This document shows positions 1-64,000 of a DNA stretch of 64,000 bases, piece by piece. Position numbers and translations under genes: made by a program. The notes below the pieces were generated by a model. It was given only the letters and a program-made list of their open reading frames with translations. It did no database searches and had not been told where the DNA came from. Every line of letters starts with the position of its first letter. Positions within the stretch are counted from its first letter, which is position 1. Origin of the DNA: Flavobacterium suncheonense GH29-5 = DSM 17707 (GTDB lineage Bacteria; Bacteroidota; Bacteroidia; Flavobacteriales; Flavobacteriaceae); NCBI RefSeq assembly GCF_000430025.1, contig NZ_AUCZ01000004.1, positions 124,001 to 188,000 of the forward strand, in the 5' to 3' direction.

Positions 1-470
1 AAATTGTCCGTTCCATGCCTAATATTGCGACTCAGATTGGTATGGGGATGACGGTTTTTTCAGCTTCATCGGCCATTGACCGAAAAGAATTGTTTATCGT
101 TCAGAACTTAATCAACACCACCGGAAAATCGGTTTATGTGGAAGAGGAAAAGCTGATTGACGCCGCCACAGCAGTTTCCGGAAGCGGACCGGCTTACGTT
201 TTTTATTTTATGAATTCGATGATCGAAGCCGCACAACAATTAGGGTTTTCCCAATCGGAAGCGGAATTGTTGGTCAACCAGACCTTTATCGGGGCAATAA
301 ATCTGCAAAACGGCAGTTCTTTATCCAATCAGGAATGGATTGCCAAAGTGGCATCCAAAGGCGGAACCACCGAAAAAGCATTGGAAATTTTCAGTGCAAA
401 CGCAACGGAAGCGGTAATTGGTAAAGCCGTTATGGCCGCCAATGAACGAGCTTTAGAATTAGGTTCATAA
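1..470 (+). CDS. proC: Pyrroline-5-carboxylate reductase, 3' part only
   Basis: ProC reduces 1-pyrroline-5-carboxylate to proline with NAD(P)H in the cytosol. The frame is open from the window's left edge, and the residues just before the first Met read IVRSMPN, matching the family's VRxMPN segment at the end of the Rossmann domain, so the 5' half lies outside the window. The remaining ~155 residues are the helical dimerisation domain, with the signature region DAATAVSGSGPAYVF near residues 50-65 and the G-GTTE segment near the C-terminus. The Met at position 15 is internal, not a start. I am confident of the family. Confidence 0.93.
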   Translation, partial: IVRSMPNIATQIGMGMTVFSASSAIDRKELFIVQNLINTTGKSVYVEEEKLIDAATAVSGSGPAYVFYFMNSMIEAAQQLGFSQSEAELLVNQTFIGAINLQNGSSLSNQEWIAKVASKGGTTEKALEIFSANATEAVIGKAVMAANERALELGS

Positions 471-525
471 TTTTGGAACAATAATTGAAGAATAAAAACT
501 AATTTTGACAAACAAATTTTTCACC

Positions 526-1248
526 ATGAACAAACTTTTTGCCTTAGTTTTTTTAGTAGTTACCGCTGTTATGTCGGCACAGGAAATCAACAAATTTGAT
601 GAAAACGGAAAACGTCACGGCCTTTGGAAAGGCGTTTATGAAGATTCCAAACGTCCGCGTTACGAAGGAACTTTCGAACACGGAAAAGAAGTTGGCGTTT
701 TTAAATATTACGACAATACGGCTAAGCTGGTGGTAATTGCCACACGCGATTTTTCGGCGAATGACGGGTCACATTACACTACTTTTTACAATCAGAAAGG
801 ATTTAAAGTGAGTGAAGGGAAAGTAGTCGGAAAGGACACTTATGAAGGACTTTGGACCTATTACCATTTGGATTCCCCTAAAATAATGGCTTTGGAAAAT
901 TATTCAAAAGGAAAACTGCATGGCGTTAAAAAAGTATTCTACAATACCGAAAAAATTGCGGAAGAAGCCAATTATGTTAACGGTGTAAAACAAGGTCCTT
1001 ATAAAAAATATGCGGAAAACGGAGTCGTAATGGAAGATTCCAATTTCAAAGACGGAGAATACGACGGTAAAGCGACGTTCCAAACCGCTGAAAAAAAGAT
1101 TACCGGACAAGGCGTATTTAAAAATGGCAAAAAAGTAGGCATCTGGAAAATTCTTGAAGACGGAAAACTGAAAAACGTAAACATGAATTTTCAAGGGAAA
1201 AAATTTGAAAAACGAACAAAACCCGTAGAAAAATACAACGGGAATTAA
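526..1248 (+). CDS. Secreted MORN/YwqK-type repeat protein
   Basis: This 240-residue protein starts with a signal peptide ([16 protein letters not shown]) cleaved near residue 20. The rest is a series of about eight short repeats with the spacing G-x-x-x-G-x-W/Y-x-x-Y, for example [31 protein letters not shown] and GKKVGIWKI. Such MORN-like repeats are typical of proteins annotated as YwqK-family antitoxins, but no toxin gene is adjacent and export argues against a cytosolic antitoxin. A TTG 21 bases upstream (505) would put seven residues before the signal peptide, so I take the ATG at 526. It lies 55 bases after proC and 14 before mnmA, perhaps in one transcript. Function unknown. Confidence 0.8.
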
Positions 1249-1262
1249 TACGAAATAAGCGA

Positions 1263-2450
1263 ATGAAACGTGTAGTGGTCGGCCTTTCCGGCGGTGTGGA
1301 TTCTAGTGTTGCAGCCTATCTTTTAAAAGAACAGGGCTATGAAGTGATTGGCCTTTTTATGAAAAACTGGCACGATGATACCGTAACGATTTCTAACGAA
1401 TGTCCGTGGCTGGAAGACAGTAACGATGCCTTGTTAGTAGCCGAAAAATTAGGCATTCCCTTTCAAACCGTCGATTTAAGCGAACAATATAAAGAACGTA
1501 TTGTCGATTATATGTTCAACGAATACGAAAACGGACGAACGCCCAATCCGGATGTTTTGTGCAACCGTGAAATCAAGTTCGACGTTTTCATGAAAATCGC
1601 CTTAAGCCTTGGTGCCGATTATGTGGCAACAGGACATTATTGCCGAAAAGGAACCCTCGAAAAAGACGGAAAAGAAATTTATCAGTTGCTGGCCGGCGTA
1701 GACGGTAACAAAGACCAATCGTATTTTTTGTGTCAGTTGTCGCAGGAACAACTTTCAAAAGCACTTTTTCCGATTGGCGAATTGACCAAACCGCAAGTAC
1801 GTGAAATTGCCGCCCAAATGGAACTGGTTACGGCCGAGAAAAAAGATTCCCAGGGCTTGTGTTTCATCGGAAAAGTACGCTTACCGGAATTTTTACAGCA
1901 ACAACTACAGCCGAAAGAAGGTTTAATCTATGAAATTGCTGCGGATAATCCCGTTTATACCGAAGAAAAGCCGCAATTTTCCTCCTTGGAAGAACAACTG
2001 GCTTACGAAGCTAAAAACATAGCTTATTCCCCGGAAACGGGTAAAGTGGTCGGTAAACACCAGGGCGCACATTATTACACCATCGGACAGCGCAAAGGCC
2101 TGAACGTAGGAGGAACCAAAGAGCCGTTGTTCATTATTGCAACCGATGTAAAATCCAACGCGATATACACCGGACAGGGCCACAACCATCCAGGATTGTT
2201 CAAAAAAGCACTCTTTGTAAAAAACACCGAAGTGCACTGGATTCGCGAAGATTTGGCGTTAAAACCGGGTGAAACTCTGGATATTATGGCTAGAATCCGT
2301 TACCGTCAGCCGTTGCAGAAAGCCAGACTGCATCAATTTGAGAATGGGTTGTACGTAGCTTTCGAAGAACCGCAGTCTGCCATTACCGAAGGACAATTTG
2401 TTTCGTGGCATCTTGAAGATGAATTAGTTGGTTCCGGAGTAATTTCATAA
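1263..2450 (+). CDS. mnmA: tRNA-specific 2-thiouridylase MnmA
   Basis: MnmA adenylates U34 of Lys, Glu and Gln tRNAs and replaces O2 with sulfur. The PP-loop SGGVDSS lies at residues 9-15. The two catalytic cysteines are visible: Cys100 in the [12 protein letters not shown] segment and Cys200 in the [10 protein letters not shown] segment. At 395 residues it is slightly longer than the ~360-residue E. coli enzyme. The extra length includes an insert around residues 225-260 (from [10 protein letters not shown] on) before the conserved YTIGQRKGL motif. It follows the MORN-repeat gene by 14 bases and precedes the subtilase gene by 26. Confidence 0.97.
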
Positions 2451-2476
2451 ATTAGCGCTTTCCAAATCAGAAAGCC

Positions 2477-4090
2477 ATGAAAAAAGCGTACCTGTTTTTA
2501 GTTTTTATAATTAGTTTTGCGGCTTTTTCGCAAGAAGATGCGTGGGTCTATTTTACAGATAAACCCAACGCTCAGGCCTATATTGACAACCCGCTGACGA
2601 TGCTTTCCCAAAGAGCATTAGACAGACGAGCTGCACACGGCGTGGCCATTACCGCTCAGGACGCTCCGATTCATCAGTTGTATATCGATCAGATTACAAC
2701 GGCTTCAGGAATTACGGTAAAGGCAAAATCCAAATGGATGAATGCGCTTCATATAAGAGGAACGCAGGCCAATATTGAAAATCTCGAAAGCCTTCCTTTT
2801 GTGGATCATATTGTTTTTGCCAATCCGGCCCTCAATCCAGCCGGAAGAGTTTCCAAAAGCCAAAAAGCGGCTTATACCAATAAATTTCAGGATGTACAGG
2901 AAAATTTCAATTATGGTGGTTCTTCCAATCAGATTCAAATGCTGAACGCGCACTTTTTACACCAACAGAATCATACTGGTTCGGGTAAAATAGTAGCTAT
3001 TATGGATGCCGGTTTTCCGGGTGTAGATACGCAGGCGCCATTTCAGCATTTGCGGGATAACAATCTGATTTTGGGCGGTTATGATTTTGTAAACAAAACG
3101 AACAATCCTTACGTTGGCTATCAACACGGTACTCAGGTCCTTTCCAATATGGGAGGTTTTGCAGACAACCAGCTTGTCGGAACAGCTCCGGATGCGCAAT
3201 ATTATCTGTTCATCACCGAAGATATTTCCAGTGAAAACCCGGTTGAAGAAAGCAATTGGGTGGAAGCCTTGGAAATGGCTGACAGTTTGGGTGTAGACGT
3301 TGTAAATACATCATTAGGCTATTTCACCTACGACAATCCGAATTACAGTTACGAATATGCCGATTTGAACGGTCAGGTGGCTTTTTCGTCCCGCGCAGCC
3401 GATATTGCCTTCAGCAAAGGAATGATTTTGGTTATTTCAGCCGGTAATTCGGGAGCTTCTTCCGACCCATATGTAAGTGTTCCGGCCGATGCCGCTACTG
3501 CGCTAACCATTGGAGCAGTTAGCAGTTCGGAAGTTAAGGCAGGTTTCAGTTCCATCGGTCCTACAGCCGATAACCGAATCAAACCGGATTTAATGGCGAT
3601 GGGCGTTGGTGCAACCGTTGCCACGCAAACAGGAGCCATCTCAACAAACAGCGGAACTTCTTTTTCAAGTCCTATTTTGGCCGGAGCAGTAACCTCTTTC
3701 TGGAGTGCTTTTCCGGATAAAACCAATGCGGAAATTGTACAGATGGTAAAGGCTTCGGCCGATAAGTATTCCAATCCGGATAACAATTACGGGTATGGTA
3801 TTCCGGATTTTCAATTGGCCTATACTAATGCCTTGTTAGCAAATGCAGAATTCGGTAAAACCACTTTTTCCGTCTATCCGAATCCGGCAAGCAATCAGAT
3901 TGCCGTGAATTTTCCGGAAAACATTTCCAATGCTCAAATCACGATTTACAATAATTTAGGGCAGTCGGTGTTAGCAAAGAATGTTGAAAACAATGCCGTC
4001 ATAACGCTTGATAATTTAAACGCAGGCCTTTATATTTACAAAATTACTTCGGGTAGCACATTCAAAACCGGTAAGCTGATTAAGAGGTAA
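2477..4090 (+). CDS. Subtilisin-like S8 serine peptidase with T9SS type A sorting domain
   Basis: This is a 537-residue secreted endopeptidase. A Sec signal peptide (MKKAYLFLVFIISFAAFSQ) is followed by a region of about 145 residues resembling an inhibitor-like propeptide. The catalytic triad is intact: Asp177 (IMDAGFPGVD), His217 (GYQHGTQVLSNMGG) and Ser395 (NSGTSFSSPILAGAV), with oxyanion Asn324 in SAGNSG. Residues ~462-537 form a type A T9SS C-terminal domain beginning FSVYPNPASNQ and ending in a basic GKLIKR tail. It is therefore expected to cross the outer membrane by type IX secretion and be released or anchored at the surface. Substrate unknown. Confidence 0.93.
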   Translation: MKKAYLFLVFIISFAAFSQEDAWVYFTDKPNAQAYIDNPLTMLSQRALDRRAAHGVAITAQDAPIHQLYIDQITTASGITVKAKSKWMNALHIRGTQANIENLESLPFVDHIVFANPALNPAGRVSKSQKAAYTNKFQDVQENFNYGGSSNQIQMLNAHFLHQQNHTGSGKIVAIMDAGFPGVDTQAPFQHLRDNNLILGGYDFVNKTNNPYVGYQHGTQVLSNMGGFADNQLVGTAPDAQYYLFITEDISSENPVEESNWVEALEMADSLGVDVVNTSLGYFTYDNPNYSYEYADLNGQVAFSSRAADIAFSKGMILVISAGNSGASSDPYVSVPADAATALTIGAVSSSEVKAGFSSIGPTADNRIKPDLMAMGVGATVATQTGAISTNSGTSFSSPILAGAVTSFWSAFPDKTNAEIVQMVKASADKYSNPDNNYGYGIPDFQLAYTNALLANAEFGKTTFSVYPNPASNQIAVNFPENISNAQITIYNNLGQSVLAKNVENNAVITLDNLNAGLYIYKITSGSTFKTGKLIKR

Positions 4091-4103
4091 TTACATTAAA
4101 CTC

Positions 4104-5045
4104 ATGAATAGAATAACACAACTTTTTAATATCAAATACCCGATTGTTCAGGGCGGAATGATCTGGAACAGCGGCTACAAATTGGCCAGTGCAGTAAGTA
4201 ATGCCGGTGGTTTAGGTTTGTTAGGTGCCGGTTCGATGTATCCGGAAGTCCTTCGGGAACACATTCAGAAATGCAAAAAAGCTACCGATAAACCTTTCGG
4301 GGTAAACGTTCCGATGCTGTATCCGAACATTGAAGAAATCATGAACATTATCGTGGAAGAAGGTGTGAAAATCGTTTTTACATCTGCCGGAAACCCAAAA
4401 AACTGGACTTCTTTTCTGAAGGAAAGAGGGATTACCGTGGTGCACGTGGTAAGCAGTTCCAAATTTGCATTAAAAGCACAGGAAGCCGGTGTAGATGCAG
4501 TCGTAGCCGAAGGATTTGAAGCCGGAGGACACAACGGAAGAGAAGAAACCACTACCATGACTTTAATCCCGATGGTTCGCGAAAACATTACCATTCCGTT
4601 AATTGCTGCGGGAGGAATCGCGACCGGACGAGGCATGTTGGCTGCCATGGTTTTAGGTGCCGACGGTGTTCAGATGGGAAGCCGTTTTGCCGCCTCGTTT
4701 GAAAGTTCTTCACACGATAACTTCAAGCAAACCATTTTAGAAGTAAAAGAAGGTGATACACATCTGACTTTGAAAGAATTAGCGCCGGTTCGACTGGTGA
4801 AAAATAAATTCTATAACGACGTTCAGGAATTGTACGCCAAATGCCCGACTGTGGATGAATTAAAAACGCTGTTGGGAAGGGCCAGAGCCAAGCGCGGGAT
4901 GTTTGAAGGTGATCTGGACGAAGGTGAACTGGAAATCGGTCAGATTGCAGGACTGATTCACGATATCAAACCGGTCAGTCAGATTGTGGAAGAGGTCATG
5001 ACAGAGTTTAAAGCAGCCCAAATTCAAGTGGCATCATTATTGTAA
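4104..5045 (+). CDS. FMN-dependent nitronate monooxygenase / FabK-family enzyme
   Basis: This 313-residue TIM-barrel flavoprotein belongs to the 2-nitropropane dioxygenase superfamily. It opens with NIKYPIVQGGM. The conserved EGFEAGGHNGR segment carries His143, equivalent to the catalytic His of FabK and nitronate monooxygenases. The phosphate-binding glycines are in AAGGIATGRG (168-177), and ADGVQMGSRF follows. Sequence alone does not separate a nitronate-detoxifying enzyme from an enoyl-ACP reductase II; the length fits both. It is separated from the upstream subtilase by only 13 bases. I am confident of the fold and not of the substrate. Confidence 0.85.
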   Translation: MNRITQLFNIKYPIVQGGMIWNSGYKLASAVSNAGGLGLLGAGSMYPEVLREHIQKCKKATDKPFGVNVPMLYPNIEEIMNIIVEEGVKIVFTSAGNPKNWTSFLKERGITVVHVVSSSKFALKAQEAGVDAVVAEGFEAGGHNGREETTTMTLIPMVRENITIPLIAAGGIATGRGMLAAMVLGADGVQMGSRFAASFESSSHDNFKQTILEVKEGDTHLTLKELAPVRLVKNKFYNDVQELYAKCPTVDELKTLLGRARAKRGMFEGDLDEGELEIGQIAGLIHDIKPVSQIVEEVMTEFKAAQIQVASLL

Positions 5046-5065
5046 ATGTTCAAAGAAAACGAAAT

Positions 5066-5473
5066 ATGAAATTTTTAAAGAATATCAGTTTATTGTTCCT
5101 TTTGTTTATTGGGCTTAACGCTTCAGCTCAGGTGTATCGATTTGAAACTACGGGAGTGAGTATGAGTGTTAAAAGTGCAAAAGGAGTTTGGAGTGCTTAT
5201 ACGCCTTTCAAAGACGCTAAAATTGTCATTACGCTGGATACGAATAAAGACCGAATCGTGGTGTATTCCGAAGTGATTCAGCTGTATACCATTTTGGGGT
5301 ATGACGATCCGAAAACCAACGAGCAGGGCAGTATTGACAGTTTTCAATGCGTAAACAACGATGGTGAAAAATGCGTTCTGGTGATCCGAACTGATAAAGA
5401 CAGCAAACAAAAACAGCTGTACATTAAAGAAGACAGCCGCGTTTTGGTGTACAACATGAAATATGTAAAATAA
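5066..5473 (+). CDS. Small secreted protein of unknown function
   Basis: I do not recognise this 135-residue protein. It has a clear Sec signal peptide (MKFLKNISLLFLLFIGLNASAQ, cleavage near residue 22). The mature part is a predicted beta-rich domain containing two strands with DAKIVITLD and DRIVVYSEV and a pair of cysteines (CVNNDGEKC) close enough to form a disulfide. There is no sorting domain or lipobox, so it is probably periplasmic. It follows the FMN enzyme by 20 bases and is closed by an intrinsic terminator at 5480-5500, suggesting it is the last gene of the run that began upstream. Confidence 0.75.
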   Translation: MKFLKNISLLFLLFIGLNASAQVYRFETTGVSMSVKSAKGVWSAYTPFKDAKIVITLDTNKDRIVVYSEVIQLYTILGYDDPKTNEQGSIDSFQCVNNDGEKCVLVIRTDKDSKQKQLYIKEDSRVLVYNMKYVK

Positions 5474-5479
5474 GTAAAG

Positions 5480-5500
5480 TCCCGGTTTTCGGGATTTTTT
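5480..5500 (+). terminator. Intrinsic terminator after the small secreted protein
   Basis: The stem TCCCG/CGGGA with a GTTTT loop is followed by a run of six Ts. It lies 7 bases after the stop codon and separates this unit from pafA. Confidence 0.8.
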
Positions 5501-5517
5501 ATATAAAATAAATAAGA

Positions 5518-7128
5518 ATGAGAAGAGTGTTGCAACTGGTGATTTTAGGAATCGCCTCCGCTACAATGGCACAACAACGCCCGAAACTGGTGGTAGGTAT
5601 CGTGGTCGATCAGATGAAAATGGAATACCTGTATCGTTTTTCGGATGATTTTTCGGCGAACGGTTTCAAACGCTTGATGAAAAACGGTTATACCTTCCAC
5701 AACATGCATTACAACTACATGCCAACCTATACGGCGCCCGGCCATGCTTCGGTTTATACCGGAACGACGCCGAGTGTACACGGTATTGTTGGAAACGAGT
5801 GGTTCAATAAAGCTACCGGAAAAGAGATGTATTGTACCGATGACGCTTCCGTAGCAACCATCGGAGACGGTACCAAAAGTGAAGGGGAAATGTCACCGAA
5901 AAATCTTCAGGCCACCACCATCACCGATGAACTGAAACTGGCCACCAATTTCAAAGGAAAAGTAATCGGAATCAGTTTAAAAGACCGCGGAGCGATTTTA
6001 CCGGCCGGGCATTTTGCCAACTGGGCCTTCTGGTACAGCCAGACTGGTGCTTTTATATCCAGCACTTATTACGGACAGCAGTTGCCGGATTGGGTTACGG
6101 AATTCAACAATCAGAAACATTTTTTGAAGTATATTGACAAAGGCTGGAATCTGCTGAAACCTAAGGAAACCTACAACGAAAGTTTAACAGACAACAATCC
6201 GTACGAAGGAAAATTGTATAAAAAAACACCTTTTTTTCCGTACAGTTTAAAGGAAATGTATGCAGATAACAATGCCGGAGTGTTGCGTTCGACACCTTTC
6301 GGAAACAATCTGATTATTGATTTTGCAGAAAAAGCCATCGAAGCCGAAGCCCTCGGAAAAGACAATATCACCGATTTTCTTACGGTTAGTTTTTCAGCCA
6401 CGGATTATATCGGGCACACCTTAGGGCCGCGTTCCATAGAGTTACAGGATACTTATCTGCGTCTGGATGAATCTATCGGGGAATTCCTTGCGTTTTTGGA
6501 CAAAACTGTCGGCAAAGACAATTACCTGGTTTTCCTGACCGCCGATCATGCCGGAGCAGAAAACGTAACCTATCTGAAAGACAACAAATACGATGTCGAT
6601 AATATTCCGTGGAAGAACATCGAACGAGCGTTGGCGGAGTTTTCGGTTAAAACATTCGGGGTGGATTTATTGTTGAATTACTCGAATTACAATGTTTTTC
6701 TCAACAAGGAAACCATCAAAACAAAAGGATTGGAACTTTCCAAAGTGAAGCAGGCTTTTAAAGATTATCTGTATGCGCAGCCTTATGTGAAAAAAGTGTA
6801 TACCGAAGAAGAAATTTTATCGGCTTCGTCCGGTGATTATTACGCCGGATTTGTCGCCAAAGGATATGATCCGGTTCAGAACGGCGAACTGGTGGTTAAT
6901 TTCAAACCTGGTTATGTAGAATATTCCGCAACCGGGACCACCCACGGAAGTCCGTACAGTTACGATACGCATGTGCCGATGCTTTTCTACGGCTGGGGCA
7001 TCAAAAAAGGGGAGTCGCACAATAAAAAAGTGATTACGCAAATTGCCCCGACTTTGGCCCAAAAACTAAAAATCCCGTTTCCGAACGGTACCGAAGCCCA
7101 GGTTTTGGAAGAAGTTTTGAATGATTAA
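5518..7128 (+). CDS. pafA: PafA-type alkaline phosphatase, secreted
   Basis: PafA is a calcium/zinc-type alkaline phosphatase of Bacteroidetes that releases phosphate from phosphomonoesters in the periplasm. This 536-residue copy has a short signal peptide (MRRVLQLVILGIASATMAQ). The nucleophile is Thr72 in PTYTAPGH. Asn93 (GIVGNEWF), Lys155 and Arg157 (SLKDRGAI) sit exactly seven residues below the published Elizabethkingia PafA positions Thr79, Asn100, Lys162 and Arg164, so the active site looks complete. Metal ligands include Asp31 (VVDQM) and TADHAG. It is alone between two terminators. I see no obvious Pho box, though one cannot be excluded by eye. Confidence 0.95.
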   Translation: MRRVLQLVILGIASATMAQQRPKLVVGIVVDQMKMEYLYRFSDDFSANGFKRLMKNGYTFHNMHYNYMPTYTAPGHASVYTGTTPSVHGIVGNEWFNKATGKEMYCTDDASVATIGDGTKSEGEMSPKNLQATTITDELKLATNFKGKVIGISLKDRGAILPAGHFANWAFWYSQTGAFISSTYYGQQLPDWVTEFNNQKHFLKYIDKGWNLLKPKETYNESLTDNNPYEGKLYKKTPFFPYSLKEMYADNNAGVLRSTPFGNNLIIDFAEKAIEAEALGKDNITDFLTVSFSATDYIGHTLGPRSIELQDTYLRLDESIGEFLAFLDKTVGKDNYLVFLTADHAGAENVTYLKDNKYDVDNIPWKNIERALAEFSVKTFGVDLLLNYSNYNVFLNKETIKTKGLELSKVKQAFKDYLYAQPYVKKVYTEEEILSASSGDYYAGFVAKGYDPVQNGELVVNFKPGYVEYSATGTTHGSPYSYDTHVPMLFYGWGIKKGESHNKKVITQIAPTLAQKLKIPFPNGTEAQVLEEVLND

Positions 7129-7160
7129 AAAAAAGCCCGTTTGTAAAAACGGGCTTTTTT
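7129..7160. terminator. Bidirectional terminator between pafA and lysA
   Basis: AAAAGCCCG and CGGGCTTTT pair around a TTTGTAAAAA loop, with A-runs before and T-runs after. It can therefore end pafA on the plus strand and lysA on the minus strand. Confidence 0.9.
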
Positions 7161-7164
7161 AGTG

Positions 7165-8370
7165 TTACAGTTCAATTTCAATCTGATTTCTCAAAATGTC
7201 CTCAAACGTTTCGCGCTTGCGGATTAAATGCGCTTTGCCTTCATGCCATAACACTTCCGCCGGTTTAAAACGGGAGTTGTAATTAGACGACATGGTAAAA
7301 CAGTACGCTCCGGCATTGCGGAAACTCAAAATGTCACCTTCCTTAATTTCCGTAATTCTTCGGTTGGTGGCAAAAGTATCGGTTTCACAGATATAGCCCA
7401 CAACGGAATAGAAACGCTCTTTTCCTTTTGGATGGGAAATGTTTTCAATATGATGTTGCGAGCCGTAAAACATCGGACGGATTAAATGATTGAATCCGGT
7501 ATCAATTCCCGCAAAAACGGTGGAAGTAGTTTGTTTTACCACATTTACTTTGGCTAAGAAATATCCTGATTCGCTTACTAAAAATTTTCCGGGTTCAAAG
7601 GCTAAAGTCAGTTCACGGCCGTATTCTTTTTCAAAAGCCAGAAAGCGTTTGGTTAGTTTTTTGCCTAATTCTTCCACATTGGTTTCGATATCGCCTTTTT
7701 TGTACGGTACTTTGAATCCGCTACCGAAATCGATAAAATCCAGTTCTTTAAAATGTTTCGCGGTGTCGAACAGAATTTCAGCGGCATACAAAAACACTTC
7801 AATGTCCAAAATATCAGAACCTGTGTGCATGTGAATTCCGTTGATGTGCATATTCGTGTTTTCCACAATGCGCAGCAAATGCGGCAACTGATGAATCGAA
7901 ATCCCGAATTTACTGTCGATATGACCCACCGAAATATTCGAATTTCCGCCGGCCATCACATGCGGATTGATGCGGATGCAAACCGGAATATTAGGATGTT
8001 TGGCACCGAATTGTTCTAAAATAGATAAATTATCGATGTTGATTTGTACCCCTAAAGCGGCTACTTCTTCAATTTCATCCATAGAAACTCCGTTGGGTGT
8101 GTAAATGATGTGATCCGGGGAAAAACCGGCGTGTAAGCCCAATTGTACTTCCTGAATGGAAACCGTATCAAGTCCGGAACCCATCTTCTTCAGTAGCTTA
8201 AGAACAGATAGGTTTGACAATGCCTTGACTGCATAATTGATGCGTAGCTTTTCTACCTTGGAAAAGGCATTGGTTAAACGGTTGTACTGCGATTCGATTT
8301 TCGCGGCGTCATACACATACAAAGGACACCCGAACTCTTCTGCTACTGAGAGTAATTGATTAGATTCCAT
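7165..8370 (-). CDS. lysA: Diaminopimelate decarboxylase LysA
   Basis: LysA converts meso-diaminopimelate to lysine using pyridoxal phosphate, the last step of lysine synthesis. The protein has 401 residues, close to the family's usual length. The PLP-binding lysine is Lys49 in YAVKAL at the mouth of the alanine-racemase-fold barrel. The substrate and phosphate-binding segments HMHTGSDI and DFGSGFK are present, as is EPGKFLVSESG. The C-terminal beta-domain has CETDT and GAYCFTMSSNYNSR, which carry the catalytic Cys and the subunit-interface residues. It is transcribed alone, diverging from the histidine kinase gene across a 211-base AT-rich gap. Confidence 0.96.
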   Translation of the reverse strand: MESNQLLSVAEEFGCPLYVYDAAKIESQYNRLTNAFSKVEKLRINYAVKALSNLSVLKLLKKMGSGLDTVSIQEVQLGLHAGFSPDHIIYTPNGVSMDEIEEVAALGVQINIDNLSILEQFGAKHPNIPVCIRINPHVMAGGNSNISVGHIDSKFGISIHQLPHLLRIVENTNMHINGIHMHTGSDILDIEVFLYAAEILFDTAKHFKELDFIDFGSGFKVPYKKGDIETNVEELGKKLTKRFLAFEKEYGRELTLAFEPGKFLVSESGYFLAKVNVVKQTTSTVFAGIDTGFNHLIRPMFYGSQHHIENISHPKGKERFYSVVGYICETDTFATNRRITEIKEGDILSFRNAGAYCFTMSSNYNSRFKPAEVLWHEGKAHLIRKRETFEDILRNQIEIEL

Positions 8371-8581
8371 AAATGATTAAAATTTTCGTAAAAATAGCAA
8401 AGATCTGTATGGTGTTTTTGTTAAATTTGTAATTATTTTAAATTTTGTTAGATAATTTAAAATTTATAACGATATGTTTGATTCTTCACAACAAAGAAGA
8501 CAGCTGTGGATTATTTTTATAAAATAATACTTATTTGTATAAGAAAAATAATAAATTTATAGACCCAATCTGTAGGTTAAC

Positions 8582-10006
8582 ATGGCTAAGCGAGGCATCA
8601 CAGAAAATTTAAAACTTCCGAAAGTCTACTTTCTTTTTTTTGTAGTCTTCTTTTCCTGTGCGTCGTTAATCCTCGTTAATTACGGGACGATAAGAATTTT
8701 ATCGGCCAACCGCGCGTATGTTAATGGTGAGTCGCACTATTCCAAAGGGCAAAAAGATGCAGTCCGTCACCTGACAACCTATCTCTATACAAAAGATGAA
8801 GAGCAATGGATCTCTTTTCTTGAAGAAATAAGTGTGCCAAAAGGAGATGGCTTGGCGCGTATGGCTTTAATTAAGAATCAGAGTGATGATTTGGTGAAGC
8901 AGGGATTAAGAGCCGGCAGGAACAAAGAGGAAGATCTGGACGATATTATCTGGCTGTACAAAAATTTTAATAAAGTTTCCTTTTTTACCAAAGCCATGAA
9001 AGAATGGGAGGCAGGTGATAGTTCGATTGATGAACTAATTCAAATCGGAAACGAAATCCATCAAAAACTTGCGGTTTCGGATTTAGACGCTGAAGAAAAG
9101 CAGGCCTATCTTCTCCAAATCGGAGACATCAGTGAAACACTGACAGAGAATGGCAGGAATTTTTCAAATGCATTAACAGAAGGGTCTGGAAAAATTAAAC
9201 AGTATTTAGTTTTTGCCAATATATTTTTTATACTGGTCATAATAAGTGCCGTAAGTCTCTATTTTTCCGTCATGCTGAAAAAATTACTGGAATCGGCAAA
9301 AGAGATTGAGCTTAAGAACAAAAATTTAGTACTGGCCAACAGAGAGCTCGACAGTTTTGTTTACAGTGCTTCCCACGATTTGCGTTCGCCAATTACATCA
9401 TTAAAAGGGTTAATCGAAATCGCGAAAGAAGAAAAAGACCCGAATCAGGTACGGCATTATTTCGGGCTGATGAATCAAAGTCTTACGATGCAGGATCAGT
9501 TTATTAACGACATCATCGATTATTCCAGAAACAAGCGAAAAGAAAGGGTTCTGGAAATTGTGAATTTTGATAAAATTGTCAATGATATTCTGCTTCAGCA
9601 CAATTATTTGAGCGAGGCGAAAGCCATCCAAATAAAAAAAAATGTAGAAATCGACGAAATGCACACCGATGGTTTGAGATTAAAGATTATTTTGAATAAT
9701 TTAGTCTCCAACGCCATCAAGTACAGTGATAAAGATAAAAATGACAAGTTTATAGAGATTGCGGCCCATCACGAGGACAGTTTTTTCAAAATTGAAGTAA
9801 AAGACAACGGAATCGGAATAAAAAAAGACATTCAGGCCAAAATTTTCGAAATGTTTTTCGGTACCGATCATAATCTGGGGTCCGGTTTAGGGCTTTACAT
9901 CACAAAACAGGCGGTTGAAAATTTAAAGGGCACGATTACCGTCGCCTCAGAAGTAAAACAAGGAAGTACATTTACCGTAATTATACCCAAATACCATGAA
10001 ACCTGA
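8582..10006 (+). CDS. Membrane sensor histidine kinase
   Basis: This 474-residue protein has a transmembrane helix near residues 14-37, an all-helical periplasmic sensor region (~38-206) and a second helix near 207-231. A coiled linker leads to a HisKA domain whose phosphoacceptor is His265 in SASHDLRSP. The ATPase domain has the N-box LVSNAIKYS, G1 box DNGIGI and G2 box GSGLGLYI. Its reading frame overlaps the following receiver gene by 11 bases, so the two are translationally coupled and probably partners. The ligand is unknown. The periplasmic part resembles four-helix CHASE3-type sensors in composition, but I cannot confirm that. Confidence 0.92.
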   Translation: MAKRGITENLKLPKVYFLFFVVFFSCASLILVNYGTIRILSANRAYVNGESHYSKGQKDAVRHLTTYLYTKDEEQWISFLEEISVPKGDGLARMALIKNQSDDLVKQGLRAGRNKEEDLDDIIWLYKNFNKVSFFTKAMKEWEAGDSSIDELIQIGNEIHQKLAVSDLDAEEKQAYLLQIGDISETLTENGRNFSNALTEGSGKIKQYLVFANIFFILVIISAVSLYFSVMLKKLLESAKEIELKNKNLVLANRELDSFVYSASHDLRSPITSLKGLIEIAKEEKDPNQVRHYFGLMNQSLTMQDQFINDIIDYSRNKRKERVLEIVNFDKIVNDILLQHNYLSEAKAIQIKKNVEIDEMHTDGLRLKIILNNLVSNAIKYSDKDKNDKFIEIAAHHEDSFFKIEVKDNGIGIKKDIQAKIFEMFFGTDHNLGSGLGLYITKQAVENLKGTITVASEVKQGSTFTVIIPKYHET

Positions 10007-10385
10007 TTGCTCCATTCTGCTAATCGAAGACAATAAAATAGATCAGTTGGTTACCACAAAACTCCTCAAAAAAACCTTGGGAAATTTGGATATTAACATT
10101 GTGAGTAATGGTCGGGAAGGAATAGAATGGCTCCATGCACATGAAAAAGATTTCCATTCGCTCATTATTCTTCTCGATATTAAAATGCCCGTAATGGACG
10201 GCTTCGAATTCCTGACAAATTATGATACGTTATCAGAAGAAATCAAAAACGGAACGGAAATTTTTATGCTTTCCTCAACTTTAGACTCCACCGATATTGA
10301 ACGGGCAAACGAAAGCAACTATGTAAAGAAACTTTTCAGCAAGCCGCTGCCGGTTCAGCAATTTAAAGAGATGATTACGCTTTGA
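9996..10385 (+). CDS. Single-domain response regulator (receiver only)
   Basis: This CheY-like receiver has 129 residues and no output domain. The acidic pair is ED at 11-12, the phosphoacceptor is Asp61 (LLDIKMPVMDG), the conserved Ser/Thr is in FMLSS, and the lysine is in FSKPLP. It starts inside the 3' end of the upstream kinase gene (11-base overlap), so it most likely accepts phosphate from that kinase. It would then act through protein contacts or as a relay intermediate, because it cannot bind DNA itself. Similar kinase-receiver pairs are common in Flavobacteria. Confidence 0.92.
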   Translation: MKPDCSILLIEDNKIDQLVTTKLLKKTLGNLDINIVSNGREGIEWLHAHEKDFHSLIILLDIKMPVMDGFEFLTNYDTLSEEIKNGTEIFMLSSTLDSTDIERANESNYVKKLFSKPLPVQQFKEMITL

Positions 10386-10434
10386 TTTCGGAGGCTGCAC
10401 TTCGTTAAAACGTTTTTGCAAAACTATTGCATTA

Positions 10435-10446
10435 GGCAAGCTTGCC
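10435..10446. repeat. 12-base perfect palindrome upstream of sucC
   Basis: GGCAAGCTTGCC is self-complementary and lies in the 182-base gap between the receiver gene and sucC. The same gap holds two copies of CATTAGGCA, at 10430-10438 and 10502-10510. It could be part of a terminator for the receiver gene or a regulator site; there is no T-run directly after it. Confidence 0.4.
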
Positions 10447-10527
10447 GAGTGTTTTATCCAACTCTTTTTCTTAAAAAATGTTGTGTTATTTCCGTAAAAA
10501 ACATTAGGCACATTCAATATACTTTGT

Positions 10528-10535
10528 TATTTTTG
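10528..10535 (+). promoter_or_regulatory. Bacteroidetes -7 box for sucC
   Basis: TATTTTTG matches TAnnTTTG exactly and lies 33 bases before the chosen sucC ATG. The TTG at 10535 that opens the frame earlier overlaps the box and is therefore not the start. Confidence 0.7.
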
Positions 10536-10567
10536 TGGCACTTTATTTAAAGCAAAACACATCTATT

Positions 10568-11761
10568 ATGAATTTACACGAATATCAGGGAAAACAAATA
10601 TTAGCAAGCTACGGCGTGCGTGTACAACGTGGTTATGTAGCAAATAATGCAGAAGAAGCAGTTGCTAAAGCCAAACAACTTACTGCAGAAACCGGTACAG
10701 GCTGGCACGTAATCAAAGCGCAGATTCACGCAGGTGGCCGCGGAAAAGGTGGTGGTGTTAAGTTGGCTAAAAACTTAGACCAGGTTAAGGAATTGGCCGA
10801 GCAAATTATCGGTATGGATCTGATTACGCCGCAAACGCCTCCAACCGGAAAAAGAGTACACAAAGTATTAGTAGCTGAAGATGTTTATTACCCGGGAGAA
10901 AGTGAAACCAAAGAGTTTTACATGTCGGTTTTATTAAACCGCGGTAAAGGCCGTAACATGATCATGTATTCTACAGAAGGTGGTATGGATATCGAAGAAG
11001 TGGCAGAGCACACTCCGGATAAAATCTTTACCGAAGAAATCGATCCGTCTGTTGGATTACAAGGGTTCCAGGCCAGAAGAATTGCTTTTAACTTAGGGTT
11101 ATCCGGTGAGGCATTCAAAGATATGGTAAAATTCGTAGATGCTTTATACAAAGCGTATATCGGTTCAGATTCTTCCATGTTTGAAATCAACCCGGTATTG
11201 AAAACTTCCGATAACAAAATTATGGCTGTTGACGCTAAAGTAACTTTAGATGACAACGCTTTATACCGCCATGCAGATTTAGCCGAGATGAGAGACATCA
11301 CGGAAGAACGTCCAATCGAAGTAGAAGCTAAAGAAGCAGGATTAAACTACGTAGACTTAGACGGAACCGTAGGATGTATGGTAAATGGTGCGGGTCTTGC
11401 CATGGCAACTATGGACTTAATCAAATATGCAGGTTATGAGCCGGCAAACTTCTTAGACGTAGGAGGTACAGCCGATGCAAAACGTGTGGAAACTGCTTTC
11501 CGTATTATTTTAAAAGATCCTAACGTAAAAGCAATCTTAATCAACATCTTTGGTGGTATCGTTCGTTGTGACCGTGTGGCTCAGGGAGTTGTAGATGCTT
11601 ACAAAAACATGGGCGACGCAATCAAAGTGCCAATCATCGTGCGTTTACAGGGAACCAATGCTGAAATCGCTAAAGAATTAATCGATAATTCCGGAATGCC
11701 GATTTTATCCGCAGTTCAGTTCCAGGAAGCGGCTGACCAAGTGAAAGCGGCTTTGTCTTAA
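10568..11761 (+). CDS. sucC: Succinyl-CoA synthetase, beta subunit (ADP-forming)
   Basis: SucC binds nucleotide and, with SucD, makes ATP or GTP from succinyl-CoA in the TCA cycle. The ATG at 10568 gives MNLHEYQGKQ, the family's usual N-terminus, and a 397-residue protein. ATP-grasp features are visible: KAQIHAGGRGKGGGVK near residues 44-60, FEINPV, and the CoA ligase region NIFGGIVRCD. sucD is not adjacent, so the subunits are encoded apart, as is usual in Flavobacteria. The gene has its own -7 box and terminator and is probably monocistronic. Confidence 0.97.
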   Translation: MNLHEYQGKQILASYGVRVQRGYVANNAEEAVAKAKQLTAETGTGWHVIKAQIHAGGRGKGGGVKLAKNLDQVKELAEQIIGMDLITPQTPPTGKRVHKVLVAEDVYYPGESETKEFYMSVLLNRGKGRNMIMYSTEGGMDIEEVAEHTPDKIFTEEIDPSVGLQGFQARRIAFNLGLSGEAFKDMVKFVDALYKAYIGSDSSMFEINPVLKTSDNKIMAVDAKVTLDDNALYRHADLAEMRDITEERPIEVEAKEAGLNYVDLDGTVGCMVNGAGLAMATMDLIKYAGYEPANFLDVGGTADAKRVETAFRIILKDPNVKAILINIFGGIVRCDRVAQGVVDAYKNMGDAIKVPIIVRLQGTNAEIAKELIDNSGMPILSAVQFQEAADQVKAALS

Positions 11762-11789
11762 TCAGAAAATCAATTTAGAGTATAAAAAG

Positions 11790-11816
11790 AACCCGAGTTG
11801 TAAGCTCGGGTTTTTT
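11790..11816 (+). terminator. Intrinsic terminator of sucC
   Basis: AACCCGAG and CTCGGGTT pair around TTGTAAG and run into six Ts, 28 bases after the stop. Confidence 0.88.
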
Positions 11817-11838
11817 ATTTTTTAGAGAATTACTATTA

Positions 11839-12264
11839 CTATTTGCTATCCTTCTTTTTGCCGTTTTTAAATTTAACATTCTGAACGACGGGTTCTTTTT
11901 TAGGTGCCGGTTTGGCTTTACCTTTCGGAGCAATTTTCTTGAAATCAGCTTTGGGTTTTTGAATTGCTGTTTTTGGTTTTGCCGCGTCGTTCTTTTGTGC
12001 TTCCGCCTTGTGTCCTTTTAAAACCTCCATCGGATTTTTAGGGTTTTCTTTGGTTCCGCGAAGGTGAATTACCAAACCATTCAGGAAATTGCGCAATACC
12101 TGATCGCCGCAATCCACATATTTTGGATGGTCTTCATTACGGAAGAAGTTACCAATTTCGCCTTTGGAAATCCGGAAATCCACCAATTCTAAAATTTCCA
12201 CAATCTGGTCGTCCCGTAATTGTAAGGCCACGCGTAACTTCTTGAATATATCGTTATTGTTCAT
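11839..12264 (-). CDS. DUF1456 (YehS-like) protein with Lys-rich tail
   Basis: The 141-residue product has one DUF1456 unit at residues ~1-72, recognisable from KKLRVALQLRDDQIVEIL, the FFRNEDHPKYVDCGDQ segment and LRNFLNGL. E. coli YehS has two such units in tandem; this protein has one. The second half (~75-141) is low-complexity and rich in Lys, Pro and Ala, hence basic and probably disordered, which suggests nucleic-acid contact. An upstream TTG (12285) would add seven residues but overlaps the -7 box, so I use the ATG at 12264. Molecular function is unknown. Confidence 0.85.
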   Translation of the reverse strand: MNNNDIFKKLRVALQLRDDQIVEILELVDFRISKGEIGNFFRNEDHPKYVDCGDQVLRNFLNGLVIHLRGTKENPKNPMEVLKGHKAEAQKNDAAKPKTAIQKPKADFKKIAPKGKAKPAPKKEPVVQNVKFKNGKKKDSK

Positions 12265-12282
12265 AATTTTGTGTATCTGATG

Positions 12283-12290
12283 CAAAGATA
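12283..12290 (-). promoter_or_regulatory. -7 box for the DUF1456 gene
   Basis: The minus-strand sequence TATCTTTG is a perfect TAnnTTTG box 19 bases upstream of the ATG at 12264. It decides the start choice for that gene. Confidence 0.7.
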
Positions 12291-12338
12291 GGAGTAAACC
12301 AAACAGAAATTTGTGTTATTTTAGCAAAAAATACAATT

Positions 12339-12740
12339 ATGGATACTTACGAAGAAAAAATCAGTTTAATTTCAGAGATGATTGCCTTTGCCGTGGTAGA
12401 CGGTGAATTGCATGACCGGGAATATGATTTTCTTTGGATAGTAGCTCAGGAACTGGGCATTCAGAAAGATGTTTTTCTCGAATTATTCGGCAAGCGCGAC
12501 TCGATAAAAGTCATTAAAGACGAGCATCACCGCATCATGCAGTTTTATCGTTTGGCATTGTTAATGCATTGCGACGGCGTGTTACACGAACGGGAAATCA
12601 AAGCCATCAACGAAATCGGCATCAATATGGGACTGAATCCGATGGGAATCAAAAAGACCTTAAAAGCAATGGCCCAATCTTCAAATAAAATGATTGAGCC
12701 GGAGTTTTTACTTTGCGCTTTTATGGAACAGCATAATTAA
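12339..12740 (+). CDS. TerB-like small acidic protein
   Basis: This 133-residue, mostly helical protein shows the TerB-type pattern of two similar halves. Each half has an acidic loop followed by a helix: FAVVDGELHDREYDFLWIVAQELG (residues 17-40) and MHCDGVLHEREIKAINEIGINMG. In TerB folds such D-G-x-x-x-x-x-E loops bind metal. It has no signal peptide or membrane helix. Flavobacterial homologues are often mislabelled excinuclease ABC subunit B; nothing in the sequence supports that. It diverges from the DUF1456 gene and ends at a bidirectional terminator. Confidence 0.75.
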   Translation: MDTYEEKISLISEMIAFAVVDGELHDREYDFLWIVAQELGIQKDVFLELFGKRDSIKVIKDEHHRIMQFYRLALLMHCDGVLHEREIKAINEIGINMGLNPMGIKKTLKAMAQSSNKMIEPEFLLCAFMEQHN

Positions 12741-12743
12741 TAA

Positions 12744-12775
12744 AAAAAGGACGGTATTAACACCGTCCTTTTTTC
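12744..12775. terminator. Bidirectional terminator after the TerB-like gene
   Basis: AAAAGGACGGT and ACCGTCCTTTT pair around ATTAAC with flanking A- and T-runs. It serves the plus-strand TerB-like gene and the convergent lipoprotein gene. Confidence 0.9.
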
Positions 12776-12790
12776 TATCTCTTTTCTCTT

Positions 12791-13702
12791 TTAATTATGG
12801 GTAATTGAAAAACTGCCATTTGAAATAGTTACAGTCTGAACGCCATTATTAACAGTGTAGTTAAAAGTACCCGAAACGGTATTTCCGTTATGCGAAGTAA
12901 TTGTAATGGTTCCGCTGGTTAAGTTGTATTCGGGTTCACTATCTGAATTTCCGATACCTGCTGTAAAACCGGAATCAGAGGTAAGATCATAAGTTCCGGG
13001 AATAACATTATTAGGGAAGCCAATAGAATATAAACCAAAATCTGAGGTTAGAGTAGCGTTATTTCCATTTACCAAAATCTGATTGGTTTCACTGTTTTCG
13101 ATAATCGTAACAAACTTTTTATCATCTAAATTGTTATCCATAGAAAAAGATGCTCCGCCATTTCTGGATAAACTCATAGTGCCATTGGAATAGTAATTGG
13201 TTGACATAACACGAACATTGTTAATTTGCCCGTTTGTAATACTTATACTGTTTCCTGCCAAATCAAAAATTGTCCCGGAAAAGGTTCCGGAGATTGTACC
13301 GGCTTCAAGGTTGTAGTCTGTAATTGTTAAAGTAAAATTTCCGCCTGTTTCAGTACTTGAATATGAATTTACTTCATTGCTATACGACAGATGCGCAGAA
13401 GAATTTTCATCATAGTTGAAAGTTCCTTCATAAACATTATTAGCAGGAATTGTAATATTTATGACAGTCATATCCATTTTAAACCCACTGATGTTGAAAA
13501 TGGTCTGATTTTCTCCAAACGCGTCAAAACCACTTATAATTGATGTTGCCCCACCAGGCATTGAAGCCCAAGATTGCCCATTAACGGTAGCTGTGATTGA
13601 AGCAGATAGCACAGTATCAACAGCATCACTACTGTCACTTGAACAGGAAAAAAGCACAACAGAAAGTGCTAAGCTTAAAAAGGATAAAAATTTTCTAATC
13701 AT
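12791..13702 (-). CDS. Beta-rich lipoprotein, probably surface exposed
   Basis: This is a 303-residue lipoprotein with lipobox LFSC (Cys20). The Ser/Asp-rich run right after the cysteine (CSSDSSDAVD) resembles the Flavobacteriia lipoprotein export signal that directs proteins to the cell surface. The mature part is rich in Ser, Thr, Asn and Gly and looks all-beta. It contains two similar segments: one with GTISGTFSGTIFDLAG..ITNGQI near residues 135-160 and one with NTVSGTFNYTVNNGVQ..ISNGSF at the C-terminus. The opening SASITATVNGQSW is like that of DUF6252-type lipoproteins. No enzyme motif is visible. Function unknown. Confidence 0.8.
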   Translation of the reverse strand: MIRKFLSFLSLALSVVLFSCSSDSSDAVDTVLSASITATVNGQSWASMPGGATSIISGFDAFGENQTIFNISGFKMDMTVINITIPANNVYEGTFNYDENSSAHLSYSNEVNSYSSTETGGNFTLTITDYNLEAGTISGTFSGTIFDLAGNSISITNGQINNVRVMSTNYYSNGTMSLSRNGGASFSMDNNLDDKKFVTIIENSETNQILVNGNNATLTSDFGLYSIGFPNNVIPGTYDLTSDSGFTAGIGNSDSEPEYNLTSGTITITSHNGNTVSGTFNYTVNNGVQTVTISNGSFSITHN

Positions 13703-13782
13703 TTCGATATAATTTTTCGTTTGTGCGAATATAGAAAAACCTTTGAATCAGAAGGATTGATAATTCGGGCTAAAGAAAAATG

Positions 13783-15771
13783 TCACAATTTATCCTGAAA
13801 AAGTTTAATTTCATCCCGAAGTTTTGCCGCCTGCATAAAGTCCAGATCTTTGGCTGCTTTTTCCATGGCTTTTCGCAATTCCCGGATTTTCTTCTCGATT
13901 TCAGGTTTGGATAAGTACAGACTTTCGGGTTCTGAGGCTTTCTGCGCTTTGTCTTCAAAATATTGGGTAGATACGGAATTACCAGCCAGCACATTCCCTA
14001 AGCTTTTGTTCAATGCTTTCGGAACCAGGTTGTTAGTCTTGTTGTAATTCATCTGTTTTTCCCGACGGTACGCCGTTTCATCGATGGTTTTTTGCATCGA
14101 AGCCGTAATTTTATCGGCATACATGATGGCTTTTCCGTTTACGTTACGGGCAGCCCGTCCAACCGTTTGGGTAAGCGAACGATGACTTCTTAAGAAACCT
14201 TCTTTATCTGCATCAAGAATAGCAACCAGGGAAACTTCCGGTAAATCCAGACCTTCCCGTAAAAGGTTAACGCCGATTAACACATCGAAAATTCCTTTTC
14301 TTAAATCCTGCATGATTTCCACGCGTTCCAATGTATCGACATCGGAATGGATATAACGGCAACGGATGGAAACTTTGGTTAAATATTTCGTCAGTTCTTC
14401 GGCCATGCGTTTGGTTAAAGTGGTCACCAAAACGCGTTCGTCGGCTTCGCAGCGCAATTGTATTTCTTCAATTAAATCGTCAATCTGATTTTCGCTGGGG
14501 CGGATTTCGATAATCGGATCCAACAACCCGGTCGGGCGAATTACCTGCTCTACATAAACGCCTTCCGATTTCTGCAATTCATAATCCGCCGGAGTCGCCG
14601 AAACGTAAATCACCTGATTCTGAAGGCTTTCAAATTCCTCAAATTTCAACGGACGGTTGTCCATCGCGGCAGGTAATCGAAAGCCATATTCCACCAAATT
14701 TTCTTTGCGGGAACGGTCGCCGCCGTACATCGCGTGCACCTGAGAAATCGTCACGTGACTTTCATCGACTACCATTAAATAATCGTCAGGAAAGTAATCT
14801 AAAAGGCAGAAAGGACGCGTTCCCGGTTGTCTTCCGTCCAAATATCTCGAATAGTTTTCAATTCCCGAGCAATAGCCTAATTCCCGAATCATTTCCAAAT
14901 CGAAATTGGTGCGTTCTTCCAGTCGTTTGGCTTCTAAATGTTTGCCGATTTCTTTAAAATAATCGACCTGTTTTACCAAATCCTGCTGAATTTCCCAAAT
15001 GGCATTCTGCAACACATCGGGCGACGTCACAAACATATTGGCCGGATAAATGTTCAGTTTTTCGTATTTCTCGATGACTTGAGCAGTTTTGGCATCGAAA
15101 GCTTCAATTTCCTCAATATCATCGCCGAAGAAATGCACGCGGAACGGTTCATCGGCATAACTCGGGAAGATTTCCACGGTATCACCTTTAATGCGGAAGG
15201 TTCCGGGAGTGAATTCGCCTTCCGTTCTAGAGTATAAACTCTGCACCAAGCGGTGTAGTAATTTGGTGCGGGAAATGGTCTGGTCGCGTTCAATGGAAAT
15301 CACGTTTTTCTGAAATTCCACCGGATTTCCGATACCGTACAAACACGAAACGGACGCCACCACCAAAACATCACGACGTCCCGAAAGCAGAGCAGAAGTG
15401 GTGCTCAAACGCAATTTTTCCAGTTCGTCGTTAATGGACAAATCCTTCTCGATATACGTTCCCGTTACCGGAATAAAGGCTTCCGGCTGGTAATAGTCGT
15501 AATAGGAAACGAAATACTGTACGGAATTGTTCGGAAAAAACTGCTTGAATTCGGAATACAGCTGGGCGGCAAGCGTTTTGTTATGTGCCAAAACCAAGGT
15601 CGGTCGTTGTACTTCCTGAATGACATTCGCTACCGTAAACGTCTTTCCGGAACCGGTTACCCCCAAAAGGGTCTGGTACTTTTCATTGTTGAGGATGCCT
15701 TTGGCTAATTTTTCAATGGCCTGAGGCTGATCCCCCATCGGTTTGTAATCGGATACGACTTGGAATTTCAT
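13783..15771 (-). CDS. uvrB: Excinuclease ABC subunit B
   Basis: UvrB is the helicase-like damage-verification subunit of nucleotide excision repair. The protein has 662 residues, normal for the family. Walker A GVTGSGKT lies at residues 37-44. The DNA-clamping beta-hairpin region YYDYYQPEAFIP follows, then the helicase box VDESH and motif VI QTVGRAARN. The C-terminal UVR coiled coil that binds UvrC is present (LRKAMEKAAKDLDF..AAKLRDEI). It is transcribed alone with a -7 box 34 bases upstream of its ATG. Confidence 0.98.
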   Translation of the reverse strand: MKFQVVSDYKPMGDQPQAIEKLAKGILNNEKYQTLLGVTGSGKTFTVANVIQEVQRPTLVLAHNKTLAAQLYSEFKQFFPNNSVQYFVSYYDYYQPEAFIPVTGTYIEKDLSINDELEKLRLSTTSALLSGRRDVLVVASVSCLYGIGNPVEFQKNVISIERDQTISRTKLLHRLVQSLYSRTEGEFTPGTFRIKGDTVEIFPSYADEPFRVHFFGDDIEEIEAFDAKTAQVIEKYEKLNIYPANMFVTSPDVLQNAIWEIQQDLVKQVDYFKEIGKHLEAKRLEERTNFDLEMIRELGYCSGIENYSRYLDGRQPGTRPFCLLDYFPDDYLMVVDESHVTISQVHAMYGGDRSRKENLVEYGFRLPAAMDNRPLKFEEFESLQNQVIYVSATPADYELQKSEGVYVEQVIRPTGLLDPIIEIRPSENQIDDLIEEIQLRCEADERVLVTTLTKRMAEELTKYLTKVSIRCRYIHSDVDTLERVEIMQDLRKGIFDVLIGVNLLREGLDLPEVSLVAILDADKEGFLRSHRSLTQTVGRAARNVNGKAIMYADKITASMQKTIDETAYRREKQMNYNKTNNLVPKALNKSLGNVLAGNSVSTQYFEDKAQKASEPESLYLSKPEIEKKIRELRKAMEKAAKDLDFMQAAKLRDEIKLFQDKL

Positions 15772-15804
15772 TTTGAGGAACTAAGATGCTAAGGTTCTGA
15801 GCAG

Positions 15805-15812
15805 CAAAGATA
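15805..15812 (-). promoter_or_regulatory. -7 box for uvrB
   Basis: Minus-strand TATCTTTG is a perfect TAnnTTTG match 34 bases from the uvrB ATG. Confidence 0.65.
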
Positions 15813-15936
15813 AGGAATTTAAGGTGTCTTTTAAAGTTGATACAGCACCGGTTTCTAAAATAAAAACCGCAGTTTCTCTGATTTTAAACGTATTGAATCA
15901 AAGAAGCTGCGGCAGGAATATTCAGAAAATGGATTT

Positions 15937-17151
15937 TTATTTAAACTTCATGGCCAATGTTATGATGTGTGAATCCAGGCCGTTGCTCCGGGTGTAAAAA
16001 CCGTAACGCAATTCCAGGCTGTTGATTCTTTTTACGTGGAAAATACCTTTGTCGGCATCGGTAATTTTATAGCCCAATCCAATCATATGACTGCTGAATT
16101 TCGACAAATCGTAATCACTGGTATAGAATTCTTCTTCCAGTCCGTGCAGATAAATTGGTTGGAAATATTTCGCAGCCGTTTGGGTATAAAAACGATACGG
16201 AACGGAAATCGATGAAAATGCCGTCAGCTTATAACTCGGTTCAAAACTGATGGTATGTGAATTGATGTTCCAGTTGTCCCAATAATAGCGGTAAAAAGTG
16301 CGCAACACAATATTATCGCCTAAGAAATAATTCGCCCGGACACCCACCGGAAGTTTAAAACGCGTATCCGGCAATTTTTCCGATTTAACGGTGACAAGTG
16401 CGTCATTAAAATACACACGGTTGAATTTGGTGGCCAACAATCCCTGCTGATAGCCGATATCCGTTAAGAAAGCCATCTGGAAATTCCGGTTGAAAACCTG
16501 GGATAGCGTCAAGCCTAAATTGTAGGACGTCCTCGGTTTCTTGTCGCCTTGTTTGGCATCATTGTCGGATGGGGCATTCCTCAGTTCAATTGGTAAAATT
16601 ACTTTCCAGGTATCGAAAAACGCCATTCCTTTTGCGGTGAATTCCCGGTTTTTGTCTTTCGATATTTTGGAAAAACCTAAACTTCCGCCGATGGATGTAT
16701 AATCAAATTCTCCTGAAAAGGAAAGCCCTGCGCTTAGGATATAATTTTTTTCTTCGTTCTCATAACTGTAGTTCAATGACGGGTACACCCGTACATCCTG
16801 ATAGGAAGCCGAAGTTACCGTATTTGGGTCAATTTTGTCCGATGAAGCTGAGGTGTAGGAATCAATACCCAATTCAAAACCTAAGTTGTGTTTGTGGTTG
16901 TAGCGGTCTCTTCTGGAAACTCTGATTTCGAATGTGGTCGCGATGTCCGTTAGTTTTTCGGTTCCTTTTCCGCCGGTTACGGCCGAATTGTCTCCGTCCT
17001 GACTGTAGTAGCTGGAAATAAAATTGACTTCTTCGATTTTCAGTTTTTGCTTTTTGTAAGCTGAACTGTCGGAAGAGGTGGTATCTTGTGCTTTCATGTG
17101 GTTACCCAACAGGAATGCCAGTATGGAAGCGGTATAAATTCTTCTTTTCAT
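15937..17151 (-). CDS. DUF3570 outer-membrane beta-barrel-type protein
   Basis: The 404-residue product has a signal peptide (MKRRIYTASILAFLLGNHMKAQ). A DUF3570 domain follows with the characteristic early segment FISSYYSQDGDNSAVTGGKGTEKLTD. The rest is alternating amphipathic strands ending in aromatic residues and a terminal Phe-Lys (LAMKFK), consistent with a transmembrane beta-barrel. It is the last gene of the thioredoxin-apbE-DUF4266-DUF3570 operon, 18 bases after DUF4266. No function is established for DUF3570 as far as I know. Its constant partnership with ApbE and DUF4266 suggests an envelope redox or cofactor-transfer role. Confidence 0.88.
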   Translation of the reverse strand: MKRRIYTASILAFLLGNHMKAQDTTSSDSSAYKKQKLKIEEVNFISSYYSQDGDNSAVTGGKGTEKLTDIATTFEIRVSRRDRYNHKHNLGFELGIDSYTSASSDKIDPNTVTSASYQDVRVYPSLNYSYENEEKNYILSAGLSFSGEFDYTSIGGSLGFSKISKDKNREFTAKGMAFFDTWKVILPIELRNAPSDNDAKQGDKKPRTSYNLGLTLSQVFNRNFQMAFLTDIGYQQGLLATKFNRVYFNDALVTVKSEKLPDTRFKLPVGVRANYFLGDNIVLRTFYRYYWDNWNINSHTISFEPSYKLTAFSSISVPYRFYTQTAAKYFQPIYLHGLEEEFYTSDYDLSKFSSHMIGLGYKITDADKGIFHVKRINSLELRYGFYTRSNGLDSHIITLAMKFK

Positions 17152-17169
17152 AATCTTTCTTATCGGGTA

Positions 17170-17376
17170 TTAATTACAGCCACAGCCACCGCCGGTTTTT
17201 CCGCCGTTTGCACCGGAACTTCCTTCGCGATAGAGTTGGAAGGTGTTTTCGAACTTTTCCGTTTTTTTGGCCGCCAGTTCCATTTCAGCATCGTTGATTT
17301 TCGATTTCTGATATTCCTTAACCGGTTTGCATCCGACACTTAGCACAAAGGCGGATAGTAAAACAATTTTCTTCAT
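17170..17376 (-). CDS. DUF4266 small lipoprotein with GGGCGCN tail
   Basis: This is a 68-residue lipoprotein: signal peptide with lipobox LSVGC (Cys16), a charged helical middle, and a Gly-rich C-terminus ending TGGGCGCN with Cys65 and Cys67. That ending is the hallmark of DUF4266 as I recall the family. Residues 51-57, EGSSGAN, resemble the ApbE acceptor motif D-x-x-[ST]-G-A-[ST], but the acceptor position is Asn, which cannot take FMN through a hydroxyl. It sits between apbE and the DUF3570 gene, 17 bases after apbE. The two tail cysteines could bind metal, form a disulfide handled by the operon's thioredoxin, or be modified. Role unknown. Confidence 0.85.
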   Translation of the reverse strand: MKKIVLLSAFVLSVGCKPVKEYQKSKINDAEMELAAKKTEKFENTFQLYREGSSGANGGKTGGGCGCN

Positions 17377-17393
17377 ACTGTTAAGTTTTGAGG

Positions 17394-18314
17394 TTAAGTG
17401 AGTTTTATGTTATGGGAGAAATATTTAGTATCGTTATCATCAATAATAATGCATCCGATATGTTTTAACTGATTGATAAAATCCAGACCGACTTCGATTC
17501 CCATTACGGTTACCGGTGTGGCTAAGGCGTCTGCAATTTCTGCATTTTCGGCTATGATGGTAACGCTTTTGATGCCGCTTACCGGAAATCCTGTTTTCGG
17601 ATCGATGGTGTGCGAATAGCGTTTTCCGTCAATCATCACGAATTTTTCATAGTTTCCGGAAGTGGCAACGGCAGTATTGGTAATTTTGAAGGTAGAAAAA
17701 ATACCATTTCTCAGATTCGGATTCGCAATACCAATCGTCCAAGCTTCCCCGTTTTCCTGATAACCCCACGCCGATAAATCGCCGGAAGCGTTTACAATGC
17801 CGCTTTCCACACCGTTTGCAATGAGTTTTCGTTTGGCCATTTCTGCGGCATAACCTTTTCCGATTCCGCCAAATCCGATGCGCATGCCTTTTTGTTTCAG
17901 AAAGACGGTTTTTTCGGATACATCGAGGATTATGTTCTCATAATTAATGAGTGCCACCGATTTTTTTGCCGTTTCGGCATCGGGTAACGAGGTCATGTTC
18001 AAATCGAAATTCCAGAATTTTTTGTCGATGCCGCCGTAACTGATGTCGAAAGCGCCTTGCGTTATTTTGGAAATCATCTGACAGCGTTGGATAAGGCTGA
18101 ATACTTCTTCAGTTACTTTAACCGGCCGGACTCCCGCATTTTCGTTGATTTCATACGTTACGCTGTCGGTTGAAAAAGTCGTAAGCAGTTTTTCAATGCG
18201 CCGGATTTCTTCGATGGCAAGGTCAATTTTTTCGGTACACCACTTTTCGTCGGGTCCCAAAACAGTGAACTCGAAGCGGTTGCCCATTAATTTTTCAACC
18301 CTTTTTTGCTGCAT
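17394..18314 (-). CDS. apbE: FAD:protein FMN transferase (ApbE family)
   Basis: ApbE enzymes cut FAD and attach FMN to Ser/Thr of extracytosolic proteins. This 306-residue copy has the family motifs: GGIGKGYA at 149-156 (FAD binding), SGDLSAWG at 177-184, HTIDPKTG at 235-242, and DALATPVTVMG at 262-272 with the metal-binding Asp. Its start overlaps the thioredoxin stop (TAATG), fixing the start and coupling translation. Oddly, the N-terminus (MQQKRVEKLMGNRFEF) has neither signal peptide nor lipobox, whereas most ApbE proteins are exported. Either it works in the cytosol or it uses another route. The obvious target candidate is the neighbouring DUF4266 lipoprotein or a protein outside the window. 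Confidence 0.92.
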   Translation of the reverse strand: MQQKRVEKLMGNRFEFTVLGPDEKWCTEKIDLAIEEIRRIEKLLTTFSTDSVTYEINENAGVRPVKVTEEVFSLIQRCQMISKITQGAFDISYGGIDKKFWNFDLNMTSLPDAETAKKSVALINYENIILDVSEKTVFLKQKGMRIGFGGIGKGYAAEMAKRKLIANGVESGIVNASGDLSAWGYQENGEAWTIGIANPNLRNGIFSTFKITNTAVATSGNYEKFVMIDGKRYSHTIDPKTGFPVSGIKSVTIIAENAEIADALATPVTVMGIEVGLDFINQLKHIGCIIIDDNDTKYFSHNIKLT

Positions 18315-18754
18315 TATCCTTTCAGTTTGGCGATGAATTCATCAAGCGTTTCCGTTGGGTAATGTTCCCATTTTTTTAAGATTTCTCCTTTGTTGTTTAG
18401 TAACAGTATCAGCGGGAAAAGGCCGTTGTTGTTATATTTTTCGGCTAATTTTTCATTCTCCTGCATGATTTCTGCTGGAAGCTGGTTTTTTTTCAGTCTC
18501 GGAAAATCGGCATTAAAAACCACTAAATTTTCATTGCTGAATTGTAGGAAAGGCTCTGTGGTAACGAAATACTTTTTAAATTTTACGCACGGAGCACACC
18601 AATCGGAACCGGAAAAAAACAGCAACACTTTTTTATTTTCAGTTTTTGCTTTTTCTAGCGATTGTTCGAAGGTTACTCTGTTCGTTTCCTGAGCTGTAAG
18701 GGTAAAAGACAACAACATCAGAAGTCCTGCAATTTTCATTTTCATAGTCATCAT
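18314..18754 (-). CDS. Secreted thioredoxin-fold protein
   Basis: The 146-residue protein has a signal peptide (MKMKIAGLLMLLSFTLTAQ) and a thioredoxin fold with redox motif CAPC (Cys53, Cys56) in FFSGSDWCAPCVKFKKYF, as in periplasmic DsbD/DsbE-like reductases. Several Met codons cluster at the start (MMTMKMK), so the exact N-terminus is uncertain by up to six residues. It is the first gene of the operon and shares one base with apbE. A role in keeping cysteines of the downstream DUF4266 protein reduced is my inference from the operon, not something the sequence shows. Confidence 0.88.
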   Translation of the reverse strand: MMTMKMKIAGLLMLLSFTLTAQETNRVTFEQSLEKAKTENKKVLLFFSGSDWCAPCVKFKKYFVTTEPFLQFSNENLVVFNADFPRLKKNQLPAEIMQENEKLAEKYNNNGLFPLILLLNNKGEILKKWEHYPTETLDEFIAKLKG

Positions 18755-18866
18755 TTCAGTAGATTATGGAATATAGGATTTGCTAAATTGTTGAGAAACA
18801 ACAGTTCATAAATCAATTATTTATTCTACAGTAAATGTAGGATGGAAATTTTGAAAAAAGAAGTTC

Positions 18867-19529
18867 CTAATCTAAAGATTCGATTAAGATTAAGTCGCCC
18901 TCCTCATGAGTAATGGAAACAATGCCGTCTTCCGCCACATGATTGCTGCTTCCGGTGCGGTAACCGATGGTAAGAATGTCATCTTTCAGCGGATAAAACA
19001 GGTTTTCCGAATGAATCCCGCTTACTTTTCCAATCGGAATGAGTGAAATGATGCTGTCTTTCGGATACCATTTCTGAAAGTGCTTCGGCAGTAAAAATAT
19101 CTTCGAATGATCGTCCAGAATTACAATTTTCAGCTGATCGCGAAACCGGACGATGTTGGTAATGTTGGTAATGGTGTGATCGGCGCGTTTTCCGGTGGCC
19201 CAGAGTACGTTTGCGGCTTTGTGTCCTTTGGTTACGAGGTAGTCAAAAGCTTTTTCCAGATCGGTTTTCTCCTGGTCGGGCGTGTGTACGATTTCAATCG
19301 GATATTGTTTTTCACGATAGTATTCGGCATCAAAACCGCGGTCGAAATCGCCTAAAAGCACATCGACTTTTATCCCTAATTCCAAAACCCGTTCGATGGC
19401 AGAATCGAGCACAATGACCAAAGGCGACCATTCCAGCAGCTGGCCGAGCAGTTCTTTGCTGCATTCGGCTCCGTTAGCAATAATTAAAGCGGGTTCCTGA
19501 TCGTCGCGTACGATGTGGTGTGATGACAT
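18867..19529 (-). CDS. Thiamine pyrophosphokinase
   Basis: This enzyme transfers pyrophosphate from ATP to thiamine, giving thiamine diphosphate. At 220 residues it fits the bacterial family. The acidic metal-binding motif GDFD is at residues 60-63, DQEKTD at 85-90, and the nucleotide motif GKRADHTITN at 113-122. The C-terminal beta-domain carries the thiamine-pocket segment TGSSNH. A perfect -7 box lies in the 25-base gap to the upstream DUF4249 gene, so it can be transcribed separately. I see no THI-box (TPP riboswitch) upstream; there is no room for one. Confidence 0.92.
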   Translation of the reverse strand: MSSHHIVRDDQEPALIIANGAECSKELLGQLLEWSPLVIVLDSAIERVLELGIKVDVLLGDFDRGFDAEYYREKQYPIEIVHTPDQEKTDLEKAFDYLVTKGHKAANVLWATGKRADHTITNITNIVRFRDQLKIVILDDHSKIFLLPKHFQKWYPKDSIISLIPIGKVSGIHSENLFYPLKDDILTIGYRTGSSNHVAEDGIVSITHEEGDLILIESLD

Positions 19530-19545
19530 TATCGTGAAATTTTGT

Positions 19546-19553
19546 CAAAGATA
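19546..19553 (-). promoter_or_regulatory. -7 box for thiamine pyrophosphokinase
   Basis: Minus-strand TATCTTTG lies 17 bases upstream of the ATG, between the DUF4249 stop and the kinase start. Confidence 0.65.
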
Positions 19554-19554
19554 A

Positions 19555-20382
19555 CTATTGTACCAGATAATTCCGCAAATCGGTTTCACCCAAACTGAAA
19601 TATCCCAGTGGATAATTGGCAGGATTGGTCTGATTGATAATATTGCTGCGGAGCGTAACCGGTGGTGTGGCAAACGGATTGCCGGCATTGGTGGTGGCAA
19701 TGGCAATCAGTTTGTTCATATAATTATAGTATTGTTCGGAAATTCCCTGAACCTGTAATAAAATAGTAGTGCCCGATTCGGTTTCTCCGCTGGAATAAAA
19801 GCCAAACATCGGATTGCCCTGAAAGAATTCATCGCTCAACGTACCGTATTCCGGAATGACTTTGTTGGGGTTTTTTACGGTTAACAGGTAGAAATTATCT
19901 TCGGCGCCATTGTCCTGAAAATACCATTTTAACTGGATTTTATCGCTGCCATCCACATCGGTTACGGTTTCCTGTTCCACATATAAAATCTCTGGTGTGG
20001 CGTAAAGGGTATTGGTTGCGGCATACGTTTGCCCATTGTATAGTACGTTCAGCGTATAACTTTCGTTGATAACAGGAACAAAATCTGTGCAGACGTATTC
20101 TCCGGTTGTGCCTATTTCCGCGAAAGCGAAAACGGTATTGGTGCTGTTCGTAATCTGTACAACCGCACCGGAAGCCGGAACCACGTCATTGGTGTAGTAA
20201 TTGTTGGTCATGCTCAGTCGGATGCTTTGGGTTTCACCGGCTGTTCCTTTTTGCCATTTGATTGCGGCGTCGATTACTAGTCTTGGGTTCTCATCGTTTA
20301 AATCGACATCGACTACATCTTCACAGCCAACAGTGACGATTGTCAATACCAAAACAGCTAAGTAATGAAAGAAGGTTTTCAT
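19555..20382 (-). CDS. DUF4249 lipoprotein paired with a TonB receptor
   Basis: The 275-residue lipoprotein has lipobox TVGC (Cys20) followed by acidic residues (CEDVVDVDLNDENPRLVIDA), the recognisable DUF4249 start. The mature part is beta-rich and continues with LNVLYNGQTYAATNTLYATPEI, typical of this family. Its gene begins 4 bases after the TonB-dependent receptor ends, so the two are co-transcribed. By analogy with SusC/SusD pairs it may sit on the outside of the receptor and bind the ligand; DUF4249 is unrelated to SusD and its ligand is not established. Confidence 0.88.
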   Translation of the reverse strand: MKTFFHYLAVLVLTIVTVGCEDVVDVDLNDENPRLVIDAAIKWQKGTAGETQSIRLSMTNNYYTNDVVPASGAVVQITNSTNTVFAFAEIGTTGEYVCTDFVPVINESYTLNVLYNGQTYAATNTLYATPEILYVEQETVTDVDGSDKIQLKWYFQDNGAEDNFYLLTVKNPNKVIPEYGTLSDEFFQGNPMFGFYSSGETESGTTILLQVQGISEQYYNYMNKLIAIATTNAGNPFATPPVTLRSNIINQTNPANYPLGYFSLGETDLRNYLVQ

Positions 20383-20386
20383 GTTC

Positions 20387-22762
20387 TTAAAATTTAAAGT
20401 TGTAGGTTACCGAGGGCACTATGCCGAAAATAGAAAGCCGTATCGCTTCGTTAGCACCCGTTTCATAATTCTGACGGAAACTGATGGAAGCCGCATTTTT
20501 ACGGCTGTACACATTGTAGATACCGAAAACCCATTCGCCTTTCCAACGTTTGTTTTCCGATTTTTTAGGCGTTAAAGTGGCCGATACATCCAAATGATGG
20601 TAAAATGGTAAACGGTCTGCATTTCTGGAATTGTAACTCGGAACTGTGATGCCCTGATACACGTATTTTCCGTTAGGATAGGTTACGGGTTGTCCGCTCT
20701 GAAAGGTGAAATTCGCGCCAAATGTCCATTTTTTGTTCCATTTATAATTTCCGGTTACCGCCAGGTTATGGGTTTTATCATAAGCAGAATTGTACCATTC
20801 GCCGTTGTTGATGCCTACTTCGTTTGGGGTTCTGCCCGGTGTTTGCTGTTGCGATTTGGAAAGCGTATAAGCAATCCAGCCGTTTAAGTTACCGGTGTTT
20901 TTCCGGAATAAAATTTCCAGTCCGTAGGAACGCATCCTACCGTTCAGGATAACCTGTTCAATGGCTTCGTTGGCAATCAGATCGGCGCCGTCGATGTAAT
21001 CCATGCGGTTTTTGACGGTTTTGTAATAGGCTTCGGCTTCGAGCGTGTAATTATCGTCTTTGAAATTCCGAAAATAACCTACGGCAAACTGGTCTGAAAG
21101 CTGTGGTTTGATGTAATTGTCGCTGGGTGTCCAGACATCAAGTGGTGTAGGGGAAGCCGTGTTGGAAATCAGCTGCAGGTATTGCGTCATTCTGTGATAA
21201 CTGGCTTTCACAGAAGAATGTTCGTTGATTTCGTAAGCGACAGCCAAACGCGGTTCCAGATTCTGATAATCTTTGATGACTTTGCTTCGGCTGAAAAACT
21301 GTGTGCTCACCGGTTCGCCTTTCTCATAAATCTGAAGCGCTTCATCATAGGTTACCGGCTGATTGTTTTCATAATAATTGATAGTGGACGGCCCTAACCG
21401 GTAAAACAAGCTGTGGCGCAATCCGTAGGATAGGGTTAATTTGTCGCTTATTTCCTGTTCAGCATCGAGGTAGAAAGCATGTTCCAGCGCATATTTTTTG
21501 TCCAGCTGTCTGTAGTTGATGGACGATTCATCATCCAAAGGTTCAATGGTGCCCGGGTTAAAACTGTAATGGTTGGTATTGACACCGAAATTGAGTTTAA
21601 GTTTTTCAGTCCAATAGTACTTAAAATCGTATTTCAGATTGTAACTCTGTATGCCCGATTTCCAGTTGAAGCCGATGAAATCCAATACCAGTCCGTAATA
21701 ATAATCGCTGTAGATGAACGACAGATTGGAGAAAAGCTTGTCGGTAAACAAATGATTCCAGCGCATGTTGACGGTTGCATTCCCGTAAGTGTTGGTAAAC
21801 AGTTCATTCAGGGAAAACACGTCCCTTCCGAAATACCCCGAAAGGTATAAGTTGTTGTTTTTGTTCAACTTATAATTGAGTTTAGTGTTTAAATCGTAAA
21901 AATAGGCCGAGTTCTCATTGTCTGTCAGTTTTAAGAAAAGATGTGCGTAGGAAGCCCGTCCGCCGAAAAGAAAGGAGCCTTTTTCTTTTACAATCGGTCC
22001 TTCGGCGAGAATCCGGCTGGAAATCAAACCGATACCGCCGTTCATACTGAATTTATTGCTGTTCCCGTCTTTCTGATAAATGTCTAAAACCGAAGAAACC
22101 CTTCCACCATAACGAGAGGGAATGCCGCCTTTATACAGTTTTAAGTCTTTAATTGCATCCGGATTGAATACCGAAAACATCCCAAAAACGTGCGAGGAAT
22201 TGTAAATCGTGGCTTCGTCTAATAAAATCAGATTCTGATCGGCACCGCCACCGCGAACGTTAAATCCCGACTGTCCTTCGCCGGCATTGGTTACACCGGG
22301 CAAAAATAAGAGCGATTTGATGATGTCGACTTCGCCCAAAACCACAGGCATTTGCTTGATGGTGGCAATAGTGAGCTTGTTAACGCTCATTTCCGGTTTA
22401 CGGATGTTGGCCTTTTGTTTGTTGGTGATGATGATTTCGTCCAGTTGTTTGCTGATTTCCTCCAGATAGAACTTTTGCGTTCTGTTTTCGGTAAGATTCA
22501 CCGTTTTTTCCAATGTCTGATAACCTACAAATGAAATAATTAGAATGTGTTGCCCTTTCGGTAAGGTTAAGGAGTAAAAACCATATTCGTTGGTGTAGGT
22601 ATAGGCTTTCGAGTTCTTCACCTGAATGTTGACACCGATTAAGGTTTCGCCGGTTTTGGAATCGGAAATGGTGCCGCTCAAGGTGTATTTCTCCTGCGAA
22701 AGTACATCCGCAAACAGAAATAAAAAGTAAAGCGGCAAGTATTTTTTCAGCAGCAAAGGCAT
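20387..22762 (-). CDS. TonB-dependent outer-membrane receptor
   Basis: The ATG at 22762 places a signal peptide (MPLLLKKYLPLYFLFLFADVLSQ) at the N-terminus and gives 791 residues; an upstream TTG at 22801 would add 13 residues that break it. A carboxypeptidase-regulatory-like domain follows (YTLSGTISDSKTGETLIGVNI). The plug domain includes LPGVTNAGEGQSGFNVRGGGADQNL and YKGGIPSRYGGRVSSVLDI, and a 22-strand-type barrel ends VTYNFKF. It is the first gene of a two-gene unit with DUF4249. No SusD is present, so a polysaccharide role is not indicated. Substrate unknown. Confidence 0.93.
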   Translation of the reverse strand: MPLLLKKYLPLYFLFLFADVLSQEKYTLSGTISDSKTGETLIGVNIQVKNSKAYTYTNEYGFYSLTLPKGQHILIISFVGYQTLEKTVNLTENRTQKFYLEEISKQLDEIIITNKQKANIRKPEMSVNKLTIATIKQMPVVLGEVDIIKSLLFLPGVTNAGEGQSGFNVRGGGADQNLILLDEATIYNSSHVFGMFSVFNPDAIKDLKLYKGGIPSRYGGRVSSVLDIYQKDGNSNKFSMNGGIGLISSRILAEGPIVKEKGSFLFGGRASYAHLFLKLTDNENSAYFYDLNTKLNYKLNKNNNLYLSGYFGRDVFSLNELFTNTYGNATVNMRWNHLFTDKLFSNLSFIYSDYYYGLVLDFIGFNWKSGIQSYNLKYDFKYYWTEKLKLNFGVNTNHYSFNPGTIEPLDDESSINYRQLDKKYALEHAFYLDAEQEISDKLTLSYGLRHSLFYRLGPSTINYYENNQPVTYDEALQIYEKGEPVSTQFFSRSKVIKDYQNLEPRLAVAYEINEHSSVKASYHRMTQYLQLISNTASPTPLDVWTPSDNYIKPQLSDQFAVGYFRNFKDDNYTLEAEAYYKTVKNRMDYIDGADLIANEAIEQVILNGRMRSYGLEILFRKNTGNLNGWIAYTLSKSQQQTPGRTPNEVGINNGEWYNSAYDKTHNLAVTGNYKWNKKWTFGANFTFQSGQPVTYPNGKYVYQGITVPSYNSRNADRLPFYHHLDVSATLTPKKSENKRWKGEWVFGIYNVYSRKNAASISFRQNYETGANEAIRLSIFGIVPSVTYNFKF

Positions 22763-22858
22763 AGGAAATTGGTGTTGACGGTTGTCCTGCAAATTTCGCA
22801 ATTTTGAAAGAGAATAATTGTTAAGATTAGGTTAATGTGTTGAGGTTAAGACAAATAA

Positions 22859-22886
22859 AAAAGACGACTCTTTCGAATCGTCTTTT
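22859..22886 (-). terminator. Intrinsic terminator of icd
   Basis: AAAAGACGA and TCGTCTTTT pair around CTCTTTCGAA. On the minus strand the stem is followed by a T-run, 20 bases after the icd stop. Confidence 0.85.
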
Positions 22887-22906
22887 CAGTATCATTGATT
22901 ATTGGG

Positions 22907-25147
<2,241 letters not shown>

Positions 25148-25199
25148 CTATAGCTGTGTTTTTTAAAGTGTTTTTTGAAAGATGCTTAAAAAAGCGTAG

Positions 25200-25207
25200 C
25201 AAATATA
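25200..25207 (-). promoter_or_regulatory. -7 box for icd
   Basis: Minus-strand TATATTTG, a perfect TAnnTTTG match, lies 70 bases upstream of the icd ATG. Confidence 0.65.
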
Positions 25208-25333
25208 ATAAAATCAGTCCGAAAAGCGGTTGGGAAATTGACGGGAAATTGTCGGAAAATGAACGAATTATCAGATTGTTATTTTGGGAGTTGTAATTTG
25301 TCAAAATGATAATTTTGACGTAATTTTTTTGCA

Positions 25334-25363
25334 TAAAAAAAGCCTCGAAATTCTCGAGGCTGA
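25334..25363 (-). terminator. Intrinsic terminator of rplS
   Basis: AGCCTCGA and TCGAGGCT pair around AATT. On the minus strand a run of seven Ts follows, 24 bases after the rplS stop. Confidence 0.88.
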
Positions 25364-25386
25364 TTTTATAAACTTCAGAAAGGGAA

Positions 25387-25737
25387 TTATCTTCTTCTTT
25401 CTTTGATTTTTGCTTTTTTACCAGTAAGTTCTCTGAAGTAGAAGATACGAGCTCTGCGAACTTTACCTCTTTGGTTCACTTCAATTTTCTGTAAAGCCGG
25501 CATGTTTACAGGGAAGATACGCTCTACACCTACAGCACCAGACATTTTACGGATAGTGAATGTTTCAGTTACACCAGCACCTCTTCTTTGGATAACAACT
25601 CCTTTGAAGAACTGTGTACGGGTTTTTTCACCCTCTTTAATTTCGTAATAAACAGTGATAGTATCACCGGCGTTGAATTCAGGAAAATCTTTTTTCGCTA
25701 CGAATTCGTCTTGAACAAATTTTAATAAATTTGACAT
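25387..25737 (-). CDS. rplS: 50S ribosomal protein L19
   Basis: L19 sits at the 30S-50S interface. The 116-residue sequence has the conserved FNAGDTITVYYEI, GVVIQRRGAGVTETFTIRKMS and GVERIFPVN segments and ends in the basic KAKIKERRR. It lies 196 bases downstream of trmD on the same strand but has its own promoter (TTG-N19-TAATTTCG), so the classic trmD-rplS operon is at least partly uncoupled here. rpsP and rimM are not nearby. Confidence 0.98.
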   Translation of the reverse strand: MSNLLKFVQDEFVAKKDFPEFNAGDTITVYYEIKEGEKTRTQFFKGVVIQRRGAGVTETFTIRKMSGAVGVERIFPVNMPALQKIEVNQRGKVRRARIFYFRELTGKKAKIKERRR

Positions 25738-25811
25738 GATCGTTTTAAATTAAATGTTTGAATCAGAGCAACATACACGGTTATCGTCAGAGGTTGGGCC
25801 GAATGTGGCTG

Positions 25812-25841
25812 CGAAATTACGATTTTTATTTTAAATCACAA
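25812..25841 (-). promoter_or_regulatory. Promoter of rplS (-33 and -7 boxes)
   Basis: On the minus strand TTG (25839-25841), 19 bases and TAATTTCG (25812-25819) fit the Flavobacterium TTG-N17-23-TAnnTTTG pattern with one mismatch in the -7 box. It is 75 bases upstream of the rplS ATG. Confidence 0.6.
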
Positions 25842-25933
25842 ATTTATTTGAGAAGTTTTCAGTCACAGTCGCGGTTTTCAGTGTTGAATTTACGCGAATA
25901 GATACCGTGAACTGAGACTGTAAACAGCGCTTT

Positions 25934-26611
25934 TTATTCCTCTAACAAATCCGGTCTTCTGTTTTTCGTGTGTTCAAAAGCCATGTTTTCCCGCCATTTT
26001 TCAATTTCGGGTGTGTTGCCGCTCAGTAAAATATCGGGAACTTTCCAGCCTTTGTATTCTGCTGGTCTTGTATAAATTGGAGGGGAAAGCAGATTGTCCT
26101 GAAAACTGTCCGTCAGTGCCGAGGTTTCGTTACTTAAAACGCCCGGAATCAATCGGATAATGGCATCGCACAATACCGCCGCACCCAGTTCGCCTCCCGA
26201 CAATACATAATCGCCAATGGAAATTTCTTTCGTAATAAAATGATCCCGAACCCGCTGATCTACACCTTTATAATGACCGCAAAGAATGATGATGTTTTTC
26301 AAAAGCGACATCGAATTGGCCATTTTTTGATTTAAAGTTTCCCCATCAGGCGTCATGTAAATTACCTCGTCGTAATCGCGTTCGCTTTTTAATTTGGAAA
26401 TGCAGGCGTCAATAGGTTCGATGCTCATTACCATACCCGCACCGCCGCCAAACTGATAGTCGTCTACGTTTTTGTGCTTGTTGGTGCTGTAATCGCGAAG
26501 GTTGTGCAGATGAACTTCCACCAAACCTTTGGCAATGGCTCTTTTCAGGATGGAAGCTTCAAACGGGCTTCGGATTAAATCCGGTAAAACGGTAATGATG
26601 TCGATGCGCAT
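25934..26611 (-). CDS. trmD: tRNA (guanine-37-N1)-methyltransferase
   Basis: TrmD methylates G37 of tRNAs reading CNN codons, preventing frameshifts. The 225-residue protein has the trefoil-knot SAM-binding segments [22 protein letters not shown] and GDYVLSGGE, plus the N-terminal FGGGAGMVM loop. The catalytic Asp is in the C-terminal LTDSFQ segment. It has a perfect -7 box, but the region where a -33 element would lie is filled by a GGGAAAA tandem repeat. Confidence 0.97.
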
Positions 26612-26651
26612 GTTTTAAAAAAAGGTTCTGAGGTTCTGAGTTACAAAGTGG

Positions 26652-26659
26652 CAAAGGTA
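26652..26659 (-). promoter_or_regulatory. -7 box for trmD
   Basis: Minus-strand TACCTTTG, a perfect match, lies 40 bases upstream of the trmD ATG. The heptanucleotide tandem repeat starts 12 bases further upstream. Confidence 0.65.
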
Positions 26660-26670
26660 GGGGTTTTGTC

Positions 26671-26721
26671 GGAAAAGGGAAAAGGGAAAAGGGAAAAGGG
26701 AAAAGGGAAAAGGGAAAAGGG
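26671..26721. repeat. Heptanucleotide tandem repeat, seven GGGAAAA units
   Basis: Seven uninterrupted copies of AAAAGGG, preceded by GG, cover 51 bases between trmD and the DUF1569 gene. Immediately beyond, 26732-26749 holds CTTCTCCCTTCTCCCTTT, nearly complementary to the repeat, so the two can fold together on the minus strand as a possible terminator for the DUF1569 gene. Perfect short repeats of this kind change copy number by slippage. Confidence 0.9.
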
Positions 26722-26765
26722 TTAGTGTTACTTCTCCCTTCTCCCTTTTGCTTATTACTAAAATA

Positions 26766-27215
26766 TTAAACCCCAAATTGACGCAAATGATGATCCAAAT
26801 GTTTCCATTGCAGGTTGTCCCATTCTTCATGCGTCATGGGTCCGAAGAACGGGTGTATATCGGTTTTGATTACCTGCGGGCCTTCGCGGAATTTTTTTAC
26901 TTTCTCGATCAATTCGACTCTTGTGGCTTCAAAGTCGTAGGAACCGGTACGGATAAACGCCGGTGCGGTTGGGCTGTCTTTTTTAAATTGTGCCGCTCCC
27001 ATAACTTTTTTTCGGACAATAGTTCTTCCGAAAAAGGCCATAATCGGATTCATTTTTAAGTGCAGATTCCCTAAAACCACATCTAAAGGGCCGATACAAT
27101 GGGACATCATTTGATCTACGGTCATTTTTCCCCATTGCGAAAGAGTAGTGGGGTGTAATTTGTTAATACGATCGATAATGTTCTGATTGCCTTCGGTTGT
27201 GAACAAGCTTTCCAT
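26766..27215 (-). CDS. DUF1569 (DinB-like) protein
   Basis: This 149-residue cytosolic protein resembles the DinB/YfiT four-helix metalloprotein group through DUF1569. Candidate metal ligands are His39 in the first helix pair (DQMMSHCIGPL) and the C-terminal WKHLDHHLRQFG histidines, the usual H..HxxxH arrangement. It is annotated in relatives only as a domain of unknown function. It forms a run with the methyltransferase and acetyltransferase genes upstream (11- and 15-base gaps). Confidence 0.82.
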   Translation of the reverse strand: MESLFTTEGNQNIIDRINKLHPTTLSQWGKMTVDQMMSHCIGPLDVVLGNLHLKMNPIMAFFGRTIVRKKVMGAAQFKKDSPTAPAFIRTGSYDFEATRVELIEKVKKFREGPQVIKTDIHPFFGPMTHEEWDNLQWKHLDHHLRQFGV

Positions 27216-27226
27216 AATGTATGATT

Positions 27227-28027
27227 TTATTTTTTAATCGCGGTTAACGAATACACCATAGGGATTTTGTTGTCCAGATGTTGTATTCTGAATTTATTGG
27301 GTTCAAATTCTTCGGTGTTGTTGAAACAATTATAAGGAGAATAATCGTATTCTTCAAACGAAGTGATTTCTAAATTATTGTTAAGCAAAGCAGTAAAAAC
27401 TTCCGAAAGCGGATGATTCCAGCTCACGGTTTTGTTTTCAATCGGCGCATTTTTATCGGCATACGTACCTTCTCCGTTTTCCAAAATGGTTTCGATGTTG
27501 AAATAGCTGTAACCGACTTCTTTAAAGTTGTCGTCAAACATCCACACCACGGGATGAAATTCCACAAAAACAAACTGACCGTTTGGTTTTAAGAACCTGG
27601 AAATTACAGCCGCCCATTTGTTTAAATCCGGCAGCCAGCCAATAGTGCCGTAACTCGTAAATACGATGTCAAACTGTTCGTCCAGATGATTGGGTAAGTC
27701 GTACAAATCGCAACAGATGAACTTTGCATCGGCGTTCATTTGTTTGGACAGTTCTTCTGCTTTTTCAATGGCGCGGTCTGATAAGTCGATACCGGTGGAC
27801 TGTGCGCCCAATTTGGCCAGCGAAATGGTGTCCTGTCCGAAATGGCATTGCAGGTGCAGTATTTTTTTGCCTGAAACATCGCCCAATAAAGACAGTTCGA
27901 TGTCGTTTAACGAAGACCGGCCGTCCAGAAAACTTTCCATGTCGTAGAACTCCGAAGCGTAATGCACCTCGGTTTTTTTGTTCCAGCTGGCTTTGTTGAT
28001 GTCGAGATAATCTTTCGGAATTTCCAT
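27227..28027 (-). CDS. Class I SAM-dependent methyltransferase
   Basis: The 266-residue protein has a Rossmann-type methyltransferase core. Motif I is KILHLQCHFGQDTISLAKLGA, ending in the acidic GIDLSD; motif II lies around DAKFICCDLYDL; and FDIVFTSYGTIGWLPD contains the motif IV region. The second half is specific to a subfamily acting on small molecules and its substrate cannot be read from the sequence. It lies between the GNAT and DUF1569 genes in a minus-strand run. Confidence 0.88.
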   Translation of the reverse strand: MEIPKDYLDINKASWNKKTEVHYASEFYDMESFLDGRSSLNDIELSLLGDVSGKKILHLQCHFGQDTISLAKLGAQSTGIDLSDRAIEKAEELSKQMNADAKFICCDLYDLPNHLDEQFDIVFTSYGTIGWLPDLNKWAAVISRFLKPNGQFVFVEFHPVVWMFDDNFKEVGYSYFNIETILENGEGTYADKNAPIENKTVSWNHPLSEVFTALLNNNLEITSFEEYDYSPYNCFNNTEEFEPNKFRIQHLDNKIPMVYSLTAIKK

Positions 28028-28042
28028 AACCCAAATTTTTCT

Positions 28043-28501
28043 TTAAAGATACAATTCCATTTGAATATCAGCACGATGGTAGTCGGTTTCGTCCAAAGGC
28101 GTTTCTTTAAAACCGTATTTCCGATACAGGTTCAGCGCTACATCTAATTTGGTACTGGAAACTAGCATCAGCGTTTTGTAGTGGTGGGTTTTGGCAAAAT
28201 CGATGCAGGTTTCCACCAGTAAATTGCCTAATTTTTTACCCTGATGTTTTTTGTCTACCGCTAATTTAGCCATTTCGACGACTTCATCGTTTACTTTCTG
28301 CATGGCAACTGTTCCGACAACTTCGTCGTCTAGCAAACAGAAGAAAATTTCGCCACCGGGTTTCAGAATAACTTCTTCGACATTGTTACAAACATCTTTG
28401 TCGTGTTGTTCCACAAAGAAATATTCTTCCAGCCAGGCTGTGTTTAAATCGATAAAACGTTGTTTGAATTCAGGTTTGTAAGTGATGATTTTAGGTTCCA
28501 T
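28043..28501 (-). CDS. GNAT family N-acetyltransferase
   Basis: The 152-residue protein has the GNAT fold. Motif A, which binds acetyl-CoA pyrophosphate, is VDKKHQGKKLGNLLVE, preceded by the beta-strand EMAKLAV, and the C-terminal LYRKYGFKE segment is typical. It has a perfect -7 box close upstream. Substrate unknown. Confidence 0.88.
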   Translation of the reverse strand: MEPKIITYKPEFKQRFIDLNTAWLEEYFFVEQHDKDVCNNVEEVILKPGGEIFFCLLDDEVVGTVAMQKVNDEVVEMAKLAVDKKHQGKKLGNLLVETCIDFAKTHHYKTLMLVSSTKLDVALNLYRKYGFKETPLDETDYHRADIQMELYL

Positions 28502-28523
28502 CCTGATTGCATCAATAGTCTGA

Positions 28524-28531
28524 CAAAGTTA
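28524..28531 (-). promoter_or_regulatory. -7 box for the GNAT-methyltransferase-DUF1569 run
   Basis: Minus-strand TAACTTTG is a perfect TAnnTTTG match 22 bases from the GNAT ATG. Confidence 0.65.
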
Positions 28532-28598
28532 ATGAGTTTTCAGTTTCGCTTCTGCTAACGGTTTCATATTTTATGAAAGATTTTAGATTTAATATTCG

Positions 28599-28606
28599 TA
28601 ATTTTG
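28599..28606 (+). promoter_or_regulatory. -7 box for the cyclophilin-FKBP gene
   Basis: TAATTTTG is a perfect TAnnTTTG match 28 bases upstream of the ATG. Confidence 0.65.
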
Positions 28607-28634
28607 CCTTTCAGAAATTTAAAAGAAATAAAAC

Positions 28635-29567
28635 ATGCAAGACGGAATTTACGCAAAATTCAATACTTCAAAAGGAGTGATTTTGGTGAAATTAACTCAT
28701 GATAAAACCCCGGGAACAGTCGGAAACTTTGTTGGTCTGGCCGAAGGGAAACTGGAAAACGATGTAAAACCGCAAGGGAAACCGTACTACGACGGACTGA
28801 AATTTCACCGTGTAATTCCGGATTTCATGATTCAGGGCGGATGTCCTTTGGGAAGCGGCGTTGGCGGCCCGGGATATCAGTTTGACGATGAGTTTCACCC
28901 GGAATTAAGACACAACGGGCCGGGAGTATTGTCTATGGCGAATGCAGGACCTGGTACGAACGGTTCTCAATTTTTCATCACACACGTTGAAACGGCCTGG
29001 TTGGACAACAAACACACGGTTTTTGGTCATGTTGTGGAAGGACAGGATGTGGTGGATGCCATTGCTCAGGGCGATACGATTGAATCTGTTGAAATCGTAA
29101 GAGTAGGTGAGGAAGCTCAAAAATGGAACGCTGTTGAAGCTTTCAGAACTTTCGAAGGTTCAAGAGAAAAGCGTATGGCAGAACAGAAAAGATTAGCGGA
29201 AGAAGCTTTAGAAAAATTAGCAGCCGGTTTCAAGAAAACAGAAAGCGGTCTGCGTTACCAAATCATCCAGAAAGGAAACGGTAAACAGGCAGAAAAAGGT
29301 AAAACGGTTTCCGTACACTACCAAGGTGCTTTAGACAACGGAATGGTTTTCGATTCCTCTTACAAAAGAAAACAACCGATTGAATTCCCGTTAGGAAAAG
29401 GCCACGTAATTGAAGGCTGGGACGAAGGTATCGCGTTGTTGCAAGTTGGTGATAAAGCGCGTTTCGTGATTCCTTCTTATTTAGGATACGGATCTCGCGG
29501 TGCGGGTGGTGTGATTCCGCCGGATGCAACCTTAATTTTCGATGTGGAACTGATGGACGTGAAGTAA
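28635..29567 (+). CDS. Dual-family peptidyl-prolyl isomerase: cyclophilin-FKBP fusion
   Basis: Two unrelated prolyl isomerases are fused in this 310-residue cytosolic protein. Residues ~1-160 are a cyclophilin with [13 protein letters not shown] (catalytic Arg in HRV), GTNGSQFFI and a tryptophan in [13 protein letters not shown] charged helical linker follows (~168-200, [19 protein letters not shown]). Residues ~203-310 are an FKBP with [26 protein letters not shown] and [23 protein letters not shown]. Such CFBP-type dual immunophilins have been described in Flavobacteria. The protein has no signal peptide, so it folds cytosolic clients. Confidence 0.94.
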
Positions 29568-29588
29568 TCCGAAATATTCTTAAAAATG

Positions 29589-29619
29589 GAAAGCTCTCTT
29601 TTTCGGAGAGCTTTTTTTA
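29589..29619 (+). terminator. Intrinsic terminator of the cyclophilin-FKBP gene
   Basis: AAGCTCTC and GAGAGCTT pair around TTTTTCG, followed by a run of seven Ts. Confidence 0.88.
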
Positions 29620-29649
29620 TTAGATTTACTGTCTAAAACCAATTGAATT

Positions 29650-29943
29650 ATGAAAGTAAAACTGTTTGGGTTAGCTATTGCCTCCCTTTTAATGTATTCC
29701 TGTGCTTCCAAAAAGGTGGCACAAAACACAACTGAAGCAGCTAAAACAATTGAATTAACTGCAATACAGCAACACGGAAAAGGATTATACGAACAAAACT
29801 GTGCAAAATGCCATAAATTGTTCGAACCTTCCAAACACAATGCCGAAGAGTGGAAAGTTACTTTGGGCAGAATGCAGAAGAAAGCTAAAATTTCTGATGA
29901 AGATACTGCAAGTATTTACGGCTACCTTACTGCAGGAATGTAG
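29650..29943 (+). CDS. Lipid-anchored monoheme cytochrome c
   Basis: The 97-residue protein has a lipobox (MYSC, Cys18) and one heme c motif, CAKCH, at residues 51-55. Met75 (LGRMQKK) is a plausible distal ligand. At under 80 mature residues it is a minimal class I-type cytochrome c, expected in the periplasm and tethered to a membrane by its lipid. It stands alone between terminators, so its electron partner cannot be inferred from neighbours. Confidence 0.88.
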   Translation: MKVKLFGLAIASLLMYSCASKKVAQNTTEAAKTIELTAIQQHGKGLYEQNCAKCHKLFEPSKHNAEEWKVTLGRMQKKAKISDEDTASIYGYLTAGM

Positions 29944-29964
29944 TCAAAAAAAATATAAATTGCG

Positions 29965-29991
29965 GAAAAGCTCTCATTTGGGAGTTTTTTT
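29965..29991 (+). terminator. Weak intrinsic terminator after the cytochrome c gene
   Basis: CTCTC and GGGAG pair (one G-T pair) around ATTT within AAAAG..TTTTTTT, 28 bases after the stop. Confidence 0.6.
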
Positions 29992-30030
29992 ATTGAAATA
30001 GATTATTTTTGAGGATTCAATTTTGAAAGG

Positions 30031-30558
30031 ATGAGGTTTTTAGTTTTTCTGTCACTTTTGTTTTCATTGTCCGTGAAATCTCAAATCACCACCATGCACT
30101 GCGGTTATGACTTTACGTCGTATCTGGTTTTGGATGTACACGAAGACGGAAAGAAAGAGAATGTCAAAGGGTTAAAAATCACCGTGGTGGATAGTACCGG
30201 GAATGATGTTATCAATATCAACAATGTCTACAGCTGGAACAACAGTAACCAACCGCTGCAGTTTTCCTTAAACTATCAGATAGACGAAAAAGGCGATAAA
30301 ATAACGGCTGAAAATCTCAAAGCGCGATGGTTTTTTCCGTATGCCAAGGATAATTACCTGCTTTCGGTAGCCAATACGTTTCCCGCCGACGATTTTCGCT
30401 TAAAAATCGAAGATCCGAATAAGAAATTCAAAACACAATTCGTACAACTTTATGCCTTTAATATGTATGTTTTGTGTGCGAGTCAGAGTGAAAAAGCCGT
30501 TCAGTTTGGCAAAAAACAAAACCGTCCGATCGACATCGTGCTGGAAAAAAACAAATAA
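30031..30558 (+). CDS. Secreted protein of unknown function
   Basis: I do not recognise this 175-residue protein. It has a signal peptide (MRFLVFLSLLFSLSVKSQ). The beta-rich mature part contains LVLDVHEDGKKENVKGLKITVVD, reminiscent of a small carboxypeptidase-regulatory-like or transthyretin-like strand set, and ends in a basic stretch. It shows no catalytic motif and stands alone between two terminators. Confidence 0.72.
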   Translation: MRFLVFLSLLFSLSVKSQITTMHCGYDFTSYLVLDVHEDGKKENVKGLKITVVDSTGNDVININNVYSWNNSNQPLQFSLNYQIDEKGDKITAENLKARWFFPYAKDNYLLSVANTFPADDFRLKIEDPNKKFKTQFVQLYAFNMYVLCASQSEKAVQFGKKQNRPIDIVLEKNK

Positions 30559-30590
30559 AAAAACACCGTCATTACAGATGAGGTGTTTCA
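30558..30590. terminator. Bidirectional terminator between the secreted protein and the Rnk-like gene
   Basis: AAACACC and GGTGTTT pair with an inner TCAT/ATGA stem. The plus strand has an A-run before it and the minus strand a T-run after it. Confidence 0.78.
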
Positions 30591-30597
30591 CTTTGCA

Positions 30598-30987
30598 TTA
30601 ATTTTCAGATTCATTTTTAACGGAAATTACCTTAAAAGTTTTGGTTCCGGCCGGTAATTCCCAGTCAATCTGGTCGTTTTCCTTAAATCCGATGATAGCA
30701 ATGCTTAGCGGTGCTAAAACGGAAATTTTGTTTTCCCTTACGTTGGCCATCGAAGGCAGTACAATTTGAAACGTTACTTTTCGTTTCGCGGAAAGATCTT
30801 CAACCGTAACTTTCGAGTTCAGTCGGATAAAATTTTCATCGTCCGCTTGGTCTTTTACCACAATACCCCGTTCGAGTTCGGCATTTAAAAGCATGATGTC
30901 TTTGGAATTAACGGCATTGACGCTGTTTTTTACCATTTCTTTCAGTAAATGATGTTCGGTTTTTAAAAAAATCGGAATTGGTTTCAT
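30598..30987 (-). CDS. Rnk/GreA C-terminal domain protein
   Basis: This 129-residue protein consists of a short helical N-terminus and a GreA/GreB C-terminal (FKBP-like) domain, seen in LNSKVTVEDLSAKRKVTFQIVLP, ISVLAPLSIAIIGFKENDQIDWELPAG and the final FKVISVK strand. It lacks the long coiled coil that inserts into RNA polymerase in GreA, so it resembles Rnk-type regulators that bind polymerase without cleavage activity. A 344-base structured gap precedes it. Confidence 0.85.
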   Translation of the reverse strand: MKPIPIFLKTEHHLLKEMVKNSVNAVNSKDIMLLNAELERGIVVKDQADDENFIRLNSKVTVEDLSAKRKVTFQIVLPSMANVRENKISVLAPLSIAIIGFKENDQIDWELPAGTKTFKVISVKNESEN

Positions 30988-31024
30988 ACGCTATTAATTA
31001 AAGTTGATAGATTTCGAACAAATC

Positions 31025-31061
31025 AGCTGTTTTGAGGTACCAAAAGTTTGTCAAAACAGCT
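31025..31061. repeat. Perfect 10-base inverted repeat upstream of the Rnk-like gene
   Basis: AGCTGTTTTG and CAAAACAGCT are separated by 17 bases. They lie 38-74 bases upstream of the Rnk-like ATG, where an operator or a leader hairpin would sit. The left arm can alternatively pair through TTGAGGTAC with 31094-31102, so two mutually exclusive folds exist. Confidence 0.7.
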
Positions 31062-31144
31062 TTTGATGCCATAATTATAAAATGTTAGGGAGCGTACCTC
31101 AAAAAGAAGCTGCTTGGTTAGAAAAATAGATTTTGAATTTTCGT

Positions 31145-31189
31145 GAAAAAATCCTCCGTCCGAGAAAAAAATATAAAGTTAGACGGAGG
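31145..31189 (-). terminator. Intrinsic terminator downstream of the thioredoxin-fold gene
   Basis: On the minus strand CCTCCGTC pairs with GACGGAGG across a 21-base loop and is followed by ATTTTTT. It lies about 145 bases after the stop at 31332, so the transcript would carry a long structured 3' end, or a separate small RNA ends here. Confidence 0.8.
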
Positions 31190-31331
31190 CCTGATTGATG
31201 AAGGCCTTGTTGTGTGAAAACAGCACAATAAGCCTGCATTTGCTGCAAGCTACAGAGGAAAAGTATGTGCCGGTATGATTCAAGTTTTGTACGATTTGGT
31301 GTTTCAAATTTAGAAAAAGAAAAGCGAACGG

Positions 31332-31895
31332 TCAAGAATTTAACTTCCATTTAATATTACAGCCGATACTCGGTTTTTGTTCCGCATTGATGCTTCGGTT
31401 GTAAATTACACCGTCAATGGCGCTGCGCAAATCACTGCCGCTTACCGGGATTCCGTTTCCGGGACGGCTGTCGTCCAGTTGTCCTCTGTAAACCAGTTTG
31501 TCAAGATTGTCAAAAAGGTAAAAATCCGGTGTACAGGCGGCGTCGTAGGCTTTGGCCACTTCCTGCGTTTCATCGTACAGATACGGAAATTCAAAATGAT
31601 GCCCTAAGGCGAAATCCTGCATGAGTTCCGGCGCGTCCTGAGGATAAGCGGTAACATCGTTACTTGAAATGGCGACAATACCCAATCCCTGAACGCGATA
31701 ATCGTTGGCAATGCGAACCACTTCTTCAATGACATGGTGTACAAACGGACAATGGTTGCAGATAAACATCACTAAAGTACCCTTTTTGCCTTTTAAATCC
31801 GCAAAGGAATAGGAGTAGGCAGAATTGGTGTCTTTCAGATAAAATTCCGGCGCAATAGTGCCTAACGGTAACATGTTGGAAGGTGTTCGAGCCAT
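31332..31895 (-). CDS. Thioredoxin-fold redoxin family protein
   Basis: The 187-residue cytosolic protein has the AhpC/TSA-type redoxin fold. It opens with LPLGTIAPEFYLKD and carries a redox motif CNHC (Cys46, Cys49) in VMFICNHCPFVHHV, then the peroxiredoxin-like VQGLGIVAISSNDV segment and the cis-proline region CTPDFYLFD with an extra cysteine. Proteins of this type are annotated only as thioredoxin family. Its downstream region is unusually structured. Substrate unknown. Confidence 0.88.
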   Translation of the reverse strand: MARTPSNMLPLGTIAPEFYLKDTNSAYSYSFADLKGKKGTLVMFICNHCPFVHHVIEEVVRIANDYRVQGLGIVAISSNDVTAYPQDAPELMQDFALGHHFEFPYLYDETQEVAKAYDAACTPDFYLFDNLDKLVYRGQLDDSRPGNGIPVSGSDLRSAIDGVIYNRSINAEQKPSIGCNIKWKLNS

Positions 31896-31976
31896 GATGA
31901 TTGCAAATTATGGTTAAAATTACTAAAAAAAATGAATTTTCTGACCGAATTTGTAATTTAGCCGAAAACCTTATGT

Positions 31977-32309
31977 ATGCTCACTTGGGAAGAATTTGAA
32001 AAAGTAGAAATGCGCGTGGGAACCATTATCGAAGTGCATGATTTCCCCGAAGCAAGAAAGCCGGCCTATCAGTTAACCATAGATTTTGGTGCAGCAATCG
32101 GTATCCGGAAATCGTCGGCACAAATAACGAAACGTTATCAAAAAGAGGAATTGGTAAACCGACAGATAATTGCGGTAGTGAATTTTCCGAAGAAACAAAT
32201 CGGTAAGTTTATGAGTGAATGTCTGGTGTTGGGCTCGGTTGGCGCAGATAACGACATCGTTTTGCTGGCTCCGGATTTTAAAGTGGAGAACGGTTTGCGG
32301 ATTGGTTGA
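31977..32309 (+). CDS. csaA: tRNA-binding protein CsaA
   Basis: CsaA is a 110-residue homodimer built on the EMAP/Trbp111 OB fold, with chaperone-like and tRNA-binding activity. The family segments FEKVEMRVGTIIEVHDFPEARKPAYQL, GIRKSSAQI, VVNFPKKQIGKFMSECLVLG and the final FKVENGLRIG are all present. A second, out-of-frame ATG lies 4 bases upstream. The gene is transcribed alone and ends at a strong bidirectional terminator. Confidence 0.94.
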   Translation: MLTWEEFEKVEMRVGTIIEVHDFPEARKPAYQLTIDFGAAIGIRKSSAQITKRYQKEELVNRQIIAVVNFPKKQIGKFMSECLVLGSVGADNDIVLLAPDFKVENGLRIG

Positions 32310-32341
32310 GTACAGCAGAAGAAAATATCACGGTAAGCCAT

Positions 32342-32376
32342 AAAAAAAGTCCAAAACAGGTTTTGGACTTTTTTTA
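32342..32376. terminator. Bidirectional terminator between csaA and the PUR-alpha gene
   Basis: AAAAAAAGTCCAAAA pairs perfectly with TTTTGGACTTTTTTT around CAGG. Confidence 0.92.
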
Positions 32377-32395
32377 TGTTTATTCTGACGGTTTA

Positions 32396-32770
32396 TTAAA
32401 TATCGTCAAAATCAATATCGGTGTAGCTTCCGCCGGCTTTAACTTCTTCCAGTTTTTCCGCGAAGAACTCTTTTTTGAAATCTTTTTGGTGTCTTTCCGA
32501 AATTACTTCTTCTCCTTTTTGGTTAAGAACGTATTCGGTCATTTCGGTTAAAATTTCCTGGAAAGCGGCAAAATCTTCTTTGTATAAATAGATTTTATGT
32601 TTTTTGAAGTGGAATGATCCGTCTTCTTCCGTAAATTTTTTGCTTTCAGTAATGGTAATGTAGTAATCGTCGGCTTTTGTAGCTCTCACATCGAAGAAAT
32701 ATGTTCTTCGTCCTGCTCTTAAAACTTTAGAAAAGATTTCCTCTTTTTCTAACATTTCATTTTCTCTCAT
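32396..32770 (-). CDS. DUF3276 / bacterial PUR-alpha nucleic-acid-binding protein
   Basis: The 124-residue protein has a single PUR repeat, the four-stranded whirly-type fold that binds single-stranded DNA or RNA. It is recognisable from KVLRAGRRTYFFDVRATKADDYYITITES and the following KKHKIYLYKEDFAAF helix. The C-terminus is acidic (SYTDIDFDDI). It is widespread in Bacteroidetes under the name DUF3276; its cellular role is not established. The gene is alone, convergent with csaA. Confidence 0.92.
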   Translation of the reverse strand: MRENEMLEKEEIFSKVLRAGRRTYFFDVRATKADDYYITITESKKFTEEDGSFHFKKHKIYLYKEDFAAFQEILTEMTEYVLNQKGEEVISERHQKDFKKEFFAEKLEEVKAGGSYTDIDFDDI

Positions 32771-32842
32771 AGTCCTTCTTTCAAAAATTAATTGTGTTAG
32801 GTGAAACCAAAAATCTAAAAAAAAACTGTAAAAACCAATAAT

Positions 32843-34591
32843 TTATTGTAATTCTTTTTCGGAAAGTTGCTTATAATACAATTCTTTGTAATAACCTTCC
32901 TGATTTACAAGCTGATAGTGAGAACCCTGCTGGATGATTTTTCCGTCGTCAAGAATTATAATCTGATCGGCGTTTTTGGCAGACGAAACCCGATGGCTTA
33001 CAATGATGGTCGTTTTGTCTTTGCAGAAATCTGTTAAATTGTTCAGGATAGCTTCTTCGGTTTCTGTGTCAACGGCTGATAAACAGTCGTCTAACAATAG
33101 GATAGGAGCGTTTTTAATCATCGCGCGGGCAATGGAAACCCGTTGCTTCTGTCCGCCGGAAAGCGTAATCCCGCGTTCACCCAAAACGGTATCGTACTGA
33201 TTTTTAAATTTGACAATATTCTTGTGAACCACAGCTTTTTTAGCGGCCTCCATTACTTCTTCGTCTGTAGCGTCTTCTTTGCCGAATTTGATGTTGTTTT
33301 TGATGGAATCCGAGAATAAAAATGCGTCCTGAGGCACAAATCCGATATGATCGCGCACATCATACAAGTTGAGGTCTTTGATGTTGGTATCGTCAATTTT
33401 TACCGCACCGTTTTCCACATCATACAAACGGCTGATTAAGGAAAGTATCGTCGATTTTCCCGAACCGGTTTTGCCCAAAATCGCCAGAGTTTCCCCTTTA
33501 TTGATTGTAAACGAAATGTTTTTCAGGGCTTCAATATGGGTGTCTTCATAAGTAAACGAAACATTTTCGAAGACAATTTTTCCGTTGATATCGGTTTTGG
33601 TTTCCACGGTATTCTGAATTTCCGGAACCACTTTCAGGAATTCGTTGATGCGTTTCTGAGAAGCTTCTGCTTCCTGAACCATGGAGGAAACCCACCCCAG
33701 TGACGCAACCGGCCAGGTTAACATGTTGATGTACAGAATAAATTCCGCAATTACACCAATGTCCGGAATCGAACCGTTGATGTACATCATGCCGCCCACG
33801 TAAATCACGACCAGATTGCTCAAACCAATCAGTAAAATCATGAACGGCCCAAACAATGACTGAACCCGGGCCAAATCAAGGTTTTTTGATTTACTTTCGT
33901 TAGACAAAGCGGTAAAATCGTTCTGTTTCTGACCTTCCAACGCATAGGCTTTGATTACGCGGATGCCCGAAAACATTTCCTGTGTGAAGGTTGAAAGTTT
34001 GGAAAGATTCTGCTGATAAGCCGTACTCCGCTTGTTGATTTCCGTACTGATTTTAAAAATACTGTACGCCAAAATCGGTAGCGGAAGTAAAGAATACAAA
34101 GTGAGTTTAGGCGAAACCAGATACATCTGAACCGTAACCACCGCAAAACGAATGAAAGTATTTATCGAATACATCACCGCCGGCCCTACATACTGACGCA
34201 CTTTCCCAACATCTTCACTGATGCGGTTCATTAGGTCTCCGGTGCGGTTTTGCTTGTAAAAATTCTGCGTCAGGCGTTCGTATTGCTGGAAAACCTCATT
34301 TTTTAAGTCGAATTCGATATGACGCGACATTACGATGAGGGTTTGTCGCATTAAAAAGGTTAAAAAACCGGCAATTAAAGTGGTGGCTAAAATGAGTAAA
34401 ATATTTTCGACCAAGGCTTTTTTAACCACTTCGACTGATAAATTGTTGTGCTCTAAAACTTTAATGGAATTTCCAACTAATTTTGGGGTATACAATGTAA
34501 AGAATTGCGCTACAATTGTAATCAAAATACCAAGCAGAAAACGGTATTTGTATTTGATGAAATATTTGTTTAAATATTGAAGTTCTTTCAT
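32843..34591 (-). CDS. ABC exporter half-transporter with degenerate catalytic residue
   Basis: This 582-residue protein has six transmembrane helices (~16-300) fused to an ATPase domain. Walker A GKTGSGKS is at 373-380, the signature LSGGQ at 477-481 and the H-loop His at 533. Walker B reads LLLDD, so the catalytic glutamate is replaced by Asp502. This E-to-D change is characteristic of the degenerate subunit of heterodimeric exporters such as TM287/288 and BmrCD. The half-transporter at 46206-47957 has the canonical Glu and a non-canonical signature, making it a candidate partner. Substrate unknown. Confidence 0.92.
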   Translation of the reverse strand: MKELQYLNKYFIKYKYRFLLGILITIVAQFFTLYTPKLVGNSIKVLEHNNLSVEVVKKALVENILLILATTLIAGFLTFLMRQTLIVMSRHIEFDLKNEVFQQYERLTQNFYKQNRTGDLMNRISEDVGKVRQYVGPAVMYSINTFIRFAVVTVQMYLVSPKLTLYSLLPLPILAYSIFKISTEINKRSTAYQQNLSKLSTFTQEMFSGIRVIKAYALEGQKQNDFTALSNESKSKNLDLARVQSLFGPFMILLIGLSNLVVIYVGGMMYINGSIPDIGVIAEFILYINMLTWPVASLGWVSSMVQEAEASQKRINEFLKVVPEIQNTVETKTDINGKIVFENVSFTYEDTHIEALKNISFTINKGETLAILGKTGSGKSTILSLISRLYDVENGAVKIDDTNIKDLNLYDVRDHIGFVPQDAFLFSDSIKNNIKFGKEDATDEEVMEAAKKAVVHKNIVKFKNQYDTVLGERGITLSGGQKQRVSIARAMIKNAPILLLDDCLSAVDTETEEAILNNLTDFCKDKTTIIVSHRVSSAKNADQIIILDDGKIIQQGSHYQLVNQEGYYKELYYKQLSEKELQ

Positions 34592-34736
34592 TGGTTTTAG
34601 AATATTTTAATAAAATCACTAATTATGTGTTAAAAAGATGATTTTTATTTAGTAAAAAGTCGTTTTTATTCTGAAAATAAATATTGAAAATAAATTAATT
34701 TTTCGCGATTATGCTGAAATATTCTGAATAAAATTG

Positions 34737-34744
34737 TAATTTTG
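34737..34744 (+). promoter_or_regulatory. -7 box for leucine dehydrogenase
   Basis: TAATTTTG matches TAnnTTTG exactly, 46 bases upstream of the ATG at 34791. Confidence 0.65.
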
Positions 34745-34790
34745 CATTCTGTTTTTGAATATAATTCAACCTATAAAAACATTTTACAAC

Positions 34791-35897
34791 ATGATAACAG
34801 AAGTTACAAACGCTAATGAGCTTCACAAAATCGACCCTGTTTTCGGTCAGGTTTCCTTTGATAATCATGAGCAAATCGTATTTTGTCACGACAAAGATAC
34901 TGGATTAAAAGCAATTATTGGAGTTCATAACACAGTTTTAGGACCTGCTTTGGGCGGTACGAGAATGTGGAAATATACAAACGAATGGGAAGCGTTAAAC
35001 GATGTTTTGCGTCTTTCAAGAGGGATGACTTTTAAATCGGCGATTTCAGGGTTGAACCTTGGAGGTGGTAAAGCGGTTATCATTGGAGATTCCAAAGTAG
35101 ACAAAACACCGGAAATGATTGCCAAATTCGGTCAGTTTGTAGATTCATTAAGCGGAAAATATATCACTGCTGAAGACGTCGGAACCACAACAGCCGACAT
35201 GGACTTAATCAAGAAATATACCAATCACGTAACCGGTATTTCCGAAGCTATCGGAGGTTCAGGAAATCCTTCTCCGGTAACTGCTTACGGGGTTTACATG
35301 GGAATGAAAGCCGCTGCGAAATATCAGTTTGGTTCGGATAATTTAGAAGGTAAAAAAGTATTGGTTCAGGGTATCGGTCACGTTGGGGAAACTTTGGTGG
35401 AACTAATCACTAAAGAAGATGCTTTGGTGCAGATTGCCGACATCAACGAAGCCCGTTTACAGGAAGTTGGCGCAAAATACGGTGCCAAAGTTTTCTCAGG
35501 AACAGATTTATACAGTGCTGATGTAGACATCTACGCGCCATGTGCGTTAGGAGCAACCATCAACGACGATACGATCGAAAAAATCAAAGCGAAAGTTATT
35601 GCCGGAGCTGCAAACAATCAATTAGCCGTAGAGCAAATCCACGGCGCAAGATTACAGGAAAGAGGTATTTTGTATGCACCGGATTTCTTAATCAACGCGG
35701 GTGGTATCATCAACGTTTACGGTGAAATTGCCGGTTACGGTAAAGAAGAAGCCATGCGCAGAACCCAAAATATCTACAACACGACGCTGGATATTTTCAA
35801 CTATGCCAAAGAAAACAACATCACTACACACCAGGCGGCTTTAAGAATGGCACAGGAGCGTATCGATGCAAGAAAAAAAGAAATCACCGGAAAGTAA
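34791..35897 (+). CDS. Leucine (Glu/Leu/Phe/Val) dehydrogenase
   Basis: This enzyme reversibly deaminates branched-chain amino acids with NAD+. The ATG at 34791 gives 368 residues; a TTG 36 bases upstream is only 10 bases past the -7 box and is rejected. The substrate and catalytic lysines are Lys82 (MTFKSA) and Lys94 (LGGGKAVI), matching Lys68 and Lys80 of Bacillus leucine dehydrogenase. The nucleotide-binding GIGHVGE motif is present, as is APCALGA. In Flavobacteria this enzyme feeds branched-chain fatty-acid precursors and amino-acid breakdown. Confidence 0.94.
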   Translation: MITEVTNANELHKIDPVFGQVSFDNHEQIVFCHDKDTGLKAIIGVHNTVLGPALGGTRMWKYTNEWEALNDVLRLSRGMTFKSAISGLNLGGGKAVIIGDSKVDKTPEMIAKFGQFVDSLSGKYITAEDVGTTTADMDLIKKYTNHVTGISEAIGGSGNPSPVTAYGVYMGMKAAAKYQFGSDNLEGKKVLVQGIGHVGETLVELITKEDALVQIADINEARLQEVGAKYGAKVFSGTDLYSADVDIYAPCALGATINDDTIEKIKAKVIAGAANNQLAVEQIHGARLQERGILYAPDFLINAGGIINVYGEIAGYGKEEAMRRTQNIYNTTLDIFNYAKENNITTHQAALRMAQERIDARKKEITGK

Positions 35898-35920
35898 TTT
35901 TCACAGTCAATAATATTTTA

Positions 35921-35928
35921 TAATTTTG
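35921..35928 (+). promoter_or_regulatory. -7 box for nusB
   Basis: TAATTTTG is a perfect match. The alternative TTG start at 35926 lies inside it, so the ATG at 35980 is the start. Confidence 0.65.
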
Positions 35929-35979
35929 CGGAGCGGAAGAGAATCTTTCGCTCCGTTAATTTTTAAAGTTCTTACCAAG

Positions 35980-36924
35980 ATGTTAAACAGAAGACATATC
36001 CGTTTGAAAGTGATGCAATCCATTTATGCCATGCATCAGAACAACTCCGATAATCTTGACAAGGAAGAAAAATTCCTGTTTCAGAGTATCGAAAACATTC
36101 AGGATTTATATCTGATTATGATTTCCGCTCTTGTGGAAATTCGTAAAGCCGAAGATGATTTCATCGATAAATCCAGTAAAAAACATCTTGCCACCAAAGA
36201 AGAACGCAATCCCAACAGAAAATTTATCAACAACCAGGTTTTATTGCTTTTAGACGAAAACAACTCGTTAAGCATGGCTTTGGAAGAGCGCAAAATCACC
36301 AACTGGAAAAACAATGACGATTACATCTTATTGCTGCTGGAGGAAATCAAAAACAGCAAACAGTATGAGCAGTACATGAGCAATACGGTGAATACTTTTG
36401 AAGAAGACAAACAGTTTGTGGTGGATATGTTTACCGAAATTATCGCGCCAAACGAAAAACTGTATGATTATCTGGAAGATTATAAATTAACCTGGGTAGA
36501 CGATATTCCGTTGGTGAATACCATGATTGCCAAGCAGCTGAAGCAAATTAAGTCGCCGGAGGAACGCTCTTTCTTCGTGCCGAAACTGTTTAAAGATGCC
36601 GATGATAAGGAATTCGTGTGCAATCTGTTCCGGAAAACTGTTTTAAACGATTCGGAATTAGGGAAGGAATTCATCGATAAAACACCCAACTGGGATGCGG
36701 ACAGAATTGCCGAATTGGACACGATAATTTTAAAAATGGCCATCTGTGAATTTTTGAAATTCCCGTCCATTCCGGTAAAAGTTACCATTAACGAATATTT
36801 AGAATTAGCCAAAGAATATTCTACCCCAAAAAGTAGTATTTTTATCAACGGAATTTTAGACAATCTGGTTAAGGAATTCCAAAAGGATAATAAAATGGTT
36901 AAAACCGGACGAGGTTTAATGTAA
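35980..36924 (+). CDS. nusB: Transcription antitermination factor NusB, long form
   Basis: NusB with NusE/S10 promotes antitermination of rRNA transcription. The chosen ATG gives MLNRRHIRLKVMQSIYAMHQ, the family's RNA-binding N-terminus. The protein has 314 residues, twice the ~140 of E. coli NusB. The canonical C-terminal half (WDADRIAELDTIILKMAICEFL..VTINEYLELAKEYSTPKSSIFINGILD) is at ~225-300, separated by a ~150-residue helical insertion. This long form is usual in Bacteroidetes. It is followed 14 bases later by the DUF1573 gene and then yajC, an arrangement commonly kept in Flavobacteria. Confidence 0.93.
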   Translation: MLNRRHIRLKVMQSIYAMHQNNSDNLDKEEKFLFQSIENIQDLYLIMISALVEIRKAEDDFIDKSSKKHLATKEERNPNRKFINNQVLLLLDENNSLSMALEERKITNWKNNDDYILLLLEEIKNSKQYEQYMSNTVNTFEEDKQFVVDMFTEIIAPNEKLYDYLEDYKLTWVDDIPLVNTMIAKQLKQIKSPEERSFFVPKLFKDADDKEFVCNLFRKTVLNDSELGKEFIDKTPNWDADRIAELDTIILKMAICEFLKFPSIPVKVTINEYLELAKEYSTPKSSIFINGILDNLVKEFQKDNKMVKTGRGLM

Positions 36925-36938
36925 TTAAATAAAAAAGT

Positions 36939-37418
36939 ATGATTAGAAAAACTTTCGGAATGTTGGCGGTTGCTGCGTTAGTATTGTCAACATCTTGTAA
37001 AAACGAAAATGCTTCGGACAAAATCAATCCGGAGAATGTTGCCAAAGCAGAACAGGAAAAAGCTGCTGCCGGAGAACTTCCGGTAATTAAATTCAATGAA
37101 ACCGAACACGATTTCGGAACCATCAACGAAGGCGATAAAGTTGAAACGACTTTCAGCATTACCAATGAAGGTAAAGCCGATTTAATCATCATTAACGCAC
37201 AGGGAAGTTGTGGTTGTACTGTTCCGGAATGGCCAAAAGAGCCAATTAAACCGGGTGCTTCTGCGGATATGAAAGTTACGTTCAATTCATCAGGGAAAAC
37301 AGGACAACAACAAAAAACCGTTACTCTAACTACCAACACGGCAGAAGGTACAGAAAAAGTAACGATTAAAGCAAATGTTACACCAAAAGCAGACGGAACT
37401 ACTCCGGCTGTACACTAA
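36939..37418 (+). CDS. DUF1573 lipoprotein
   Basis: The 159-residue lipoprotein (lipobox LSTSC, Cys20) has an Ala/Glu-rich linker and one immunoglobulin-like DUF1573 domain with the diagnostic EHDFGTINEGD and ITNEGKADL segments and the disulfide-type GSCGCTVPEWP motif. DUF1573 domains are related to ASPM-SPD-2-Hydin folds. Function is not established. It sits between nusB and yajC (14- and 12-base gaps) and is probably co-transcribed with them. Confidence 0.92.
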   Translation: MIRKTFGMLAVAALVLSTSCKNENASDKINPENVAKAEQEKAAAGELPVIKFNETEHDFGTINEGDKVETTFSITNEGKADLIIINAQGSCGCTVPEWPKEPIKPGASADMKVTFNSSGKTGQQQKTVTLTTNTAEGTEKVTIKANVTPKADGTTPAVH

Positions 37419-37430
37419 AAAAATACAGAT

Positions 37431-37706
37431 ATGGGACAATTAGGTTCAATGTTACCTTTGTTGTTAATGTTTGTGGTGGTTTATTTTTTAATGATCCGTC
37501 CGCAACAACAAAGAGCTAAAAAGGAAAAAGAGTTTGAAGCTGCTTTGAAAGTAGGAGATAAAATCATCACAAAATCAGGAATTCACGGAAAAATTGCCGA
37601 ATTATACGAAGATTCAGTAGTGGTGGAAACCATGGCCGGTAAAATTAAAATGGAGCGTTCTGCAATTTCCATGGAATTGAGCCAGAAAGTGAACAAAGCA
37701 AGCTAA
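37431..37706 (+). CDS. yajC: Sec translocase accessory subunit YajC
   Basis: YajC associates with SecDF in the inner membrane. The 91-residue protein has one N-terminal transmembrane helix (MLPLLLMFVVVYFLMIRPQQQ) running into the conserved RPQQQRAKKEKEF motif, then a cytosolic beta-domain (VGDKIITKSGIHGKI). It is the last gene of the nusB unit; coaE, which often follows in relatives, is absent here and a terminator closes the unit. Confidence 0.96.
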   Translation: MGQLGSMLPLLLMFVVVYFLMIRPQQQRAKKEKEFEAALKVGDKIITKSGIHGKIAELYEDSVVVETMAGKIKMERSAISMELSQKVNKAS

Positions 37707-37727
37707 TACTTTTTAGGTATAAAAATA

Positions 37728-37758
37728 AAAAGCCTCCTTTTTCCGGAGGCTTTTTTTA
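37728..37758. terminator. Bidirectional terminator between yajC and the YdeI-like gene
   Basis: AAAAAGCCTCC and GGAGGCTTTTT pair around TTTTTCC with T-runs on both strands. It overlaps the last codon of the convergent YdeI-like gene. Confidence 0.9.
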
Positions 37759-38343
37759 TGAACGGTATTTGTCATTAAGTCCTTTGCCTTCTAAAACCAT
37801 CGGCTTTATTTTTTCGATGCGGCTCAGTTTTGTTTTTTCCTGTTTAGCCGATTCGATATGTTCCAGAAATTCGCGCTGTTTGTAAGGTGTAAAGGCTTCA
37901 AATGCTGATTTTAGGGCTTTATCGGCTTTTAATTCGGCGTTCCATAATTCGGAAACAATTTCTTCTTTCTTTTCGGGTTTGATGGCCAGACCGGCTTTCT
38001 CATTGGCAATAGCTTCGTTGATGTACTGCAGTATGGCTTTTTCGTTTTTCAGAATTTCTTCTTTCGATTCAAACCGCCACTGACGCAAGGCTTTGGTAAC
38101 ACCTTCGTTGGCATTAACCAGTACTTTTTTGTCATCTTTCAGAAACACACCATTAAAGAACCAAATACCAACGTATGATTTAAAACCGCCAACTCCCACC
38201 ACATTTTTTTTGTTGATGGTGTACACCGGGCCGCCCCATTTGGTCATTTCTTCCAGTTCGGTTTTGTCAATAATGGATTTCAGAATGCCCAATTCTTCTT
38301 CCCATTGGTTGGTTTTGTTCCACGGATTTTTATCTTCTTTCAT
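37756..38343 (-). CDS. YdeI/OmpD-associated family protein
   Basis: The 195-residue cytosolic protein combines a DUF1801-type domain (~1-115; MTKWGGPVYTINKKNVVGVGGFKSYVGIWFF) with a C-terminal Omp-associated helical segment (KSAFEAFTPYKQREFLEHIESAKQEKTKLSRIEKI), the usual YdeI pattern. Family function is poorly understood. It is transcribed alone, with its stop inside the yajC terminator. Confidence 0.88.
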   Translation of the reverse strand: MKEDKNPWNKTNQWEEELGILKSIIDKTELEEMTKWGGPVYTINKKNVVGVGGFKSYVGIWFFNGVFLKDDKKVLVNANEGVTKALRQWRFESKEEILKNEKAILQYINEAIANEKAGLAIKPEKKEEIVSELWNAELKADKALKSAFEAFTPYKQREFLEHIESAKQEKTKLSRIEKIKPMVLEGKGLNDKYRS

Positions 38344-38404
38344 TTGGGTCGTTTAAAGTTCAAAAGTTTACGGTACACTGAAATTTACGCACTGCGACTA
38401 CTAA

Positions 38405-39652
38405 CTACTTCTTATACTTTTCAGCCGTTAATTCGGCAATTCGTACAATTACATCAATAGCTTTCTGCATACTTTCCACCGGAACGTATTCGTATTTTCC
38501 GTGGAAGTTGTGCCCGCCGGCGAAAATGTTCGGACATGGCAAGCCCATAAACGATAAACGGGAACCGTCCGTACCGCCGCGAATCGGTTTGATAATCGGT
38601 TTGATGTCTAAATCTTTCATGGCCTGTTCGGCTAAATCCACTATGTGCATCATCGGCTCCACTTTTTCACGCATGTTGTAGTATTGGTCTTTTACCTCAA
38701 TTTCCACAATGTCTGCGCCGAATTGTTTCGCATATTTTTTGTTGAATTTCTCGGCAATTTTAACCACTTTCTTTTTGCGTTTTTCAAACTTTTTGCGGTC
38801 GTGGTCGCGGATAATCAACTGAACGTTTGTTTCTTCGATGCTTCCGTCCAAATGTACCACGTGGAAGAAACCTTCATAACCCTTGGTTCTTTCCGGCACT
38901 TCGTCTTTCGGTAATTTCGAAATGTATTTGGTCGCCAAAAGCATCGAGTTAATCATTTTGCCTTTCGCATAGCCCGGATGCACACTTTTCCCTTTGAATT
39001 TCAGTTTCACACCCGCCGCGTTGAAGTTCTCGTATTCCAGTTCGCCAATCTGGCTGCCGTCCATGGTATAAGCCCAATCGCAGCCGAATTTCTCCACATC
39101 GAAAAAGTCCGCACCGCGACCGATTTCCTCATCCGGCGTAAAACCTACTTTCAGCGTTCCGTGCTTAATCTGCGGGTTTTTAATCAGGTATTCTATGGCG
39201 GTAACAATCTCCGTTACACCGGCTTTGTCGTCGGCGCCCAATAAGGTGGTTCCGTCGGTTGTAATTAAAGTTTGCCCTTTATACAACAATAAATCTTCAA
39301 AGTATGAAGGTGATAAAACAATGTTCTGTTCTTTGTTTAAAATGATATCTTTTCCGTCGTAATTCGGAACGATTTGCGGTTTTACATTTGCTCCCGTGAA
39401 ATCCGGCGTAGTGTCGAAATGTGACACGAAACCAATTGTTGGTACCTCATAATCCAGATTACTTGGCAAAGTGGCCTGAATGTATGATTTGTCGTCGATG
39501 GTAACGTCTTGTAAACCAATCGCTTTCAGTTCTTCGACTAATTTATTGGCCAAATCCCATTGTTTAGCAGTACTCGGCGTTGTGGCTGAATTCGGGTCAG
39601 ATTCCGTATCTACAGTAACATAACTGATGAAACGGTCGATTATATGTTGCAT
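38405..39652 (-). CDS. pepT: Peptidase T (tripeptide aminopeptidase)
   Basis: PepT removes the N-terminal residue of tripeptides using two zinc ions. The 415-residue M20 enzyme shows the metal ligands HFDT (the first His), GADDKAG (bridging Asp) and TPDEEIGRG (catalytic and ligand Glu), plus the TMDGS and GGTDGSRLSFMGLPCPN segments. It has no signal peptide, so it is cytosolic. A perfect -7 box lies just upstream. Confidence 0.96.
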   Translation of the reverse strand: MQHIIDRFISYVTVDTESDPNSATTPSTAKQWDLANKLVEELKAIGLQDVTIDDKSYIQATLPSNLDYEVPTIGFVSHFDTTPDFTGANVKPQIVPNYDGKDIILNKEQNIVLSPSYFEDLLLYKGQTLITTDGTTLLGADDKAGVTEIVTAIEYLIKNPQIKHGTLKVGFTPDEEIGRGADFFDVEKFGCDWAYTMDGSQIGELEYENFNAAGVKLKFKGKSVHPGYAKGKMINSMLLATKYISKLPKDEVPERTKGYEGFFHVVHLDGSIEETNVQLIIRDHDRKKFEKRKKKVVKIAEKFNKKYAKQFGADIVEIEVKDQYYNMREKVEPMMHIVDLAEQAMKDLDIKPIIKPIRGGTDGSRLSFMGLPCPNIFAGGHNFHGKYEYVPVESMQKAIDVIVRIAELTAEKYKK

Positions 39653-39674
39653 GATGTCTGTTTTTTAGGCGTAA

Positions 39675-39682
39675 CAAAGATA
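39675..39682 (-). promoter_or_regulatory. -7 box for pepT
   Basis: Minus-strand TATCTTTG lies 23 bases upstream of the pepT ATG. Confidence 0.65.
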
Positions 39683-39733
39683 AAGATTTGCTCAGTTAGT
39701 TGCGATGAAATTCTACTTAATTACGAAGTATTT

Positions 39734-40711
39734 CTATGGTTTTATTTGCTTTTGTTTAAGCTTTTCCTGCTTTTTGAAATAGCCCCGGAAAAAGATATTG
39801 TGTTTCAGTGCTTCCAGATTCTGATTGAGCTGGATGCTGGCTTTGTTAATGTTGGTCATGGTCGAATCGATTTTCTGCACCAGTTTCGGATCGTTGGATA
39901 AATAATTGATGGCACCTTTGCCTTGTTTTGCGTTTAAAATGGTGGTATTCAGGTTGTCCACCACGCTGTCAATTCCGGTGCTGGTTTTTTCAAGATTGAA
40001 GACAATGTGCTTGATTTTTTGGGCAACCATTGTATCGTTAACGACGCCGACCACATTGTTTTTGTTGTTCAAAGAACCAATCAGTTGTTTTAAATTCGCC
40101 ACCGATTCGGACGTTCCTTTACTGGTTATTTTTAAATAGTTGAGCGTTTCTTTCAGGTCGTTGGCCATTTCCTTGTCGTTCAGCAGTAAACCGATGGTAC
40201 CTTTTCCGTCTGTGATTTCTTTAGTGATTTTGATTAAATCGGCAGTTAGAATAGCGGCATTTTCGTTGGTTACATTCAGGGTTTTCAGAATATCATCAGT
40301 TCGCACCCGACTGAACGACTGAATCACATCGCCCGATTTTACCGGTTCGGCATTACCTTCTCCCGGCATGATGTTGATAATCATGTTGCCCACCAATCCG
40401 TCAGAGCTTATCGTGGCAATCGCATTTTTCCGGATATGCGGCAGGATTTTGCTGTTGATGAGCATATCGACCTGTATCGTCGTGTCGTTAATCATTTCGA
40501 TATTTTTCACCGTTCCGGCATTAATCCCGGAATACCGCACGTTATTGCCCAATTGTAAGCCGTTAACATTGTTAAAGATGGCGCTTATCTGCGTTTGTTT
40601 GCCAAACATGTTCTGTTTTTTTCCCACGAAATAAACCGCCGTCACAAACAGCAGTGTACCGAGGAGCACAAAAAAGCCTAATTGTATTTTCTGAGCGTTT
40701 GTTTTTTCCAT
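39734..40711 (-). CDS. MlaD-type MCE-domain lipid transport protein
   Basis: The 325-residue protein has one N-terminal membrane anchor (~10-30), an MCE domain (~38-115; ISAIFNNVNGLQLGNNVRYSGINAGTV) and a long helical C-terminus (~150-325). It is the periplasmic substrate-binding part of an Mla-like ABC system that moves phospholipids between inner and outer membrane. The gene starts 6 bases after the ATPase gene ends, forming a permease-ATPase-MCE operon. The C-terminal helices would form the hydrophobic channel or needle seen in longer MCE proteins. Confidence 0.93.
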   Translation of the reverse strand: MEKTNAQKIQLGFFVLLGTLLFVTAVYFVGKKQNMFGKQTQISAIFNNVNGLQLGNNVRYSGINAGTVKNIEMINDTTIQVDMLINSKILPHIRKNAIATISSDGLVGNMIINIMPGEGNAEPVKSGDVIQSFSRVRTDDILKTLNVTNENAAILTADLIKITKEITDGKGTIGLLLNDKEMANDLKETLNYLKITSKGTSESVANLKQLIGSLNNKNNVVGVVNDTMVAQKIKHIVFNLEKTSTGIDSVVDNLNTTILNAKQGKGAINYLSNDPKLVQKIDSTMTNINKASIQLNQNLEALKHNIFFRGYFKKQEKLKQKQIKP

Positions 40712-40717
40712 ACTTGT

Positions 40718-41467
40718 TTATTTAAAGAAAGCCGCTACTTTAGGATCTTTCGATTCCGACAGTTCTTTGAAAGTGCCTTCCGCATAATTAATACCGTCCA
40801 CCAGCAAAATCATCTTATTGGCGATTACCCGCGCACAATCCACATCGTGCGTAATGATAATCGACGAGGTTTTGTACTCTTTCTGAATCGACTGCATCAG
40901 TAAAATGATTTCTTTGGAGGTGATAGGGTCGAGCCCGGTTGTGGGTTCGTCGTATAAAATAATTTTGGGTTTCAGGATTAAGGTTCTGGCTAACGCCACT
41001 CTTCGTTTCATTCCGCCGGATAATTCGCTGGGCATTAAATCGACGGCGCTTTCCAGGCCTACGTTTTTTAGCGCTTCCATAACCAACGGCGTGGTGTCTT
41101 CAATAATCCCGAATTTTTTGGTGTGTCTTCGCAACGGGAATTCGAGATTTTCCCGTACCGACATCGAATCGTACAAAGCGCTGCCCTGAAACAGGAAGCC
41201 TATTTCGGTGCGCAAATCGTCCAGTTCGTCTTTTTCCAGTGCCATTACGTCTTTCCCCATAACGGTAATGCTGCCGCTGTCCGCCTGTTCCAAACCGATG
41301 AGGCATTTAATCATTACTGATTTTCCGGAGCCGGATTTGCCCATTACCACCAGATTTTCCCCTTCTTTTAAAGTCAGGTTAAAACCGTCCAAAACACAGT
41401 TGGATCCGTAACTTTTTTTCAGGTTTCGGATTTCAATGATAGGCGTATTGCTGGTTGTGGTCATCAT
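40718..41467 (-). CDS. Mla-type ABC transporter ATP-binding protein
   Basis: This 249-residue ATPase is of the MlaF/Ttg2A group. Walker A is GKSGSGKS, the signature LSGGMKRRVALART (the GGM variant typical of MlaF), Walker B ILYDEPTTGLDP and the H-loop ITHD. It overlaps the permease gene by 4 bases and is followed by the MCE gene, so the three proteins form one inner-membrane complex energising lipid transport. Confidence 0.95.
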   Translation of the reverse strand: MMTTTSNTPIIEIRNLKKSYGSNCVLDGFNLTLKEGENLVVMGKSGSGKSVMIKCLIGLEQADSGSITVMGKDVMALEKDELDDLRTEIGFLFQGSALYDSMSVRENLEFPLRRHTKKFGIIEDTTPLVMEALKNVGLESAVDLMPSELSGGMKRRVALARTLILKPKIILYDEPTTGLDPITSKEIILLMQSIQKEYKTSSIIITHDVDCARVIANKMILLVDGINYAEGTFKELSESKDPKVAAFFK

Positions 41468-42246
41468 TCGTGATAAAAAATATCGGTTACAAATACAGCA
41501 ACAAAATCAATAATAAAAAGCAGCATCGACGTGTACACCACCGCTGAATTAGCCGCCAATCCGACGCCAGCTGTTCCTTTTTTACAATAATAGCCTTTAT
41601 AACAGCCTACGAGTCCGATGGCAAAACCAAAGAAAAACGATTTGATGGTAGCCGGAACCAGATCGCTAAATTTCAGCGCTTCAAACACCTGATTGAAATA
41701 GAGTTGAAACGACACATTTCCTTTGAGATTTTCGACCAGAAAAGATCCGTAAAGTGCGATGGCATCCCCAAAAAGAACCAATAAAGGAAGCATTAGGGTT
41801 GTGGCCAAAATCCGGGTAACGACCAAATATTTGAAAGGATTCGTTCCGGAAACATCCATAGCGTCGATTTGTTCGGTTACGCGCATGGAACCCAATTCCG
41901 CACCAATTCCCGATCCGATTCTTCCGGCACAAATCAGTGAAGTGATAATCGGGCCAATTTCGCGGATAATGGAAATGCTAATCATCGAAGGCATCCAGGA
42001 AACGGCGCCAAATTCCTGTAAGGTCGGTCGGGATTGCAAATCAAAAACCAACCCGATGATAAAACCCGTAACGCCAACAAGTAACAACGAACGATTGCCC
42101 ATATTGTAGCATTGCCTTAGCAACTCTTTTCCTTCAAACGGAGTCTTGAAAAGTTCTTTAAAAAAGTTGCCCGCAAAATAGGAAAGCTCTCCGATTTCGA
42201 TTAAAAAGGCTTCAAAATTCCGACTTATTTTGGAGAATGCAGACAT
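41464..42246 (-). CDS. MlaE-type ABC transporter permease
   Basis: The 260-residue permease has five or six transmembrane helices and the MlaE signature region IREIGPIITSLICAGRIGSGIGAELGSMRVTEQIDAM, whose E-x-x-x-G segment contacts the ATPase. First gene of the mla-like operon (4-base overlap with the ATPase gene). A perfect -7 box lies 31 bases upstream. In Gram-negative bacteria this system maintains outer-membrane lipid asymmetry. Confidence 0.94.
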   Translation of the reverse strand: MSAFSKISRNFEAFLIEIGELSYFAGNFFKELFKTPFEGKELLRQCYNMGNRSLLLVGVTGFIIGLVFDLQSRPTLQEFGAVSWMPSMISISIIREIGPIITSLICAGRIGSGIGAELGSMRVTEQIDAMDVSGTNPFKYLVVTRILATTLMLPLLVLFGDAIALYGSFLVENLKGNVSFQLYFNQVFEALKFSDLVPATIKSFFFGFAIGLVGCYKGYYCKKGTAGVGLAANSAVVYTSMLLFIIDFVAVFVTDIFYHE

Positions 42247-42276
42247 AAAGAGGAACAGTTATGCTCAACTACTACC

Positions 42277-42284
42277 CAAATATA
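42277..42284 (-). promoter_or_regulatory. -7 box for the Mla-like operon
   Basis: Minus-strand TATATTTG is a perfect TAnnTTTG match, 31 bases from the permease ATG. Confidence 0.65.
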
Positions 42285-42322
42285 CTATTTTTCTGTAAGA
42301 CTTTGGCTTTAAAGAATATGAA

Positions 42323-42354
42323 AAAATCCGCTTTGCCGGAACAAAACGGATTTC
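42323..42354 (-). terminator. Intrinsic terminator of the M28 peptidase gene
   Basis: AAATCCG and CGGATTT pair around a loop that itself contains TTTGCCGGAACAAAA. On the minus strand a T-run follows, 21 bases after the stop. Confidence 0.75.
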
Positions 42355-42374
42355 TTTTACAATGCTTTATTTGT

Positions 42375-44594
42375 TTAGAAAGTAACCTTAGCGGTCATCG
42401 TTTTTCCGTTTCGGATAAAAGTTACTTCTCTTTCATCACCGGCATTCAGTTTGGAAAGGCATTCCATATAGCTGTACACTTCTTTTACGGTGCAGTCACC
42501 GATTTTGGTAATTACATCACCAGCCTGAATTCCGGCTTGTTGGGCCGGGCGGTTTTCGGTTACACCATCCACGTGCAAACCATCGCCGTGATCGGTATAA
42601 TCCGGCATGATGCCTAAAGTGACTTTGTATTTCGGAACTATTTTCTCGGCGTTGATTTTCGTTTTGGTGAACTCGATTTTATCCAGATTACCGATAGCAT
42701 TTACCGTTCTGAAAACGTATTCCACAATTGAAGTTACGCCATTGTAATTGATTTTTGCTTCATCGTCGCTCGGTTTGTGATAATCCTGATGCGTGCCTGT
42801 AAAGAAAAACAGTACCGGAATATCTTTCAGGTAAAACGAAGTGTGATCAGAAGGCCCGATACCGCCGGTTTCCTGAGTGATGTTGAATCCGGCCGGTTTG
42901 TTCTTTTCGATGATATCCGGGAAGGAAGGGCAGGTTCCGGTTCCGCCGATTACTAAGGATTTTTTATCGTCTAAGCGGCCGATCATGTCCATGTTAATCA
43001 TGGCTTCCACATTCGGATACAGTTTTTTTAAGGTCGAGGCCATGTGTTTGGAGCCGATTAAACCGTCTTCTTCCCCGGAAAACAAGGCAAAAATGATGTT
43101 GACGTTTTCCTTGGTTTTGTTTTGCGAATACATTCGGGCGAGTTCTAAAACCCCGGCAACTCCGGAAGCATTGTCATCAGCTCCGTTGTGGATTTCGCCT
43201 TCGGAATTCATTTTGGTGGAATGATGATGTTCGTTCAGTCCCAAATGATCGTAATGTGCGCCGATAACAATAGTACGTTTGGCTTTGTTGTCTAAATAGG
43301 CGATGACATTGCTGCCGTTATTCGGTTTTCCTTTGGAAATCGTGTCGTGCGGATTCAGGCGAACGGCATAGGTAAACGGTTGCTGAAATGATTTCTGATA
43401 GGGTTTCAGCCCCAGTTTTCTGAATTCCTTTTCGATGTACTGAGCCGCCAGTTTTTCGCCTTGGGAACCGGTCAATCTTCCTTTTAAGTCATCGGAAGCT
43501 AAATAGGAAATGTGTTTTTTCAGGTTTGCCGGATTAACAGTTTCGGCTTCGTCGGTGTCGACCCAATCGGCTATGAAAACATTGGTTTCACGGGCTTTTC
43601 CCTGTTGACGGTTGCTGGAGAAAACCAGTTTTTTGCCATCGGGCGAAAACATCGGAAAGGCATTGAATTCACTCTCCCAGGTGATTTGTCTTAATCCGGT
43701 TCCGTCAGTGTTAATCATATACAACTGAAAATCATAACCTCTGGTGGCATGATGATTCGAAGAGAAAATGATTTTTTTATCAGAAGGATGGAAGTAAGGC
43801 GCCCAGTTGGCTTTGCCTAAATTTGTTACCTGTTTTAAATCCGAACCGTCGATGTTGCAGGTGTAGATTTCCATATTGGTCGGCATTACCAGGTTTTCGG
43901 CCAACAAATCTTTGTATTCCTTTATTTCGACTTCCGTTTTAGGTCTGGACGAACGGAATACCAGTTTTTTGCTGTCGTGTGAAAAGAAACAGCCACCGTC
44001 ATAACCCAATCCGTTTGTGATTTGTTTCAGGTTGCTTCCGTCAATATCCATGGTCCAGATTTCCAGATCGCCGCTGCGGATGCTGGTAAACGCGATTTTC
44101 TTTCCGTCGGGGGAAACAACCGCTTCAGCATCATATCCCGGAGAATTGGTTAATTGTTTTACGATGTTTCCCTGTTTGTCGGCCATGTAAATCTCAAACT
44201 CCGGATAAATTGCCCAAAGGTATTTACCGTCTTTAGGTTTTGGCGGAGCGGGGCAGGCGTGGTTAGCCGCGTGCGTTGAGGCGTACAGAATGTGTTTTCC
44301 GTCCGGCATGAAATAGGAGCAGGTGGTTCTTCCTTTTCCGGTGGAAACCAGTTTGAGGCTTTTGGAATCAATATTGGGTTGGGTCAAATCCAATGAATAA
44401 ATCTGATCGCATTCCACACCCAAATCGGGATTGGTAACCTGAAGGGTTAAGGATTTTCCGTCCGGGCTGAAATACGCTTCGGCATTGTCGCCGCCAAAAG
44501 TGAGTTTACGGATGTTTTTGAGGTTTTTTTCCTGAGCCTGACTTGTAAAAGTTGCCGCAGTCAGTAGAAAAAGGGTTATATTTCTGATAAACAT
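42375..44594 (-). CDS. Secreted TolB-propeller / M28 aminopeptidase / PDZ protein
   Basis: Three modules follow a signal peptide (MFIRNITLFLLTAATFTSQAQ) in this 739-residue protein. Residues ~27-345 hold WD40-like/TolB repeats (FSPDGKSL, VSPDGKKIAF, FSPDGKKLVF). Residues ~360-640 form an M28 zinc aminopeptidase with ligands His447 (GAHYDH), Asp474 (GADDNASG), Glu508/509 (FSGEED), Asp536 (NMDMIGR) and the SDHTSF histidine. The C-terminus (~650-739) is a PDZ domain (GLHVDGVTENRPAQQAGIQAGDVI). No T9SS domain is present, so it is probably periplasmic. The propeller may gate or bind the peptide substrate. Confidence 0.93.
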   Translation of the reverse strand: MFIRNITLFLLTAATFTSQAQEKNLKNIRKLTFGGDNAEAYFSPDGKSLTLQVTNPDLGVECDQIYSLDLTQPNIDSKSLKLVSTGKGRTTCSYFMPDGKHILYASTHAANHACPAPPKPKDGKYLWAIYPEFEIYMADKQGNIVKQLTNSPGYDAEAVVSPDGKKIAFTSIRSGDLEIWTMDIDGSNLKQITNGLGYDGGCFFSHDSKKLVFRSSRPKTEVEIKEYKDLLAENLVMPTNMEIYTCNIDGSDLKQVTNLGKANWAPYFHPSDKKIIFSSNHHATRGYDFQLYMINTDGTGLRQITWESEFNAFPMFSPDGKKLVFSSNRQQGKARETNVFIADWVDTDEAETVNPANLKKHISYLASDDLKGRLTGSQGEKLAAQYIEKEFRKLGLKPYQKSFQQPFTYAVRLNPHDTISKGKPNNGSNVIAYLDNKAKRTIVIGAHYDHLGLNEHHHSTKMNSEGEIHNGADDNASGVAGVLELARMYSQNKTKENVNIIFALFSGEEDGLIGSKHMASTLKKLYPNVEAMINMDMIGRLDDKKSLVIGGTGTCPSFPDIIEKNKPAGFNITQETGGIGPSDHTSFYLKDIPVLFFFTGTHQDYHKPSDDEAKINYNGVTSIVEYVFRTVNAIGNLDKIEFTKTKINAEKIVPKYKVTLGIMPDYTDHGDGLHVDGVTENRPAQQAGIQAGDVITKIGDCTVKEVYSYMECLSKLNAGDEREVTFIRNGKTMTAKVTF

Positions 44595-44648
44595 AATTGA
44601 GTGGTTTTATCTTACTAAAATAGCAAATTTGAATGGGTTTAAATAAAA

Positions 44649-44677
44649 AAATCCGTTCTGCTTTCACAAAACGGATT
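44649..44677 (-). terminator. Intrinsic terminator of lpdA
   Basis: AATCCGTT and AACGGATT pair around CTGCTTTCACAA. On the minus strand a T-run follows, 29 bases after the lpdA stop. Confidence 0.78.
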
Positions 44678-44705
44678 GTCAATATTTCTGAATTCTAACT
44701 TCTAA

Positions 44706-46094
44706 TTACAAGTGGATTACTTCACCGTACGCATCGGCAACCGCTTCCATCACCGCTTCACTCATGGTAGGGTGCGGGTGAACGGCTTTCAGGATTTCGT
44801 GCCCTGTAGTTTCCAGTTTACGGGCTACAACAGCTTCTGCAATCATATCGGTTACGCCGGCACCAATCATGTGGCAGCCTAACCATTCGCCGTATTTGGC
44901 ATCAAAAATTACTTTTACGAAACCGTCTGGTGTTCCCGCTGCTTTTGCTTTTCCTGAAGCTGAGAACGGGAATTTACCAACTTTGATTTCGTATCCTTTT
45001 TCTTTTGCCGCTTTTTCAGTTAAACCTACCGAAGCAATTTCAGGTGTAGCATACGTACAACCCGGGATGTTTCCGTAATCTAACGGTTCAACGTGTAAAC
45101 CTGCGATTTTTTCCACACACAAAATTCCTTCAGCAGAAGCAACGTGTGCCAAAGCTTGTCCTGGCGTTACGTCTCCAATGGCGTAGTAACCCGGAACGTT
45201 GGTTTGGTAGTAGGCATTTACAAGGATTTTATCACGGTCTGTAGCGATACCTACTTCTTCCAATCCGATGTTTTCGATGTTGGTTTTGATTCCTACGGCT
45301 GAAAGTACGATATCTGCCTCAAGAATTTCTTCGCCTTTAGCTGTTTTCACCGTAGCTTTTACGCCTTTTCCGGAAGTGTCAACTTTTTCCACAGAAGCGT
45401 TGGTCATGATGTTGATGCCCGCTTTTTTCAGGGAACGCTCGAATTGTTTTGAGATGTCTTCGTCTTCTACCGGAACGATGTTTGGCATGAACTCCACGAT
45501 AGTAACCTCGGTTCCCATAGTGTTGTAGAAGTGCGCGAATTCCACTCCGATGGCTCCGGAACCTACTACAATCATTTTCTTAGGTTGCTCCGGTAATACC
45601 ATCGCCTGACGGTATCCGATTACTTTTTTACCGTCTTGTGGCAAATTAGGCAATTCTCTGGAACGCGCTCCGGTTGCAATGATGATATGGTCTGCGGAAT
45701 ATTCGGTTACTTTTCCGTCTGCAGCTGTAACGTCTACTTTTTTACCTGGTTTCACTTTTCCGAAACCGTCGATGACGTCGATTTTGTTTTTCTTCATTAA
45801 GAACTGAACACCTTTGCTCATTCCTTCTGCCACACCGCGGGAACGTGCGATAACGGCAGCAAAATCTTTATCGGCATTTTCTACTTTCAAACCGTAGTCG
45901 GAAGCATGTTTTAGGTAATCGAAAACCTGAGCGGATTTTAATAAGGCTTTGGTTGGGATACATCCCCAATTCAAACAGATTCCTCCAAGGTTTTCTTTTT
46001 CGATAACGGCTACTTTAAAGCCTAATTGTGATGCTCTGATGGCTGTTACATAACCTCCTGGACCACTTCCTAAAACAATAACGTCGTATTTCAT
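44706..46094 (-). CDS. lpdA: Dihydrolipoyl dehydrogenase (E3)
   Basis: E3 reoxidises dihydrolipoamide in the pyruvate, 2-oxoglutarate and branched-chain keto-acid dehydrogenase complexes. The 462-residue flavoprotein has the FAD motif GSGPGGYVTA, the redox disulfide in GGICLNWGCIPTKALL, the NAD motif GSGAIGVEFA, the second FAD segment YAIGDV, and the active-site His-Glu in HPHPTMSEAV. It is transcribed alone. A 6-base inverted repeat, CGTGTG/CACACG, lies in its leader at 46126-46142. Confidence 0.97.
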   Translation of the reverse strand: MKYDVIVLGSGPGGYVTAIRASQLGFKVAVIEKENLGGICLNWGCIPTKALLKSAQVFDYLKHASDYGLKVENADKDFAAVIARSRGVAEGMSKGVQFLMKKNKIDVIDGFGKVKPGKKVDVTAADGKVTEYSADHIIIATGARSRELPNLPQDGKKVIGYRQAMVLPEQPKKMIVVGSGAIGVEFAHFYNTMGTEVTIVEFMPNIVPVEDEDISKQFERSLKKAGINIMTNASVEKVDTSGKGVKATVKTAKGEEILEADIVLSAVGIKTNIENIGLEEVGIATDRDKILVNAYYQTNVPGYYAIGDVTPGQALAHVASAEGILCVEKIAGLHVEPLDYGNIPGCTYATPEIASVGLTEKAAKEKGYEIKVGKFPFSASGKAKAAGTPDGFVKVIFDAKYGEWLGCHMIGAGVTDMIAEAVVARKLETTGHEILKAVHPHPTMSEAVMEAVADAYGEVIHL

Positions 46095-46205
46095 TTTTTA
46101 GTCTTTTATTTGTTTTATGAAAAGCCGTGTGGTGCTCACACGTCCTTTCAAAGATTTATTTGGTTTAATTTCAGCGTACGAAAATAGGGATTAATTCGAG
46201 AATTA

Positions 46206-47957
46206 TCAATTATTCTCCACCGCAAATTGCGATTCATATAAATTTTTGTAATATCCTTCGGCTTTACTGATTAATTCGTAATGTTTGCCTTCTTCTACAA
46301 TCTGTCCTTTGTCCATCACAATAATTTTATCGGCATTGATTACGGTAGCCAGACGGTGTGCAATCACGATGGAAGTTCGGCCTTTGGTAATGGTTTCCGT
46401 AGCTTTCTGAATCAGTTCTTCGGAATAGGTGTCGATGGAAGAAGTCGCCTCGTCCAAAATCAGAATACTAGGGTTGCTCACATACGCGCGCAGGAAAGCA
46501 ATGAGTTGACGTTGTCCGGAAGACAGCATGACCCCGCGTTCTTTTACGTTGTAATCGTAGCCGTTCGGTAAGCTCATAATGAAGTCGTGTGCACCGATTT
46601 TTTGGGCAGCAGCAATTACATCTTCTCTTGAAATATCAGGATTGTTCAGGGTGATGTTGTTGGAAATCGTATCGGCAAATAGAAAAACGTCCTGCAAAAC
46701 GATGGCGATTTGTCTGCGCAGGCTGTCTAAGTCGAATTCGTTGATGTTGCTGCCGTCTACAATAATTGAACCGCTGTCGATTTCGTAAAAACGGTTCAGT
46801 AAGTTGATAATAGTAGATTTTCCGGCTCCGGTTGCTCCGACAATGGCGATGGTTTCACCGGCTTTCACTTTCAGGTTGATGCCTTTCAGCACTTCTTCGC
46901 CTTTGATATAGCTGAAACGAACGTCTTTAAATTCGATATCGCCTTTAAAATGCCCAGCTACAATTGCTCCGGAATCCTGTATCAGTTCGTCTTTGTCGAG
47001 TACTTCAAAAACACGTTCCGCAGCAATGATTCCCATCTGCATCACGTTGAATTTATCCGCAATCTGACGCAACGGGTTGAACAACATACTGATTAACATC
47101 GTATAGGCGAATAAATCTCCGAAAGAGGTCATTGTATCGCCGTTCATGATGTTCCAGCCGCCGTACCAAACCACCAAACCTAAGGTTAAAGAGGACAATA
47201 TATCGGCAATAGGGAAGAAGATGGAGTTATACAAAATGTTTTTAAGCCACGCTTTGTTGTGCAAACTGTTGATTTCCTTGAATTTTTCCAGTTCGATTTC
47301 TTCCCGGTTGAACAACTGCACGATTTTCATGCCCGTAACGCGTTCCTGTACAAAAGTGTTTAAAGCTGCAACCTGATTACGCACTTCTTCAAAAGCAACC
47401 TTCATTTTTTGCTGGAAGACTCTTGTGGCGTATACCAAAATCGGCATGCCTAAAACCACAATGCAGCTTAGTTTCCAGTTCATGTAGAACATGATGCCGA
47501 GTACGACTACCATTTTCATCAAATCACTCACAATCATAAACAAACCCTGGCTGAAAATACTGGCAATCGACTCAATATCCGTTACGGAACGCGTTACCAA
47601 TTTTCCCACGGGTTCAAGATCGAAGTATTTCATTCGGAATTTGGTGATATGACGGAACAATTTCTCGCGAATATCTTTTACAATGTCCTGTCCTAACCAA
47701 CTGGCCCAATAGGTAAAATAAAATTGGGAAGCGACCTCAAGTGTCAAAACAGCCGCCATCAGTCCGATGTAATACAGTAAACCTTCTTTGTCATGAACTT
47801 TAAGGTAAGCATCGATGGTTTGTTTCAGTAAATAGGGGCGAAGTGCCGCAAAAACAGACAAGGTAACCGCAAATACTACCACCATGTAAAGCCTTGACTG
47901 GTAAGGCTTCGCATACTGCATCACTTTTTTTAACGATATGGATTGGAGGACTTTCAT
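46206..47957 (-). CDS. ABC exporter half-transporter with canonical catalytic Glu
   Basis: This 583-residue protein has six membrane helices (~22-300) and an ATPase domain with Walker A GATGAGKS (374-381). Its signature is LSSGQ (478-482) instead of LSGGQ, and Walker B is LILDE with catalytic Glu503. In heterodimeric exporters the subunit with the good Glu carries an altered signature, because that signature faces the partner's degenerate site. This protein and the one at 32843-34591 have exactly complementary deviations. Its gene overlaps truA by 4 bases. Confidence 0.93.
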   Translation of the reverse strand: MKVLQSISLKKVMQYAKPYQSRLYMVVVFAVTLSVFAALRPYLLKQTIDAYLKVHDKEGLLYYIGLMAAVLTLEVASQFYFTYWASWLGQDIVKDIREKLFRHITKFRMKYFDLEPVGKLVTRSVTDIESIASIFSQGLFMIVSDLMKMVVVLGIMFYMNWKLSCIVVLGMPILVYATRVFQQKMKVAFEEVRNQVAALNTFVQERVTGMKIVQLFNREEIELEKFKEINSLHNKAWLKNILYNSIFFPIADILSSLTLGLVVWYGGWNIMNGDTMTSFGDLFAYTMLISMLFNPLRQIADKFNVMQMGIIAAERVFEVLDKDELIQDSGAIVAGHFKGDIEFKDVRFSYIKGEEVLKGINLKVKAGETIAIVGATGAGKSTIINLLNRFYEIDSGSIIVDGSNINEFDLDSLRRQIAIVLQDVFLFADTISNNITLNNPDISREDVIAAAQKIGAHDFIMSLPNGYDYNVKERGVMLSSGQRQLIAFLRAYVSNPSILILDEATSSIDTYSEELIQKATETITKGRTSIVIAHRLATVINADKIIVMDKGQIVEEGKHYELISKAEGYYKNLYESQFAVENN

Positions 47958-48700
47958 GATTGCTGGTGAAGATACGGATAATTTACTTTGGTTAGATACA
48001 AACCGTGCGCCGGAACTGAAAATCCTGCATTGTTTCGGTTTTTACTTTCGATAATTTTCCGGAAATCCTCCAGTGAGATTTTGCCTAAACCGACACCGAT
48101 TAGCGTTCCCACAATCGCACGGACCATATTCCGTAAAAAACGGTCTGCGGAAATGGTAAAAACGAGTCGTGTGCCGTTTTGTTGCCAGAAAGCTTCTTTG
48201 ATGTCACAGTTGAAGGTTTTTACATCGGTATGGACTTTGGAAAAACATTCAAAATCGTTGTATTCGAAAAGGATTTTGGTGGCTTCGTTCATTTTTGCCA
48301 CGTCAAGCGGATGAAAATGATACCAGCTTCCTTCGTGTTCAAAGGCATCTTTAAAAGTGTGAATATGGTATTCGTAGGTTCGGCTGGTGGCGTCAAATCG
48401 GGCATGAGCGTCTTCGTGCAGCGGAATTAAACGATAAACCACGATGTCTTTCGGCAAAAATGAATTCAGTTTTTTAGTCCAAAATTCCGAATCTAGTTCC
48501 GTTTCGTAATCGAAATGCGCGAACATCTGTTTGGCGTGTACTCCGGTATCGGTGCGTCCGGCGCCTACCACATCAATATCTTTTTTCAGCAAAACGGACA
48601 AGGCTTTGTTCAGGGTTTCCTGTACGGAGGTTGATTGGGGCTGGTATTGCCAACCGTGGTAATTTTTTCCGTTGTATGCGAATTCGATGAAATATCTCAA
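47954..48700 (-). CDS. truA: tRNA pseudouridine(38-40) synthase
   Basis: TruA makes pseudouridine at positions 38-40 of many tRNAs. The catalytic Asp is in GAGRTDTGVHA, and the N-terminal RYFIEFAYNGKNYHGWQ and FLRNMVR segments are typical. No ATG is available: two in-frame TTG codons lie at 48715 and 48700. The -7 box ends at 48729, leaving almost no leader for 48715, and the family usually begins directly at RYFIEF, so I use 48700 (248 residues). It overlaps the ABC transporter gene by 4 bases. Confidence 0.93.
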   Translation of the reverse strand: MRYFIEFAYNGKNYHGWQYQPQSTSVQETLNKALSVLLKKDIDVVGAGRTDTGVHAKQMFAHFDYETELDSEFWTKKLNSFLPKDIVVYRLIPLHEDAHARFDATSRTYEYHIHTFKDAFEHEGSWYHFHPLDVAKMNEATKILFEYNDFECFSKVHTDVKTFNCDIKEAFWQQNGTRLVFTISADRFLRNMVRAIVGTLIGVGLGKISLEDFRKIIESKNRNNAGFSVPAHGLYLTKVNYPYLHQQS

Positions 48701-48728
48701 GGTGTTTGGGCTCAAAAGTTCAGAGGAG

Positions 48729-48736
48729 CAAAGTTA
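48729..48736 (-). promoter_or_regulatory. -7 box for truA and the ABC transporter gene
   Basis: Minus-strand TAACTTTG is a perfect TAnnTTTG match just upstream of truA. Confidence 0.62.
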
Positions 48737-48830
48737 CGAAGATTTTGACTGGTTGAATTTTGATTTCGTAAGATTTAGGAGAATTTTTAGAAATCAAGTC
48801 TGTAAATTAGCCGAACGATTTAAATTAGTG

Positions 48831-49328
48831 ATGAAAAAAATTCTATTGCTTTCCGACACCCACAGTCATATCGACGACACCATCCTGAAATATGTAAAAC
48901 TCGCAGACGAAGTGTGGCATGCGGGCGATATTGGCGATTTAATTGTAACCGATACTATCAAAAAACTGAAGCCTTTACGCGCCGTTTACGGTAATATCGA
49001 CGACGGAAAAGCGCGTCTGGAATTTCCGTTGCACAATCGGTTTACGTGTGAAGAGGTAGACGTCTGGATTACACATATCGGCGGTTATCCGGGAAAATAC
49101 AATCAGGAGATTCGTGCTGAAATCCGTCAGAATCCGCCGAAATTGTTTATTTGCGGACATTCACATATTCTGAAAGTGCAATTCGATAAAGAACTGAATG
49201 TACTGCACATGAATCCCGGAGCGGCCGGAAAGCACGGTTTTCATCAGGTCAGAACCATGTTGCAGTTTGAAATCGACGGGGATAAAATTCAGAATCTGAA
49301 TGTTATCGAGTTAGGAAACCGCGTCTGA
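48831..49328 (+). CDS. YfcE/MJ0936-type metallophosphoesterase
   Basis: The 165-residue phosphodiesterase has the calcineurin-like metal motifs D-x-H (LLSDTHSH), GDIGDL, YGNIDD, THIGGYPG and GHSH in order, the complete set for YfcE-type enzymes. The frame is open far upstream, but those residues overlap truA and are not protein-like; the ATG at 48831 starts the family's MKKILLLSD. Its last 18 bases overlap the convergent histidine kinase gene. The natural substrate is unknown. Confidence 0.92.
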   Translation: MKKILLLSDTHSHIDDTILKYVKLADEVWHAGDIGDLIVTDTIKKLKPLRAVYGNIDDGKARLEFPLHNRFTCEEVDVWITHIGGYPGKYNQEIRAEIRQNPPKLFICGHSHILKVQFDKELNVLHMNPGAAGKHGFHQVRTMLQFEIDGDKIQNLNVIELGNRV

Positions 49329-51110
49329 TTTTGTCTGCGGAATTTCCACTGTAATATGCACAATCGTACCGGATTGTTCTCCGGAATTAATAGTGATGGA
49401 ACCGTTCATACTTTTAATACGGGTTTCGATCTGTGATAAGCCTAAACCTTTCTTGGGGTTGCTTTTTTTAGTATCAAACCCTTTTCCGTTATCTTCGATG
49501 TTGATGGTTAATTGATTGTTCAGTTTGTCTAACGTTAAAGTGGCTTGAGAAGCCTTGCTGTGTTTGATGATGTTGTTAAAAAGTTCGGCCACGATGAAAT
49601 ACAGTTTCGTTTCAAATTCGCTTTGGAAACGTTCTTCCGCATTCATAAAGCTGTTGAAACGGAACTGAATAAGTGAGTTGGAATTCTTCTCACACAAATC
49701 CTGAAACGCCTTTGCAAGCCCCAATTTGTCCAAAACCGGAGGAATTAAATCGTGCGACAAATCGCGGACTTTGTCATGTGCTTCTTTTAAAATGGCTTTG
49801 GTTTTTTTAAGCTCGTCTTTCAACTCCGGATGATTCGCTTCAAAGGCAGAAATGTGTAAACCGGCCGAAGAAAGCAAAGCACTGATATTGTCGTGTAACA
49901 CAGCTGAAAGTCGTTTGCGCTCTTCTTCCTGGCCGTCTATAGTGGCATTGATAATGTTTTGCTGTGTAGTTTGTTGAAGATCCTTGAGTTTACTCTTTTG
50001 ACGCAACTTTAAATTCTGATAGAAGAAGTAGAATAAAACGGAGAGAAAACATAAAATCGCCAATAACAAATACAGCATTTTTTCGTTTTTAAGCTGCTTT
50101 TGTTTTAAGAGGAGTTCTTTTTCCCTGAATTTGTTCTCGGCTTTGTCTAACTCATATTGGGTTTTTAACTGTTCGAGTTCGCTGTCGTTTTTAAATTCCA
50201 ACTGGTAATTAAGATAATCAACATATTTGCTCAGGTAACGGTAGGCTTTACTAATATCGCCCATTTTTTCATAAGTATAGGATAAGTTTAAGTAAGCAAT
50301 ACCATAAGGGGCAGATAAGGTGTCCGCATTTTTATCGTTCAAAATTTCTAATAAAGATTTTTCTGCATTTTTATACTGACTGTTATTGATGTAGTAGGTT
50401 GCGAGATTTCCTTTTGCTGTTTCTATAGAGATTTTCTCTTTAGATTTTAAAGCATATATTAAAGAGGAATCTAAATATTTTTTAGCTATTTCATGTTCTT
50501 TGATTGTCGTGTAAAAATAGAAATGATTGTTGTAAACTTTAGCTAATAACTGGTTGAGTTTTATTTTATGAGCACTTTCAAGGGCTGGTTCCAGATATTT
50601 GAAGGCACTGTCTGTCTGTTTTGTTTCCAGATAACTTACAAGAAGTAATTCTTTTGATCTTGCAATAATAGTATCGTTTTTTGCCCTGACTGCATCACTT
50701 AATGTTTTTTTTGTGTTTTCAGTTACCTGAGGATATTTTTTCAGTTTAAAATTAATATTGCTTAAATTGAATAACAGTTTGACCCGTTCGTAGTCTGATG
50801 CTTTATGGTTAGTTTTGTTAAGTGCGTCGAGTATAAGCTTATAAGCACGTTTCAGATCTTTAACATCGTTGGCTAATAATTTGTATTTTCTGTTTACCTG
50901 ATTGATATAATTTGTGTAATCCTTTTTCTTTAAGTAAAACTCAATTCTTTTGTTAGAATAATCAAGGGCTTTTACATATTGGCGGTTTTCTTTGTAGATA
51001 TCAAAGGAATCTTTCACGGTGCGTTGTTGTGAAAACACCGTGAAAGAAAAAAAGAATAGTATCAGATATTGTAATCTCAAAAGCTGATTAATTTTTTTAG
51101 TTTGAATCAA
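49311..51110 (-). CDS. TPR-containing NarL-type sensor histidine kinase
   Basis: The 599-residue kinase starts with a signal-like helix, followed by a periplasmic TPR region (~40-320), one transmembrane helix (~345-365), a coiled linker and a HisKA_3 domain with phosphoacceptor His406 (SAVLHDNIS). The ATPase domain has NNIIKHSKAS, DNGKGFD and GLGLSQI. The only start that keeps the N-terminal helix is a TTG at 51110, inside the end of the preceding small gene (14-base overlap), so translation is probably coupled and weak. Its partner is the LuxR-type regulator encoded at 51410-52075. Confidence 0.92.
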   Translation of the reverse strand: MIQTKKINQLLRLQYLILFFFSFTVFSQQRTVKDSFDIYKENRQYVKALDYSNKRIEFYLKKKDYTNYINQVNRKYKLLANDVKDLKRAYKLILDALNKTNHKASDYERVKLLFNLSNINFKLKKYPQVTENTKKTLSDAVRAKNDTIIARSKELLLVSYLETKQTDSAFKYLEPALESAHKIKLNQLLAKVYNNHFYFYTTIKEHEIAKKYLDSSLIYALKSKEKISIETAKGNLATYYINNSQYKNAEKSLLEILNDKNADTLSAPYGIAYLNLSYTYEKMGDISKAYRYLSKYVDYLNYQLEFKNDSELEQLKTQYELDKAENKFREKELLLKQKQLKNEKMLYLLLAILCFLSVLFYFFYQNLKLRQKSKLKDLQQTTQQNIINATIDGQEEERKRLSAVLHDNISALLSSAGLHISAFEANHPELKDELKKTKAILKEAHDKVRDLSHDLIPPVLDKLGLAKAFQDLCEKNSNSLIQFRFNSFMNAEERFQSEFETKLYFIVAELFNNIIKHSKASQATLTLDKLNNQLTINIEDNGKGFDTKKSNPKKGLGLSQIETRIKSMNGSITINSGEQSGTIVHITVEIPQTKSDAVS

Positions 51111-51384
51111 CTATAACTTTTGGTCTCGTGGAGGTAACCCCATTTAAAGTTTGCTGAAAACGCAGGTTTAAAACACCGTTCGAATCGTTAAAATTGCAGC
51201 TTTCGGTTACAAAAGTACTCGAAGGTTGCGATTGTCCGGAATTTAACTGTATCGAAACAGTGTACAAATTTTTGGTTGCGTCATACGTTGTGGAAAAATT
51301 GCAATTGTCCGGAATTTCAAAGCTGAATTCGAATTCGCCGGAGTCTAACGTAGTCGTAAAGCCGTAGTTTCTAAGTAATGCCAT
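51097..51384 (-). CDS. Small unknown protein between regulator and kinase genes
   Basis: I do not recognise this 95-residue protein. It begins at the ATG at 51384 (MALLRNYGFTTTLDSGEFEF); the frame is open upstream, but that part runs into the regulator gene. It has no signal peptide or membrane helix, looks beta-rich with many Ser/Thr/Asn, and has two cysteines (Cys28 and one in TESCNFND). It lies 25 bases after the regulator gene and overlaps the kinase gene by 14 bases, so it belongs to the same transcript and may modulate the two-component system. Confidence 0.7.
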   Translation of the reverse strand: MALLRNYGFTTTLDSGEFEFSFEIPDNCNFSTTYDATKNLYTVSIQLNSGQSQPSSTFVTESCNFNDSNGVLNLRFQQTLNGVTSTRPKVIVDSN

Positions 51385-51409
51385 AAGTTTTTGTTTTTTA
51401 GGTTTGAAT

Positions 51410-52075
51410 TTAGTTTTTAAGAAGGTTATATTTATAGGCAAATTTTATTAAGCCTATAGTGGTTTTTACGTTTAATTTCTTCATCAGGTTTTTGCGGTGG
51501 GTTTCCACGGTGTTGGTGCTGATGAAAAGGGCGTCGCTTATTTCTTTTCCGCTGTATTCCAGGGAAATAAGCTCCAGAATTTCCATTTCGCGTTCGGTTA
51601 TCGATTGCAGTACTTCTTCTACATCAATGCCGTCGTTTTCTTTTTCACGTCCGGCAAACGACTTGAAGATTTTCTCCCGAACCGTTTTCGAGTAAAATTC
51701 CTCTCCATTGTAAACCGTTGTGATGGCTTCCACAAGATGTTCCCCTGCAGATTGTTTGGTAAGATAGCCTTTCGCACCGAGCTGAAGTACTTCCTTAATG
51801 AATTTGATATCATCATAACTGGAAAAAACAATCACTTGGCACGTATAGCCTTTTTCGTTAAATTCTTTCAGTACTTCGATGCCGTCTTTCTCCGGCATGT
51901 TAATGTCCATAATAAGAATATCGGCATTTTTTGCGGTAACTTTGTCGTACAGATTTTCTCCGGTAAGCGAGAAGCCCACCACTTCAAAAGATTTATTGGT
52001 TGTAAGTACTGCAATCAGACCGTCAATAAGTACCTGATGGTCGTCTGCTAAATAGATGCGTATTTTTTCAGTCAT
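51410..52075 (-). CDS. LuxR/NarL-family response regulator
   Basis: The 221-residue regulator has a receiver domain with acidic DD at 11-12, phosphoacceptor Asp57 (LIMDINMPEKDG) and Lys in YLTKQSAG. A LuxR-type helix-turn-helix follows at ~150-215 (ITEREMEILELISLEYSGKEISDALFISTNTVETHRKNLMKKL). It is the first gene of a three-gene unit with the small unknown protein and the TPR kinase. Confidence 0.94.
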   Translation of the reverse strand: MTEKIRIYLADDHQVLIDGLIAVLTTNKSFEVVGFSLTGENLYDKVTAKNADILIMDINMPEKDGIEVLKEFNEKGYTCQVIVFSSYDDIKFIKEVLQLGAKGYLTKQSAGEHLVEAITTVYNGEEFYSKTVREKIFKSFAGREKENDGIDVEEVLQSITEREMEILELISLEYSGKEISDALFISTNTVETHRKNLMKKLNVKTTIGLIKFAYKYNLLKN

Positions 52076-52094
52076 TCAGGAAATCTGTTTGTTT

Positions 52095-52102
52095 CAAATA
52101 TA
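52095..52102 (-). promoter_or_regulatory. -7 box for the two-component operon
   Basis: Minus-strand TATATTTG is a perfect match 19 bases upstream of the regulator ATG. Confidence 0.65.
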
Positions 52103-52176
52103 TAACAAATAATTCTAGATTTCTTCACTGTTTTTAGTGATTTTATATCCCTAAATTTAGTGATTTTGAAAATAAA

Positions 52177-52206
52177 AAAATCCGAACCAGTTACGATTCG
52201 GATTTT
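52177..52206 (-). terminator. Intrinsic terminator of the DUF4293 gene
   Basis: AAATCCGAA and TTCGGATTT pair around CCAGTTACGA with a T-run on the minus strand. Confidence 0.85.
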
Positions 52207-52237
52207 CTTCGCGCACTAATAAACTAAGATGATAGGT

Positions 52238-52648
52238 TTATCGTAATCGGTCCACAGATTTTACGAGATCTTCGTCCTTCTTGATGGCTTTATTGGCTAA
52301 TACCAGCAAAACGATAGAAACAATAGGAAGAAACATCCCAATACCCTTCTCTGAAACCTGGGTTTCTCCGGATAGATTTAGCGAACGATACACAAATAAT
52401 CCTAGTAATATAACGTTTAATATCATGTTCAGTCTGTTCATCACAAACTGATTTTGTCTTTTTTTGTATCCGAAAATGCTAACCAGCGACAACGTCATGC
52501 TTAATCCAAACAAGGTAGCGTATGCCGTATTCATCATAAAATAAAAATCCTTTCCGGCCGCATCTTTCCATAACGGAAAAACAAACGGCAGAACTCCCAT
52601 GCAAATAAAAGCAAGAAAAAGATAAACTGTCTGAATTCGTTGAATCAT
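52238..52648 (-). CDS. DUF4293 four-helix membrane protein
   Basis: The 136-residue inner-membrane protein starts MIQRIQTVYLFLA, the recognisable DUF4293 opening, and has four transmembrane helices separated by a basic loop (GYKKRQNQF). It is restricted to Bacteroidetes as far as I know and has no known function. It lies divergent to rho, an arrangement seen in related genomes. Confidence 0.9.
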   Translation of the reverse strand: MIQRIQTVYLFLAFICMGVLPFVFPLWKDAAGKDFYFMMNTAYATLFGLSMTLSLVSIFGYKKRQNQFVMNRLNMILNVILLGLFVYRSLNLSGETQVSEKGIGMFLPIVSIVLLVLANKAIKKDEDLVKSVDRLR

Positions 52649-52667
52649 TTCCGGTATTATTGTCCCG

Positions 52668-52675
52668 CAAAAATA
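52668..52675 (-). promoter_or_regulatory. -7 box for the DUF4293 gene
   Basis: Minus-strand TATTTTTG is a perfect TAnnTTTG match 19 bases upstream of the ATG. Confidence 0.65.
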
Positions 52676-52699
52676 GTGTTCTTTTTCGGAAAAATGCTA

Positions 52700-52728
52700 T
52701 TGTTTGTTAAAATAAATTCGTATTATTG
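52700..52728 (+). promoter_or_regulatory. Candidate promoter of rho
   Basis: TTG (52700-52702), 18 bases, then TATTATTG, a -7 box with one mismatch. It would give rho a leader of roughly 100 bases. Confidence 0.45.
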
Positions 52729-52832
52729 CAGTACAAAATCGTAAGTACTTCATTCTACGATTGTTTCAAATCAAAAAAAAATCACTACAAGTTTTTTCTA
52801 CCATTACGACTAATTAAACTCACAGAACATAC

Positions 52833-54497
52833 ATGTTTGATATTGATGTGTTAAAAGAAATGAAGCTGCCGGAGCTTCAGGAGATTGCCAAGGTGGCTAA
52901 AATCAACAAATACCGCTATCTTAAAAAAGAAGAACTTATTTATCAGATTTTAGACCTTCAGGCCGCCAATCCGGATGTTATCGAACCTGCAAAACCGGCT
53001 CCAGCAACAGCTCCGGAAGTAAAACAGGAAAAATCAAAACGGGCACGCATTGCTCCAAAGGCAGAAGCCGAAAAAACAGTTCAGGCTCCAGCAACAAAAG
53101 AAGTTTCAACAGCCGAACCAACTGCCGAAAAAGAAGCAGGAAAAGAGCAGAAACGCGAGTCGTTCACTAAGAAGAAAGAATTTCAGCAAAAGCAACAGCG
53201 TTTCAGCAAAGAAAACAATCCGAATTTTCAGCCTCGTCTCCAGAATACAGAAATTGCAGAAGAACCTGCAACTGAAAAAGCTGAAATACCAGCTCCGGTT
53301 CAAAACCAACAGAACCAGAATCCTAACCAAAATCCAAACCAGAAAAACAAAAAGCAGAATTTCAGAGAACCCGATTATGAGTTCGACGGAATTATTGAAA
53401 GCGAAGGCGTTTTGGAAATGATGCCCGACGGTTACGGATTTTTGCGTTCTTCCGATTACAACTATTTAGCTTCGCCGGATGATATTTATTTATCGCAATC
53501 GCAAATCCGTCTGTTCGGACTGAAAACCGGTGATACCGTAAAAGGCGTGGTGCGTCCGCCAAAAGAAGGTGAAAAATATTTCCCGCTGGTAAAAGTATTG
53601 AAAATCAACGGGCACGATCCGCAAGTAGTTCGCGACAGAATCTCGTTTGAACATTTAACACCGTTATTCCCGGAAGAAAAATTCAGACTGGCAGAACGTC
53701 AGAGCACGATTTCCACACGAATTATCGACTTGTTTTCCCCAATCGGGAAAGGACAGCGCGGTATGATTGTAGCCCAGCCGAAAACCGGTAAAACGATGTT
53801 ACTGAAAGATATCGCCAACACCATTGCCGCCAATCATCCGGAAGTCTACTTAATCGTTTTATTGATTGACGAACGTCCGGAAGAGGTAACCGATATGCAA
53901 CGCAGCGTTAGAGGAGAAGTAATCGCTTCCACTTTCGACGAACCGGCAGAACGTCACGTAAAAGTGGCCAATATCGTTTTAGAGAAAGCAAAACGCCTGG
54001 TGGAATGCGGTCACGACGTGGTGATTTTGTTAGATTCCATTACGCGTTTGGCGCGAGCGTATAACACGGTTCAGCCGGCATCCGGAAAAGTATTGAGTGG
54101 TGGTGTGGATGCGAATGCCTTACAAAAACCAAAACGTTTCTTCGGAGCGGCCCGTAATATTGAAAACGGAGGTTCGTTAAGTATCATCGCAACAGCCTTG
54201 ACGGAAACCGGTTCTAAAATGGATGAGGTTATCTTCGAGGAATTCAAAGGAACGGGTAACATGGAATTGCAGTTGGACAGAAAAATTGCCAACCGCCGTA
54301 TTTTCCCGGCTATCGATTTGACATCTTCCAGCACGCGTCGCGACGATTTGTTACTGGATGAAAACACGATTCAGCGTATGTGGATCATGCGTAAATACCT
54401 GGCAGATATGAACCCGGTAGAAGCGATGGAATTCATCAACGACCGATTCAAGAAAACCCGAAACAACGAAGAGTTCCTGATTTCGATGAACGATTAA
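52833..54497 (+). CDS. rho: Transcription termination factor Rho with long disordered insert
   Basis: Rho is the hexameric RNA helicase that ends transcription. The 554-residue protein has the N-terminal helical domain (~1-45), then a ~130-residue low-complexity insert (~48-180) rich in Lys, Glu, Ala and Pro and ending in a Gln/Asn-rich stretch (157-176). The RNA-binding cold-shock domain follows ([11 protein letters not shown]), then the ATPase with Walker A PKTGKT at 316-321, LIDERPEEV, and Q- and R-loop regions. E. coli Rho has 419 residues; the extra length is almost all the insert. An intrinsic terminator follows the gene. Confidence 0.96.
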
Positions 54498-54514
54498 GAG
54501 AAAGAATAAGATAT

Positions 54515-54901
54515 TTAAAGAGAGGTTTTTCGCCTCTCTTTTTTTATGGCTGCCATCAGAAGAATGCCAAAAACCAGAAACGGAAGGACAGAAACAATCA
54601 TTTTTATGTTTGCGGATAAAAGTCCGGCGAGTAAAATCAAAAGCATCAGAATGCCTAACAAAAGTAATCCCAAAAGATTAAGCTTTTTGGAACTGTTGGA
54701 TTTAAAGGCGCAATACAAAATCAGGAGTTGGCCGCTTACACTCGCTAACACAATCGGATGGGTAATGGTCTGAAGCAGACTTTTGTCGCCGAAAAGCAAA
54801 TCGCACTCAATTTCGAAGAGAAAGGAATGCTGATTGTTTCCCCATTCCATATAACCGAAAAGGGAGGAAAGTAAAATGCCGGTGTTGGCCAAACGTTTCA
54901 T
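54515..54901 (-). CDS. Small membrane protein of unknown function
   Basis: I do not recognise this 128-residue protein. It has about four hydrophobic segments (near residues 4-20, 43-65, 72-94 and 98-116) and a basic C-terminus (KKERRK), the orientation marker for a cytosolic tail. Its last codons lie inside the rho terminator, so the strands share this sequence. No family motif is visible. Confidence 0.7.
   Translation of the reverse strand: MKRLANTGILLSSLFGYMEWGNNQHSFLFEIECDLLFGDKSLLQTITHPIVLASVSGQLLILYCAFKSNSSKKLNLLGLLLLGILMLLILLAGLLSANIKMIVSVLPFLVFGILLMAAIKKERRKTSL
54517..54546 (+). terminator. Intrinsic terminator of rho
   Basis: AAAGAGAGG and CCTCTCTTT pair around TTTTTCG with a long T-run. 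It overlaps the 3' codons of the convergent membrane-protein gene at 54515. Confidence 0.9.
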
Positions 54902-54913
54902 AACGTAAAGAAA

Positions 54914-54946
54914 TAAAAAAATCCGCCAATTTGGCGGATTTTTTTA
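54914..54946 (-). terminator. Intrinsic terminator of the endonuclease I gene
   Basis: AAAAATCCGCCAA and TTGGCGGATTTTT form a near-perfect hairpin with T-runs on both strands, 15 bases after the endonuclease stop. Confidence 0.92.
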
Positions 54947-54961
54947 TGAGGTTTTGGAATT

Positions 54962-56077
54962 TTAATTTACCAATATCTTTTTAGTAACTGTTTGATTGTC
55001 TGCAGAAGATAATTTCACAAAGTAGAACCCTTGTGGTAAGTTTTCCAGCCTATAAACATTCTGAATACTGTTTGGCCTGCTGATTTTCTGAACGATTTGC
55101 CCGTTAATACTAATCAGTTCAATTTCGTTTAATTCCACGTCGGAACTAATGTTGATTAGGTTGTTTGACGTTGGGTTAGGGTAGATGGAAATGTTGGCTG
55201 TTGCTTCAAAAGAATCGGTGCCTAATGTCGGTCCCCAAATTACTTCAACCCATTCCGGATGATCAATAAACGGGTTTCGGTTGTTCTGACGGGCAAAAAT
55301 AGCATTGTTTCGGTCGATTTCTCTTTGACTTACCGGATCCAGGAGGTGCCATTGCTTTAAAATCTCAAGATGGGTATTGGTGAAAACCTGAGTACTGGTT
55401 CCGTTAAACATGGGGTAGGACCAACTTGCCACATTGTCTTCATAACGGGTAGCGAAATATAAAATCATTCGGGCAATATCGCCTTTAAACTCGTTGATTG
55501 GTTCAAAGATAGTACCGCTGTAACCGGCAGAATAACCGGAATTTAAATTGGGGCCTCTTCTGGATCCGTTGGAATATGTATTGGTAGGTGCAGCTGTTCT
55601 TCCGAAAGGAAAATCTCCTCGTTGTGCATTTACATATTTATCCGAAGGAACAACGAAATGTGCATCCGAGTACATTGGCGTGGCAGCGCTGAAAACCGAT
55701 TGCGGAATAATGTGCTCGCGATTGTATTTCTGACACTCCGAAGTACCGCCGGTTCCGTCATCCTGATTTACGCCATAGGTATATTCGCAGTTGTCCGGCC
55801 CGGTTGGGTTTTCGGTATACATATCCAACATAGTGCCGTTGTTTTCATAGTATAAATCAATATCGGAAGTTGTGTAGGTAACGTATAAACCGGCGTAAGT
55901 GCGGTCAATTGCTAAATGTTCTGAAGGAATACCGTCATTAACATCATCAATGATTTTTTTTAGCTGCGTTTTAAGCGTATAACCGGTTCCGGTTGCTGTA
56001 TTATAATATCCGGCAGGAATCTGAGCAAAGCCGACAACAACGCTCAATATTGAAAATATTGTGTAAATTTTTTTCAT
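54962..56077 (-). CDS. Secreted endonuclease I with T9SS type A sorting domain
   Basis: The 371-residue protein has a signal peptide (MKKIYTIFSILSVVVGFAQ) and an endonuclease I domain (~20-285) with the His-Asn-type active site around His122 (REHIIPQSVF) and AHFVVPSDKYVNAQRGDFPFG. A T9SS sorting domain (~298-371) follows, from ISIYPNPTSNNLI to TKKILVN. It should be secreted through the outer membrane and degrade extracellular DNA or RNA for nutrients. It is 16 bases downstream of the methyltransferase gene. Confidence 0.94.
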   Translation of the reverse strand: MKKIYTIFSILSVVVGFAQIPAGYYNTATGTGYTLKTQLKKIIDDVNDGIPSEHLAIDRTYAGLYVTYTTSDIDLYYENNGTMLDMYTENPTGPDNCEYTYGVNQDDGTGGTSECQKYNREHIIPQSVFSAATPMYSDAHFVVPSDKYVNAQRGDFPFGRTAAPTNTYSNGSRRGPNLNSGYSAGYSGTIFEPINEFKGDIARMILYFATRYEDNVASWSYPMFNGTSTQVFTNTHLEILKQWHLLDPVSQREIDRNNAIFARQNNRNPFIDHPEWVEVIWGPTLGTDSFEATANISIYPNPTSNNLINISSDVELNEIELISINGQIVQKISRPNSIQNVYRLENLPQGFYFVKLSSADNQTVTKKILVN

Positions 56078-56093
56078 AATCTAGTTATTTGGG

Positions 56094-57308
56094 TTACATT
56101 TTTCTTTCGAGTAGGGCCATGTAAAATCCGTCAAATCCTGACTCCGAGGCTAAAACCTTAACATCCTTAACAAAGGTAAAGTTTTTTCCGCTTTCAGTAT
56201 TTAAGAATTTCTTAATTTGTTCCTGATTTTCAGATGGTAAGACAGAGCAAGTGGCATAAACCATTTTACCGCCCGGTTTTACAATTTTGGAATAATTCTC
56301 TAAAACTTCCGCCTGAACTTTTTTAATGTTTTCGATAAATTCCGGCTGCAGTTTCCATTTGCTGTCCGGGTTTCGTTTTAAAACACCTAAACCGCTGCAA
56401 GGTGCATCAATTAAAACGCGGTCGGCTTTTTCGTGTAGTTTTTTTATGGTTTTGGTACCTTCGATAACACGCGGTTCAATGTTGTGAACGCCGTTTCTTC
56501 GGGCTCTCAGTTTCAACTGATTCAGTTTACTTTCGTACAAATCCATGGCGATTAACTGGCCTTTGTTTTCCATTAAGGAAGCCATGTGCAAAGTTTTTCC
56601 GCCGGCTCCGGCACAAGTATCGACCACGCGCATTCCCGGTTTTACTTCAAGGAATGGAGCAACCAATTGTGAAGAAGCGTCCTGCACTTCAAACAAGCCG
56701 TCTTTGAAAGCCTGCGTTAAAAATACGTTGGCTCTTTCTTTAAGAATTAAAGCGTCTTCATATTTTGAATCGAATTCGGTTTCGATGTTTAAATCCATCA
56801 AAATCGCACGCAATTTTTCTTTTGTGGTTTTAAGACGGTTCACGCGTAAAATAACTTTTGCCTGCTCGTTCTGTGCCGCAATTTCTTTGTTCCACAGTTC
56901 TTCGCCTAATTCTTTTACACCCAACTCGTCCATCCAGTCCGGAATCGATTCACGGAACTTTCTGATTTTTGACAATTCATCAAAACGGCCTTTGATTTTT
57001 CTTGCCGGTGTGTTTTCGAAGTATTTCCAGTCGGGTAAGGTATAACCGCGTAAAACGGCCCAAACAGCGAACATTCTCCAGATGTTGTCCCGGTCGAATG
57101 GTTCTTTTACTTCGGCAATTTCGGCGTATAATCGTTTCCAGCGAACGATTTCGTAGATGGTTTCGGCCACGAATTTCCGGTCGTGACTTCCCCAGCGTTT
57201 GTCTTTCTTCAGCGCTATCGCCACAACTTTATCGGCATACTGTCCTTCGTTGAAAATCGCCATAAGCGAATCGATAACGGTAAAAACTAAATTACGGTGT
57301 AATCTCAT
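56094..57308 (-). CDS. RsmB-family rRNA cytosine-C5 methyltransferase
   Basis: The 404-residue SAM enzyme has an N-terminal NusB-like helical region and a catalytic domain with SAM motif VDTCAGAGGKTLHMA. The general motif IV is DAPCSGLGVLKRNPDSKW and the nucleophilic motif VI YATCSVLPSENQ, so both conserved cysteines are present. It is probably the RsmB-type enzyme acting on 16S rRNA C967, but other RNA m5C specificities cannot be excluded. A perfect -7 box lies 20 bases upstream. Confidence 0.9.
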   Translation of the reverse strand: MRLHRNLVFTVIDSLMAIFNEGQYADKVVAIALKKDKRWGSHDRKFVAETIYEIVRWKRLYAEIAEVKEPFDRDNIWRMFAVWAVLRGYTLPDWKYFENTPARKIKGRFDELSKIRKFRESIPDWMDELGVKELGEELWNKEIAAQNEQAKVILRVNRLKTTKEKLRAILMDLNIETEFDSKYEDALILKERANVFLTQAFKDGLFEVQDASSQLVAPFLEVKPGMRVVDTCAGAGGKTLHMASLMENKGQLIAMDLYESKLNQLKLRARRNGVHNIEPRVIEGTKTIKKLHEKADRVLIDAPCSGLGVLKRNPDSKWKLQPEFIENIKKVQAEVLENYSKIVKPGGKMVYATCSVLPSENQEQIKKFLNTESGKNFTFVKDVKVLASESGFDGFYMALLERKM

Positions 57309-57328
57309 TGTGTAAAAAAATAAGCCCG

Positions 57329-57336
57329 CAAAGATA
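57329..57336 (-). promoter_or_regulatory. -7 box for the rRNA methyltransferase gene
   Basis: Minus-strand TATCTTTG is a perfect match 20 bases upstream of the ATG. Confidence 0.65.
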
Positions 57337-57356
57337 GTAAATTATTTGGCAATAGC

Positions 57357-58232
57357 TTATTTGTAGCGTTTTATAAATTCAGAAGGTGTTTCACCACATT
57401 TTTTCTTGAAAAGCCTTGAAAAATAAGCGTAATCGTCGTAACCCAGATCGGTTGCAATCTCACTGAACGTAAACTGCCGGCTGATGAGTTCCCGTTTGGC
57501 TTCTAAAAAAACACGTTCCAGTATCATGTCGGTTGTGGTTTTGCCCACCATGTTTTGTGTAATCCGGTTGAGGTGTTTGGCGGAAATGTTCAGCCAGTCG
57601 GCGTATTTGGAGGGTGATTTTTCGGTTTTATATTGTGCTTCAATCAGTTCTTCCAGTTTTTGAAAAGTTGTGGAATACGTGTTTTGTGTAATAACTTCCG
57701 AATCGTTTTTTTCAATATACAAGCGCGTACTTTCAATGTAAATCAAATCCATTAACGAAATGATTTTCGGCGTTTTAAAAAGGGCTTCCGATTGGTTTTC
57801 CGCATAGATTTGACGGAACAAGTTCTGAAAATAATCCGCCTGATTTTCTTTTAAATACAAAACCGGTGCATTCTGCACGCTGTAAAAAAACGGGAACGTA
57901 TGCACTCTTTTTTTGGCATAATGCAAATCATAAAAGGATTGGGTGTGAAAAAAGATAAACCCGCGAATATCCTCGGACAATTCCCAATGGTGCATTTGTC
58001 CCGGGTTCAGGAAGAAAAGTGTTCCGGGCTGAATGTCGTATTTGATGAAGTCAATTTCGTGAATACCGCTTCCGTGTGTGAAAAGTACAGTTAGGAAAAA
58101 ATTGTGCTTATGTGGTTTGTGAATATTTTTATGGGCTGTAACGATATGGTTTTCTACCGTATTTGCGTAGAACTCTTTCTTTTTCTTAACCGATTCAAAC
58201 TGCTGAATATCTAAAACCGTAAAACTTTTCAT
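57357..58232 (-). CDS. AraC-family transcriptional regulator
   Basis: The 291-residue regulator has an N-terminal cupin sensing domain (~15-150; HKPHKHNFFLTVLFTHGSGIHEIDF, GTLFFLNPGQMHHWEL) and a C-terminal pair of helix-turn-helix motifs (~190-290) ending FSEIATDLGYDDYAYFSRLFKKKCGETPSEFIKRYK, the AraC signature. A perfect inverted repeat, TAGGACA/TGTCCTA, begins at its start codon and may mediate autoregulation. Targets are unknown; the divergent DUF983 gene is a candidate. Confidence 0.94.
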   Translation of the reverse strand: MKSFTVLDIQQFESVKKKKEFYANTVENHIVTAHKNIHKPHKHNFFLTVLFTHGSGIHEIDFIKYDIQPGTLFFLNPGQMHHWELSEDIRGFIFFHTQSFYDLHYAKKRVHTFPFFYSVQNAPVLYLKENQADYFQNLFRQIYAENQSEALFKTPKIISLMDLIYIESTRLYIEKNDSEVITQNTYSTTFQKLEELIEAQYKTEKSPSKYADWLNISAKHLNRITQNMVGKTTTDMILERVFLEAKRELISRQFTFSEIATDLGYDDYAYFSRLFKKKCGETPSEFIKRYK

Positions 58233-58258
58233 AGGACAGAAGGTAAATAAATGTCCTA
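58232..58258. promoter_or_regulatory. Inverted repeat at the AraC-regulator start codon
   Basis: TAGGACA (58232-58238) and TGTCCTA (58252-58258) are perfect complements 13 bases apart. In the regulator mRNA they form a stem abutting the AUG. In DNA they lie between the regulator and the divergent DUF983 gene and could be an operator. Confidence 0.6.
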
Positions 58259-58333
58259 AAAGTACAAATATTTGCGTAAATAGTTAAGCAATGTAATGCC
58301 AAAAACTACCGAAATTTGTTGAAAAAATATACT

Positions 58334-58693
58334 ATGTCAGTGTTATTCAATATTCTGGGGGAAAAATGTCCGAAATGTGAGAAGGGAAAAGTGTTTGCGG
58401 AAAAAGGAAATATCTTTCTTCTGCGATTGCCGAAAATGAATGCCAACTGTTCGCATTGTCACCATAAATTTGAAAAAGAGCCGGGTTATTTCTTCGGTTC
58501 GATGTTCGTAAGTTATGTCGTGGCAGTGGCCGAAATGATTGTTTTCTTTCTGATTGCCAACCTATTCATCGACAGTTATCTGACCATTGTGGTGTTAATC
58601 GGGATACTGTCCATTGTGATGAGTACCTTCAATTTCCGTTTTTCGCGTATGCTCTGGATCTACATGCTTGACGGAAAAGACAAAAACATATAA
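58334..58693 (+). CDS. DUF983 membrane protein with zinc-ribbon-like motif
   Basis: The 119-residue protein begins with two cysteine pairs, CPKC and CSHC (~12-45), a likely zinc-ribbon facing the cytosol, followed by the conserved EKEPGYFFGSMFVSY and two transmembrane helices (~55-105), the standard DUF983 layout. A TTG 18 bases upstream is an alternative start but adds only MLKKYT; I use the ATG at 58334. Function unknown. Confidence 0.88.
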   Translation: MSVLFNILGEKCPKCEKGKVFAEKGNIFLLRLPKMNANCSHCHHKFEKEPGYFFGSMFVSYVVAVAEMIVFFLIANLFIDSYLTIVVLIGILSIVMSTFNFRFSRMLWIYMLDGKDKNI

Positions 58694-58731
58694 AGCAAAT
58701 TCGTACTTTAGCTTCTCTAAATGCATTCAAA

Positions 58732-59826
58732 ATGAGAAGCGTTGTTGTTTTACTTTGTGCTTTTTTATGTTTTTCCTGTAACCTGAAATCGTTTATGGGA
58801 AAATCAGATACTTCTGTTGCATCGGATGTTCAGCCAACGCCTCTTTTAGCCCCAAGCTTTACAGAAGTTGTAATCGATACGTTACTGTCCGAAAAACTAA
58901 GTATCCGGGCCTTAACAATTGATAATGATAAGGTTTGGTATGCCGCGAACAACGGGAATTACGGTTGTATTTCTTTAAAAGACAACAAACGTTTCGTAGG
59001 GAATATTCAAAGAGATACATTGAAATTGGAATTCCGGAGCATGGCCCAAACCAAAGACAATATTTTTGTGCTGAGCATTGCCAATCCGGGACTTTTATAC
59101 CGCATTTCAAAAGACGGAAAAGAAACGCAACTGGTGTATGAAGAAAAAGGCGAAAAAGTATTTTACGATGCCATCAGTTTCTGGAACGATAAAGAAGGCA
59201 TGGCCGTTGGCGATCCGACGGATGATTGTTTTTCGTTACTAATCACAAGAGACGGCGGCGAAACCTGGACGAAAATTTCTTGTGACAATTTACCCAAATT
59301 AGCGGAAGGCGAAGCTTTCTTCGCTGCCAGTAACACCAACATCATTATCAAAGGCGAAAAGACCTGGGTAGTTTCCGGAGGGAAAAAATCAAGAGTGTTT
59401 TATTCGGAAGACAAAGGAAAATCATGGCAGGCAATTGAAACCCCGATTGTTCAGGGAAGCGCCATGACCGGAATGTTCTCTGCCGATTTTTACGATGAAA
59501 CCCTCGGTTTTGCCACCGGCGGCGATTATGAAAAACCACAGCAAAATTTCGGGAATAAAATCATCACGCATGACGGCGGTAAAACCTGGAATAAAGTTGG
59601 TGAAAATGAAGGGTACGGTTATGGTTCCTGCGTGCAATTTGTTCCGGGAAGCAACGGAAATGAGTTACTAACTGTTGGCGCTTCGGGAGTTTACTATTCC
59701 TACGATCAGGGTAAAACCTGGCGCAAAATTGCGGACTACAAAGATTTGTTTACGATCCGTTTTGTGGATGCGAAAACTGCCATTGCAGCTGGTAATAAAA
59801 AGATACTCCGATTAAAGTTCAAATAA
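58732..59826 (+). CDS. YCF48/BNR-repeat beta-propeller lipoprotein
   Basis: The 364-residue lipoprotein (lipobox CFSC, Cys16) is a beta-propeller with at least four Asp-box repeats: ITRDGGETWTKI, YSEDKGKSWQAI, ITHDGGKTWNKV and YSYDQGKTWRKI. The pattern is that of YCF48-like or sortilin-type propellers; relatives are often loosely called oxidoreductases, which the sequence does not support. It probably binds protein or glycan partners at the envelope. It follows the DUF983 gene by 38 bases. Confidence 0.88.
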   Translation: MRSVVVLLCAFLCFSCNLKSFMGKSDTSVASDVQPTPLLAPSFTEVVIDTLLSEKLSIRALTIDNDKVWYAANNGNYGCISLKDNKRFVGNIQRDTLKLEFRSMAQTKDNIFVLSIANPGLLYRISKDGKETQLVYEEKGEKVFYDAISFWNDKEGMAVGDPTDDCFSLLITRDGGETWTKISCDNLPKLAEGEAFFAASNTNIIIKGEKTWVVSGGKKSRVFYSEDKGKSWQAIETPIVQGSAMTGMFSADFYDETLGFATGGDYEKPQQNFGNKIITHDGGKTWNKVGENEGYGYGSCVQFVPGSNGNELLTVGASGVYYSYDQGKTWRKIADYKDLFTIRFVDAKTAIAAGNKKILRLKFK

Positions 59827-59855
59827 AAAAGGCCGGTAAAAACCAGCCCTTCTTA
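59826..59855. terminator. Weak bidirectional terminator between the propeller and PAS genes
   Basis: AAGGCCGGT and ACCAGCCCTT pair imperfectly around AAAAA with a preceding A-run. Confidence 0.5.
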
Positions 59856-59868
59856 ACTTAACACTTAA

Positions 59869-60489
59869 CTAACCAAAAAACTTAGAAAAAAATCCTTTTT
59901 TGTCTTCTGTTTTTACTTCTGCTGTGGCTGCTGCGGCCGCATTTTGAAGTTCTACGGATTTTTCATGTTCACTCATGATTTCCATGATGAATTCCACATA
60001 GTTTTTATTTTGTTCTTCCAGATAACCGATCAGGTATTTTTCGCTGGCTTCCATTCCGCTGGCGTTTTCAATCTGGAGCAATCGTTTGTATAACGGTTCA
60101 ATATGTTTGGTAATCACTTCCTGCGGAACCGCTTTACGGCGCGCGAAGTAATTGACAATGTTGCCTTTTTCGTCTTTAGAGATATCAAAATCTGTAATTA
60201 CCCAATAATAACGGCCGGATTTCGCCAGATTCTTTACAATCGCGTGAAAATTGTTTCCTTTTTTCAGATTGTCCCAAAGTACTTTAAAAATTACTTTCGG
60301 CATATCCGGGTGACGGATGATGTTGTGCGGTTGCGACATTAATTCGTAATCTTCATAGCCCGACACGTCAATAAAAACTTCGTTAGCATATTCGATGGTA
60401 CCAAAACGGTCTGTTTTACTCATAATGGTTTTGGTTTTGTCCCAGGAAACTTCTTTGTCGATAGGTACAGGTCTTTCAAATACTTCCAT
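59869..60489 (-). CDS. Stand-alone PAS-domain protein (Aer-like PAS)
   Basis: The 206-residue cytosolic protein has one PAS domain (~18-125) of the Aer type, with YANEVFIDVSGYEDYELMSQPHNIIRHPDMP and the YYWVITDFDI strand, a layout that in Aer binds FAD. A helical part follows (~130-185), then an Ala-rich linker and a short amphipathic tail, KKGFFSKFFG, that could contact membrane or a partner. There is no methyl-accepting, kinase or cyclase domain, so it must signal through another protein. Confidence 0.88.
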   Translation of the reverse strand: MEVFERPVPIDKEVSWDKTKTIMSKTDRFGTIEYANEVFIDVSGYEDYELMSQPHNIIRHPDMPKVIFKVLWDNLKKGNNFHAIVKNLAKSGRYYWVITDFDISKDEKGNIVNYFARRKAVPQEVITKHIEPLYKRLLQIENASGMEASEKYLIGYLEEQNKNYVEFIMEIMSEHEKSVELQNAAAAATAEVKTEDKKGFFSKFFG

Positions 60490-60670
60490 TTTTAAAATAA
60501 TTTTTTAATTCGTTATCAAGAGCAAAGTACCGGGATTTTTTTGTGCGATTTTATGATAAAAATCAGGTTGTAGTTACTTTGTTTTTTTAATAAAAGCCCC
60601 TGTTTGTAAAGGTTTTTGAGCTATTTGACCAAAATGGCACGGCAGCAATGATGTGAAAGTTTTATTTAAC

Positions 60671-60697
60671 AAAAAAGGAGCAAAATGCTCCTTTTTT
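60671..60697 (-). terminator. Intrinsic terminator of the ECF sigma operon
   Basis: AAAAAAGGAGC and GCTCCTTTTTT pair around AAAAT. It touches the stop codon of the Spy-like gene. Confidence 0.88.
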
Positions 60698-61145
60698 AAC
60701 GTCGTCTTTTATGGTTTTTCATCTGTTCCAACAGCTTGTGTTTGAATTCGATTTCCAACTGTTTCAGCATCAGTATTTTTTGGTTTGGAATGATGCCCTG
60801 TAAATCCTTCACCAGTTTTTTCTTGTTGTTCTGGATTTCCGTTTCCAACTGATTGTCCTGTTCCATTAAAGTGGCGGTTTCCTTATCGGATAAATCTTTG
60901 GTGTTTTCCGGTTTCAGTTTAAACATCAGCTGTCGTTTCTGTTTGTGCAGTTCGTACTGACGCTCCTCAAACTGATTGTACACCGGCCAGAATTTTTCCG
61001 CTTCCTCGGGTTTTAAATCCAATCGGTCGGAGATATAGGCTACTTTCAGCGCTTTGATGCGTTCAATACGTTCTTGTTTTCGGTCCTGCGCAAAAAGGCT
61101 AACCGAAAGTGCCAATAAAAGCAGGGTTACTATTTTTTTCATCAT
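60696..61145 (-). CDS. Periplasmic Spy/CpxP-like helical protein
   Basis: The 149-residue protein has a signal peptide (MMKKIVTLLLLALSVSLFAQ) and an all-helical, highly charged mature part. Its segment LDLKPEEAEKFWPVYNQFEERQYELHKQKRQ and the later IPNQKILMLKQLE resemble the LTxxQ-type repeats of Spy and CpxP, periplasmic chaperone/stress sensors. It is the third gene of the sigma operon, overlapping the anti-sigma-like gene by 4 bases, and so is likely a sensor or output of the same envelope-stress circuit. Confidence 0.83.
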   Translation of the reverse strand: MMKKIVTLLLLALSVSLFAQDRKQERIERIKALKVAYISDRLDLKPEEAEKFWPVYNQFEERQYELHKQKRQLMFKLKPENTKDLSDKETATLMEQDNQLETEIQNNKKKLVKDLQGIIPNQKILMLKQLEIEFKHKLLEQMKNHKRRR

Positions 61146-61534
61146 TGTTCTAAATATTCATTAACATAAGTTTCCGATTCGCTGCTGTAAAGCGCTAAAT
61201 CGTTTTCAAGACTGGCGATATCCTCATCGGTTAAAAGCGCGGCAATATCTTCGGTGGTAATATCATTTTGATACGCCAGATAAAGTTCTGCTCCGGTTTC
61301 TGTTTCAGCATTTCGATTGGTATTGAACAACCACAATCCGAAACCAAGTACAAAAACCGCTGCAACTGCTGAAATCCAACGGGTTCTCTTTTTCCATAAC
61401 GACACCACACGCACTTCTTTTTCCGGAAGCTGTTGCATCAGCCGGTTTTCAAAACGCTCGAAATAGTTCTCGGGAATTTTAAATCCGGTTTCGATTTTCG
61501 GATCGTTATGTAAATCAAACTTGTTCATACTCAT
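61142..61534 (-). CDS. Single-pass membrane protein, probable anti-sigma factor
   Basis: The 130-residue protein has a ~50-residue cytosolic part (PENYFERFENRLMQQLPE), one transmembrane helix (~52-70, WISAVAAVFVLGFGLWLF) and an acidic periplasmic part (ITTEDIAALLTDEDIASLENDL). It has no recognised zinc anti-sigma motif, but its place 24 bases after an ECF sigma gene and its topology make an anti-sigma role likely. It overlaps the Spy-like gene by 4 bases. Confidence 0.75.
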   Translation of the reverse strand: MSMNKFDLHNDPKIETGFKIPENYFERFENRLMQQLPEKEVRVVSLWKKRTRWISAVAAVFVLGFGLWLFNTNRNAETETGAELYLAYQNDITTEDIAALLTDEDIASLENDLALYSSESETYVNEYLEQ

Positions 61535-61558
61535 AAGACAAAAGTAAAGTCAAAAGGT

Positions 61559-62101
61559 TTAATTCGTTTGTAAAAAATCTTCAATCTTCTTCACCGCGTG
61601 AAAATAAGAGGCTTTCAATGCGCCCACCGAAGTTTCCAGAATTTCAGACATATCTTCGTATTTCATTTCCTCAAAATACTTCATCTTGAACACTAATTGC
61701 TGTTTTTCAGGTAACATGGCCACCGCTTTTTGCAATTTCAGCTGAATTTCATCACCGTCATAATCCACATCGGCCTGCAAACTGTTAATCATTTTCTCCT
61801 GAACTTCTTCGCTGGAAATCCCTTGTTTTTTGGCCCGTTGGTTGATAAACGTTATCGCTTCGTTGGTAGCAATCCGGTATATCCAGGAAAACAACTTGCT
61901 TTCGCCTTTAAAATTTTTCAGGTTCTGAAACACTTTCACAAATGTATTCTGCAGCACATCGTCCGTGTCGTCATGGTTCAGTACTATATTCCGGATATGG
62001 TTGTACAACGGCCGCTGATAGTCGCGCACCAGTTTCCGAAACGCTTCCTGTTGCGTTTTTGGGTGGAGTAACTCGGCGATAAAAGCTTTTTCGTCCTGCA
62101 A
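61559..62101 (-). CDS. ECF-type RNA polymerase sigma factor
   Basis: The 180-residue sigma factor has region 2 (LYNHIRNIVLNHDDTDDVLQNTFVKVFQNL..FSWIYRIATNEAI) and region 4 (MLPEKQQLVFKMKYFEEMKYEDMSEILETSVGALKASYFHAVKKIEDFL), with no region 3, as in ECF factors. The only upstream start is a TTG at 62101 (a stop lies three codons before). It leads a three-gene operon with a membrane anti-sigma-like and a Spy-like protein. A small structured repeat lies ~120 bases upstream. Confidence 0.93.
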   Translation of the reverse strand: MQDEKAFIAELLHPKTQQEAFRKLVRDYQRPLYNHIRNIVLNHDDTDDVLQNTFVKVFQNLKNFKGESKLFSWIYRIATNEAITFINQRAKKQGISSEEVQEKMINSLQADVDYDGDEIQLKLQKAVAMLPEKQQLVFKMKYFEEMKYEDMSEILETSVGALKASYFHAVKKIEDFLQTN

Positions 62102-62223
62102 GTGAAATCAATTTGATTGTTGGACTAAAGATAAGGGAAATGGTTTAATTGCGGGAAGTGAAAAGTGAGAAGTTATGTATGGTAAGGTTAGGAGCGAAGG
62201 GTCATTTTGTGTCAGGAAACGTA

Positions 62224-62267
62224 AATCCTGCTGTCCGCTTTACGCGGTGCCGCTCCCATCAGGGCTA
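62224..62267 (-). ncRNA. Candidate small structured RNA / dispersed Flavobacterium repeat
   Basis: Read on the minus strand, an outer CCTG/CAGG stem encloses GGGAGCGGCA, a CCGC-GTAAA-GCGG hairpin and GCGGACAG. I recall very similar flanks (AGCCCTGAT..GCGGCA and AGCGGACAGCAGGA around a variable hairpin) in intergenic regions of many Flavobacterium genomes, so this is probably a dispersed structured element. I cannot say whether it matches a named Rfam family such as Flavo-1. It lies in the 245-base gap between the sigma gene and the HAD gene. Confidence 0.5.
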
Positions 62268-62317
62268 AAGAGGAAACCATTTTTGTATTTGTTAACATAA
62301 AAAACGTTCCAACTTTG

Positions 62318-62325
62318 TACCTTTG
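62318..62325 (+). promoter_or_regulatory. -7 box for the HAD hydrolase gene
   Basis: TACCTTTG is a perfect match. The alternative TTG start at 62323 overlaps it, so the ATG at 62347 is used. Confidence 0.68.
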
Positions 62326-62346
62326 CGCGCAACAACACACATTACA

Positions 62347-63003
62347 ATGATTAAAACCGTAATTTTCGACATGGACGGTGTAATTGTCGATACCGAACCC
62401 GTTCACAAATACGCCTATTATCAGCATTTCAACGAATTAGGCATCGAAGTTTCCGAACAGCTTTACGCTTCCTTCACCGGAAATTCCACCCGAAATGTTT
62501 TCCAGAGAATAAAAGATACCTTCAACCTGAATCACGATGTCGAGGAACTTATTTTAAGAAAACGCCATTTATTCAACGAAGCTTTCGACACCAAACCCGA
62601 TCTGGAATTAATTGAAGGTGTTCATAAACTCATCAAAAACCTGCACGAAAACGGCATGCAGCTTATTTTGGCATCTTCTGCATCCAAAAGTACCATTAAC
62701 CGCGTGTTTACCCGTTTCGATTTGTACCAATATTTTACCCATACGGTAAGCGGCGAAGATTTCCCGAAATCCAAACCCGATCCGGCTATTTTTCTGCACG
62801 CGGCTTCGCTGTCTGTAGCACCAAAAGAACACTGTATCGTAATCGAAGACAGTACCAACGGTGTAAAAGCCGCCAAAGCTGCTGATATTTACTGTATAGG
62901 GTATCACAGCGACAATTCCAAACATCAGGATTTATCACTCGCAGATTATCTGATCCACGATTTTGAGGAGATTGATTTTGAGAAAATAAAACGTCTGGTT
63001 TAA
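62347..63003 (+). CDS. HAD-IA hydrolase, beta-phosphoglucomutase-like
   Basis: The 218-residue phosphatase or phosphomutase has HAD motif I DMDGVIVDTEP (residues ~7-17), motif II SSASKST, the motif III lysine region KSKPDPAIF, and motif IV VIEDSTNGVKAA. The DxDGV..DTEP form and the helical cap between residues 18 and 90 are typical of beta-phosphoglucomutase/YqaB-like enzymes. The exact sugar-phosphate substrate is unknown. Its end is 27 bases from the convergent photolyase gene. Confidence 0.9.
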   Translation: MIKTVIFDMDGVIVDTEPVHKYAYYQHFNELGIEVSEQLYASFTGNSTRNVFQRIKDTFNLNHDVEELILRKRHLFNEAFDTKPDLELIEGVHKLIKNLHENGMQLILASSASKSTINRVFTRFDLYQYFTHTVSGEDFPKSKPDPAIFLHAASLSVAPKEHCIVIEDSTNGVKAAKAADIYCIGYHSDNSKHQDLSLADYLIHDFEEIDFEKIKRLV

Positions 63004-63030
63004 GCTTTCCCCTCCAAAGGAGTAGAATCT

Positions 63031-64000
63031 TTACCCAACAGCACTCTTATAAACCAGTAAACATTTTTTACGGGCTTCATTATGCTCAACTATAGGTTTC
63101 GGATAGTGCGGAGTTTCCAGTTCCGGCACCCATTTTTTGATGTAGTTCAGTTCTTTGTCAAACTTTTTGATTTGTTCTGTCGGGTTAAAAATCCGGAAAT
63201 AAGGTGCTGCATCCACACCGCTTCCGGCCGCCCATTGCCAGTTGCCCACATTGCTTGATTGTTCGTAATCCAGCAGTTTTTGGGCAAAGTACGTTTCGCC
63301 CCAGCGCCAGTCAATCAGCAAATGTTTGCATAAAAAACTTGCGGTTATCATGCGTACGCGGTTGTGCAGGTAACCGGTTGCGTTGAGTTCGCGCATGCCG
63401 GCATCGACAAGCGGATAGCCGGTTTTGCCTTCGCACCATTTCTGAAACAACGCTTCATCATTGCTCCATGGTATGGCATCGTATTTTTCTTTGAAACTTC
63501 GGTTCACCGTATGCGGAAAATGCCATAAAATCTGCATGAAAAACTCCCGCCAGATAAGTTCGTTAAGAAAGGTTTCGTTTGAAATCTTTTGAACTTCCAA
63601 AATCAGTTTTCGGATGGAAACCGTTCCGAACCGTAGATAAACGCTTAACATCGAAGTGCCTTCAACAGCCGGAAAATTTCGGGTTTCTTCGTAATTCGAA
63701 ATAAGTTTTTCGGAAACATCAAACAGTTTTGGTTCGATGTCCGATTTTTCAAAACCTATGTCTTTTAGGTTTAAGAAAGGATAGGTGTGAACGGCAATAT
63801 TCGAAAGCAAAGCTTCTGAAGGATAAGTAATCAGTGTGGTTGTGCTGAATCGTTCTTTCCATTTTTTAGCATAAGGGGTAAAAACCACATAAGGCGTTCC
63901 GTCGTCTTTAACCACCTCTTTTTTCTCAAAAATAACTTGGTCTTTGCAGGTTTTAAATTCGATCTGATGTGCCTTCAAAAGCTGATTTACTGCCGTATCC
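63031..64000 (-). CDS. Deoxyribodipyrimidine photolyase / cryptochrome family, 5' end missing
   Basis: The C-terminal ~320 residues of a photolyase-family flavoprotein run off the right edge of the window; the frame continues to position 63998 with no start. The FAD-binding region is intact: EGTSMLSVYLRFGTVSIR, WREFFMQILW, KWCEGKTGYPLVDAGMREL, GYLHNRVRMITASFL, and NWQWAAGSGVDAAPYFRIFNP. These are diagnostic for class I CPD photolyases, which reverse UV dimers with blue light. The antenna domain is mostly outside. The TTG at 63978 is internal. Confidence 0.93.
   Translation of the reverse strand, partial: DTAVNQLLKAHQIEFKTCKDQVIFEKKEVVKDDGTPYVVFTPYAKKWKERFSTTTLITYPSEALLSNIAVHTYPFLNLKDIGFEKSDIEPKLFDVSEKLISNYEETRNFPAVEGTSMLSVYLRFGTVSIRKLILEVQKISNETFLNELIWREFFMQILWHFPHTVNRSFKEKYDAIPWSNDEALFQKWCEGKTGYPLVDAGMRELNATGYLHNRVRMITASFLCKHLLIDWRWGETYFAQKLLDYEQSSNVGNWQWAAGSGVDAAPYFRIFNPTEQIKKFDKELNYIKKWVPELETPHYPKPIVEHNEARKKCLLVYKSAVG

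Follow-up and report, generated by a model that had tools for sequence, protein, structure and literature searches.

A Flavobacterium operon of the DUF3570-ApbE-thioredoxin-DUF4266 kind as a candidate outer-membrane flavin/dithiol electron-transfer module

The operon and the published system it belongs to

Gene clusters that combine ApbE, DUF3570, a thioredoxin and DUF4266, some of them with DsbD, were described by Meheust et al. (2021; PMC8238504). The main text of that report counts: 285 clusters with DsbD (DUF3570 in 227, thioredoxin in 183 and DUF4266 in 221); another 316 without DsbD; and 25 with the VIT1 iron transporter. In the same text, the DUF3570 protein of Chlorobium luteolum is flavinylated by ApbE on two [S/T]GA[S/T] motifs, and flavinylation is lost only when the serines of both motifs are replaced. 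Redox cycling of the DUF4266 CXC is also suggested there. In the open literature searched, outside which lie most subscription journals and all preprints, DUF4266 and DUF3570 are named only in PMC8238504; no follow-up on the DUF3570-DUF4266 system appears in the titles and abstracts of the same literature, which is a weak absence.

The window analyzed here, a 64,000-nucleotide stretch of Flavobacterium suncheonense DNA, contains one such cluster (Table 1). Open reading frames and Pfam matches confirm what the first-pass annotation had read from the letters: four same-strand genes in the places given, a CAPC thioredoxin, a GGGCGCN tail on DUF4266, and gaps from the thioredoxin to DUF3570 of -1 (a TAATG overlap), 17 and 18 bases. 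The families are Thioredoxin_7 (PF13899, 2.1e-11), ApbE (PF02424, 2e-77), DUF4266 (PF14086, 1e-18) and DUF3570 (PF12094, 2.5e-34). The NCBIfam model closest to the thioredoxin is disulfide reductase DsbH, with a score under its cut-off (84.7 vs 190 bits). ApbE, DUF4266 and DUF3570 each occur once in the genome, in this operon. The closest named relative found is Flavobacterium cauense, with 83% identity in DUF3570.

Table 1. Genes and motifs of the window operon
Feature	Position in window	Strand	Description
Secreted thioredoxin-like protein	18314..18754	-	146 aa; N-terminal hydrophobic stretch; CAPC at residues 53-56
ApbE, FAD:protein FMN transferase	17394..18314	-	306 aa; N-terminus MQQKRVEKLMGNRF; without signal peptide
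DUF4266 putative lipoprotein	17170..17376	-	68 aa; lipid-type Cys16; Gly-rich tail
DUF4266 C-terminal Cys-Gly-Cys	17176..17184	-	residues 65-67
DUF3570 protein	15937..17151	-	404 aa; N-terminal signal helix and predicted 16-strand outer-membrane beta-barrel; likely FMN acceptor
DUF3570 first predicted FMN-attachment motif	16843..16854	-	TSAS, residues 100-103; context DSYTSAS
DUF3570 second predicted FMN-attachment motif	16804..16815	-	TSAS, residues 113-116

With ApbE, DUF3570, a PF13899 thioredoxin-like protein and DUF4266, the window has the gene content by which a DUF3570/DsbD-type flavinylation cluster is recognized, and its DUF4266 is a small secreted protein with a C-terminal CXC. Compared with the main text of PMC8238504, the likeness extends to the clustering of the same four families, a DUF3570 with two predicted acceptor motifs, the DUF4266 C-terminal CXC and the inclusion of clusters without an adjacent DsbD. 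The differences are that the window carries TSAS in place of [S/T]GA[S/T] and that its DsbD lies elsewhere in the genome. The system has been published but still lacks an explanation, and the window operon is one of its ordinary representatives. Its description as uncharacterized, with no role for DUF4266 or DUF3570, therefore falls to the DUF3570 flavinylation shown, and the DUF4266 CXC cycling suggested, in PMC8238504. What is apparently new here is: a predicted barrel with FMN sites assigned to its outer side; a signal-less ApbE beside an exported substrate; and the addition of Rieske, cytochrome b561 and VIT1 genes in related operons. The main text of PMC8238504 does not contain the words barrel, porin, Rieske, b561 or "cytosolic ApbE", a silence that does not establish the barrel or the signal-less ApbE as new to the literature.

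The four families travel together. In the 247-genome sample of the phylum, 71 genomes carry DUF3570 and 69 carry DUF4266, every one of the 69 being contained in the 71. ApbE is present in 70 of these 71 genomes, and the single exception (G213) is a fragment on a broken contig. Of 80 named Bacteroidota loci, 78 have the four genes as a group, and the remaining two (L120 and L160) are without the thioredoxin only, which falls past the contig end. In the phylum sample, 31 of 40 loci have all four genes, in a set that includes paralogue copies and exceptions picked on purpose. The 40-locus and 80-locus sets share one genome or more, as the identical DUF3570 of L063 and L180 shows, so counts pooled over both are not fully independent. 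This grouping is not chance. The first-pass proposal that these four families make up an envelope flavin/redox system, here seen to be conserved, is supported, and the outcome that was to count against it, DUF4266 and DUF3570 found mostly without ApbE, did not occur.

Plasmid-borne spread was considered and rejected. In tblastn, a green-sulfur DUF3570 gave no match. With the window DUF3570, five records matched: two from Hymenobacter and three Vibrio replicons of 1.85 Mb. The Vibrio DUF3570 matched the same three Vibrio replicons only. The assignment of family f17 to the green sulfur bacteria is based on the FMO protein, present in 9 of 9 genomes tested.

DUF3570 as likely FMN acceptor and predicted barrel

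DUF3570, not DUF4266, is the likely FMN acceptor, because ApbE has been shown to flavinylate a DUF3570 (PMC8238504). We regard FMN attachment to DUF3570 by ApbE as highly probable. Consistent with this assignment, every full-length DUF3570 of the named loci (81/81) carries at least two [ST][GSA]A[ST] motifs. The first set, in which green sulfur bacteria are represented, has 84 DUF3570s: 76 of them carry at least two such motifs and the other 8 fewer. The Vibrio protein, judged by eye, has one. Across 75 aligned sequences, S101, A102 and S103 are invariant and the second motif, at residues 113-116, is nearly so. Both window motifs read TSAS, with Ser where the published motif has Gly, and the known ApbE motif permits either residue at that position. 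The first TSAS aligns with TGAS/SGAS of the green sulfur bacteria. Other substrate types could exist, and of the known types neither an FMN_bind nor a DUF2271 protein was found in the window's genome. This leaves DUF3570 as the only known-type ApbE substrate there and removes the candidate role of this ApbE in serving another known type.

The AlphaFold2 model of the window DUF3570, built from an alignment in which the window protein was joined by 74 of the 80 DUF3570s listed, has a signal helix and 16 strands (mean pLDDT 86.3, pTM 0.80). Foldseek matches it to a BenF-like porin (E 2.4e-9). VIA-align 2 matches it to the BamA barrel (Z 21.9, 284 residues, rmsd 3.5) and to PgaA (Z 18.7, 255 residues, rmsd 3.6). 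Fold likeness of this kind shows no function. Taken with the signal peptide, the closed, even-stranded barrel predicts that DUF3570 is an outer-membrane beta-barrel, and the model and its fold matches support the outer-membrane placement that the first-pass annotation had suggested.

Both motifs fall in a loop at residues 101-117, which is predicted with low confidence (pLDDT below 50 at 104-106 and 108-116). The loop is assigned to the extracellular side because the number of strands is even and the turns on the side of the termini are short, the usual rule for even-stranded barrels. Both FMN motifs are thus predicted to lie on the outer side of the barrel. In several green-sulfur paralogues one motif is located one loop earlier, and this topology would make that loop an outer one as well. 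Conservation is concentrated in the same half: among the 30 most conserved strand residues, 25 are in the outer and 4 in the periplasmic half in an alignment of 28 diverse sequences (Fisher 3e-5), and 25 and 3 in the alignment of 75 (Fisher 8e-6), with the remaining one or two at the barrel middle. These two alignments overlap in lineage; therefore, the tests are not independent.

ApbE export signals and the compartment of flavinylation

ApbE is generally described as acting where its target resides. In the window, ApbE lacks an export signal, unlike the thioredoxin, DUF4266 and DUF3570, a feature that the earlier description had left out. Neither an N-terminal signal peptide nor a lipobox is present, and the open frame extends just 8 codons further upstream (314 aa).

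The same pattern is seen across the named loci. By an export rule that takes a best 11-residue N-terminal hydropathy of at least 1.7, the thioredoxin, DUF4266 and DUF3570 each pass in 78 of 78 complete loci. ApbE passes in 2 of 78 (L130 and L171), in both due to the core sequence LMGNxFxxTVV, which is not a signal. As a control, 20 of 20 ApbEs outside the cluster have an export signal; these come from 18 phylum-sample genomes, 17 with the operon and one without. An initial, rougher rule scored 103 of 116 ApbEs as without a signal, in a set that included two fragments (L120 and L160) and three misjudged sequences with overlong open reading frames or a missed motif (L078, L079 and L083). Loci L003-L062 have 26 distinct ApbE N-termini, of which 4 reach the hydrophobicity threshold in their first 30 residues, by the rule only. 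A wider scan covered 114 cluster ApbEs longer than 270 aa from both sets, with the open frame followed for as many as 60 residues ahead of the core. Here 18 pass, of which three (L122, L151 and L153) are not signals by eye, leaving 15, which come from deep branches, Hymenobacter-like lineages and part of the Flavobacteriaceae. Since these 15 cluster ApbEs carry a signal peptide, loading in the cytosol is not the rule everywhere.

The absence of a signal extends beyond the Bacteroidota: to the ApbE of green sulfur bacteria, and to Vibrio sp. THAF191d, where the same gene set has a 293-residue signal-less ApbE between DUF3570 and DsbD. On an ApbE tree of 81 rows (20 controls, 25 chosen from the named loci, and 36 made up of first-set sequences and the window), signal absence takes three changes, two of them forced by well-supported branches, and green sulfur bacteria and Bacteroidota stand apart; the search was quick and some control branches are long. 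The Bacteroidota and green-sulfur tree needs at least two separate origins of the signal-less ApbE.

The passages of a 2025 review that deal with cytosolic ApbEs give them only for cytosolic or fused targets (PMC12052999). Like the window protein, the cytosolic ApbE of Klebsiella pneumoniae has no signal peptide; its target is a soluble fumarate reductase that stays cytosolic (PMC12052999), whereas the likely target in the window is exported to the outer membrane. When the C. luteolum ApbE/DUF3570 pair was co-expressed without signal peptide in E. coli, with DUF3570 mostly in the pellet (main text of PMC8238504), the outcome showed that DUF3570 made in the cytosol can be flavinylated. Together, this suggests that in most of these operons FMN would be attached before export.

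An alternative is that flavinylation is periplasmic, with ApbE exported without a recognizable signal or as a thioredoxin-ApbE frameshift product. The 1-base overlap of the two window frames (TAATG) would suit a frameshift, and there are other lineages in which the ApbE of this operon has a signal peptide. The spacing between the thioredoxin and ApbE genes is variable, from about -17 to +58 in L063-L084, which argues against a conserved frameshift, and in green sulfur bacteria ApbE follows DUF3570 rather than the thioredoxin. We consider periplasmic flavinylation rather unlikely.

Electron supply, direction of flow and significance

DsbD is the likely supplier of reductant to the CAPC thioredoxin-like protein. 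The window's genome has one complete DsbD (680 aa), located outside the operon, and in green sulfur bacteria DsbD is in the operon, as thioredoxin-like ORFs of 615-625 aa after ApbE. Neighboring genes in 120 related loci point to electron delivery and iron: a Rieske gene lies directly or closely upstream in 30; 26 have VIT1 and 16 have cytochrome b561. In one locus (L138) the order is cytochrome b561-VIT1-Rieske-thioredoxin-ApbE-DUF4266-DUF3570. No added electron-transfer or iron genes were found near the window operon, and neither VIT1 nor Rieske has a match in the window's genome; iron is for this reason given only as the most likely acceptor.

All 150 distinct DUF4266 sequences have CGC within the last 6 residues, and a lipid-type Cys followed by a V-K-x-Y type sequence is present in 81 of 81. 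A mobile C-terminal Cys-Gly-Cys shuttle is known from Erv2, and in both proteins such a CGC would be able to exchange electrons with a flavin. No homology is claimed; in the window system the FMN would be covalent and on another protein, DUF3570.

The full explanation that fits best, which we hold tentatively with its chances just short of even, is that the four genes form an outer-membrane flavin/dithiol electron-transfer module of the DUF3570-ApbE-thioredoxin-DUF4266 kind. The process would involve: attachment of FMN by ApbE to DUF3570 Ser103 and Ser116, by homology with the C. luteolum experiment; attachment in the cytosol, the site of FAD synthesis, before DUF3570 passes Sec and BAM, as the missing ApbE signal peptide suggests; and folding of DUF3570 into the predicted 16-strand barrel, whose outer mouth would bear the FMN loop. 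Electrons would start from cytosolic thioredoxin and reach the CAPC thioredoxin-like protein by way of DsbD, along a path and in a direction that we infer. From there they may move to the Cys-Gly-Cys on the flexible DUF4266 tail, which could swing and so shuttle them to the FMNs of the barrel. Their final acceptor would be located at the outer membrane or beyond it, with ferric iron as the likeliest candidate. The whole electron chain is much less certain than FMN attachment to DUF3570 alone.

The MtrCAB porin-cytochrome conduit is an outer-membrane barrel with redox cofactors that transfers electrons across the outer membrane. The proposed module would share with it a barrel that bears or encloses cofactors, with flavin and dithiols in place of hemes. 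A true flavin/dithiol counterpart of such conduits, in which a signal-less ApbE loads the barrel FMNs in the cytosol, the FMNs remain covalent through Sec and BAM to the extracellular mouth, and the lipoprotein Cys-Gly-Cys tail feeds them for an external acceptor, is possible but on balance doubtful.

The opposite direction of flow is unlikely. Here the barrel FMNs would oxidize thiols: DUF4266 and the thioredoxin would pass electrons from envelope proteins to the FMN, and the FMN would in turn reduce oxygen or some other oxidant, much like the Erv/Ero-type thiol oxidases that use a CxC shuttle. The C-terminal Cys-Gly-Cys of DUF4266 on its Gly-rich tail has the layout of the Erv2 shuttle, and the genes alone give no direction. 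Against this, DsbD supplies reductant and is in the operon in both green sulfur bacteria and Vibrio, green sulfur bacteria are anaerobes, and VIT1 and cytochrome b561 fit reduction. A redox-gated channel, in which the FMN state would control the passage of iron or some other solute through the barrel instead of electrons being conducted to an outer acceptor, would suit the general porin fold and the VIT1 neighbors; it leaves the Rieske and cytochrome genes unexplained, we know of no flavin-gated porin, and we judge it very improbable.

The first-pass annotation had made DUF4266 the modified protein, displayed or exported by DUF3570. No evidence for display or export by DUF3570 was found. That DUF4266 is itself the ApbE substrate is scarcely credible: the tail stretch S-G-A-N after R-E resembles the ApbE motif, with the preceding conserved Ser/Thr in 129 of 150 sequences, but Asn occupies the place of the modified residue in 79 of 81, that Ser/Thr is absent from 21 of 150, three of 150 have no Ser/Thr among the last 20 residues, and the demonstrated ApbE substrate is DUF3570 (PMC8238504).

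In the electron-transfer module favored here, three bacterial groups (Bacteroidota, green sulfur bacteria and Vibrio) retain a signal-less ApbE next to a target that is exported. If true, an outer-membrane protein could receive a covalent cofactor ahead of its export through Sec, which would be unusual. If the FMNs also sit at the outer mouth of the barrel, a system that is common in Bacteroidota would let electrons cross the outer membrane without heme, and ferric iron is a plausible acceptor.

Variation in DUF4266 and DUF3570

The Vibrio DUF4266 protein retains the GGGCGCN end unchanged and carries an ordinary signal peptide; no obvious lipobox was found in it. DUF3570 is multicopy in green sulfur bacteria, where genomes G197, G141, G177, G201 and G221 each contain several copies against one ApbE gene, with match segments reaching a maximum of nine in G197 and two DUF3570 domains falling within one 832-residue open frame in G201 (C45). 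DUF3570 is split in Hymenobacter sp. DG25B and, likewise into two ORFs, in a Spirosoma MAG (L169), reflecting either decay or sequencing error.

Genes adjoining the operon

Near the Trx start, L138 and 29 other loci encode a Rieske protein with an N-terminus of the MDRKEFLxxIG type, a neighbour not mentioned in the main text of the published cluster description (Meheust et al. 2021, PMC8238504). A conserved protein lacking any Pfam match also adjoins the operon; in most cases it precedes Trx in loci of the Chryseobacterium type, and it occurs in L066, L067, L127, L158 and L183 as well. Because homologues of all three genes upstream of the window operon recur in 5/80 related loci, this trio looks like a local Flavobacterium neighbourhood, outside the operon system.

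Operon variants and neighbouring genes
Feature	Coordinates	Remark
Vibrio DUF4266, 154 residues	L204:5154-5618	
Rieske [2Fe-2S] protein	L138:3715-4197	PF00355, 6.6e-9
Conserved protein, 129 residues	L133:3821-4210	found in 15 loci
DUF3570 as two ORFs	L205:4851-6103	Hymenobacter sp. DG25B
Thiamin pyrophosphokinase, DUF4249 protein, TonB-dependent receptor	window 18867-22801	same strand as operon, upstream
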